DNA from: Tubulanus polymorphus
Taxonomy: Eukaryota; Nemertea; Palaeonemertea; Tubulaniformes; Tubulanidae
Reading direction: 5' to 3'
NCBI RefSeq assembly: GCF_964204645.1
Contig: NC_134029.1
Coordinates: 2,675,001-2,739,000, forward strand
DNA length: 64,000 nt
Under the pieces are notes generated by a model that saw only the letters and a list, made by a program, of their open reading frames with translations, was not told where the DNA came from and did not search any database. The position numbers and the translations under genes are program-made. Below are positions 1-64,000 of the stretch, in pieces (position 1 is the stretch's first letter; every line of letters starts with the position of its first letter).

Positions 1-1268
1 TGATATTTTCTCCGTTTATTTTCGCTCGCTGTCTGTTTCTGCCGACTTTTCAAGTATATATCGAATGGCTGTTAAACAGAGATCGTAATGAATTCACTGG
101 TGCAACATAGCGCTAACCATTCGCTACATTTTTTCATTTGTAACATTTTTCTCCGTAGATATTTTTTTTTTTAAAGAGCGCATTTGTTCCGCGTGTCTGT
201 ATGATAGATTACGCAGGTTTTGATTGGTAATAGCTCTGTGGTTAACAGTAATCAGCTCCGGGGTTTTTGTGTGAACCAAACCGCACACAAACGCATAATA
301 ACCCACCACCAACAGAAAAATACATACATCCAAAAATATTTAATAGCCCCGCGAATAATCCTGCGCAAAAATTCAGTCGCAGTTTTTGATTTGCGTATTG
401 CGGAAGTCATCCCTTCAAGAGAAGTTGTTATCCCGCGATGCAACTGAATTTCGTATCGTTACTTGATTTGTGGCGCATCTTCCGCGAGAGGGAACGAAGT
501 TAGTAGTTAACACCACAAAGCTTAGCAGCGCCTGAACCTTTTTGCGTGCGCGTGATCACAGAGACTACGAACTCGATAAAAAGACGTCAACTCGATTCAA
601 GTATCATCGTAAACTGTGAAAACTGTCGAATCTATTCATACGAATGCTATTTTTTGTGTCACATATTTAGAAGAATTAGTGTGTTTTCAATTTGATTTTC
701 GAGGAGCGGTTGGGATTGTGACATTTGCGCGTCTATTCCGGAGTCCCGGAGTCCCCGTGTTTTCCCGCATTACCGTGTGATTTTTATGAAGATAGCGCGT
801 ACTGACGGTAGCGGAATTTGTCGGGTTCTCAAAGTCGAAGCGGCCTGCGGCATATCGTGTGTGATCGAGCCAAAAATTAATTCCAAAACAAACGGAACAC
901 GCGCATAACCAACCCCGACACAGCGGAACGTCTTTACAGGGCGTCTATAAATGGATATTGATTGTGTAATTCGATAAGCGTGCGTTTGAATATTCAATTT
1001 TTAATTTATCTTCTAATCTCCGGTGAGACTCGGTACGATATAGCCGTATACCGACGGATATTGCTTAAACAACGAGATAATACGTAAGGCACTGTCTCGA
1101 CACGCTCCAAAGGAATAAACCACAGAAATATAAGAAGAGATGCCAAAACACGAGTAAATCATCTTCAACAACTAACACCAGAAGTTTCGTAGACGTTTTG
1201 ACATTTCCTTCAAATATACAGAAGATCAAATCTTTAAAAGAAGGAGTTGTGAAGTATCTGAACCCAGC
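1..1268 (+). other. Upstream and 5' UTR of ADAMTSL
   Basis: No coding region recognised. It likely holds the ADAMTSL promoter and leader up to the ATG at 1269. Confidence 0.5.
946..951 (+). promoter_or_regulatory. Candidate TATA box upstream of ADAMTSL
   Basis: TATAAA stands about 320 bp before the ADAMTSL ATG at 1269, so transcription from about 975 would leave a 5' UTR of about 290 nt. The match is short and this AT-rich DNA has many TATA-like strings. Confidence 0.25.
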
Positions 1269-4200
1269 ATGAGGTAGGTGGAATTCTGACGATGCCGTTG
1301 ACGGCGCTACTTAAAATCCTTTCAGACTTCTCTTATACCCGATCAACTGCATGTAGGCCTAACATAAAAATCGACCCACCAAGATGTAGACACCAAACAA
1401 AACGGACATTTTTGTTGCGACTATTATTAAAATGGTATGGTGCTGCAGCTTCAAAATCAATCTGAATGAAGCGTTATACTACAAAGACTCCGGGGCCAGA
1501 CATATGTATCTAAACCTGCTGAGTGCGAAGATTTTATGACTGTTCTAATACTAATTGTAGCAAAAGAAAACGGAGTTTACGAATCTTTGTCTTTTCTGTC
1601 AAATATATAACTGAGGGTACTAATAAAGTATCGATAGAACACGGATATCATTCACTACTGTTTACTTTACTGAAAAGTTCAAAGTCATTAAACACCGAAA
1701 TAACCAAACTTCAATAGAGCTTTCGAGAACGCCGCCTGATAACGAGTAAGTCTGTCTATAACGTCTATACACACATCATTATCAAAGACAAGACGGTAAT
1801 TTAGAATTCATTGTTTACCGTCGAATAAGAGACAGTGTATTGATCAATCGGGCATAAAACACATTCGATTGACAACGTAAAGTACTTCATATCGTAAATA
1901 GTAATAAATCATGCGTAGTCCGTAAAATGCCATCGATAAAATAGGACCCGGTCTCAGTATGCGTTTTTAAGTCGATTTTGCGGGGGTCGATTGTTTCTAT
2001 ACGTGACATATACCCGTATCAAACATTCCATGGATCCACTACACTCATGCTGCATAGTTTCACTTAGTTAAAAATGCTCTCTTGCTCTGACTATCTGAAT
2101 ATAATACTATGTGGGTCTTGTTTAATGGGCAGAACACACACTTGTAATAATAAATAGTTGTTTGTTCCTGTTGTGTCATACTGTTTTCCGGTATCATTTT
2201 ATACCGTTTATTGCGCACTTCTACAATATCAACCACCACCGCATCGCCTCCTTCACTCGACGTTATATGAAAACAAGAGCCAGGGGATGGATTCAGGATT
2301 TTAGAATGGAGTGGGTTCATTGGCGCTAGGAGAAAAATGAAAAAGAAAGATGCGTTTTTATGCATTCTGGGGACATTTTAAATCAAATCTCTTGGAAAAT
2401 ATCTCACTCAACTTGTAATGAACTCCCAAGCCTAGCCCAGGACCTACCACTGATGGATCAATTACACCATAGACTATTCGAATTCTATGGTCGCACTGTC
2501 GATACATAAGTTTAAAATCTTGCTGAATATTATGAATGATCTCAGGCTGAGCTCTTGCACTAGTCATAAGTCCTAAAACTAAGCTCCGTCCTGGTTCATT
2601 CGTAGATTGCTAAAGCTGGCAACCCGTTATTTCATTTCGGTCCTAATTCATCTTTCAAACCTAACAACACGTTCCACTGATACTATTGCAATACTATAGT
2701 CGTTAATGTGTATATTTCCCCTTATCTAACTTTTAAATGTAGATTTTATGTTAATTCTGAAATCGGAGTGGTTACGATAGAAATTGTCCCAAATAGATTT
2801 CAGAAAAAAATTCGAGCACGAGATTTGACTATGAACAGACCCCCACCATACCGAATAATCATTATTCTTTGAATATACTTTTTTGCGATGTTTGGGAAAG
2901 TCTGATTCCGGGAACCGGTATCTAAAAACTGGAACCTGATGTGGTAATATTTGGTTTCCTCCTGGCTTGTAGCTTCATGGGGTAATTAAGCACTCAACAA
3001 GCCGCCAGCTTTATTTAACAGTCTGCTGTGAATTAATTTCGGCTACGATTTGTTTACTCGGGTCTTACCGGTAAATGTATAACTCGGCGAATTTTTACGT
3101 TAATCAGTGACAAGATGAAAGTAAAGCAGTTTTTTCATCTTAGTACTTCTCACGAGTTCACCGAAGCAAACTGAACCTAGGCTTGTGCGTTGAAACTCAT
3201 CGATGCCAAATGTTGATGAAGTCAAGGCCCGTAGGCAGGATTTTTCAAGGGCGGGTTCAGACATAGCCAAAAGGGCAATTTCGCTTGTGGTTGAGACCAA
3301 AGATGCCATTTCACGGTTAATTTCAAAGACTGTGTAACCCTATTTTTCTCAAAGATATCTCGCACTTTAGCCCTTTTAAACAAGAAAATTGACGCATCTT
3401 TAAAAAATCTATCTATTTCTGAAGTATGGACAGATCTTTGAAAAAAGACACTTGGACAATTCCGGGGCAGTGTGCACCCCTCGTGACTGCGGAAATGGTT
3501 CATTAATCTAAAGCCATAAGAAAAAGCTAAAACAAATCTACTTTGGAAGTAAAACAAGAGTGTTGTGGGTGGATGAAAATATTTAGTCTATCGGGATAAA
3601 AAATACGTACTTATTAAATCGGGTTTACGTGTGCAATAGCTATAGCTATATGATATTACAAAACGATGTAGTGACCCAATCTGAATGACAACTGCTGTCA
3701 GTCAAAATACAGAAAATTAGTTTTGTTATCAGAGATCCGATGACGCGAATACAAACAAATTTTCGTCTTGAATAATTCTTAATGCTTTGTACATGTAAAC
3801 AAAAGTCAATCAGACGAGTATGAGTTTCTTTTATCCCGAAGTCGATTTCATAAAAAAGAAAAAAACATTTCCTGAAAATACTTTCAGAAAATAGTTAACC
3901 GGGTAGATTTTGCACATTCGAAACATCGGCAATTAAAGAAAGACCGGGCACTGGACCACACAGACACGATATAGTGTGGTGACCTGAAATAAGAGCAAGG
4001 CGAAAGAACGTTTACAAGGTCGTGCGGAGAATGCGTGGGTCGATGTTTTGGGTCTCGATATGTTCTAAGTAAACCCGTGCGTGCTGAATGAACCCTTTGT
4101 ACAAAGGGATGGTTCACGTATATCAGACAATAGGAATGATAATGAAGCTAATTTTGAGAATACGGAGGCATATTTACTATTTACACATCATCAACACGTG

Positions 4201-7200
4201 ATTGACTCATAATAGAATAATCATTGATATTTGTTCCATAATTTCCGTTCATCTTCATATCAAATTTCGTATCGATTATCATATCATCTATTTTCCCGTA
4301 AATGATCATTGGCCCTAAACTTTCTTATTAAAAGAATGCGAGGGTCGGAATTTTGTGCGAACTGAAGATTTCAAGGTCGACATTTTTCAGTTGCTCGTAA
4401 GAATTCCACATAATCGACGAAATAAAAAATCATTCGGTGGATGGTGAACGAATAGAAAGATGACATTGGTTCAAAATGTTTTTCTCTTATTTAAGAGTCA
4501 GGAGACAGAGCAAACAAATTGTTCATCCTTTATTTTTAAAGTACCAAATACGTTCGTCCTCGACTGGCAGTAATAATGAGAGACCATTAATGATAATTCT
4601 GACGTGGGACTAACTTGCATAATGATTCAGCTATTATACGATGAATTGGACGCATTAACAGTTTATTTATTTGATGATGAAGATCTGTGATATATTACTA
4701 TATAGTTGTCATATTAGAGACATTTCTAGACCACATCATTACGTCGTGCTGAGAATCACTGAAGTCCCTCAAACACTGAGTAAATCGAAATGTGTAACTT
4801 AGCAAACCGAACCGTGGCCGTAGATCAACATTGATGAAACACTGTGTAACGATAATGTAAAATCCAATACAAATGGAACAATTACAATGGAATGCTATTC
4901 ATTATTATATGAATAGATTATGTACATGACGACCCCACATTTGATGATATCCTAAGCTGGGCGTAGGTCGGCTACCAATATTGTGAAATTGTTCATTATC
5001 TTCTTCAACCTGAGATTTACAGTTGGCGTCCTTGTATAGCATCTATATATTCATCGTAAATTCGATACGATGAATTCAGAGCCACATATCCAAATAACAT
5101 ATCTAAACGTGTATTCACAAGGCTTTCCTATTCTCCGATGTTTTTATTTCTATTTCGTGCTGAAAGTCTGATTCGTTTGCGTTGCTACAAACAATCATCA
5201 AAACATCAGTCAGTCGTTGGAAAAAAATGCGAAACAAATTTAAAATGAAAAATTTCCCCTTACCGCCATTAGCGAGCTTTTTACCCCATCCTTCTAGACT
5301 TCAGATTGCCTTGTACTCGCTGAACACGAGATAAAGATCTCCTTTTTTATATTTTCAAAAAGGTGCAGACAAAAGACATTTAGAGCTATATCATGTTATA
5401 CGTGGAAATCGTATAATACATACAAGCACGAGATACTTGTCTTGTATTGCAACAAAAAGTCAGTTTGATAAAGAACAATGAGGATGTTTTGCCCTCCGCT
5501 GTAGGAGAGGAGTTATCTAATATATAAAATGTTTGTTTACAGTGTCGAGAGAACTTTAATAGATATATCAGATTCCATGTACCAGTGAGTGTTTGCCTTG
5601 TCTGCCGCTTCGTCAATATATTTCTGAGAAAAAAAAAATAAGAAAACCTTACTTTGAAAGTTGTAAGGCCCAATTTCACAGTCGGGCTTAGGCAAAGTAT
5701 TTCATCCGTAAGCAAACCGAGTCCACTTTGAACTGCTCTCTATAATGAAAATAATACTCGATAACGATTACGCCTTGTTGTCAGAGTTTGAGCTGCTATT
5801 TCAAATTTAACCACTAATAATTTTGTAATTTATGTGAAATGGATTAGGAAAAATATGTATACACAACTCATCCTGTATATATCCGCGTGGTAGACTTAAT
5901 GATATCAATTCGATTCATATCACTTACTGAATTCCTCAGTGCAAATTGTACCCCCCACTTTCCAGATGGATGCGAAATAGTTTTAGGGAAAAATTTGTTT
6001 AGTCTTTTAAAGAGGATCGTGTCTTAGCCCCCGCCGTATTTATAGAGCGAGTGAGAAGAGAAGCGGCCAATTTCCGGTGCGTTAGTTTGACGTATTGGAA
6101 AACGATAGTCTGAAGATCGATATTATCTATATTTCTGACAAATTTATCGATGTATCAATCGAACTTTGCAACTGGGGAAGCGAAATCGTTTCTTACAAGG
6201 ATAAATCTGATAGAAAATAAACTACTCGTCTTGATTCGACGGGCATTTATTGCGACCTTCACATTTTGGTCATGAATTTTTATTACACGGGAGCAATTTC
6301 GTAGATTTTGCACTTATTCGGGACAGTTGCAGCGGCAATAACATGAACCATAATCAAGCAAAACTTGATGAAAAAAAGAATCAGATGAAAATCGATTAAA
6401 TATGAGAAGTTAGTTTGACTCATCATGCATCGATATTACGAGGGCCATCAATCGCGATATCACGATAAATAAATCGTAAGTCCGTCATTAAAGAAAAAAA
6501 CATTTTTATTTCCAGGAAACACACCCAGTTTGCGGTAGTGTGTTGTATTTACATATTAGTAACAGCATTAAAGGTAAGTTCCGTTAGGGTTAACCGTGAT
6601 CAACTAATCATATCATCGTGTTATCTAACTTACAAATTATGAATCATTTATATGGCGTAGAACGGAACTCTGTTTGCGCTAAACAACAAATTCGTCTACT
6701 CTAAAGAATGTAGATATCAATTTCTATACGTAGGGCATCTATGGACAATCAGATGGACGATGGTCTGAATGGAAGGAATGGAGTAAATGTTCAAGGTCGT
6801 GTGGACTCGGTGTCCGAATGAGAATGCGAGAGTGTAACGACAAGGAAAGGTACCGCGTACCCAGCACCTAATTACCGTAGATAATCGCTTTTATACAATA
6901 TGTCTTACAGAACCAAATAAATTAAAAATGACATATCTCTAGTCTACAAGATGATATATATCTGATCTGAACAAGATCCCGTGTGGCTACGCTCCTGCGA
7001 GGAGAGAGGAATCGCGTCACTATCGCCACCCAGACGAATAGAGATATCTCCACTTCGATTCATATCAATAATGATAACAACAGCTTATCTAATATCTATT
7101 AGCAGTAAACAACACCGGGCCATATTTCACTGTCCTGCTGTGTCTTCACGCCCTGTACTGTGCGCAAACTGTTTCATTTTTCCGATGTGTTCGAAACTTT

Positions 7201-9156
7201 TTTTTAAAGAAACATTACGTACATTAAAACATTTTCAGTGTTGATAAATAACGCTAAGAAGGTTTACAAGTATAACAGCTGTGTTTCAGATTAGAATAAC
7301 GCTTCTTTATTCTTGCGATGAATTATGTCCCGGGTACGAGAGATATAGGGTCTGTGTTACTACAGTTAATTGTCATTCGACTTCAATATTCTATAAATAT
7401 TCACATAACAATTTGTCAATACGGCTTTTAAGACTTCATTGACTCGCCGACTATCAGTAAATACTTATTGTAACCACTGTAAAAAATAACATTTTAAAAC
7501 GATTATCATTCTGTTTCGTGGTGGTGGCTTATAAAGCCACACTATACGCCGAAAACCTTGCAGTCCAATCCGTATTTGTAAACGAATTGAATCAAAATTT
7601 CTCAATCAATGATATATATGTTAATCCTACTGATTCTTTATTCGTAACACACAAAATTGAATCGATTTCCCTTTCTGATCTCAAGTATGATAAGTGTCTG
7701 CATTTTGCACTAAACTGAATTTTACGCAAACAAAATTGTTCAAAATCATCTCGAGTTGAACTAAGTTACTTGAAACGTCTTTATAAACGGGTTTGTTTAC
7801 GGCGGGGAGATTAACAAGGTTCGGTAGCTCTCAGGGCGACATCAGCAGCCGTAAATTACGTCAAATAAACCCTTCACACTATCGCGTAGTTTACACAATT
7901 CATTTTTATGAAAAAACAAATTTCATATCTTGAACACGCAGTTTTACACGTAGGTATTACTCACTTGTAAGCGATGAAACACTTTAAAATAGGAATGGGA
8001 TTCATCACGAACATTATGAACTCTTTTCAAGTATATTTTTCTACCCATAAGGTTTTATTTGGAAAATGTTATGGGAATCGAACGATGCAGTTTTAGAGTT
8101 TTCTACCATTTGAATTTTATGATTTATGGACGAATAACAGTAGAAGAGGGCTCTCGAATTGAAGAAAGAATACCCACAATATTTAAAAAAGCTAGGAGAG
8201 TAGTGACGTTTCGGGAATCATTTTTTTAGTTTTTGTCGCAATTGAGTCGAAACGTTGTTCTTCGATATTGTAGGATGTTTCTCTATTTAAATCAGGTTCT
8301 TGGAAACCATTAGGGCTCTAAGTTTTGCCGCCACAAGTTTTATATTTAAAAATTATTGTTTCAGAGTCTACGGAGGACGAAGCCAGTCAAAATGTATTGG
8401 AAAAAGTGCGCAATATGAAACATGCAATACTAGGGTACGTAGATGATATTAACCCAAAATAAATAATTAAGTCTTTCTGAATGAGTAAATTACATAACAC
8501 TTAACATAAATTTCAACCCCGAGTTGGTTGGCATTTAGTATTTTTACTCGTTTCTGGAAAATAATGTCCGTTTAAAGGTAACGTTACGGGTGGTGAATAA
8601 TGTATCTATCCAAATATAAACTCAGACAGTCGCAGGTTGAGTTGATTAGTGGATAGTGCGCGTGCCTTATCGGCTAATATGAGATTATCGATTAGCGTTA
8701 GATGATAATCCATGCAGTTTGTATAGATTTAATCCCCGACTGAGAAATCTGTATCTATCGTGGTTTTCTGAGCAATTCAGTGCTAAAACTGCATAAAAAA
8801 TACCCCCTACAGACACCCGTCAATCTTACCACAAAAATTCATTATACTTCTTTGCCAAACCAAATCTTTACTTTAAGAGGAAAAACAGAAAAAGTTTTCG
8901 CCGAGGAAACGAGGTATTGGTGTAATTGGTGACATACGAAGAATATATTTGTTTTGTCTAGTTGTCTGGCCGATAGGTGTCGTAGTTGTTGTTCTATATC
9001 GCCCGGTTATTAGCTCTGTTTACATTACGCAATAGCGTCTATTATCACGTAATAAAAGTTATTCAGACAACACGAATAATCGTTGTTTATGTGGAACAAT
9101 ATTTTATAAACAACTTGTATATATCGTATATATAATAGGGCGATTTATTTCGCTAC

Positions 9157-9196
<40 letters not shown>

Positions 9197-12100
9197 TGCA
9201 GTAGAGAATGTGCAATCATTTTTACATATTATAAGCTAAAGGCTGTACATAATATGCATACATCAAATGCGACAGGCATTGACTATTCGTAATATGGCCA
9301 TAGTTGAGCCATTTTGATAAACCGTTAAATATGTGTGCGGTAGTAGTATAAGTAAAAAGTTATTTGATAATCAGGAAGTTATGTATAAGTTATGTGAACC
9401 CCAAAGGCAAGCAATGCACTCAGGTAATCCCTACCTGTTATCATTCGCCACAGCTGCATTCTTCCTAACGCAACTTTTCGAGCTATTGTTACTAAGCTAA
9501 GCCAGGAAATTAGCAAAGGCGAAACCTATGTTTCTTTTGATTGTCTGGTAGAAAAAAGTGAAGATAATTGATATCTCTAAATTAATCGTATTTGTATATG
9601 ATTTTGATTCTAGAATTGTCCCGCAGGCAGCAAAGATTTTCGAACCGAGCAATGTGAAAAATTCAATCATAAAGTATTCAAAAATAGGCGTTATCGATGG
9701 GAACCATATCTAAAAGGTAATTCTCCAATGCGAAACAATGGAATTTGATAGCTTATTATGAATAGAACTTTTTAAAAATCTTTAGCAGAAATCATACTAT
9801 TTCTTTGTATTGCAATGTTGTTATTCAACTACGATTTTACCTTTCTCGTTTGAGCGACATGAAGGTTTATTTACAAGGTTCAGATGGATTCTATGTAACA
9901 TCTTTACTTCAGCTCGGAACCCTTGTGAATTGGCGTGTAAAGCTACTGGTCATGAATTCTACGCCCGACTCGCTCCGAAAGTTGTAGATGGAACTGAATG
10001 CAGAACAGATGGCACAAGTATTTGTGTAAACAGAGAATGCAAGGTAACATTTAAAACCCAGACATACGCATTTCATCGATTATTTATCCCCATAAACCAT
10101 TATACACTATACACTAGATTAACTAATTGGCAATAAATGAGTCTCAATGTTCCAAAAAAATTGTGTCCGTTATTTGCTTCAACCAGAACCGAACAGATCA
10201 CATCTAATTTGTGGTAATAACCAATAAGTGGTCAAATTGAATTGTTGGGGTCGACTACCACTGTTACACACGTGGTAAGCCAGGTTAACCCTCACACACT
10301 TTTTATGCAATACGGAATTGTACGATGCGGGTTAGTTCCGTGCGAAATGATTTACCTTGGGCATAAAACGCTTTAAAACGTGATTTTCCCACCAGAAACT
10401 TATGCCAGCGGTAAATGCCAGTTGAATATTACTAGAACAGTTAAGCAAACATTGGTCATCACATATTATGTAGATCACAATTTGACCACGGATTGAGCCC
10501 CAAATCTTCGCATCAGTGATAGACTTTTTCAGGGGTCAGGGTCAGAATTGAAATGCAGGGTCCAAAACAGAAAGAAGGGAATTCCTCAGATGAAGCAGAC
10601 ACGCCGAGGCAGCAGGTGGAGTTCCTCTTAGATCTGCTCCTGCTTTTTAAGGCGCACGTCGCAGTAATTTCTGCCCAAATAAATTGCAGTCTCGCAAGTA
10701 ATATGAAACTGAACGGGTTTATCTTGAAAATACCACAATAGACAAATATGCGCAGTGTGATCATCGGTTATGATACGCTGTCTGTGTTTATGAATGATGA
10801 ATTTTTAAATAGAAATATTTCTAACGCGAGGAAATTGACCGAGAGCGATTTACATTCCATCGTTAAGGAATTGGAACGTGGGCCGCATTATACTTAAAAA
10901 CCCCGTTACAAACAATCATAATCCGATAAACTCGATGGTCATTATAAATACCTCAGGCCATGGGAATTGAATCTTCCAACGGCAAAATATTGCTATCAGT
11001 TACATTTAAGATGGTGTCCCTAATTCGAAAGCTATAAAATTCGATCGAAGATCAAAGATCGGCTGCCGTTGCTAGTTCGTGAGTTAATGATTTAAATGTA
11101 AAATAGATGGCGGCAGGGTGGTCTATTTGAATTTTATCAGTCCTGATATATCAATTCAGTTAACGAATATATCAAACTCTTTCCTCCGTAGATCATTTGA
11201 GAGACTACTGTATTTTTCCGATATATTATGACAATTATCGTGTTATCACGGCAAATAAACTAGCGTTAAAAATTACCCTCCGTGTATTAACAAATTGCTT
11301 ATTTCCGGCTGCAGGAATTCCTAGACTACGAGGGCCTCACGTTTTATACCGTAACGAACCGGTGACGTATAATAGCGTTTTTTACGCCGTTATTACCAAA
11401 TAATCATCACGTATTCTATACACGGCGGCTCTCATGATGTTAATGAACTTAACTGGAAATATTCCGAATGTATCACCGCCACCTCAACAACGTCTATTTA
11501 GAAGAACGCGAATAATTTTTGTTTTTCTTAAATATTGCATTTCATTTTTTTCAAGATAATGTAGTTGTATATTAGAATTCAGGGCAAAGTCGCACAGTCG
11601 TGACTTAGGTCCAAAAGTGGTTTTAAATCTCTCAAGCCTGGCCTTATTTTTTAGTCATATTGGCTATTGAATTAAGATCGTCCCAGACTGGTCTAAAACC
11701 TAAGCCATGACTGTGCGACACGTCGCTCATGCAGGGATCCAGTAACACAGTCATGAATTCAGTCCAGAAGCGGTTCTAAAATCATGACTGGTTTTCAGTC
11801 GTGAATTGGCTATGGAACCGACTGGCTCCAGTAGAAACATGCCCCCCGTTCTAACCCGTATATCATTTTTTGATTCCGATCCATTTGAACTTTATTCAAT
11901 TGACTATAAAATACACGTCCCTCGAGGGCACTATTTTTTCACTTAAGTACAAACAAATATAGACTATTTTTCTTCTGTTTTTCATTATATGAAGTGACCT
12001 GATTCACTTGAAATACTTGGCACTGAAAACCTGCGCCGAACTATTGTTCAATTCAAATACTCAAATTGAATAATGACAATAAAAACCAGAATAGTTTTGA

Positions 12101-15100
12101 AGAAATAGTTCTCTGTGTAAGACTGACTGTAAATATATGCTCAAATCGTTAAATGTAATTTATATCGTGTTCGAGCTATTCAGATTAAACATAAATAATT
12201 CCGGGGCCGTAGTTAATCTGAGAACATCGTCCTTAAATCGTAAAGTCACCTGATAGTGCGGACTGATATTTGTGGAAAAGACACGTAAAATAAATATACA
12301 TATGTCACGGCAAATATTATCATTCGGAGGTCAAGGTCACTAAAGAAGCCGTGACTAGCTTCATTCAAGGTTGACAGGGCTTTCATAGCTTTCGATTATT
12401 GTAATGAAAATTGCAAATTAATGAAGCGAATCGAATGAGATATATTCGAATTTGATAATGCCAGGAATGCTTACGAAAATACGTTTTGAATGCACTATTT
12501 AAATGTTTCTTTGAATCAAAGATCTGTTGACACAACGAACAGTTCTGTATTCATACAAATAATATTTTCACAAGAAGAAAACGAAAGACGAAGACAAGAA
12601 AGACGAAGTTTTCTCAGACCAGCTGATAGTCAGCGTGTCATACGAAATATTCAAAACAGATTGCTATTATTCATTCGACGCTATTTCAAATACAAAATTT
12701 CAAGCATTCTTCGCGATATTATTTTCGTTGCAGGTAGAACTCTCTTAACACTTACGGAGCACTCCTGCATTATTGACGGAGCACTCCTGCACAATTGAAC
12801 GCGAAAAGAACTGAGTTTTTGATAGGCATTTCATACATCGTTCCTAACTTCAATCTGTCTGTCACTTGTTTTTGAAGAAATTGTTTTTCTTTTTTTTTCT
12901 AACAATCTGACAGCCACTTTTAGCGATGAATTTTGTGTATTCATTTGCGCAGTGGCCACGGCATACCCCCGAAGCAAAAAAGCAAAGTGCTCTCGGTATT
13001 GAATGACAGACAGCGATACATACACCTAACCTGTCACCGTTTGAGTAACGAAAACTAAATAGTTTTAACATCTGCAAAGGTGTACGGTTTATGATCTCTG
13101 ATGAACGATGAAGTCACTGACGATAGTCTAACGATAGTATAAAATCCCACAGTAAGACAGAAAAACGAATCCGAAATATTTCCTTTAGCTGCTGGTTGAT
13201 TAGAAGTTTCGACATTAACCTAATAGTTAACTTCAGGCATACTAATCAACATTGTAGTACAGTTGGAACATGTAATGTAGAAAAAATTCAGGAATATTAA
13301 ATACTGCAAGATAGCTATTAGAACATTGCCGAAAAATTCGAATGAAATATCAACTCGAGGAAACATTTTAGACTGTTTCTGGATTTTATATCATTGTTCA
13401 CGTATGCCATTGGCCGTCAAATGTGACTTTTTATTTCCGTTTATGGCGCGCTATGACGTAACGTGTATTACCTCTGGTAATATGCCTGTTTGTATAAATG
13501 AATTTTGTAGCTCGGTTGAATTGTTACAGCTGTTTAAAGTTATGCGATTTTTTTTCCAGTAAATTATATAATCATTCCAGATCGAACCGAACGAGCAGTT
13601 TGTCTTCAACAGTCGTCACGTCACGTACTCGCTATCGCCTTCCCTGTTCGAATTGTCCCTCTATTCGATCATTAATCGTCTGTAATGTATAATGTATTAG
13701 TCAATAGCTGTCAAACGAGAAAAAAAGAGAAAAACACTCCGTGGTCTTTTTTTCTTCTAAAAACCCACACAATCGACACGAAAGCTATTTCGTTGGATTG
13801 CGCGTCATAGACGTTCGAGCTCTGGTAACATGCGCAGTTCAGCGCGTAAACTAGCTTGGTGAATTTTACGAAAAATTCTACTTCGAGGGAATTAAAACTT
13901 CTTCAATCGGAAAAACTTATATCGAACTTAAAACAATGTGGATTAACCGGATTCTATTTGTTTTCGCGATTCTGGTAAGTGCGCCCGTTTATGACAGGAA
14001 AGCGAAACAAAACGTCAACTTGAAACAACTTCAGTCAATTCAAAATTAGACAGTTAACACTTGACTAGTTCCAAAAATTAATCATTGTTTTGTTGTTTAC
14101 ATTTTTTTACATAGCATTTCGTGTCTTCCGTGCAGACTATACAATAAGACACTATCAATAAACACATATGGTATCGGAGTTGAAAAGTTTTGTTATCAAA
14201 CCATAACATTTACGTGAACAAAGTATCTTTAGTTAAGCTCGAGAGTGAAAAAATACGTATACAAATTATCATAGCGTTAAAACAGTCTATTATCTGGTTA
14301 TAGGGGCACCTGTCAATCTGAAATTAACAAAAACCAACTTCATGCAAATTCCTAGAAATATGAATTAAATTCGAGATTGGTGCGGCATTTCAGACTTTTT
14401 CTCTTCCATTTAACTACGTGTTACGTATTCAAAATTAAGTTACAATTTTCTTCGAATAATAGCTTTTCAAAGTGATCATAAGTGACTGTGTTTAGACAAC
14501 GTATCATGTTTTAGCTAATAGATCCATTTCTTCCAACTTCACATGCGACACAGCTAGAAATAATAATATTGACTTTTTGTATTTACTTGTTACGTAATAG
14601 ATCTGTATGACCCTAATAAAACAATCACTATATAACATTGAGATACCTTCATGTTATCTAATCGAAAAAAGATTTTCCCATGAAATAAGAAATTCGTAAT
14701 TCTTCTGCAGTTGATTTGTGGTTCTTATTCTTTTACTCGACGAACATCGGGATGAACTTATGCTGATAATCGTTTTCATCACACAACCGAAAGCTCAACG
14801 CTAACGATTAGGTTACTTACTTAAACCTGAACCTTTTTAAGTTAGAAAAAACTGTGAAATCTAAGTACGCGCAATACCATGTTGATGAAATGTATATGAA
14901 TACATCTTAATCGTTTAAGAAATTCGAGATATTATTTCATGGAGGTTATCAAAACGAGTTTAAATTGAATTCCGTGTAAAACTACAAAAAAAGACTCCCG
15001 AATACAAATCGGCTGACATTAAAGACTTTGTTTATGGTAATGACGAACAATTCAGAAATCGCTTTTTCTGTGTGAATGATAAATTCCAGCTGTAATGAGA

Positions 15101-18100
15101 TTATTTGGCAGTAAAAGAACACGCGGATACGAACTGACTGGTTCTCGGTAGAAAAATAGTTATAACTATACATGATTATCCCTGATTAGAGACGATATAA
15201 TGATTTTTATAATTACGGTGAATACTTATATGCATATCAATCAATCGTAAGTCGTAATTTCGACGTGTGATTTTTTCTTGTATTCTGATCGTTTGATACA
15301 AATATCTAGTGAACTTGCTTCACTGTAAACTACTTTTACTACGATGTACTTAAGAGTTCAATAATTGGAGACCCTGAAAAACGAAACAAGCCCGTGTATC
15401 GAAGTGGCCAAAAGGTCAGATGTAATCGTGAATATCGTTGGTCAAATTCATATCGAAGTTATACTCAACGAGCCCAATTTCTCATAGTACATAACTATAT
15501 TATGATACTTGCTTCAGTCAACGATATAATGATTACAATGGAATCTGGCAATATGAGATAAGCCGTCCTTTTGACCACCTCATTGCTTGCCTCGTCGCGG
15601 ATTTGTTTCAAATGTGGCTTCTTTTTCTATTTAGAAAATAGGTTGCGACGGAGTGTTGGGTTCGAGCCTGACGTATGATAAGTGCGGTGTTTGCGGCGGT
15701 GATAGTAGCACGTGTAAAGTAGTATCTGGTATATTCATCCGCACACCTTTACCTTACGGTTACAACGAGATCGCTACTATACCGGCCGGCGCTTGTAAAC
15801 TCGTCATCAAAGAGACCAAAAACAGTCGTAACTATCTGGGTGAGTAATTAAAAACAAACACTCCAAGTTCGAGATTTGAAACTTTCGGGTAACTGTCCTG
15901 GCTAAGAGTGGACAGTTCCAACGACGACTATGAAGGATAAGAAAAACGTAGCTCGTATTGTAAGCAGGAATAAACGTGAAATCCGGTGTATATATATTTT
16001 TTTTGGTGGGGTTATGACGTCACACAATGATAGTGGATTTCAATATATACAAACGAACCACCGCGACAGGAACTGAGTGAATATTACAAACTGCCTCAGG
16101 TTATTTCCTCTGGTCTTTCGTATCATTTTTCCCTGTTTTTATTTTCCATGGTTTATTTCATTGCGCTTCACCTGTTCTCACCAGGAGATATCGCTGACAA
16201 GACGAAGAATGCGATTGTTGAAAATCCAAACTCTACCGGGGGTGGCATTCTTTCCGACCGAGTTATTTCATAAATAATGCATATATAATACGGATTGCGG
16301 AGAGCTTCGTGGGGGTTCATTTCAACCAATTATGTAACTATTAAAGCGACACTTAGTTGACAAAAATGTCTCAATGGAACGTGTAATTACATTACAAAGC
16401 CATATGCAAGTTTTTGCGAGTGATTTTAAAAAGAACTATTCCGATTGAAAATGCACATCACTCTGAATACAGTTGTAAGTGAGCATTTGGCTATCGAGTT
16501 AAATCATTAGGAATTGACTTATTCTAACTCAACTCTTTCTCACAACGGCGAAATCATGTCCAGGATAGAGTTAACCAGAGTTAAAATCCGTTCTTTTTCA
16601 ATGAGTTTACTCCGAGTCAAATCCTAACTCAGAACTCTCTTTGTAATTGGGTCCTGATGTCAACATCGATGTCGTTATTTCAGTACTGAAAAAGAAGAAT
16701 TCCGGACACTACATTCTGAATGGTAATTACGGTATTGATTGGAGTGGTGATTATAAGGCTGCCGGTACCGTGTTTAAATACGTCAGACCGGTCACGAAAA
16801 ACTCGGATAAAAATGAACACATAACAGCAAACGGTCCACTCACTGAACCCATCGTATTAGAGGTGTGTATACAACACATTACATCTTCAATACCTCGATA
16901 TAAAATCCAAATGGTAAATTAGTTAACAGATGCATTACCATTAGGAGCGTCACAAAGATATTCCACGGTTAATGAACAATGCCTCATCTTATCTGGTAAC
17001 ATCCTACGTAATGTGTATGAAAATACATTCATTACGGTTTCTCTGAAATGGAATAGATAATTCTCGAAACTATAAACCTTAGATATCATCAGTAATTGTG
17101 GGATTATACATTATTTTCTACACCTAGAATATGTCAATCCAACCACATATGTCAATTGTTCAACGCAGGTTCTTTATCAAGAGAAGAATTCTGGAATTGA
17201 GTATCAATATTCGATACCGGTTGTAGGAGCGGGTCGAGGACGTGTCAGTAGTTCTCAGCACAGGTATCGTTTCTCATATCTCGGCATCTCAATTTCTTAC
17301 ATATTTGACGTGTTTCTAATGTGCTCTGTGTATTGTTGTTAGGGTAGCGCCTGCAAATAATAATTATCTATCGACTGACACGGTGGAAAGACCAACACAT
17401 GGAAATCGAGATAGGAATCAAAATCGTGTCCCTGCACGAGGGACTGGACAGGGGATCGGACATGGGACTGGACGCGGGACTGGGCGAGGTACCGGACGCG
17501 GTACAGCACGAGGTATCGGACGCGGGACTGCACGAGGAACCGGACGCGGGAACAGGCGCAGACCTGGCAACTCTTCGCCACAGCGGCCGCAAGTCACCGG
17601 AGAGCTACCACCCGATCAACCGGTCGATTTGAGTAAGGTGTTCCAATGGAAGGTCCACGGATTTACAAAATGTTCAGCATCTTGTGGAGGAGGTTCGTAT
17701 GTATTCTTTTTGATAGGAAATTGTTAAACGAAAACAAAAATATTACGAATAATTTCCCACTTTGTTTGTGATAAAGGATACCAAAGATCTAATGTTTTGT
17801 GCGTTGATATAACTTCAATGGCCGTCGTAACGAATGTGAATTGTGATAGACACAAGAAACCGACGAGTCAAACAGTACCGTGTGCGAATGAACATTGTCC
17901 ACCAGAGTAAGTAAAGCCTAGGGATACCATCATAAAGATACCACCGTAAAGATCGTTTCAAAATATATAAAACTTGAAAAGGTCTTATCGTTGTATCTAG
18001 TAACAATCCACAATTTCGGCTGAACAGTGTGATGTGGTCAACTGCTAGTGGGTTTATTTTATACTGCGATGTTTTCTTTCTGAACACGTCAATGTGTATA

Positions 18101-21100
18101 TATATATATATGTTTATGTTTACTATTTGAAAGCTGGACGACTGGTAACTGGTCTCCGTGTAGTGTATCCTGTGGTAAAGGTCAGAAAAAACGACTGGTC
18201 GAATGTAAACAGAGGGTTTCACCGAAAATTACTTTCATGGTATCGGCGAATCAATGTCTCCACAAACAACGACCGTCGTCCACTGAATATTGTACACTAA
18301 CCGCGTGTTTCAAATGGAGAGCCGGACAATGGGGGAAGGTAAGTGGACACTGGATTAACAAATACAGGAATACAGCATGCATTTACAAAACAGCAGAATC
18401 TGTATTCGTTTATTTACGCTACACCTGAATTAGTTTCCCGATTGGAAAAACATTTACATTTACAACGAAACCCAGTCCTAATCATTCAATCTATTCAATT
18501 TCTGCCAGTGGAAAATAATAGTCTTACGTTATTTCTTCAATTAACTTCTTTCACATCACCGAATGCGATAATCATTTTACTACCGATGTTTTCTTTCACC
18601 TGCGTTTCTGCCAACTCAAAATTAATCTCGATTTCATTCTGAGAAAACTTTAACAAATACGAAAAGTTTGAATATTTGTTTTGAAGGCCAGGAATTTCAG
18701 TCGGTTGTTTTAGGTGCTAACAGTCGGCAGGAAGCGAATTGAAACAAATAGAGCCCCCGCTATTGAGAGAGAAATGTTCCCCATAATGGAAAACTAACGC
18801 GCGTTCAAACGTGAACGAATATAGATTTTTTACGTAATCGAACTATAATTTCTTCCAGATGTTCCGTTCGTTTCTTTTTCTCATCAATCACTTAAATCAA
18901 ATGTGAATAATTGAGTGCAACAACTAGATCCGAAATAAAAAGTTTGTCTTGTGCTCGATTGAGTCCCGAAATATTTCACCAACACTTCCAATTTTCGCAC
19001 CAAAAATGTACAAAATAAGGAGACCTTTTATATCGACGAATATTTCTTTTTTTGTATCGAGAAAAACTATACATAGACTGAGATATGTGTAAAAAAGAAT
19101 GCTATGAGAAATTTTGCCAACAAAAAACGAACGAACGTTTTTGGCACAGCTGCCAGAGATCAGTTGCACCTGTATCGTTTTAGTATATAATCCATCATTA
19201 CAGTAACTAGAGTTTACCTAACAACTGACAACAGCCGCAAATATAGAGAAACTACAAAACTCAGGGAGCAAAGAGTACTGTTTTTTACAGCATATTTCTC
19301 TTAGTTCCTCGATGTCATTGGTCTTTCTACAGCAAGGTGCAAATTTGAAATGATATTTATAGGAAAATCGGTATCAGTCATTCGGTCGAATTTTATTTCA
19401 GTCATTTTCAAATATTAAACAATTTGATGACATTACTGCGATCCGCGCTCGTTGCAAAAAGCTGGTTTTCCCGGTTAACAGCGACACCTTTCGGTCGGGA
19501 TAATTCTCGTACTACGACACTCGTCATTCTGAGATCGGGCGAGAATTTCACGATTCGATCGTTCAGTTCGTCGGCGACGCAAACGAATCCTCGACGATCG
19601 ATGCAGATTCCTTTCGGTCGGTTTAGATGACACGGTCCACCGTCGAGACGACCGATCTGAACTCCGCTACGATCAAACACCTTCACGCATGCGTCACCCG
19701 TCTCCGTGACGAACATCCGGCCTTTATCGTCCATCGCGATTCCCATTGGTTGGTTTAAATATTGAAATGGAGTCACGCGTTCACCGATCATAAACACGGC
19801 ATTGTTGCTGGTATCTGTGACGTATATGTGCCCTGTGAGATGGTCGATCAATGTGTCTGTTGGCTCTCTCAGATGATCGCCTTTAAATTCGCAATCAATT
19901 TGCGCTGATTCGGCCTCACTCGGACGAGATAGTATCAACACTCGTCTGTTTCCAGTATCAGCCACAATCAGAAATCCCAGACCGGCGGTTCGCGTGAATT
20001 TAGCGCTTCTCGGCCTATGAAACCCTCCTTCGATAGAGCACGTAGCTTCGTAAGCTGTTGTATTGATAATCTGGACTCTGTGATTGTACGTGTCCGCAAC
20101 GGATAAATCACCACAGTCATCCACATCGATGAACCAGGGATCGTTTAGTTGACAGGGTCCACTTCCAAATTCCAGAACCTGTGCCGACAATCCTGGGTAT
20201 TTGTGACACAAATCAGCCGTAGATTCAGTCATATTTCCACGAGACAGTTACAGTTCCTCCGTATGAAAAGAATGATTGTGCATACGTTGTATTTTATCGA
20301 TATTGCTGTGCTCGTAAATGTTTATGTCGCCAGGGTAGCAACCACTAGTCAAGAGACCATTCGACGCTATTCACTTTTAGTTTCATACAATTCAGTTCGC
20401 ATATAAAACGATTCATTAATCACGAACCTATCGTTCAATGACGTACGCCATATCGTTATATCTAAAGAACTGGGTAAAACAAGATCAAAGACATTATTTT
20501 GATGACGAAAAGATAACGGGTTTAAAAAATGTTATTCAACGTCTTAATACCGGATGCCGGGGCCAAGTTGCATAATCGAAACTTTAGTCGTAACCCTAAT
20601 GACCGAAGGTGTTAGATTGGATATAGAACTTAATTGATCTTATAGACTGGTCTTAAATCTAAGCATTTCCTGCGCAACTGGTATCCCACATAGTGTAAAC
20701 GTACTGTGAATTGAATATCCCAAATCAAAAATCAGAAATAGAAAATCAAAGAACTTATTGGGTTGTTTTTTTAAATCTTTAGTGTTCAGTATCGTGTGGC
20801 CGAGGTAAACAGAGGCGTGATATCGCCTGTGTGGATTCATACGGTAAACAAGTTCAAGATAATTACTGCGAAGGTGACAAACCGCACAACGAACAGAGAT
20901 GTCACAAGGGTTCCTGCGATAGAGACTGGATTCATACTGAATGGTCGAAAAAGGTAGGAATACCGAATCGAAACATTTGAAACATTGACAGAAATTATGG
21001 AATTCATTGTGAACAATTTTGTTATGTATTTTGTGTAGTGTTCGTCTGACTGTGGAGAAGGTGTTTACACTCGAAAAGTCATCTGTAGCGCTATTTCCAA

Positions 21101-22129
21101 CAGGTGCGATTCGCAATTCAAACCCGCATCTCAAAGACCGTGTAATACTGGTGGTCGACAGTGTGGAGCGGCCTGGTATAGTGGACCGTGGAGCAAGGTT
21201 AGTAATATCAGGGAGGTCCCCCTCCCCGATTATATCAAAACTCTCAGCACCACGACGCCTCTTAGGTAATTAACTGATGCAATTTTCTAATTGGCATTCA
21301 GTGTTCAGATTCGTGTGAAAGTCAGGTGCAGGTTCGACCCGTGGTGTGTATGATAAGAGGAGTGAATTCGGTCCTGCAGTCCACGACCGATTCTAACTGC
21401 ATCAGAGAACTGAAACCTAGCAATGAACAGCCATGTGACAGGACGAGATGTGGCGCTGATTGGTTCATGTCCGCCTGGTCTGAGGTACGTAAGCTAACCG
21501 TTTCAACGGGTTGGACCAGATTTGTCTGACATATCCTGAATTTTGAATGTTCTGCAGAATTCATTCTTCCACTTGATTTATTCAGTGTTCAAAGAATTGC
21601 GGATCCGGGCATCAAACAAGAAAGGTCATGTGCATGGTCGGTGGTCTTACTCCGAGTACCAGTTGTCCGGATGGAAATAAACCAGTTGATTCTAGAGACT
21701 GCAATAACGGCGAATGTCCAACCGAGGCCCCACTGGGTAAGTAACATATGGCAGACAAGTTTCAATCCAGTTCTACTGTGGATTCAGAGCAATAATTGAA
21801 AAGTATAACTAAATATACTACCAATCGAAACAAAACAAAAACGGCCATTTTGAGTCGACCTTCTGTTGACGTCGATGGTAAAATCGCGATGTCTAAAACC
21901 GCGCTTTGGACTATAAGCTCATTATAGGTTTTATTCAAGTCAATGACGCCACTTAAAATGTTGAAAGATCGTGCTGGTAAATTACATTTTAGATCCATCG
22001 TGCCGAGACAAAATGCAGCAGTGTAAAACAGTCGTTCAGGCGAGACTTTGCAGATACGGATATTACAAGAATTTGTGTTGTCGATCGTGTACTCTGCACA
22101 AACGTCATCATCACCACAAACATCACTAG
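1269..22129 (+). CDS. ADAMTSL: ADAMTS-like secreted matrix protein (ADAMTSL4/6 type, TSR-spacer-TSRs-PLAC)
   Basis: Coding exons read from splice sites with matching phases: 1269-1273, 6516-6573, 6734-6849, then 7295-7364 or 8365-8434, 9614-9716, 9913-10043, 15635-15839, 16684-16862, 17169-17263, 17343-17692, 17777-17906, 18134-18338, 20783-20953, 21039-21197, 21302-21484, 21586-21736, 21993-22129; 2448 nt, about 815 residues. The ATG exon is only 5 nt (ATGAG) and joins in frame to a hydrophobic signal peptide (residues 1-21). Then come TSR1 (about 29-86; WSKCSRSCG), a cysteine-rich/spacer region (about 87-320; [20 protein letters not shown]), an Arg-Gly linker (about 354-395), six TSRs (about 421-765), and a C-terminal PLAC domain ([20 protein letters not shown]) followed by a His-rich tail. 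There is no metalloprotease or disintegrin domain, so it is ADAMTSL and not ADAMTS. One TSR, spacer, six TSRs and PLAC is the ADAMTSL4/THSD4 layout; vertebrate relatives bind fibrillin microfibrils. Papilin is less likely because no Kunitz or Ig domains are seen. Intron 1 is 5.2 kb. Confidence 0.93.
1274..6515 (+). other. ADAMTSL intron 1, 5.2 kb
   Basis: Only the transposon-like scraps at about 2270 and 3225 stand out. No further exon, RNA gene or conserved block was seen, and the short open frames have no family features. Confidence 0.6.
2270..2330. repeat. Probable transposon fragment
   Basis: GCCAGGGGATGGATTCAGGA followed by a G-rich GGGTT segment resembles end sequences of repeats common in invertebrate genomes. 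A second such piece (GCCCGTAGGCAGGATTTTTC) is at about 3225-3260. Both lie in ADAMTSL intron 1. Recognition is from general memory only. Confidence 0.3.
7295..7364 (+). CDS. ADAMTSL: Alternative exon A for the second half of ADAMTSL TSR1
   Basis: A 70-nt exon that enters in phase 2 from the exon ending at 6849 (AG|A = Arg) and leaves in phase 0. It encodes 24 residues with the TSR tail pattern C-P-G-x-x-R-Y-x-x-C ([10 protein letters not shown]). It has the same length and phases as the exon at 8365-8434, and both place the last Cys at residue 21 and a Tyr at 18. Including both exons breaks the frame, so they should be mutually exclusive. The donor (ACA|GTTAAT) and acceptor (GATTAG|A) are both weak, which fits a regulated or minor exon; a decaying duplicate is the alternative. 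Confidence 0.6.
8365..8434 (+). CDS. ADAMTSL: Alternative exon B for the second half of ADAMTSL TSR1
   Basis: A 70-nt exon, phase 2 in and phase 0 out, with good sites (TTTCAG|AGTC; AGG|GTACGT). It encodes 24 residues including [11 protein letters not shown], which resembles the CxG...YxxC tail of the first TSR in ADAMTSL proteins. It joins directly to 9614, which opens with NCP as in family members (last TSR Cys, then Pro). With its stronger splice sites this is probably the default exon. Confidence 0.85.
9158..9194 (+). repeat. (GCT)12 microsatellite
   Basis: About 12 pure GCT units in an ADAMTSL intron. Confidence 0.9.
11589..11719. mobile_element. MITE-like foldback repeat, family copy 1
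   Basis: Ends are inverted copies: GTCGCACAGTCGTGACTTAGG (11589-11609) against 11699-11719, with two mismatches. The internal AGACTGGTCT...CCTAAG block recurs at 20641-20662 and 35145-35160. It lies in an ADAMTSL intron. Confidence 0.6.
13936..13974 (+). CDS. ADAMTSL: Possible alternative first coding exon of ADAMTSL (short isoform)
   Basis: Inside the 5.6-kb intron 10044-15634 an ATG opens a 13-codon stretch with a hydrophobic run (ILFVFAIL) and ends at a consensus donor (CTG|GTAAGT), phase 0. The next acceptor, at 15635, is also phase 0, so the two join in frame. The product would be a signal peptide attached straight to the spacer (starting KIGCDG) and then TSR2-7 and PLAC, without TSR1 and the first cysteine-rich exons. 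The hydrophobic core is short for a signal peptide. A tiny upstream ATG frame at about 13828 ends after a few codons. Start, strong donor and matching phase are what I see; its use is inferred. Confidence 0.5.
19392..19397 (-). terminator. Poly(A) signal of the nested NHL gene
   Basis: AATAAA on the minus strand, 10 nt after the NHL stop codon, inside the ADAMTSL intron. The 3' UTR would be very short. Confidence 0.5.
19408..20232 (-). CDS. NHL-repeat (six-bladed beta-propeller) protein, intronless, nested in an ADAMTSL intron
   Basis: A single 274-codon frame on the minus strand. The ATG at 20232-20230 has an in-frame TAA just upstream, so the start is well defined. Six NHL repeats fill almost the whole protein; each has a hydrophobic strand, a D/E residue and a turn such as [59 protein letters not shown]. 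This is the propeller found at the C-terminus of TRIM2/3/71-type proteins, where it binds RNA or protein. No RING, B-box, coiled coil, signal peptide or membrane segment is present, so it is a free-standing propeller. It lies antisense inside the ADAMTSL intron 18339-20782 and has an AATAAA 10 bp after its stop. The lack of introns suggests a retrocopy. Its molecular function is not known from sequence. Confidence 0.88.
   Translation of the reverse strand: MTESTADLCHKYPGLSAQVLEFGSGPCQLNDPWFIDVDDCGDLSVADTYNHRVQIINTTAYEATCSIEGGFHRPRSAKFTRTAGLGFLIVADTGNRRVLILSRPSEAESAQIDCEFKGDHLREPTDTLIDHLTGHIYVTDTSNNAVFMIGERVTPFQYLNQPMGIAMDDKGRMFVTETGDACVKVFDRSGVQIGRLDGGPCHLNRPKGICIDRRGFVCVADELNDRIVKFSPDLRMTSVVVRELSRPKGVAVNRENQLFATSADRSNVIKLFNI
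20559..20681. mobile_element. MITE-like foldback repeat, family copy 2
   Basis: Begins GGGGCCAAGTTGCA and ends TGCGCAACTGG, imperfect inverted ends, with the family block AGACTGGTCTTAAATCTAAG near the right end. It lies in the ADAMTSL intron just before the exon at 20783. Confidence 0.5.
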
Positions 22130-22501
22130 ACATTGTTTATACACGTGTATCTTCCACTTGGCTGAATATTCAAATCTAAAAATCTCAGGGCCCAGTTTCA
22201 CTAAAGCCATAGTGACTACTTTAATTCTGAAAGTGCTCACTTGTAACATCAAATCGTGCGAGATGAACTCTGTGAAACCGACCCTGGCCAAAGAAAAGAA
22301 AATCCATGGGATTTCGAGGATACCAGAAACGGGAAAGCTGATGAGGAATGTTGCCCGAGTGTGGTGATATTAAAACAGTACACATCTATTCATTCGAATT
22401 CTAACTTATCTGTTCGTATTTAGTAGGATAAATTGAAAGGGTTGTGAATGAATTAAGGATCGAAGCCGCGATATTAGCATTCACTTTTTAACAACGTAAC
22501 A

Positions 22502-22507
22502 AATAAA
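22502..22507 (+). terminator. Candidate poly(A) signal for ADAMTSL
   Basis: AATAAA about 370 nt after the PLAC exon stop codon. A second AATAAA lies at 22773-22778. Either could end the transcript. Confidence 0.4.
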
Positions 22508-23452
22508 CAACGACGTCGCCTTTCCAAATAGTGTTACTGGAAGGCTAAGTAAGAAATACTTTTACATACTTTAAAGATAGAAAACACTTTTTACTGCTGA
22601 GATTCATTTATTCATTAGTGTTAGCATTATGAATATACATATATACATATACACAAATATATATTGGATCTGTATTATAGCGCAGTGCTTTGGCTACCAG
22701 TCGCGTTATAAACTAAGAATAATCAGCAGATTTAACTTGTTTTAGCGCAATTTATCAACCATTCTCGCTGTAAATAAAGTTTTTTTTCAACTATTCCTCC
22801 GATTCATAATCTTATATTATACCGATGTGTTGTGAAAATATGTGACTTAAAAAAAAACAAAACATGTAATTTATTTACTTCAATAGAGTTTTCTTTGTTT
22901 ACGGTCTTGATACGGAGAGAAGTTCATTCATGTTTTCATGGCTTACAGCCGAACGTCATTCTTATTGAACCGCCGGGATAAGGAAAATGAAAGGTATCTG
23001 ATATGCGATGGTATGACGGGATTCGCCGCAGTGAAAATATCGAGTCAGATATTGACCGTCTAGTGCTGCCCATTTGTATAACCACAGCGGAGAAAACGAG
23101 AACTAACAGAATACTTGCTTGCCAGAGACTTTGAACGGCCGTAGTAACTTATTTACCCGGCGTTTCAAAATGGCGGCACATTGAACAAGACCGTGAACAT
23201 CACGCTGTTAATGTGGCAGCGAATATTTTGATAATTCAACCGAAAGCGTTTTTCATGAAGGAAACTTTGATCGGTTTGAAGAATATACAGTTAAAAGTAG
23301 TTTGACTTCATTCAATCGATGGTGTACGTCTCAGGCGTAGATTTTCAGATGCGATTTCGAATGAATTGCGACATTTTCCGAGTCTGTTTCCCCAAACGTC
23401 GCCATCTTTTTCGAGTACGTATTCGGATGTACTTGCTCGGCAAGCAGTTTTT

Positions 23453-23593
23453 AGTTACCTAATCATTGGTGGTAAATAGCTTACCACCATTTACACTACT
23501 ATACACATTTACACTCGGATGAGCTTATACCAATCGGATGTGGTTTGTGAAAATATCCGATCGTGAAACTAAACCAGACATGTTACTGACTAG
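23453..23593 (+). repeat. Dispersed repeat, intergenic copy
   Basis: Second member of the repeat at 26114-26229, same orientation, about 25 bp longer because of an insert with a TTACCACCATTTACACTACT stretch. Class unknown; no target-site duplication was recognised. Confidence 0.7.
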
Positions 23594-23879
23594 GCTAGCA
23601 GGTACCCTACTCGACACACGTCCGGGTATGATACTCGGTGCTCATAAAAACGTCCACCGATTTGTGGGCGGATTCCGAGAAAATGTCTCTTCGAACTGAA
23701 TTAAGTAATCCCCGGTATTATAAATCAATTGATATTCTTGAAGTTTGAATCGATATCTATGACAACCATGTTGACATTTTATCTGATGGATACGACGACA
23801 CGAAACCACCACTCAGACTTCCATAATCAATGAGACACACAATAACTAATAATCAGATTTAGAAAGAAAGATCTGTTTT

Positions 23880-23885
23880 TTTATT
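23880..23885 (-). terminator. Candidate poly(A) signal for PSMA4
   Basis: AATAAA on the minus strand about 300 nt beyond the PSMA4 stop, within AT-rich DNA. Other weaker variants lie closer. Confidence 0.3.
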
Positions 23886-24186
23886 TGTTTTACACATTTT
23901 TTATACATACAATAATTAATATACATGTAATAAGTGAGAGAGAAAATACAGCACAGCGTGAACTAACTGTGAGCTTTCAGTCACTGGTATTCATAATCTT
24001 CAAACTTTAGACAATCCTCAGAGAGTCTATTTATCTACAATGACAAAATCAAATTCAATATTCATTATTAGACTATAGTTAAAGTAATAAAACTTTTATA
24101 CTTAAAGGAAATATTTCATGATACCAAAATCTAAAACAAAACATGCGCGCACGAAATCGAGTGATGTGATTTTTGTTACCGGTTTT

Positions 24187-27118
24187 TTATGATTTATCTT
24201 TCTTTTCTTTTTTCTCAGCATCCGACTTGGCCTCGGCTGCTTCGTGCTTCTTCAATAACTCATCAACTTCGCTCGTTGGTAAAACCTTCAATAACAATTT
24301 AGGTATCAGTGGAAAACCGGTTCTAACAAAATCAAAAATTTTTGATCGAATATCATTTTTTTGCCCCGGGAACCACTCGAATTCTATTAGCGGTCTAGTC
24401 ATTCAAAATAAATGATTGGCTGTGATGTTTAGATTGGCCGCTTCTTCTATTTGTATAAGGCTTAGAATCGTGCACATAGGACGGGTGGAGTGGGGATGGT
24501 GGTGCAGGAAGAGGGGACTGGAAATACAATTACCTTTATAACAGTTTTCCCATTTTCTCTTGTCAATGTCGCTAATTCCATTTTCTCTGATGATAATTTA
24601 TTGATATCTAGAGTTTTATTGAGAACTTTCAAACTCAACAACAAAGCATCTTTCAATTCTATTGTCTCTTTATAGTCCTGTTTCAACATCGAAATAGCAG
24701 CCTATACAAATAGAAATAAATAAACACACTCAATCGCAACGACAAAGCACAAGTTTTCTCAGACCTGTAGCCAGGGCAGATAGTGGCTAGGTGGAGTTCT
24801 TTGGTACTCAAATGAGCACAATTCAGGGAATTTTTAGCAGGTTGGAAGTTTCTTTTCCCCTTAACCTAATCAGTGCCATTCAGGACATTACTAGCAAGTC
24901 AAAGGTGTCTTTTTTCCCAATTGATGGAAAACAGAGAATACCTTGCCGCTGCCACAATTTGAACCCCCGAGTTTGACGGCCTTCTCACAGATCTGAGGAA
25001 TTAGGTAATAGTGGTAGAGATGTACACTTACTGCACTATTGTTACCGATACAAGTAGCTTTCCATCCTCCGTAGTTTCCACTAGGATCACTCTGATACAA
25101 CTGATATCCGTGGTGTTTATCCCAACCCATATATAACAATGAAACACCGAACGGTCGTTTACCTGATACAAAAACAAACATAAATCAATTAACAATGAGC
25201 CAATCGAATAACTTCTGTCAGTTAGGACCTAGCAATATTACCTCCGATTTGTGTATATAACTGTTTATAATCACAGATAGAACTGACTAACTGTTCACAG
25301 GGTTGAGGTTCACCATAATAGAATAAATACCTACAAAACAATCATCGCATAAATATCAGATCAGATCAAGCAAAAATTGTAGAGCTGTGTTCATTGTGGC
25401 AAAATATCCGATGAGGGCGGTTTCTTTTCAAGAGGAGCCTTGTGCCAATGAGATATAAACAAATTTGAATTCTCCGACTTATCCGTGATTTTCAAGAGGA
25501 GTCAGAATTCTCTAATTTTCCCCACAGGGAAAAATGAATCTGATATTCCTTGATGATTTTTTCTGACCTGTAAAAGGGAGACCCAAAACCGGACGCAAAG
25601 TTCATACCTCTGAGCAGAATAACGCAATTCATTAATCAAGAAATTTGCGTCGGAGGTGATTCCTGCAACGCTACAAGCCATATCCCTAGAAATAAATCGA
25701 AACTTGCAGTTCATTATTTTCATTCGAAATTCATAAATCGCAGGAAATTGCGAATGATTGTTAAACTTACTCGTGAAGTTTGTAGATTTTTTCTGAGTAG
25801 GAAACCTCGTCGAGGAGTTTATTCGTGTTACGTCTTTCCGCAGCTAAAACGACGCCATCTTTAGCTAGAATACCGAGACACGTACCAGCGTGGCCGATAG
25901 CTTCCATCGCATATTCAACCTGGTACAATCGACCTAAAAACAAAACAAAATGAGGACTATTCACTGACCGATCTATTCAATTAAAATCAATCAATAATTC
26001 GTCAAATTCTACAGATGACAAATAAATATTGTATGAACCCTCAAGAATTAAAATCTGAGATGCATGCCAACACAGACCCTGGCCGCAGATCCTACATTGA
26101 AATTGGTCTAGTTAGTTACCTAATTGTTGGTGGTAAGCTTTTTATAATCGAATGGGCTTATACCAACGGATCAATGTGGTTTGTGAAAATATCCGATCGT
26201 GAAACTAAATCAGACAGGTTACTGACTAGTGATCACTAGGCGGCCACAAGTATCTAGCCCACAGGGACTTGGCACAAAAAGTTTTTGACCCCAGTATCCT
26301 AGGTACTACATATGAGAAGACTTTTTATATATAGTACCTAGGATACTGGGGTCAAAAACTTTGTGTGTCAAGTCCCTGTGATCTAGCCAATTAGATGCGT
26401 TGCATTGATAAAGCGAATCTGCCAGTGAAAAACAACGCATCTGATTGTCGGTGAAAGTTAATTGAAATGAAGTGGCTATTCGCACGGACACGTACGAATA
26501 ATTCCGGAGGTTATTCGTAAAGGAAGGGATAGGGTTAGGGTAAGGTGAGGCTATATCTAGTTAAAACATTCGGCCGACTGTCAGCGAGCTTGGTGGTCTA
26601 GTGGTACGATGCTGTGCTAGTAATTTACTGGTTTACTGGCCCGGCATCGAGTCTCATTCTATTTTTCTCTTACTCTCTTCTCTACACTTTCCTTGAATTT
26701 TCTAGGTCCCGCACCTTTTTGTACGATGTGTGGCGAATATACATTCTACCCAGAACAAAATGCAAGGCTTTAATCTCTACTTTAGATTCTGACTATCTAA
26801 AATAATTTTGATTTCGATGGCTTACCTTCAGGAGAGAAGATAGTCGTACGCGAGTCATATCTGCGAGACTGGAAAAAAATTCATCACAATAAAATAAGTT
26901 TGATTGATTTTTTTTGTGATTCAGCATTTTTAATGTTTGATTTCGGATTCAGACCGCGAATCAGGAAATTAATTCATCAATTCTAATTATTTATAAATAA
27001 ACAATACATCACAGATTCAAGCTAGAATAATCGATTACAACCGGGAAAACGATTAACTGTGTGATAAGATTTGTATAAAATTTTGCTGCCGGCAAATTTC
27101 AATCTAAACCCACCATCT
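24187..27118 (-). CDS. PSMA4: 20S proteasome subunit alpha type-4
   Basis: Minus-strand coding exons, 5' to 3': 27118-27116 (ATG, inferred), 26868-26826, 25933-25771, 25685-25608, 25330-25242, 25162-25032, 24701-24534, 24285-24187; 774 nt, 257 residues (human 261). Phases match at every junction. The N-terminus [19 protein letters not shown] contains the alpha-subunit signature ([14 protein letters not shown]). Later blocks include [53 protein letters not shown] and [14 protein letters not shown], and the lysine-rich C-terminal tail is typical of alpha-4. It forms part of the outer ring of the 20S core and is non-catalytic. The ATG exon is the weakest part: it is a lone codon before GTGGGT, preceded by CCAAG. 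Two introns carry mobile elements (see 26114-26388). Confidence 0.95.
26114..26229 (+). repeat. Dispersed repeat, copy in PSMA4 intron
   Basis: Similar to 23453-23593: both contain AGTTACCTAAT, TTGGTGGTAA, CTTATACCAA and a 33-bp block (TGTGGTTTGTGAAAATATCC onward) that is identical, then a shared ending TTACTGACTAG. The hAT-like foldback element begins 30 bp further on. Confidence 0.75.
26260..26380. mobile_element. Foldback MITE (hAT-like) with 8-bp target-site duplication
   Basis: A 121-bp element in a PSMA4 intron. The two arms (26260-26306 and 26334-26380) are inverted copies with 2 mismatches in 47 bp, and pairing continues several bases inward, leaving a loop of only about 13 bp. The termini read CACAGGGACTTG. 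The element is flanked on both sides by ATCTAGCC (26252-26259 and 26381-26388), an exact 8-bp direct repeat. An 8-bp duplication is typical of the hAT superfamily. No coding capacity. Confidence 0.85.
26586..26665 (+). repeat. tRNA-like SINE head
   Basis: TGGTGGTCTAGTGGTACGAT resembles a pol III A box region, and GGCATCGAGTCTC about 40 bp on resembles a B box. Arms do not fold into a functional tRNA. It lies in a PSMA4 intron. Confidence 0.4.
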
Positions 27119-28129
27119 TGGATTTCTTGAGCGTCACTAATAAGCGGCTGGCGGACTCGGAAGAGTAAACACTAAATTCCTGGGTAGAATGTGTAAAGGG
27201 CCAACTTCCGACTACTGGTGTCCCAGCAAACTTGGGAAACAAATATCAATATTTTTAGCCTGACTGGGTTGGAACTCCACACACCCCTGCGTACAAAAAT
27301 CTCACGCCCTGAACTGTCAAATCGGACGGTTCTATGATCTGATCACTGCCCGACCGGCGCTGGGGTTCGCCCGCGGATCGCATCGAGTCATAGTCCGCAC
27401 CTTAGTCCAATTCCGGACCGATTAGGGGTTTTCGGGTTTTCGAAATATCCATTACCGTCCTAATGTCATCGGTTTTACACTTCCGAACTGTCAAAATTTA
27501 AAGTTGCCCATTTGTTGATTAATTAGTGGTTTACAATTCCCAGATTACAGTAGAATGATCGCATATTGGGTGCATATTCGTGATTAAACAGGTACACTTT
27601 AGAGTTTAGTGATTAAACCACAGGCACTCGCCGACGAGGGTATACACACAGTCTCTGGCCGGGGTGGGGGAGGTTATTGATACTGATGACTGTATCTATC
27701 TGTGTTTTGAGTGGTTAATCTGCAATAAATCCGAGAAAAAACATCTCGCTACTGATACGTTTAAGAAGATAATGGCCGCCGCTAGCTGCATACACACAAC
27801 GACATCACTAGTCTAGTAGTAGCTAGCCGTTGTTCGGAACCGTAACAACGACTGGTATTCAGACTACGACATCACTAGCTACTAACAAACTTCGTCTTTC
27901 CAATCTAAAATTAAAACTTCTATTTTATATGATGCTTACTTGTGATATTAGATTAAAGTTATATATCCTTTTATTCCGTGAGACACTATCGATTTGTGAA
28001 ACGTCTTTCATATTGCATAACGTGTACATATTGCACCGTGAAACTTACCCTAATTTCTTTGATTTCTCCACTAAATATTACTGCAATGAAATGTGACTAT
28101 TTCAGAGGCAGTTGATGTAATAATCGAAG
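27119..28129. promoter_or_regulatory. Divergent intergenic region of PSMA4 and TBCK
   Basis: About 1 kb separates the inferred PSMA4 ATG (minus) from the TBCK ATG (plus). It includes a GC-richer stretch at about 27330-27430, and a TTTCAG acceptor-like site at 28100-28105 suggests that TBCK has an upstream non-coding exon. A 58-bp mobile element sits at 27809-27866. No core promoter motif is clear. Confidence 0.5.
27809..27866. mobile_element. Micro-MITE copy 1 with 9-bp target-site duplication
   Basis: A 58-bp segment beginning TAGTCTAG and ending CAGACTA (inverted ends), flanked by CGACATCAC on both sides (27800-27808 and 27867-27875). It has internal inverted CGTTGTT/AACAACG. A 71-bp relative lies at 28417-28487. 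It sits between PSMA4 and TBCK. Confidence 0.75.
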
Positions 28130-31100
28130 ATGCCTAAGTTTGGTAATTCGCTATTCGGGGTGTCTACGTTCTACGCGGCTAGTTTACCTAATGATAAATG
28201 TGGAGCAAATGGTTTACCTCTGACTCCTAATTCCATCAAAATACTCGGTAGATTTCAATACTTAAAAACATTCGAACATCCGAACTGCTGCGTTTATCTG
28301 GATCTGATTCGCTCTAAACACGGTGAGTGTGATTGTGATTATCCTCCAACTCTGCCACCATCCTCGACAGGGATACGAACCATGGCAGATTCTGACCATT
28401 GCCATGGTGTGAAACCTAGTCTAGTACCTAGCCGTCGTTCCTCAAACAACCGTAGGGAACTGGTAACAACGACTGGTATTCAGACTATGTGAAACCCTAC
28501 CTAATGAGCCCCAGTGCACAGATACAGTTGCAGGTTGCGGCACCAATCTGATGACCTGTTGTATAATCTAATTTCACAGATAACTATAAATGAAATAACC
28601 CAGGCTAAAATATGATTTCTTATTGGCTACTAATGACATCATCCAAGCTGCACTGAAAACCTGCACATTTGGGCTTATGAAGCAGGTTTTTTGCCATTGC
28701 CTAATGTCGATGCCATCAGGTTCTAATCTCTGCTGAGGGAGGATGTACGTACTTTAGTACAAATGATGGATATGTTTATGTTTAATTGTTGTATGTACGA
28801 TTATATTGCAGAGAGAATCAGTATCGTCTCCGAATATTATGATAATAATCTGGCAATTGAAATGAAATCTGGTTTATACAGCAAGTAAGTTATACTGGAT
28901 TCTACTTCACTAATACTTGATCAACCATCTCCTTGATCACTGTACGATTGCGGTCTAAACCCTCGTAAAATTCTACGCACCAATACTGAGTAAGACTATG
29001 TGAAATACAGTACATTCTTGTATCTTACTGTGGTCAAGTTGAAACTACGTGTAGTTTTTACCCTGAGTTGGGATCATATACTAAGAAAGAGTTTGAAAAA
29101 GACATTAGACTCTGTCTCAAAGTATTTATTCTTAAAGCGTAAATGTTTACTGAATGTGGTTTTTTTAAAATTATTTCAGTGAATCAATGTTGACTGGTCT
29201 TGCGTTTAATGTTCTACAAGCTCTAAGTTATATTCATCAAAAAGGACTGACACATTGTAATCTATCACCTGAAAATATTCTATTAGATCCAACGGGTCGT
29301 GTGAAATTATCGAATTATGGATTATATCATATGACAGGACATGGGACTGATGTAGCGTTTCCTATCGGGTAGGTTTGAATACTACATCATGAAGTTTTTG
29401 GGACGTGTTAGGAATGTTGATCAAGGGACAGTTGCTCAAAAGTTTGTTGAAGTTGCCCTTCAGATAGATACCGTAGTAACAATGTCAACAAGTCAGTTAT
29501 CCATCTGCCCATTCTACGTTCCTACAACTCATGAATTTGGAGCAACTAGCCCTTGAATATCAACGGTGATATCGTTATTTTGTCCTGACATTTTAGTGAA
29601 TGTGAATATATGTCGCCTGAAACAATAGCTATGGGTCGACCTACGGCTCACGATACAGAGGAACCAATACCTCGTATCGGTCCTAAATCAGATGTCTGGT
29701 CTCTCGGTATGGTGCTTTTGGAGACATATTTGGTAAGTAGATGGCTAAAGAATTTTTGAAGAGTCTGATAACTGTCGCGCACTGATGTCTCAATTTTTTC
29801 ATGTCTCATAGGGAATAAAACTTTATTCAAGTTTAACGGTCAAACAGAAATTAAGAAAGGTGCTTTCATTCCTTACATCGAGTAAGTATGGATACTATTT
29901 CTCATCTATTTGATTCTTTAAATTAGTCGTCATTTTTTACAAATTTTAACTCGTAGATTCAGAGCCATTGGAACAAGTGCTTCATGACAATGGTTTAACA
30001 TTGAAATTGAAGGTATGATCAGTGTTTAGTTTCCTGATGAAATCTCAATGGTTTGTAAGATTTCATGTGCTATTTTGACTGATATTTTCAGGATATGCCA
30101 AAGAATCTCAGAGAATTTTTCACACTTTGTCTGACAACATCAACTTCTACGAGGTAAGACGTAGCCGAAATGCTAAAACTTCATTAGCATTCTTATATTC
30201 TGACTGAAATTCATATATTTCAGACCTACAGTTCAGACTTTGATTTGTTCAAAAATATTCAATGAAAATCGCAAAACATATGTAAGTAAAGATTACAATT
30301 TGGAAGAAACTACGCTTTGAAGATGTTTGAAATTTGATGTTTTTATCGGTTTTATTTTCGTAGGTTCCACATAAGAATGGTTATTTACCGTTAAGCGCAC
30401 AAGCTCGCAGTTTGGACCTAGAAATGCCTGTATTGGATGAGGAAAGCCTTGGGAAAGGTATAAACATTCTAGCAAACCTGTGATGTTCCATATCAAAATG
30501 CACAAGTTACTGTACAGTAAAACCTCTATAATGAACACCTTTGGGTCTGGGCAAAACGTTCGCTGTGGAAAGGTGTTAGCTATGGAGAAGTTTGAATTTT
30601 GACATCACACAATCTTGTGGTCACTCATTGCGAAGATCAATAGAAATCGTATCCTACACAGATGCACGATTCACGTATCATTTGGCTATCTAATTTTTAA
30701 CAATTTAAATCTCCACACATAATCAACACAGCAACACAACCTTACAGGTTGAAATCCATATGGCAAGTGACCAAAAATAAAAAAGATATCAATACAATAT
30801 GCAGAATACAATACGTAGAATGTCAGGAATTAATCCTTACACTCGTCAATTGACCCCCAGACATACTGGTACATGGACACTGTATGCTCTTGAGAGGTGT
30901 TCATTGTAGAGAGCTTCTCTTACTTGAAAATGAAATTTTCGTTGCGAGGAATAGTGTTCATTAGTACATAGTGGGTGTATTTGCAGAAACAGATGTGGAT
31001 CATTTAGCTGAGAGAAGTATGAGCGAGGTTTATTACCTATGGACGTTATCCGGTGGATACATAAACTCAGTGTTGAAGAAAGCCGGTTTAACTAAAACGA

Positions 31101-34100
31101 ATCCGCCGGTTACGATGATGCCTCAGTTTGTCGTTGAACAAGGAGAAATGTTCGGACAAGTGAAAGATCAGTCATCGTTGTATAATAAAACAGTGGTGGT
31201 TTTATCATTCGAACAGCTCCGACAGGTAACGCACATTTTACTTCTGAATCTAAACACCTGAGATATCCTAAAAACAGTTACATTATATATTCGTACCGAT
31301 ACATTTTATCTGACTGTACATCATCATTTATGTATATAGTGTTATTGTAGTGAAAAATTCAATAACTTTGATTAGAACTTAATGCCTTTTTCTGTAGAGA
31401 TTGGAAAATCTGGATGAAACGGCGTATTACCCACTGTTAGAGGGAGAAGAGTAAGTACAGATTCAAACGCCCTGTTGAATTATTATGTTATTTAGGAATT
31501 TTACCCACTTTATTGTTTTTCAGTTCATTTTTACCTCACAATAATGGTAATCACAGCGCAGGAGGACTGCCCACTTCACCGAGTATAGCTAGTCTTAACG
31601 AGACGGCTTCACTACCGACTAATATCAAAGAAAAAGATATTGAATATCAGGTACTCAATCAGTTAAAACGACACTCATCTAAACACATTGTGTACTTTCA
31701 AACGTTGAAATCTAACTTCATTTTGATACACGGATGAACTTATTTCAATTCAACGATTAAGAGTTGTTTATTTTATTCTGTTGTAGTTTCATCGTATAAT
31801 ATTGTACGATCGTTTGTTAATCGGCTACCCTCATAAACGCCCACAGATCTGGAAGGAAGCTCGAGTTGATGTACCTCCACTCGTCCGTAATCTTGTCTGG
31901 GCTGCTCTTCTTGAAGTTGAGGTATATAGGTTACTAGACAAACTTCTTACGCCTAAGAATTTATCCCTTAGATGTAAGAGTTTTATCTCAGTAATTCTTG
32001 GAGATACTGCGCTCACCACTGCTGATTGCCTCTAATTATCATGTGCCCCGGACTTTGATTGCCTCTGATTATTGTGCTCCCAGGACAAAATATTTGAAAT
32101 TGACCTCCAATTTACTTGAGGATGACCCATCACTAACCCTTGAGTTTTATGAATGTGGTATATCGCTGTTTTTTCACACAGGGCGACTACCAAGAAAAAT
32201 ACGACGCAATTGATAAAGAAACACCTACAGCAACAGACAGACAGATAGAGGTTGATATTCCGCGTTGTCATCAGTACGACGAAATGTTATCTTCACCGGT
32301 CGCTCACGCAAAATTCAAACGTATTCTAAAAGCGTGGGTCGTCAGTCATCCGCAATACGTTTACTGGCAAGGATTAGATTCTCTTTGCGCGCCATTCCTT
32401 TACCTTAACTTCAACAACGAAGGTAAAAAACCAGTCGATTCATTACAGTAGTACCTCTTATACTCGGACATGTGCTGCTAAAACTAAGACTTCTGACTAA
32501 TTCAAAAAATGAAATAATCTTCTCAGATCAATTTTGCCATTGGTTCCAGTTTGTCTGAGTTAGGTGAGATTATTGTGTAAAGAAGTGGATGTCTTTGTCT
32601 TATTGAAGTGTAAATGGGTGCCTCGGGCTTTATATTTCAGCACTCGCCTATACCAGTCTGACGAAGTTCATTCCAAAATACCTGAATAAATTCTTCTTGA
32701 AGGATAATTCACTGGTTATAAAAGGTGCGACAAAAACTCCGTAGTTTTTCGTATACAACAAGGTGAAATATTAAATGTAATCTATATTTTGTTCTATTTG
32801 TAGAGTATTTAACGGTATTTAGTCATTTGATTGCATTCCATGATCCTGAGTTGAGTACACATCTTGATGGTATTGGATTCATTCCTGATGTAAGTCAGAC
32901 TCTAGATTTTTCATGAAATGAACTGAAATTCATTCAGTTTCTGTTAAATACGGCAATATTGTTGTAATGTTTTACAGCTGTATGCTATACCGTGGTTTCT
33001 GACGATGTATGCTCGTAAGTATCCTCTCTCCGCTTTCAACTCAGCTGAAAACTAGTCAACCCCAAATTAGTGATTGATGATTTTGGCTGTAAATAGAGTA
33101 ATAAATATCTTCTAAACAAAAACCTGGCTTTAGACGAGTGTAGTGGGGTTATCAGGCGGGCTCTGTATTGGGAGTTGATTGTTATGTATTTTCCCTAGTG
33201 AATCAACTGTTTTGATATTTGATTTCAGACGTTTTTCCTCTACACAAGATATTTCACCTGTGGGACACGTTATTACTGGGTAATTCATCGTTCCCGTTGT
33301 GTATCGGAGTAGCGATATTAGAACAGTTGAAACTGCAGCACAACCTCCTGTCTCACGGGTTTAACGAATGTATTTTACTATTCTCTGATATGCCTCGTAA
33401 GTCAATGCCGTTTATTCGTTCAGTTTCGTTATTAGTCAGTGATTAATGCCAGGAGTCTCGTGTTCTATCAGCATTTCTCATTCTTACAGAAATCGTAATC
33501 GAGAGATGCGTTCAGGATTCTATTAAGATATTTTGTAACACGCCGAAAAGTTCAACGTATCGACAGTACGCGCGTCCCGCTAAACGATCACCAGGGGGAG
33601 CTACAGATCGTCATTCTTACTATTCACAGGACTATCACGATTTGCCGGTTAATGAATTGGTGAGTACCACGAGTTAATGCGAATACATCAAGGCTTAACT
33701 CATCTAGAAATTCTCACTCTTTTCTGAATTTATTTTCGCAGTCGATGGAACCGGTTCCTCTAGAGGAACTACGCGAAGAGAAATGTCCTCGAATATCGGC
33801 TGAAGATCTGGTCGAGTTGGGTGAACTGATCGGACCAGTCGCGTCGAAGAGTCCCACAAAAAAATCCAAATCTAGTCGTCCGAAAATATTAATGATCGAT
33901 GTTCGAAGTCACGATGAGTAAGTAAAAAGTTTTATTGAGTAGTTACTAAACTCTGAGTAATGTAGAGTCTACAGTCTACTAAACTCTGAGTAATGTAGAG
34001 TCTACAGTCTACTAAACTCTGAGTAATGTAGAGTCTACAGTCTACTAAACTCTGAGTAATGTAGAGTCTACAGTCTACTAAACTCTGAGCAATGTCGAGT

Positions 34101-34962
34101 CTACAGTCTACTAAACTCTGAGTAATGTAGAGTCTACAGTTTACTAAACTCATGTACTAGACTAATGTAGGGTCTTTAAGGACTGATAATATCTGGATTA
34201 AACATATTTTACGATCAAACCCATTAAAAAGGTTGTCACCGTAAAAGTCACCTCATCATTTATCACTATTTGAGTCCCAATTTGTATTTCCGATTAAATT
34301 AACAAATCGTAAGTCGTCATAAGTATTCGACATAATGATCTTCCCAAATGTAATAAAAAATGCTAGTTTTACTGGGCATCTATGTATAGGTGGACCATTT
34401 AATGATATCCCATTTAGATCAAAATCCAGATAAAACTGATCTGAATTAAGATCATGGCCTGTAGCTCAGCAAGGGAGGGTAGATACTTTTTCCCCCCCTT
34501 AAAAGTGGAGTGAACCCATCTTTTTTATCAGTGGATTTGAAAGTAGTGCAAATTGTCATTTTCTTTGTTATTCACCTGATGTGAATGAGTTGTTTTATAT
34601 TTCAGTTATCAGCGAGGTTGTATACCTAACAGTATAAACCTACCGTATTCAACGGCATTTAATTCCGATAAAGATTTGAACCCGTGCGCCGCCGTACATT
34701 TGCTCAACTCGATGAAAGCACAGGTTAAAGTGATCATCGGAAACCGAGGAAAGAATGCCGTCTTCGTAAGTTTGAAAATGAATGAAATCTCTTCGAATTT
34801 CAAGTATTGATAGATTATTGTTAATTCATGAGGTTGTTTTTCGATTTTCAGTTTGCGAATGAATTAGTTCGACTCGGTTATAGTAAAGTGTGTATTCTGC
34901 ATAAAGGAATCGATGTTTTCACTTATACAAACGTTTTAATAGTTCCTTCACACGATTTATAA
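28130..34962 (+). CDS. TBCK: TBC domain-containing protein kinase-like (pseudokinase-TBC-rhodanese)
   Basis: Twenty-two coding exons, all phases consistent: 28130-28322, 28812-28884, 29180-29368, 29597-29732, 29812-29881, 29957-30012, 30092-30153, 30224-30281, 30364-30457, 30987-31225, 31398-31450, 31524-31650, 31787-31921, 32182-32422, 32641-32724, 32804-32889, 32978-33014, 33229-33396, 33490-33659, 33742-33917, 34606-34765, 34852-34962; 905 residues (human 893). Residues 1-280 are a kinase fold lacking catalytic residues (HCNLSPEN for HRD, NYG for DFG), a pseudokinase as in other TBCKs. A TBC Rab-GAP domain (about 465-700) keeps both fingers: IxxDxxR in [11 protein letters not shown], and YWQG. 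A C-terminal rhodanese-like domain (about 790-895) has no cysteine in its active loop (IIGNRGKN). Family role: endolysosomal traffic and mTOR signalling, and TBCK belongs to the FERRY complex. Conservation is strong throughout, e.g. [16 protein letters not shown]. Confidence 0.97.
28417..28487. mobile_element. Micro-MITE copy 2 with 9-bp target-site duplication
   Basis: A 71-bp relative of 27809-27866 with the same ends (TAGTCTAG...CAGACTA) and shared core AACAACGACTGGTATTCAG, flanked by TGTGAAACC on both sides (28408-28416 and 28488-28496). It lies in TBCK intron 1, 95 bp after the donor of the first coding exon. Two copies with different exact 9-bp duplications show transposition; 9 bp suits Mutator-like elements. 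Confidence 0.78.
30513..30960. mobile_element. Degenerate inverted-repeat element in a TBCK intron
   Basis: Starts with AAAACCTCTATAATGAACAC and near its far end (about 30893-30912) has the reverse form GAGGTGTTCATTGTAGAGAG. It fills most of the 529-bp intron 30458-30986. Boundaries and class are uncertain. Confidence 0.4.
33944..34153 (+). repeat. TBCK: 33-bp minisatellite in a TBCK intron
   Basis: About six near-identical 33-bp units (ACTAAACTCTGAGTAATGTA then GAGTCTACAGTCT), beginning 27 bp after the donor of the exon ending at 33917. Unit differences are 1-2 bases, so expansion is recent. Confidence 0.92.
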
Positions 34963-35040
34963 GTAGTAAACTCTGAATGAACGCAGGGAGGAGAGGATTG
35001 GCTCGATTTGAAGAAGCCTAGAGTTGTCTCATGTGAACAT

Positions 35041-35175
35041 GGCCCAGTTGCACTCCTGGCTTCTAACAGTGGGCTTGAATCTTAAAATTCGTCTTAAGTT
35101 ATTATAGATTCACTAGTTAACTCAGGGCAGGGTCTTAGACCTGGTCTTGAATCTGAGCCATGACTGCAACCGGCC
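35041..35175. mobile_element. MITE-like foldback repeat, family copy 3
   Basis: Left end GGCCCAGTTGCACTCCTGGC, right end GAGCCATGACTGCAACCGGCC minus its last base within 35155-35175; the ends pair imperfectly. It lies 78 bp after the TBCK stop, so probably in its 3' UTR. A half-copy (GGGCCCAGTTTCACTAAAGC) starts at about 22189. Confidence 0.6.
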
Positions 35176-35680
35176 TTTGAGTTAGAATGAAACCTTATTT
35201 TAGTCGAACCCTTGTGAACAGAGGGTTTCACGCTTTGGGAATCTGCACACTTGCTTGGGTTTATAGAATATCACAATCAAACTTAACCACAAACCACTTG
35301 TCTCCATTAGATTCTTTGAGTGAAGATATGTTCAGCATTTGTAAATCTTTATACATGATATTTGAAGAATTTTACCAGATTAAGCCTAAGGCAGATTTTT
35401 GGGGTGTGGGTAGCTCTGTGTGGTAGCTGTATTTATTGTTGTTGAAATTAGGAGATTGTTGGTATATAGAATGAAGCAATTATACGGAACTTAACGATAT
35501 ATAATTTTGTACGATCACAACATGTAAGCGGTCACTCGGCAAAAATAATCCATAAAAAACTAGTTGTTGAATGTTTATATGATGATAATGCAACCATCAT
35601 CGTGTTCATGTTTTTTTTCTACTCTGATCTGATTGAAATGAATTAAAATGCATTAATTGTTGATGGTGTAATCATGTGAT

Positions 35681-35686
35681 AATAAA
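35681..35686 (+). terminator. Candidate poly(A) signal for TBCK
   Basis: AATAAA about 720 nt after the TBCK stop. If used, the 3' UTR contains the foldback repeat at 35041-35175. Confidence 0.4.
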
Positions 35687-35699
35687 AATCTGTTTATAT

Positions 35700-42118
<6,419 letters not shown>

Positions 42119-44723
42119 ATGTATTCTCGTAATCTTATCCTTCTCAGCTTCGTCGTTTATTTCCATTCGACTTCAGCTTGTAAATGTGTACCACCAGCTA
42201 TAGAACAGGCTTGCACTTCGAATTTCAGTAAGTATCTAATTAGAATAGAAAGAGTACCAGATAGATTTAGTGTGAAAATGTTGATCGAGTAGAATTGTAT
42301 CGTGGTTGTTACAAAAACGTCCCTTTTTTCACAGGTTTTCTGTTAATATATCTATAAGTTTACTTTTCACTGTAATACCAACTACTTTTAAAAGCTGGTT
42401 CTGCTAAACAAATTCGTTCTAAAACTAGTTTTCGAAACACTCCTGAAATATTGAATTGAATTGTATATTGTATACTATCAATAAATTAACCTTACACTCT
42501 CTTACACTCTGTCAATACGTATGACAGGTTTTATACGTATATATATATATATACCTGAACTCGTACTTGGAATACAGTGTTATATACGTTACGCTTTTAA
42601 TAAGTGCGGCCAAAGTCGGATATAGCATAGTATAGTGCCTTGGCGTAGAGTTAATAAGTTGTGCGGTTAACGTATCAGCGCATTAATACATTGGCGCATG
42701 AATACATTGATAATTGGGTATTAACCGCGGCAAAGGAACAGTTCATTTACACGTTGACCGACGACTAGTGACAGTTGACTACTGTTGGTTGTTTGTTGGT
42801 TGGCCCAGTGGAGAGGTGATAGAGTGCATATTTCACCCGCTGGTTGACGGCCGACGGATGACACGATGCAATGTTGTCGCCAATGTATGTACAAGGATCG
42901 TGGCGACAGAGACGATAGAGTGTATAGACCTATATCATCCGCTGGTTGACGGTCGACGGATGACACGTCGCAATGTTGTCGCCAATGTATGTACAAGGAT
43001 CGTGGGTTGACTGGTTGACGGGTGACCACACAACACAAACAAACAAGAGAAGTAAATCTAAACCGAAACAGTAAACTATAAGAATCAGCTACGAAAGTTT
43101 CATTTTTGATTTTGAAAAAAGAGCCGTCACGTATCGACGTCGTTCTGTAGCAATGTGAACAATGCCATATTTCACCGTCCCCACAGTTGGTTTTTTGGAG
43201 GCGCATCTCACGTTGACAGTGCTGAAAATAAATAATGAATCTCCTGTGATTTTGAAGGCTCGACCGTGTTGAAACTAATATCAGAGAACTGGAATTGACT
43301 AAAGAAAAATAGAAATGCAATTTCTATTTTAAGTATGGGGTTTATCATGTGTTTGGTCACGTGGTGTGTTTGGTGTTTAAGGTTAATAGATCGTTAATAG
43401 TTAATTTGTTGGTTGGTAGATACGTCGACACGTTGGCACATGGAATGTTAATGACTGGCGATTTGAATGTGTCGACATGACAACTTTCTTTGGGATACAC
43501 ATAAACCGAAGAACTCAGTAAGCATACGCGAAGGAACTATACTATGCAATACCCTACTTGAGCCATAAGTGCTTTGTGTTCCAAACTGAAACGATGATGT
43601 CTACAAAATCCTTAGCGATCGTGGTCGTTATTTTGGCAATGACGATGGTTAAATCTATCGATAGTTGTTCGTCGTTGAGTGATATGTGTACTGCGAATTT
43701 CAGTAAGTAAATATCTGTTGTTATCGTATGATAACGGATAACTCTAGGGTATAAGATTGTGTGTGTTTTTTTGCCATTTACTATTGAGTTTATAGAAAAA
43801 GATTTGAATTTCTAAATCATAATCTAATATATCTCTCCCTGTATATTCACATTAATACCATTATCTTTGCAGCGATTCGAGTGAAAATTATATCCTCAAA
43901 TGGAACGGTCGATTCGAACCCACCATCAAGTGGTAATATCGTATATAATGTCAACCTTATTAGTGTATATAGGGTATGTAAAAGTTCACCTTTAATGTAT
44001 TCTTCAGACGCATTTGATAAAATATGCAAACGGTATATATCTAAACACTGAGTTGGACCCTGGATTCTAAAACGTTTTAGAATCCATGGTTAGACATTCC
44101 GAAAACAGTTTTTGAATCAAGGTCTCCAAAGCCAATTTTGATTAAACAACAACCATTCTAAGACCATTTCCAGACTAAAAAGAAAAAAACATTTAGTGCT
44201 CTTCTGGGGCTGGTTTTATCGATTGCTACGTATTATCTTGAATCCGGAATTAACTGAAAATGCATTGAGTTAATCCTCGGAGCAAAGTTAAACAGTCCCT
44301 GTTGATTTGACCTACAGTGCCCGATATTCATACCCGATTATAACTTTTTTCAGTGGCACAGCGACCACCCAAGAACGGTTAACACCATTTCAACACCCAG
44401 TTCAAGTGCCGCATGTGGAGTAAGATTGCCATTGGGTTCCGGCAAAATATTAATGGGTAAACATCTTATGTTCTTAACATAAAGTCGTATCTATACTAAT
44501 AAAATCGAGCCCGATAATTCGTTTTCTTTCCGTTTCAGGAGGTTTTTACAAGTCCCAAGCCCAGGTTCACTCGTGCTCCTACAAGGCTGATTGGTCAACA
44601 GAAGAGGAAACTGAAATCTATAAGACTCTTCAGAAATGTGGAGCCGACCTGAACAGATCAAAACTGACTTGGACCGTTTTTATCGCTCTCTTCGTTTGGA
44701 TAACGTTTTTGAACCAGAAATAG
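42119..44723 (+). CDS. TIMP: TIMP-like (netrin/NTR-fold) metalloproteinase inhibitor, first exon 1a
   Basis: Coding exons 42119-42227 (1a), 43873-43973, 44354-44456, 44539-44723; 498 nt, 165 residues, phases 1/0/1. Exon 1a gives a 20-residue signal peptide with a clear cleavage site (STSA|C), so the mature chain starts CKCVPPAIEQAC. Free N-terminal Cys in a CxCxP motif is the active ridge of TIMPs, which enters the metalloproteinase active site. Later blocks also fit the N-terminal TIMP domain: TIRVKIIS, YNVNLISVYR, TPSSSAACGV, KILMGG, VHSCSYKADWS and a final QKCG. That gives six cysteines, as needed for the three N-TIMP disulfides. The second TIMP domain is absent. Instead the chain ends in a hydrophobic stretch (WTVFIALFVWITF), suggesting a membrane or GPI anchor. 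A TIMP-related NTR protein without inhibitory activity is the alternative. Confidence 0.82.
42818..43005 (+). repeat. Two-copy tandem repeat between the two TIMP first exons
   Basis: Copies at 42818-42903 and 42914-43005 share GATAGAGTG at the start, the block GCTGGTTGACGG, and GCAATGTTGTCGCCAATGTA at the end. No coding meaning is apparent. Confidence 0.75.
43594..43702 (+). CDS. TIMP: Alternative first coding exon 1b of the TIMP-like gene
   Basis: A second signal-peptide exon 1.4 kb after exon 1a and only 170 bp before the shared exon 2. It is 109 nt like exon 1a, ends in phase 1, and the last codons and donor are nearly the same (TSNF and TANF, each before A|GTAAGT). It has two adjacent ATG codons, then a hydrophobic run (IVVVILAMTMV). 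The predicted mature start is about CSSLSDMC. It keeps the first and last N-terminal Cys but has Ser for the third-position Cys, no Pro, and is four residues shorter. It joins exon 2 in frame. No separate downstream exon set exists for exon 1a, so these look like alternative first exons of one gene. Confidence 0.72.
44061..44086. repeat. Perfect 26-bp palindrome
   Basis: Starts TGGATTCTAAAAC and continues as its exact reverse complement, with no loop. It lies in the intron between exons 2 and 3 of the TIMP-like gene. Confidence 0.9.
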
Positions 44724-45004
44724 AGATATTCACTATAGAATTTCACTCTATGGATTAAGTACAATACATGCACTATTTATATATGTTAAGACTGTGATAA
44801 AAAAAATTTTGAGAGGTTGCCAATATTCCGCCCAACGTTACGGAGAATTGTCCTGCTCTTATTTGATATATGTACATGTTATAAATGGCTTTTCATAGAT
44901 TCGGTTTATTACAAAAGTTTTTACAAAAGAATCTTTTCCACAACAAATTTTTTCTAAAGAAATACGCATATGTATATACATCAAAGATGAAAAGATATTT
45001 TTTG

Positions 45005-45010
45005 AATAAA
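45005..45010 (+). terminator. Candidate poly(A) signal for the TIMP-like gene
   Basis: AATAAA 280 nt after the stop codon of the TIMP-like gene. Confidence 0.35.
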
Positions 45011-45179
45011 CTTTGAATTGAATGAGAAAAAAATTGAGAGTTGAATTGATAACTGATCCACTGGAAAATATATGACTGATAAACGATCTCACTAGCTTTT
45101 GACATTTCTATTGATGGCATAAACATGATAGATCAAGGCGAATTAATGATAACCTTTTGTAATTGGTGATAAGGTGATG

Positions 45180-45566
45180 CCTCTCCCTCTCCCTCTCCCT
45201 CTCCCTCTCCCTCTCCCTCTCCCTCTCCCTCTCCCTCTCCCTCTCCCTCTCCCTCTCCCTCTCCCTCTCCCTCTCCCTCTCCCTCTCCCTCTCCCTCTCC
45301 CTCTCCCTCTCCCTCTCCCTCTCCCTCTCCCTCTCCCTCTCCCTCTCCCTCTCCCTCTCCCTCTCCCTCTCCCTCTCCCTCTCCCTCTCCCTCTCCCTCT
45401 CCCTCTCCCTCTCCCTCTCCCTCTCCCTCTCCCTCTCCCTCTCCCTCTCCCTCTCCCTCTCCCTCTCCCTCTCCCTCTCCCTCTCCCTCTCCCTCTCCCT
45501 CTCCCTCTCCCTCTCCCTCTCCCTCTCCCTAACCCTCTCCCTCTCCCTCTCCCTCTCCCTCTCCCT
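45180..45566 (+). repeat. (CCCTCT)n hexamer array with telomere-type variants
   Basis: About 64 units of a 6-bp repeat, 460 bp after the TIMP-like gene. Two units read CCCTAA, one inside (about 45527-45532) and one at the right edge, matching the C-strand of the TTAGGG telomere repeat. Confidence 0.93.
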
Positions 45567-47874
45567 AAAACGTTCAAGACTTCCTACCGAAAACCGGGGA
45601 TCGATAATAATTACTTGTGAGTATAAATCACGACCCATCTACAATGATATAATCACAGAACAGCCAGTAATTTGCTGAAGGGAATATTGGCAAAATAATC
45701 CGCCGTATGAGATACAAAACTGGTTCCATTCATCAGGAAAATGCTTCGGACCAGAGCAAAAGCAATTTCAAGACCTTTTTGCGCATATCCGTGTTATTGA
45801 ATGGGCCGTAAGGAATGATAAAAACGCAGATACAGATAAAAAATAATTGAATAAGATCGTATTGAGTTACCAATTATACAACAGAATATTCCATCTAAGA
45901 ATGAATTTCTGAAAAAAAAGATGTCTGCGCAACATCCATAAGACTTGACCGTTTGTCACGTGTAAACCATCGACCAATCGATAGTAACACGATATGACTC
46001 CTGGTCGCACGTGACTGGTGGTTCGGGTAACCCCTAATACTAATTACCGGCACGTATCGCGCGTCAACTGTAAGATAATAGAGTCGCATCTGTTCTATAT
46101 ACAGTGTGGTCGTACTAATTAACGCTATACCTCGATAAGACAATAGCGGCTACTGTTACACGTATCAAATATCACATGCTTTCTCTGCATCTATATACGT
46201 ATGATGGTTATTCTCTTTATGAACGTGGGAACGAAGGTCACCGAAACTGCCTAGAATTATCAATACTTTCATATAAAACTTGAATTTTCATTAACGCGGT
46301 ATCCATGTCCGCTGATGTGACGACAATCTCCCAAATTGAATGAGAACCAAACAACGTTTAACGTTAGGAATGCTCGACTGTCACAAACGTGATTTCGGTG
46401 TTTGAATTTCGACTTTTTGAACAAGCAAGCTAAATATTCGCTTATACTTCTATGATATACTACAACTGACTAATCAAGAAGGTGAAGTTTGATCTGCAGA
46501 CAGTTTTCGATCGATCCGCGCGATGTTCTAAATGTGTGGTTTGTGTGTATAGTTCATATCTCGCTATATTCGTGTGACATTGTAACATGGTATTACAGTG
46601 TCAATGGAGACGGGGATTATACGCCGGATTATCTCCGCCTAAGCGGATTAACTGTAATGAGATTTGCTAATATGTTTGATGTGTCACCAATGCGACAGTG
46701 CACGGCATTGTCTCTATACAGTCGGGCTCAGTAACACAGTACCCCCATTAGCACCGATCCAGATCCCGAGTTCAGACAAAAAATCGAACTTCTTAAAAGA
46801 GTTTCATTCTTTTGATTTTCAGATCAAATGGAAATTAAACTGATCGAACACCCGGCTAGGTAACCGTCTAAATCGATTCGCCCTCCGGGTTTTTTCCTGA
46901 TTTGATATGCGATGTTATTACCACGGTGAACTCCTTTTGAACCCGGTGACATCCACGAGACGAGATCCCACAGTTCTACACACGTATATACATCAAAACT
47001 CGCAATAAGCTAAGATACCAAAATTTGTAAAATAAGACAATGAGTCGTAACACGTCTACATGCGACAAGTAAAGTGAAGGTCGACTAAGTTGAGTGAAAT
47101 GTATTCGGGGGTAGTTAACAACAGCCCCCCCCCTGCTCTTGTACTGCACTCTACCAGAAACATGTTTTGATGATTCATAAGGATATAGAGAGGATAGGGG
47201 ATACACGCGTAAGAAAGAGGAAGGCTAATCCCATCCAGTTTTACTCAACCCGATTTTCCGCTGATAATCTGGTAACGGTGATGTTCTGGCCAATTAAATC
47301 ATGTCCTTGGTTGACTCGGAAAATTGCTATTTCTTCGTCTTGATGAGTCAGCGATTTTACAATTGACACACAACACACATATTATCCCCCCCTCGCGAAT
47401 ATCTCTTGATTACTTGTTCTTTTGTCATCACTGGTTTGTCAGTGACAGACTAAAATCAGAATTCTGGCCTGTCGTTTTCCCTAATTTTTGTTGTATTTTT
47501 ATCACACGTAGAATCTTCCAGCGAACACGTAAATACACGCTATCGCTCAAAACAATCGTACAAAATCAATTTCTCTATCAAATCGTATTTGTATCCATTC
47601 GTTCGACAAAAGTTAGATTTTTTCAAATGAAATATAAACCACGCGTAAACTCCGGAGATATTGCGAATCGAAAATCTATGGAAGCGATGATAAATATAAA
47701 CCAAATTTTTCGATTAAGAATGAAAATAATGTATTGATACGAACGATTTCAGGGTCCTATTCTCCTCAGTTTGGTGAAAAACAAGTGAATCAAACGAATA
47801 AAAACTATACAGATTTATGTGCAGTAGTTTTATTTTTGCAGTAGTTTTATTCATTTGATGCTCATGTATTTCAC

Positions 47875-47915
47875 CTGATGAGGGAGAGAGATACGATCCC
47901 GAAAACGTTAGCGTC
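47875..47915 (+). ncRNA. Hammerhead-ribozyme-like motif (probably decayed)
   Basis: CTGATGA, a GGGA/TCCC hairpin with an 11-nt loop, GAAA, a 2-3 bp helix with TTAG loop, then GTC: the order of a type I hammerhead core with a minimal stem III, as found in Penelope-like retroelements and retrozymes. There is one extra A after GAAA (position 905 of the 47-kb block, i.e. 47905), and I find no convincing stem I pairing, so activity is doubtful. It more likely marks a retroelement relic. Confidence 0.4.
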
Positions 47916-48641
47916 AATCAAACGGTTTTTACTCATTAGAGGTTTACCCGAACTTTCTACCTTCGATTTATTTTGAATCTTGTTTTATTTTTGTCGTCTG
48001 AAAAATTTTGCCGTTTCGCTTTATGTCAAATGTTCGTTCGAGCAATTAAAGAAATGTGTAACTTATATTCGAGAATAAAATGCTTCTGGCTGTTGTTTCC
48101 GTGCGTGTGTGTGTGACTTCTCTCCATTTTTATCCGATGTTAAGAAGCTAAAGCTTGGCAAGCCCCGAGTGCCGTGTAATCATCTATAACGTCACACGGA
48201 GCGCCAATAAGAGACACAGTTTCTCTAGATCCACTGGTTGTATGTATAGTTACTCACTGGTTCTCGCGACCATCAGCTACACGCGTTGCGACACAGTACA
48301 CAGTCACCCCCAGTCACCGCGGTGAAACGCTAAACAAACCTACTGCTTCGTGAAAACTTTATCACAGACTGTCGGATAAGAGCTTCACGCAGATACGCAC
48401 CTGCGTTGTAGTTTTTGTGAATATCCAGGATAACTATCTATATATTCGTTCACGATAAGAAGGTAAGTTTTGAATTCTAGATTTTAAAAGTTTGTTATCG
48501 CGAAACTTAAGCCACAATCATACGAGCGTTTTTTTAACCCGGGGAAAATATGGCCCGTGTTAACCGTTCACACCGGCGGTGCCAAATGGGTCCGTGCCTG
48601 TTTGAAAAGAGCCAAAGTTGGCTCGACCAAAATGTCGGATC

Positions 48642-48705
48642 ATGCCCGTGCAAAATTGTAAGCAAGTAAATTAATGCCCGTGCAAAATTGTAAGCAAGTA
48701 AATTA
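48642..48705 (+). repeat. Exact 32-bp tandem duplication
   Basis: Two identical 32-bp copies starting ATGCCCGTGCAAAATTGTAA, at 48642-48673 and 48674-48705. Recent slippage in gene-free DNA. Confidence 0.9.
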
Positions 48706-51700
48706 ATCAAAACATTTAGCTACTGGTCACAATAGTGTTTTAATAGGTTTAGCATAATGTTTGTAGCCAATCTAACTAATGCATACATTAGATATTGAAA
48801 TAATGTCTTTGAATATTTTTGATTATATATATGTGCGGTGAGGTGTTCGTGAAGATATGATATAAGTATCTCGTGATTCTGAATTTACTGTTCAAGCACG
48901 TGGTGATTCGACAAATAGTCGCGTGTGTTTGAGCAGGAATCAAATAACGTCACAACTAATCGATGATTCTTCGTATCGAAATCAGATTCTACAGGTCAGC
49001 CTCTCTTCCTCGTCTCTCAGGATCACCTGACAACCAGTATTCCCGTCACTTAGTTCCATTAAACTTTTTATGATAGCACGACATCAGCTGTGTTGTTACC
49101 CATCGTCTAGCCAGAACCACGTCACGAGATGATTCATCACTGAAGATCCATCCGGTATATATCCCTTTAAAACAAAAAGTAAACATGTTAATGTTTTTGA
49201 GACCGAAGCGACTTCTTTAATGCATCGATGCATCGCGAAAAAACCCATTCAAAACGATATGACGTTTTTTCCCCTGAAATTCGCTGATGGTTCTGACAGC
49301 CTTTTTCCTTGTAGTTTCTGTGGTTCACTGGGTCTCGGGAAGATTTAATGAAATAGTAACGCATCGTAAAATGTTGAATACCGATAACTCGCGTCGAGCG
49401 CAATTCACAGATTCCCGTCAAACGGTTTTATATGGTATCCCTTTTAACGAGTCAGACACATCAATAATTGACGGTCTTCATTCCACCAATTAAACCCGTT
49501 CTATTAAACAGAAATTTCTAATCCGTCGCCCGTTAATGATTCAGAAAGTAAGACCCAGGAAGTTGAAAAATATTTTTAATGTGATTTCTATCATCTGCCT
49601 CCAGTAATCTTATGGTTTGTATTGCAACTGTGAATACAGGCAAGTGGACAATATTTGAAATATTTCATTGATATAGTAAGCGATTGAAAAATTAATGCGA
49701 CACGTGTCTTTGTCATTGTGTGCATGCGGAAATATCCCTCAGCATATCAGAGATATCTAAGACAAAATCCATCACAATTCCCTTATACTTTCTTTACACA
49801 GAGTGAACGTTAAATTATAGATAAAAGTGATTTTCTGATGACGGAGTCTTTGGTAAGTCTGATAGGATTGTTATTTGACTGTCGCCCGCTACAGATGCGA
49901 CAGATCAGTTGAAAGCTTTTGATTATCAAATCAAATCCATCCGAGCAATTCATCCGATATACACAAAGCCTTCGATTAATTATTTGGGAGAATCTAAGGC
50001 CTCACGTGCGACTAGCTCCGGACACGAAAAAAGAACCGGCAGGAAAATTCTTGTTCTTCACCAAGAGAGATCAATATTCTGGTGATGGAAGAAAATTAGG
50101 AAATATAGCCGCAAAGCAGCGATAACGTGTGTTCTGCCTAGTATCATCATACACATTCAAACTGTAAGGAATTATAGAAATTACAGCAACAAAATCGGAG
50201 CGTTCAGTGGGTACAAAATCCCGGACTCATCCCGATGAGATAAACCCACTGGACCGGTGACTCACGCGGTGTGTAAAGCTTAGTTCGGTCGGTTGAACTG
50301 TTATGCATTTAATGACTCCACCCATGGACATCGAAACCGTATCGGGAACCACTCGTGCTTCATTAGAATACAGCCCCGAGGTATACTTAATTAAAGCAGC
50401 ATCATCAAAGATATAGTTTTTAATTCATTAGCTCCAAAATCATTTCTTTCCAATCACCAGATTTAGAATCGAATTCATATATGATTCTGTGTAAAGTATG
50501 ACCAAATATGGTAGGGTATCTATAATCCGTCTGGTTTATATAAGGGTGTAATTGCGTGTATTAGGTTACTCCTGTATTATCTTAACCGCATCAGTTTCTG
50601 TTGATATCTAATATCACTGTTCGCATGCGTCTTTTAACCTTTCGATGTCTGTAATATGAAGGTAATTAGGCTTCTTTCTGATGCTGATGATGATATATAT
50701 TTCAAACTATAATCGCTTCGATTTTACAGTCTGTTCGCCACAACCTAGTCATTATTAAATCATTATACCAGGTATCGTGTGGACTTTGATCTCCGTTGGA
50801 TGCGTCAGAATTTCTACTAGTTATTGGTGTTTATATTACAGAATTCTAACGACTTCGATCGAATCTTAATTCGTGCAAGTTTTCACGCTCCGTTTACACG
50901 AGATCGCGTATAAATGAATGTATGTATTTTCGTTTTTTTTTTCCTCACAAAATAATGAAATGTCAGACAGCGAAGCACGAAAATCGTTACCGGAGAATTT
51001 TTTTCACTTCTGGAAAAACGATGTTAATATCGAGGAGCGTGTCCCTGACTGTTGTAAGTTATTTTTGTCGTCTATTTCATTTTTTTCTGGGAGAAAACGA
51101 AATTTGATGACTTTTGTGCTAATGAGCGAATCAGGAATATCGGATATTATTTCGATTCACTTGTGACACAAACGAAAAACGATGCTAATTCCGACGCTTT
51201 CGTTTTTTTCTTATGACGAGCGAGAAACGCGATAATTTTTGTGTTAATGAGATTTTTTGGTTCGCGCAAAAACATCGGCGATTTATTACGTGTATTCGGC
51301 GGCTGTCGTCGGTCGAGGCTTGGTGTAAATAAACAGAAAACTGAATTACTCTTAAAGTGGCCGAAAGCTTTGATGCCGCTGTTTCTGGAATAATGCTTCC
51401 TCTCATGAGAATACGGCATTTGGTGCTCGCTTTAGAAATCTACTAACAACTTCAGATAATAAGTCGGCTAACTATCTTCACTTCTTTCTCTCCCGAACGA
51501 CATTTATCGGCGTAACATCACGCGTCCATTAGGACTACGGTTCCGCTCCCCTCTCTATCGCTTCCCCCCTTATTCTCCTCCCTCTCCCTCTCCTCTTCTC
51601 TCCCCGCCCCACTCTCTTTAGGACATCGAGACAGCGCTGTATGGATTTTTCGATTAGCGGTGTCTTGATTCGTCAGAGAAAGCTCATTATTGTTCGGCAA

Positions 51701-54593
51701 CTAAGAAACTTTTCCGTAAATCAACCTTAGTTCTTTTTCTATGAGGACACGCGTAGAATTCTCTTCCCGAAAACCAATTCAGTGAAAAATCTCGGAAAAC
51801 ATCTCTTGACGAGTGTAAAGAAACACTTTTAACTTTTTAACGTTTTAAAAAAAATTTGACGTCAGAAAACACTGAAGTTACGTTTATTCAGTCGGCGACT
51901 CTTAATGTAATTTTCTTGGACTTTTCAGTTCTCAATCTATCGGTGAAGTTAGTTCTAACTGTACGTAGAGAAATCAAGCGTTTTTGTCTGTTTATTCTTC
52001 GGTGATTTTGGCCCGTAGGAAGCGCTCTATTTGAACGAATTACGGCGGCAATTGAGGTAAACCGTAATCAAATCACACTTTCCCGAGACGCAACGGGCGT
52101 TCGTTATTCTGGTCACGTGATCGCGACAACCGGTCTCGACTGACAGCTGACAATTTTACAGTTCATCTTTGATTGTCTGCAGTAGACGAAGCGACACGCT
52201 GAATCGAAGATGACGAATCGATGAATTTTGATATCGAATCAGAGTTGAAAATAATTCAAAGTTAGAAACGTGTTGAATTTTAAGTACGTATTATCGTGTA
52301 TTCTAAAAACCACCGCAGTAGCAAGATTCCCTTTTTTAGAAATATCGTCACGAAAATCAATTTCAAAATTAGATATAATTCACAGTCAGAATTGATTATT
52401 AATGAAGTTTCAGAAAAGTTACCGTGGATTGGATTCGAACCCGTGGCCATGATTTTACAAATATCTACCAAAGCCACAGTGGCTGTATAGTCAACGGAAT
52501 TCTTGTAGTAAACGAATCTAAACGAATGAGCGCTATTGTAATTCATTCTGTGTCACGTGTCATCGGAAACGTAACCTTTTCGATCACTTCAGAAGCGAGA
52601 GTCGCGTTATGCAATTCATGCCTTCGTTTCCATGTCCCGACTAATTAAATATGATTAATTAGCAACGAAAACTTCATCAACCAGGTACGCCGACGAACAT
52701 AATGGATACCGTCAGAAAATTAATTGAACCAATACGTCATATCCGGCGTCATATGAAATATACCGATACAGAATCGATTACTTTCAAATTCCCGGTTTCT
52801 ATATGATAACCGGTCACTGATTACCAGGGATAGGTCGTCGATTTATATCTAATGAAAATATATACAACTCTCAATATCGCGTCCCTAAAGCGTAATATTT
52901 TGTCTTTCTCGCGGTGGCCGTAAATCGAATTGGTTTTACTATCGCGTGTCGAGGTGATATTTTCCTCATTCGATTTTTATACGGTAGTCACGAAGTTACC
53001 ACGGCTTCGATCGTTCAGACCCGACGATGTTTAACGAATAGAAATACCCAGCTCCTTCCTGCGTCGGTTCTGAAGTGTTTGCGTGTCGCGTTTAGCAAGA
53101 AAATTGCGCTGCGCTGCTCACTTGATGATCACCCGGCTACAAGAAGAAAATCTGAGAGAAAAATTCGAACCAGATTTGTTTGAGAATGCGGCATCGCTTT
53201 ATCCTTATAATTACACATTGTCTGAATGTCAACGAAATCTAGAATGAAGAAGGTTATCATGGAAATATTAGTAAAACATAGCAGATCAATCCGTAATTCA
53301 CTTAAAAAGTTCTAGCTAACACCGCAAAACAACAGCACCCAGTTCAACAATTGTGAGTTAGGCTTTAAAGCTATGGAACTGCATCACTCACTGAATTGTC
53401 ACTATAGCTGTAAAATGGAAAACATATCTCTGAGTCGCAGAGTAGCAAATTGTCACTATAACTCTTACGAGTTACCAATGATCCACTTTCATATAATCAT
53501 TGTCGTCGCTGTAATGAAAAATACCCGTAATAAAATGTTGCACGACTGGCGTTAATTTACATGTGTAGTGCTTAACTTGATGTATTACTGATTAACAGTG
53601 CGGTATAAAAGTGATCAGCTCTTATAACAATGAAAGTCCACACATAGAAATAAATCATCTCTGTTCGCTACGTGTCTTCACCGAATTAGGCACCGATGAA
53701 TTGTTCATTGCAAAAACTTATACACAATCTAACGCATAACAGTTTGTTGTAATTATGTTGATTTATTGAAATAAACCGATGATTCTAAAATCAGCTTTTC
53801 TTCATCATTACATCATCACATCAGTATGCTGATCCAATACTGCAGCTCTAACTTCGCCTTAGATTCAAAGGTCCGCGCACCTCATCTTACGGGCGTCGCC
53901 GACCTGTGACTAAACTGTGAGATATGAATATAATTAAAACTATTACAATCTTCTATACAATAATGTTTAATTGTGTCTTACGAAATGCTTATTGCGATGG
54001 CGTTTATTTGCTTTAGTGTCTCCTATGAATTGAGAAATACGCATGTTTTACTATCTGGCCGAGCAATCCAGTTGACCCATTACTAAAACTTATAGTTCCT
54101 CGATCCGTTGACGAAACACTGTGTTTTAACGACGATTTGATAAAGTATTCCTATTAGTAATTCTGAAGATAACTATTCGGATCGGCGAGACGGTGAAGAA
54201 CTACTAGCTCAATAAAACTTTCGGATTTTACAATAATACTATCGCTGTTTGTACGAGTTCCGTTGATGACAATACGAGAGATTCAAGAAGCCGAGAGAGA
54301 CCAATATCAAGATTCGCTTTACGGTCTATCCACGGGATATAATACAATTCAGTGCCATTAATACAGCCGCGTCATAGAGAACCAAAAAATCTATCAGTGA
54401 TTTATAATTACTGCTGGTGTATTGGGCAGTATTGGCAGTAAAGGGTCGACCATCATCATTCATTCATGCTCGGTCAGTGCCGTAACAATGATAAATGAGG
54501 TAGGTACCATCGTGACGATATCCTACTCGACAGCACCTGTCAACCTTTATAACATGTAATAAACAGCAAGAACCGTGCTAAAGACGCTTATAC

Positions 54594-54594
<1 letters not shown>

Positions 54595-54672
<78 letters not shown>
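54595..54672 (+). repeat. (CGG)26 microsatellite
   Basis: 78 bp of pure CGG, an island of GC in AT-rich DNA. No promoter or gene could be tied to it. Confidence 0.95.
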
Positions 54673-54675
<3 letters not shown>

Positions 54676-56581
54676 CGGGTGCGACCAGAATCGACGGTGA
54701 AGGCTTTTATTGAAAACTGTCAGTTTCAATAGATACGCGTAATATAGAAAACGGAAACGGAAGAGTATTTAATTGCCTGATGTTAGAGTAGCTTCTATTG
54801 TCATCCGCGAGAACAGCAAAAAATGATTTTCAAGGTTCTATATGTGTATAGTCTTTCTAGTATCAGTAATAGAGAAGAGCCCGTTATTGTATTTTCTACA
54901 ATCTCTCGAAATGCTAACAATTTCCCCTAAAACAGTTAGGCTTTTAGTGAAAATGTATCGAAACGGCTTCGTGACGAAAATAATCTACATATTCGTTACC
55001 TATATAGACGAGGCTCGGAATTGTCACGATGCCGGTAACTATTTGACATTAGATATTTAGAAATCGTTTTACTTGAGGTCGTGAAAAAAATCTTTAAATC
55101 GATGGTTTGCGTAAAGAATTTTCCCACTGGCGACGAAAAACATTGAGATTGTCATCTAAGTGGAGCTTAGAAAAGAGAATTAGCGTGTAAATACTGCTAG
55201 CTAACGGCTGATCAATATTCACTATTTGCCGAAAGCGAACCTATAATTCAATACTTCTTTAACCTGGGCTTATACTGATCTATCCACTACCAATTAGTCT
55301 CGTTAAAAACATCTAATATGAATACCCTTCTCCCGCCTGCTCAAACTACACCTCGATCACGCAATTAATGCGCTACTTTCTTCACTTTCTAGATATTTCT
55401 TTCGTGTTTTGTATTCACACGATTTTAACGACTCGCGCGCACGATATTCACCTAAAATATGATAATAAATAATACATGATAAAAGGAAATTCGATTTATG
55501 ATTTAATTTCTACGTTCAATCACCACGGTATGTGCGGGCAAGAGTCGTAAATCGAGTAGAAATTTGTAATCCTTGCAAAATATGTATAATTTACCTTTCC
55601 TGAGACTTGGCTTCGTTGCTGCGTTTTTTTTTCTGAGGAAAGTTGCCATAGAGAAGGATATGCAGTAGGATGGAATCGACAACTAGTCACTGAATATTTG
55701 TAACCTGAAATCTTCATATACAGCGAGTTGAATGATGAGTTTTTGATCTCGTGGCGTCTCGTTTTATATTCATTGTATTTTGCGGCCGTAACTCGGCATC
55801 TAAAAATAGCGTATCGATAACGAGAATACCACAGACAAATACTGGACAAAAATAGGTAGAAAATGAACGCTAAAAGTGATGACGAACAAGGTATCTAACA
55901 CAGCAGGATGATAGGCTCAACAAAGTGGTATTGATCTGAAAGCGACGGCGCTTCTCGGGTTCTGACAATAGAATAAATCTCCACAAAATCCAGTTGTCCA
56001 CAGGAAGACGATTGTTGCGTTCGATTGTATTGATAAGTATCATGAACATTCAAATCACTATAGAAACCTCACACTAAGAATGAAAAAGTGTCATTGAGCT
56101 AGTAGTTCGACCATATATCCAGATACACTCGTGCAATCCTCTTCAATTTAGTCATCGAAATATTGAACAAACTACCACGTAGCTCAAAGAGCTTTTCGGA
56201 CTTTTTCATCCTTGTTTGGGATTTAAAATCATCTCTGCAACACGGACTCAGAGTGTTACGTCACTTCAAATCACAACTTCCAATCGAAAGGTCAGAGAGA
56301 ATTATCATCATTATCTAATTATTGTATCCGGTGAAGAAACTGCGGGCAGATTTTAAAATGAATTCAATTCAAACACTTGGTGATCGTGAACAGTTGAGGT
56401 TAAGAGTTTATTCAGCCGCTGTTATTAAGTGATTAAATCAATTCTCGTACGTATTCAACTGATCTTAATGAGGTTTTCATCTGGTATCGGAAAATGATTT
56501 GTTCAAGCAATGAAGAGATCGATAATGCAAGGAAAATCGATAGCTTTTTCTTCAGTGAAATTATTGTTTCTCCTTTTCCGC

Positions 56582-56748
<167 letters not shown>

Positions 56749-57534
56749 ATGCAGTTTGACAACGTCTTAAAGATTCTCTATCGTAAAAAGATAATTGAAC
56801 ACTTCATGTAATAATAATTATAGACTTTATGCAGTTCGATGAATTTCTGTTTTTCGATATTTCGCTTGACTCGTGCTGCGGGCAACTAATTAATGGATTT
56901 CACCCTCGGTAGATTTCGACGCTGAGTTTGAAATATTTATATATAAACAAAATGAATTGAATCACTGATGACGGGCATGTCTTGTTTGCAACCGAAGCGT
57001 TGATTTGACAAGTAAAATGATATCTTTCGCAACATTTTCCACTCTTATCTTCTGTTTGCTGTGGCATCTTCTTAACACTCTATACGACTCTATACGACCC
57101 AAGGCTGTTCAATAAAATTTTAAACAAACAACATCTGAACATCAAAACATCTACACTGGAATTTAATACCAAAATTCCTATCGTATTTCTGCTGTTCTTA
57201 TATTTCTTTTCAGGAGGAAATTAACTTCAGTGGTTTAAACTTACATTGTACGTGTTGTTCCCACGTTAAAAGATCCTTTTATTTACCGCATTGTCATTCA
57301 GATTGATATTATGATTGTTGAGTTTCACTTCAATGTCACACCGACCAAACGCTCTTGTGAAGAAGCTAAACTGCCAGTAGCAAAGCTTTTCCAGTGTTTC
57401 TTCGTGGAGATTTTTTGCTATTCTTTTCGAATTTTTTACCTTTAAAATAAATGTAATATGCATCTTTTAAAAGAAGATCCGAGGTTTATTCCGAATTAAC
57501 TCGAAAAAAGTCGAATTAATTAAGTCGAAAAAAA

Positions 57535-57830
<296 letters not shown>

Positions 57831-58944
57831 CTCTCCGAGACAAGGAGGGAAATATGCAACGACTGAAGTTGAATGAGTACGCAAATAGTCGAAACTTCAG
57901 CCAAGACACACCCAGAATAATAGACCGACTCGAAAAATATACAAGCAGGTTTTCTAATCGAAGTCTGTTATAAGTACGAGTAACAGGATAGCGAACGTGT
58001 GTAGAACATAGTCAAAGTAAGAACGACGGTAATTATGAGTGTAACATCGGTCGAAACATACCGCGCTATAGTTTTATTGGGAAAACGATTTTCACCAAAC
58101 CGATAAGAAATTGACGTAGAATCTAACGGCGATTGGCAGCGATATGAAAAGATTCTATTTTCTGGAAAGATTGTCAGTAATAAAGAGAACATTATTATTA
58201 TTAATGAGTAGCTTTTCATGGTTGATCAATCAGCGCGAACCCAAAATATCAATATTCATAAACCAGGTAGAATATATTGTTTTTCAGTCGTTGTCCTTCT
58301 TACCTGACAAACTCATGATTGGAAAAATGAATGAATGCTTAACTTAGAATTATCAAAAGCCATTCTTTTATATATAAATTTCAATATCACCGTTTATATC
58401 GTTATAAATTTCCAGCTTATGCATTTTGTAAATGATATTTCCCTCCAACCCTTCGTTGGTTTCACGCTGATAAATGAAGAGATACGAGCTGTTTTGTTCA
58501 TAGAGAAAAAGGAACGAAAGCTTTTTGAAGCTTATTCGATCAGTTATTGATATTGCATCGGAAAAATAACAAAAAAGGACTTCAATTTCATTGATTCAAA
58601 TCTATATTGAAAAACTGGATCAATGTTTCTTTACTCTCTGTTAGTATTGATTATGTTCGGCCGTTAATATTTGTACGCGAAGAAAAACGGTATTTTTCGC
58701 GGCGGAATCGCATACATGAATGAACTGATCTAGTGATCAAATTCATATTCATAAAATAAATGCCGATTAGCTGCAAAACGACTCAACACGTAGCCTCGGG
58801 TGTCCCGCCACATCATCTTATTGAATTCCTATTTTGAAATTTACAGAAAAAACAGCGATGAACATGTTACGCGTTCACGAGAGTCGAATTCTTCACGTCT
58901 GTTGATTGCTGCTGGTTGAAACTTGGGATCGTCACCCGAAGACA

Positions 58945-61900
58945 ATGAATTTAACGAGAAATCCAACGATTCTTGCTACGTTGATTTCGGCTTTTATTTT
59001 GCTCATACATTTTCAAGGTAAGATTTGCTATTTCAACGTCTCAATCAAATAAACAGTTAATATTATCTCTGAGTGTTTATGATTATCAGACTTTATCAAA
59101 TTATTAGAATTGATCTGATTTTGAGATTTCTGAGTTTTGATACATTAGTATTCTGTATGTAATCCTTATTCAATTTAACTTCTTAGTGAAAATTGTATCT
59201 ATTCTGCACTTAAAGGTACTTGAAATCGATGACATTTCGCAGCAAACTGGAGTTGGATTCATTCAACTAAAATTCGCTGCAGGGATTAAAACGCTTCTTT
59301 CTGAAGTGTGTTCGTGCAGTTAATGGCTTTCGAGTGGTCGAAAGTGAATACGGTCGCGAATTGCCATTTTATCGAAGTTACTAAATTTCAAATAGATTAT
59401 GAACGCAGATCTCGAGTAAAGAAACTTCACGAGACTAACTTGATGGATGGTCCGCAGGGAGGCTAATTAGATTCCAAACACAATCGTTTTAAGAAAAATC
59501 CGAATAACGCTGATGTTTAATGATTTTCAAATAATGATAGAAACCATCTCTTCTCAGAAAATGTTCTCAGTTAACCCTTAAAGATTCCTTGTTGGTATAA
59601 AATTAATGAATTTCGTATAAAGATCTTGCTTGTAATGGACCCAGTGATAAGAAAACAATGACGTAAAAAGTGCATTTCAACCAGTCACCACATCTGACTG
59701 GTCTAGCGTGCTGCGGCTCAGGGTTTGAGGGCCGGGGTTTTCAACTGCTAATATTTTTGCCTATCAAAGATGCCTGTCTGGTTTCTCTTTTTCGGAGAAC
59801 TACCATTGAAGATTTTTCCTAGGCTACAAGCCTAAAGCTATTACCTGATATAACCTTATATAACCGGCATATATGATATACTGGTTTATATAATGTGCAA
59901 ATCATTACCATCGACAGATCTATAATTAAATGGTCTCTAATAAGACAGTAAGTGCATCATCGACGGTCGATTTGCTGTCAGAAAATTACCGTCAAGCCCA
60001 AATTAACAAGTATTTGTTCTGGCCAGTGAGGTATTAATGAACAATAATGGACGTTGTGTATACAGGCCAAATTACTGCAGATAGCACACGAGGTCTCTTT
60101 CGCCGTATAGAATCGACGAAAATAACAGCAAAACTGTACCGATCTGACCTCTCTTTCAGTATGGAAACTGACCGTGATGGGTTTCTATTTCAAGCTCATA
60201 GTTGATATATTCAGGTTTTGCTCAAGGAAACATTTCCCTCCGGCCAGGAATTTTCCAGCTAAAGCGAATTATTTATAGTTTGGGAATAGGACAGAAGTAG
60301 AAGGGCGTTTGATGTTTTTTTAACATCTTCTGAGGTTTCAATTTCAAATAGGATTTTTCATACGTTGATCTCCAGATAGCTTTTGATGTGTGACTGTGTG
60401 TTTACCTTCCTCAATAACCACAGCTGTTCAGTTTCTGAAACGAAAAACGACATTTTCTATATCAGATTTCTGGACGCAAATTAAGAAAGCGATCGATTCG
60501 ACAAGATGTGAAACTTTTATGAATATCAATAGGGTGATATTACAGCGAACATATTTCCCAGACCCGGTTCTAAAAGGTTTTGGTTCCAAAGTCTAAATTA
60601 GTTTATTTCCAATGATTTAACGCAAGAGTCTCGTTTAAACCGACAATTGTTGAACTGGATCCAGTATTCGAATATTTTGTTATGCCTGGCGGCAGAGCTT
60701 GTGAGGAATATCGCATTAATGTAGTCAACGAAAAGTGATATATAAACATCTGGATTTAGTTTCACAATGCTCTGGTTCTGCTTCGACTCTCAAGCGTTTT
60801 AAAAATCTCATCGATTTTTTACAGTCAACTTGAACTAAAAATATCGCTAAAAGTATTTTCGAAACTTCCACAATGGTTTCACCTGACAGCTTTATGATGG
60901 TTGTTTTTTTTTCAAATAAAATTATATTTGTCACTTTATAACGATATAAAGCTGTCAGAAATCATTTGCGAGTAACGCAATCTCAACTTCATCGGAGATA
61001 TCGTGTTATTACCGCGTCCCCTTAGTTTCAGCACAATAAACCATTAAAACTGCATCTAAAGTGGCGAAGAGCGCCTCGTAAAACTAGGTTTACCAGGGCC
61101 GACGAAATTGAAAATGCGCATCAACAGAAACCATAAAGTAACTCTTAAATCGAGTTGTACCTTTATGAAATAAATATGATATCGCCATTACTGAGACGTG
61201 TGGTGAATGAGAAGTTATGACCCGTAATCGAGCATTTAAACATACGTTACTGAGAGTGCATAGTCAGTGTCATTAGAGAAAGACCATATAAGTCAATTAT
61301 CGCGGACCGGGAGACATGCGAGTGGAAAGGACGTGTCATGTTTAGATAACACGTAAAACGATCAGCATTCGCGTAAATATATACGTGAACCAGTTTCTCG
61401 AAGCTAGGAATAGAGGTTTTTTTTATGATTGAAACTTGGGTCTGTGCAACCCCGAAAGAAAACATCCAATTGCCTCATTTTGGCGCTAGCGCGGTTGTTA
61501 CATTAAATACACACGCGCAGAAAATCTATATTTATCGAGATTCATTCTAAACAAATTGAACTAATTGCTTATTTTCCTCTGAGAATAAACTGGGACGTTT
61601 TCATTTTCGTTAAAATAACGCCAACCGACTGGGAATAAGTGAATATCGTCGTGGTTGCTTACTGTACTGATATTGCCTTTTACAGTCGCTTATCATTCTT
61701 TGGTCAGACTATGTAAACCAGAGTTCCCCTAGAGCGTGGATCTCTTTCAAAAATACACACTAGCCAGAGTTCCCCGGAGCCGACGTCTCGTTCAAACCCG
61801 ATGTGTGTAATCTGATTTTGTTCGGTTCGTACCTCGGAGGAGCTACTAGAATTTTCCGATAATCAGATGAAATAGTCTTGTCTCGTGGCAGTCATAATAA

Positions 61901-62750
61901 TCTTATACTATTTGTGATGTTACCGTTTAGAATATATACCTTTGAGAAAGTAGGGTAGTCTCCTCACGATGAGTGGATATGTCTAGCTTGGGTCACGCTA
62001 AAATGGGAGATGATGTACACGGCACCTTTTAGGTTGGACTAGCTTTTTTGAATTCTCTTTTTCGTGTGTGTATTTACAGATGGCATCCAGGTACATAGTT
62101 GTCGGTTAGTATTTGACTCTAGATGCAAACATTGAATATGAATTAATGTTAACTTTTAGATTCATAGTCGACTGTGGAACTGAGTTATCGTATTTACATC
62201 AATTCAAGTCTTTCGCATTCTCCTCCAAAATATTCACGGATGCGCCATATTAAAAAATCTTTACGCATATGCTTTCATAGGCATATGCTGCAAAATGTTG
62301 ATGGGTGCGTACGCGATTTCAAGCGATATATCACTTAAAGAAAATCATCCAGGCCTCGTAAATCGAAGGCAAATTTTCAATAAAGCCGTCGGCGTTTTCA
62401 TTTCTAAAACGTTCCTGGACAAAGTGTAAACGATTCTTATTTCAATAACAATTCAACCCAAGCTACAGGCGACGCGAACTTTACTCTATTTCTGCTTGTT
62501 TATATCAAAGATAAATTCGAAAGACAACGGCTCTAAACAAGCAGGGAAACATGAACACCTGTTTTTAAGAAGATGTCGCAGGGGAGAGCAGCGTCACTCG
62601 GAGCCGTCCGGGCATAATCCAGTTTTCTTTGCTGATGATCGAGCTCATCAATTCTATCGCAAAAATCACTGGCATTTCTGTGTTCACGGTTTAGCTGCCG
62701 GTGCACTAGACCCAGAGGAAATCAACGGTAACTTATTCAACGGCAGGTAA
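58945..62750 (+). CDS. Putative small secreted protein, family not recognised
   Basis: Model: exon 58945-59017 (ATG, 24 codons with hydrophobic core LATLISAFILLIHF, donor CAAG|GTAAGA, phase 1), micro-exon 62080-62090 (acceptor TTTACAG, donor CAG|GTACAT), exon 62511-62750 ending in TAA; about 107 residues. The last frame runs open for 80 codons, is rich in basic residues and His (RRCRRGEQRH, HWHFCVHG), and has two Cys. An AATAAA follows 30 nt after the stop. The micro-exon could instead end at 62104 and splice to 62573, keeping the same frame. The 3-kb first intron has no other plausible exon that I noticed. It resembles nothing I know; a peptide precursor with dibasic sites is possible. Splice sites and phases are seen, the gene is inferred. 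Confidence 0.4.
59687..59800 (+). repeat. Possible tRNA-derived SINE
   Basis: ACTGGTCTAGCGTGCTGCGG followed by GGGTTTGAGGGCC resembles degenerate A and B boxes, then a tail with no coding frame. It lies in the long first intron of the putative secreted-protein gene. Confidence 0.3.
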
Positions 62751-62779
62751 AATGCGCGCACAAGGTGAACGCGAACATG

Positions 62780-62785
62780 AATAAA
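62780..62785 (+). terminator. Candidate poly(A) signal of the putative secreted protein
   Basis: AATAAA 30 nt after the TAA at 62748-62750. Confidence 0.3.
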
Positions 62786-64000
62786 CCATCGGCCATCCTT
62801 CTAGTCATCTAACTCTAACCGTCTTCTTCCATTAAATCTACTCACAAAAACAATACGCTTACATATATATTCACACACAAGTTGTGGGATGGATAAACCT
62901 GGTATATTGGTTCAGTTCACGCTAAGGGCAATGTTTGTCGATTGTGCTCGGTAAGGAAGAGAGAAGGGGGGATGATGACCAATCACTTGTTGATAGCGGT
63001 GTGGGCGCTGATAACGGTGAAATCAGAATGAAATCTCACTCTGTATTTGTGAATGGAAACTGTGTATGTTGTATGATATTGGCCCATACAGGGTGATTCT
63101 CGGAATTTGGTCCGAATTATTTCGATGAGCAGGGGCGGGGAATAATGTCCCGCTGTTCCGTCGCGTTAACGGCAGTGTTGTTGCTACGGATGTGGACGCT
63201 TTTTTGTGCCAATGTCAAAATTACCACGAGTTCATTTCGCCTGTGTTATAGCAAACCAATAGAAACATCTTCACACGACAAAACGTAAACTTAATTTGGT
63301 TTCGATTGCAATTTATGCCGGCGCATCTAAACACAGTGTGTCGCTGGTCTGCCGCCGTAGAAAATCAGATTTAACTCGGGACGCGAATCACAGCTCGATG
63401 AGTTCTTCTCGTTCGCTAGTTTTACTCACTGAGACGTAATGTCGTTTTTAAATGCAGCATAACGAAGAAGAGATGACTGTGGAATTGGAGCGAAAAGTAT
63501 CAGAATTGGTACGGTTTTTTCCGGTAGTCTTTGTATCAAACTATAGTTATATATATTATATATGCGCGAACAGATAACACAATCGTATCATAAAAATAGT
63601 TGCACGTCGTTTCCAAATATCTGGTCGGATGTATTCATGAATAATAGATAGAAGGACGAATCAGGCATTAACAGAAATGGTTTTGATGATTCGTATTAAG
63701 GTATAGAAATTGCGGGTGTAATACAGAAAATATTCAGGGATGATTTTGCCTCTTAACAATAAATATGGACTATTATTAACGACAAAAAACCTAGTGATTG
63801 GTCATGCCTAAGACGTCGCTTGGCAGTCGTGATGATGGGTATACACAACATTTACTGTCGATGTAAACACTAGCGAAAAATAAAGCTGAATTTTCTGAAA
63901 TATTGAGTTTATTTCAGCCTTTTTTTTAAATTGCTAACATTTTTACTGATCGATGTGCACACTTTTTGTATCCGCTTTCACTATAGAAGAATCGTTACGA
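62786..64000. other. Right end of window
   Basis: No gene assembled. An acceptor-like TGCAG at 63464 followed by an open frame to a GTACGG donor did not join to the upstream gene in frame. Confidence 0.4.

Follow-up and report, generated by a model that had tools for sequence, protein, structure and literature searches.

A candidate TIMP gene with two alternative first exons, a hydrophobic C-terminal tail, and a transposon ahead of one first exon

In TIMPs, Cys1 binds the protease zinc through its free amino group and its carbonyl, the S1' pocket receives residue 2, and the segment Cys1-Pro5 forms the ridge (PMC3679795). Relatives with an altered N terminus have been described as separate genes. 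The hookworm NTR proteins AceES-2 and Ad-TIMP-1 lack the second Cys of the CxC motif; AceES-2 shows no MMP inhibition, and none is predicted for Ad-TIMP-1 (PMC3679795). Similarly, the scallop protein Sbp8-1, a secreted byssus protein encoded by its own gene, has the TIMP fold, gave no inhibition in the assay used, and is polymerized by free cysteines, having two extra ones at the C-terminal side (PMC5975577). "Pseudo TIMPs" are supposed to originate through changes at the N terminus, and alternative splicing has been suggested for echinoderm TIMP isoforms, for which the cited passages describe no first-exon switch (PMC10755359). N-domain-only TIMPs occur in nematodes and Hydra, and the cited passages describe neither a first-exon pair nor a membrane tail for them (PMC9409782, PMC3679795). 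Placement of a TIMP on the membrane is known from GPI-anchored TIMP-1, which was engineered (PMC9409782). In agrin, also an extracellular protein, an alternative first exon alters the N terminus, there by removing the whole NtA domain and making a type II membrane protein (PMC4210653).

Literature searches, whose coverage excluded most subscription papers, showed among the papers listed no first-exon or promoter switch within one TIMP gene, in agreement with the earlier note on this DNA, which knew of none. Two papers that matched on alternative first exons were, judging by title, about something else. A search of the GPI, single-domain, and NTR literature also found none. Among the matches listed, no natural membrane-anchored TIMP was recognized by title, and nothing useful was obtained on N-terminal extension of TIMP-2. 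GPI-anchored TIMP-1 has reportedly been engineered in a further study.

The gene considered here lies within positions 2,675,001-2,739,000 of contig C5, a stretch of 64 kb (the window), in an assembly of 267.8 Mb and 77 contigs. Its gene structures and families point to an animal, and mitochondrial COX1 has no match in the assembly. The new part would be the putative switch inside one gene, the alternative start lying within the gene of an inhibitor-like protein, given that relatives of TIMPs lacking the second cysteine are already known as separate genes. We consider it probable (roughly 0.6) that two alternative first exons are in working use in this TIMP gene, or were until lately, and a working toggle between its two forms is plausible.

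Exon structure and copy number

The features assigned to the gene, all on the plus strand, are as follows.

42119-42227, plus strand: exon 1a, 109 nt, from the ATG to a GTAAGT donor in phase 1; signal peptide, then the mature start CKCVPPAIEQACTSNF
43594-43702, plus strand: exon 1b, 109 nt, phase 1 with a GTAAGT donor; signal peptide plus IDSCSSLSDMCTANF, without CxC and without Pro
43873-43973, plus strand: exon 2, common to both forms, 101 nt, placed by splice sites and frame
44354-44456, plus strand: exon 3, common to both forms, 103 nt, containing TPSSSAACGV
44539-44723, plus strand: exon 4, common to both forms, 185 nt including the stop; last two NTR cysteines and a hydrophobic tail
44661-44720 (approximate), plus strand: C-terminal tail NRSKLTWTVFIALFVWITFLNQK, hydropathy peak at residues about 147-163

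Exons 2-4 have AG/GT borders and a single frame that is open down to the stop, and splicing of either first exon to them yields an open frame of 165 residues. Exon 1b, which has two adjacent ATGs and carries no stop, frameshift, or splice-site loss, ends 170 nt ahead of exon 2. Upstream of the 1a ATG there is an in-frame stop at a distance of 27 nt, and upstream of the 1b ATG one at 75 nt; each of the two ATGs is thus the opening of its frame. Because no acceptor is required by 1b as a first exon, transcripts started at 1a would be expected to skip it. Acceptor-like AGs with scores similar to those of real acceptors occur upstream of 1b, and a leader could thus be spliced onto it. Joining of exon 1a to 1b through the acceptor at 43186, the only one followed, gave a frame that stops at residue 65.

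The genome search, which ranks best candidates only, placed exons 1a, 2, 3, and 4 at one locus and 1b likewise at one. No second exon set was found in the window or in the 267.8-Mb assembly. The proposal that a single downstream set serves both first exons was therefore borne out, and the check that it had called for, namely for independent downstream exons belonging to 1a elsewhere, found none. Only one further TIMP was found, a full two-domain protein on contig C3 (about 6.2-10.3 kb, minus strand) with the mature start CSC, which scores 117.8 bits across the whole Pfam model. It lies near the start of a 27.8-Mb contig and adjoins a large GGGAGA-type repeat. In an exon-by-exon family search, this gene alone exceeded the threshold and the window gene was missed; TIMPs with short exons may escape such a search. 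A third candidate, at C1:30252256, reached an E value of only 0.5 and was rejected, the open frames there being unlike TIMP by eye. A search of the genome-contig collection gave no related species, and no tRNA or Rfam match was obtained in the window.

Several other features were observed in the neighborhood. Thrombospondin type 1 repeats of the ADAMTS type are encoded at 17320-18428 on the plus strand (59.9 bits for the piece 18084-18428), so that an ADAMTS-like gene precedes the TIMP gene by ∼24 kb. TIMP-3 has ADAMTSs among its targets. An exon of an NHL-repeat protein (94.4 bits) is found at 19408-20247 on the minus strand. The TIMP gene is flanked by long, nearly pure arrays, (AGC)n and (TCTCCC)n, at 39086-39412 and 45180-45567.

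Predicted products of the two starts

The products starting in exons 1a and 1b (forms A and B) scored 45.3 and 37.5 bits, respectively, against Pfam PF00965 (TIMP), where the cut-off is 23.1. Among the PDB matches listed (7 for form A at E values up to 1 and 9 for form B at E values up to 5), five TIMP sequences, chains of TIMP-3 and TIMP-2, were the only convincing ones. The TIMP identity claimed by the earlier note was thus upheld. Form A aligned with the vertebrate TIMP-2 and TIMP-3 N-domains (PDB 2tmp and 3cki) from mature residue 1, with the CxC, the C13 region, the SSxxCG loop, and the Cys equivalent to C99 all matched, whereas form B aligned from residue 11 only. Unlike TIMP-2 and TIMP-3, the window gene has no C-terminal TIMP domain, a hydrophobic tail, two first exons, and Lys at position 2. 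When the C-domain of the other TIMP of this genome was compared with the window extended by 10 kb, nothing relevant was found (best E 1.5).

For exon 1a, the -3,-1 rule gives A20|C21 as the best of four passing sites for signal cleavage, which would release the CKCVP start that had been read from this exon. Form A has six cysteines (21, 23, 32, 91, 117, and 138), and by homology the Cys within TPSSSAACGV of exon 3 would be the partner of Cys1, as in TIMPs. Form A thereby fits a single-domain TIMP with an inhibitor-like N terminus. Position 2 is Lys, an unusual residue there, rather than Ser/Thr, which makes the inhibitor strength of form A uncertain. Lys at this position is held to be tolerated on the strength of Ac-TMP-2, in an assay that the same paper doubts (PMC3679795).

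The Cys-X-Cys start and the ridge proline are both absent from form B, as had been stated. Several cleavage sites pass the -3,-1 rule: S24|C25 would free a Cys, giving the Cys start proposed in the earlier note, and S21|I22, which also passes, would leave IDS ahead of that Cys. The count of five cysteines (25, 32, 91, 117, and 138) was also right; the further claim that the second Cys is the one lost, so that the partner of the third-position Cys is left unpaired, is less certain, as the lost residue may be either C1 or C3. Given that CxC and Pro are missing, and that the Cys would also be blocked if cleavage occurred at S21|I22, form B should not inhibit in the manner of TIMPs. Its odd cysteine could allow pairing between molecules, by analogy with Sbp8-1.

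Past the last NTR cysteine, both forms finish in ADLNRSKLTWTVFIALFVWITFLNQK, and the frame stops at 44723 after the hydrophobic tail. Small residues, a short polar spacer, and ∼16 hydrophobic residues follow one another in this tail, the hydrophobic run coming after NRSK and ending in NQK. Such a pattern looks like a GPI attachment signal or a short membrane anchor, and the NQK end would count somewhat against GPI. With one N-TIMP domain followed by a hydrophobic C-terminal tail, any inhibitor made from this gene would be membrane-bound, here by a genome-encoded tail rather than an engineered one.

Transposon insertion ahead of exon 1b

The interval between the two first exons contains a mobile element.

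42600-42607, plus strand: left target-site duplication ATAAGTGC, 8 bp
42608-43564, no strand assigned: copy of a non-autonomous DNA transposon, 957 bp, between exons 1a and 1b
43565-43572, plus strand: right target-site duplication ATAAGTGC, 8 bp, an exact match to the left one

The element has 66-nt terminal inverted repeats (76% complementary), exists in many copies, and is bounded by the 8-bp duplication, and is therefore a TIR DNA transposon. Besides itself, the stretch 42700-43060 of the window has 40 matching places in the genome; identity is 90-94% in many of them, and some of the matches are partial. Both ends of the element are common to all 12 copies fetched, 10 of them near full length and 2 interrupted mid-element, and the exact 8-bp duplication was recognized by eye in this copy and in 8 of the 10 aligned others. 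Its interior contains a 75-nt tandem pair (42829-42903 and 42931-43005, 93% alike). Delivery of 1b by the transposon was rejected, since the 1b sequence is single in the genome and all 12 copies end before it.

Only 29 nt separate the end of the element from the 1b ATG, so the 1b promoter would have been broken, moved, or replaced. The strongest alternative to the main reading is that 1b was formerly a working alternative first exon that was killed by insertion of the transposon between its promoter and its ATG, with the 1a form alone made now, at least in this haplotype. This outcome has a substantial minority share of the probability. It is favored by the closeness of the insertion, with its exact 8-bp duplication, and by the 22 plus-strand ATGs within the element, which would stand ahead of 1b if transcription started upstream of it. 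In the empty site, a TATATA at -48 from the 1b ATG would put the insertion about where transcription would start, a weak pointer given that TATAWA occurs seven times in the 229-nt stretch. Compared with the majority sequence of 10 others, the window copy shows 35 differences over 954 positions (3.7%), the highest of the 11 rows compared (1.7-3.5% for the others), and at this divergence 1b might be intact by lag alone. Indeed, an unused 1b would have remained intact since the insertion in 14,275 of 20,000 simulated runs, so its present intactness is no proof of present use. Against this alternative stand the undamaged frame and splice site of 1b, and transposons often provide promoters.

Origin of exon 1b and proposed scheme

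The likeness between the first exons is concentrated at their ends, where 21 of 23 positions (the last 16 exon and first 7 intron bases) are identical. The earlier note had described two exons of equal length and phase with near-identical ends and donor, and so they proved. A 21-mer pattern of the exon end, allowed up to 3 mismatches, matched the window three times where 0.03 matches were expected: at 1a, at 1b, and, with 3 mismatches, at a minus-strand site (5923-5943). Over the first 88 nt, 1a and 1b share 28 of 88 positions (32%), about the level of chance, as do their 100-nt flanks (30/100 upstream and 28/100 downstream). A duplicated common promoter received no support from a comparison of the 219 nt before 1a with the 229-nt empty-site stretch before 1b, the score of 14 being matched by equally high scores in 260 of 500 shuffles.

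Both strands of the 64 kb were scanned for an ATG with an open phase-1 frame of 79-139 nt, a GTAAG/GTGAG donor, and a hydrophobic core. Three sites were returned, all on the plus strand: 1a once, and 1b twice owing to its two adjacent ATGs. These two were the only signal-peptide frames with a phase-1 donor in the scan. When 1a was allowed to drift neutrally to 34% identity, in a simulation without indels that assumes descent of 1b from 1a, the ATG, open frame, GT, and hydrophobic core were kept together in 17 of 200,000 copies, and in 0 of 200,000 when a GTRAG donor was demanded. Together with the uniqueness of the scan result, this near-zero survival makes 1b look retained rather than fortuitous, and the simulation makes a neutral relic without past function unlikely. 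We infer that exon 1b was long maintained as coding sequence, and the likeliest history of the pair would be that exon 1 was duplicated and the copies then diverged over a long time.

In some invertebrates TIMPs are commonly duplicated in tandem, according to the cited part of one study (PMC10755359), and 1b might accordingly begin another gene, or be left over from a neighboring TIMP copy that has lost its remaining exons, never being joined to exon 2. We regard this as improbable, given that 1b shares its length, phase, and CT(S/A)NF end with 1a, lies 170 nt ahead of exon 2, and that no further matching exons were found in the genome. A chance open frame, for which the low identity to 1a across the first 88 nt is the only argument, is very improbable and was rejected on the 21-mer pattern, the exon scan that 1a and 1b alone pass, and the identity of the exon ends.

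In the favored reading of a working alternative-first-exon gene, a single-copy gene would encode a short, one-domain, membrane-anchored TIMP, its two first coding exons having arisen from a duplicated exon 1 and then diverged. The 1a product, with its free N-terminal Cys, its CKCVP ridge, and three disulfides, would fit a zinc-binding inhibitor, judging from the family. Transcripts begun before 1b would place the same domain on the membrane with neither CxC nor the proline of the ridge, and one of its cysteines would be unpaired; their product may have a scaffolding role, form a disulfide-linked partner, or act as a receptor-type form. The transposon would part 1b from its old upstream DNA, leaving the 1b output of this haplotype reduced, lost, or driven by the element. 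The core of the original proposal, two first exons on one TIMP body, stands, and the transposon ahead of 1b and the hydrophobic tail had been overlooked. The fullest version of the scheme is advanced only tentatively: that two membrane-tethered TIMP forms, differing solely in the N-terminal inhibitory ridge, are made by choice of first exon, and that the promoter of the non-inhibitory one was recently captured or retuned by a transposon.

The inhibitory and the non-inhibitory (signaling or structural) roles of TIMPs are hard to separate. If the scheme is correct, both forms of one body obtained by first-exon choice would constitute a natural separation-of-function pair, and the transposon would be a natural test of the need for the second form. 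A genome-encoded tail on a TIMP would, moreover, position an inhibitor beside membrane proteases, as has been engineered for human TIMP-1.
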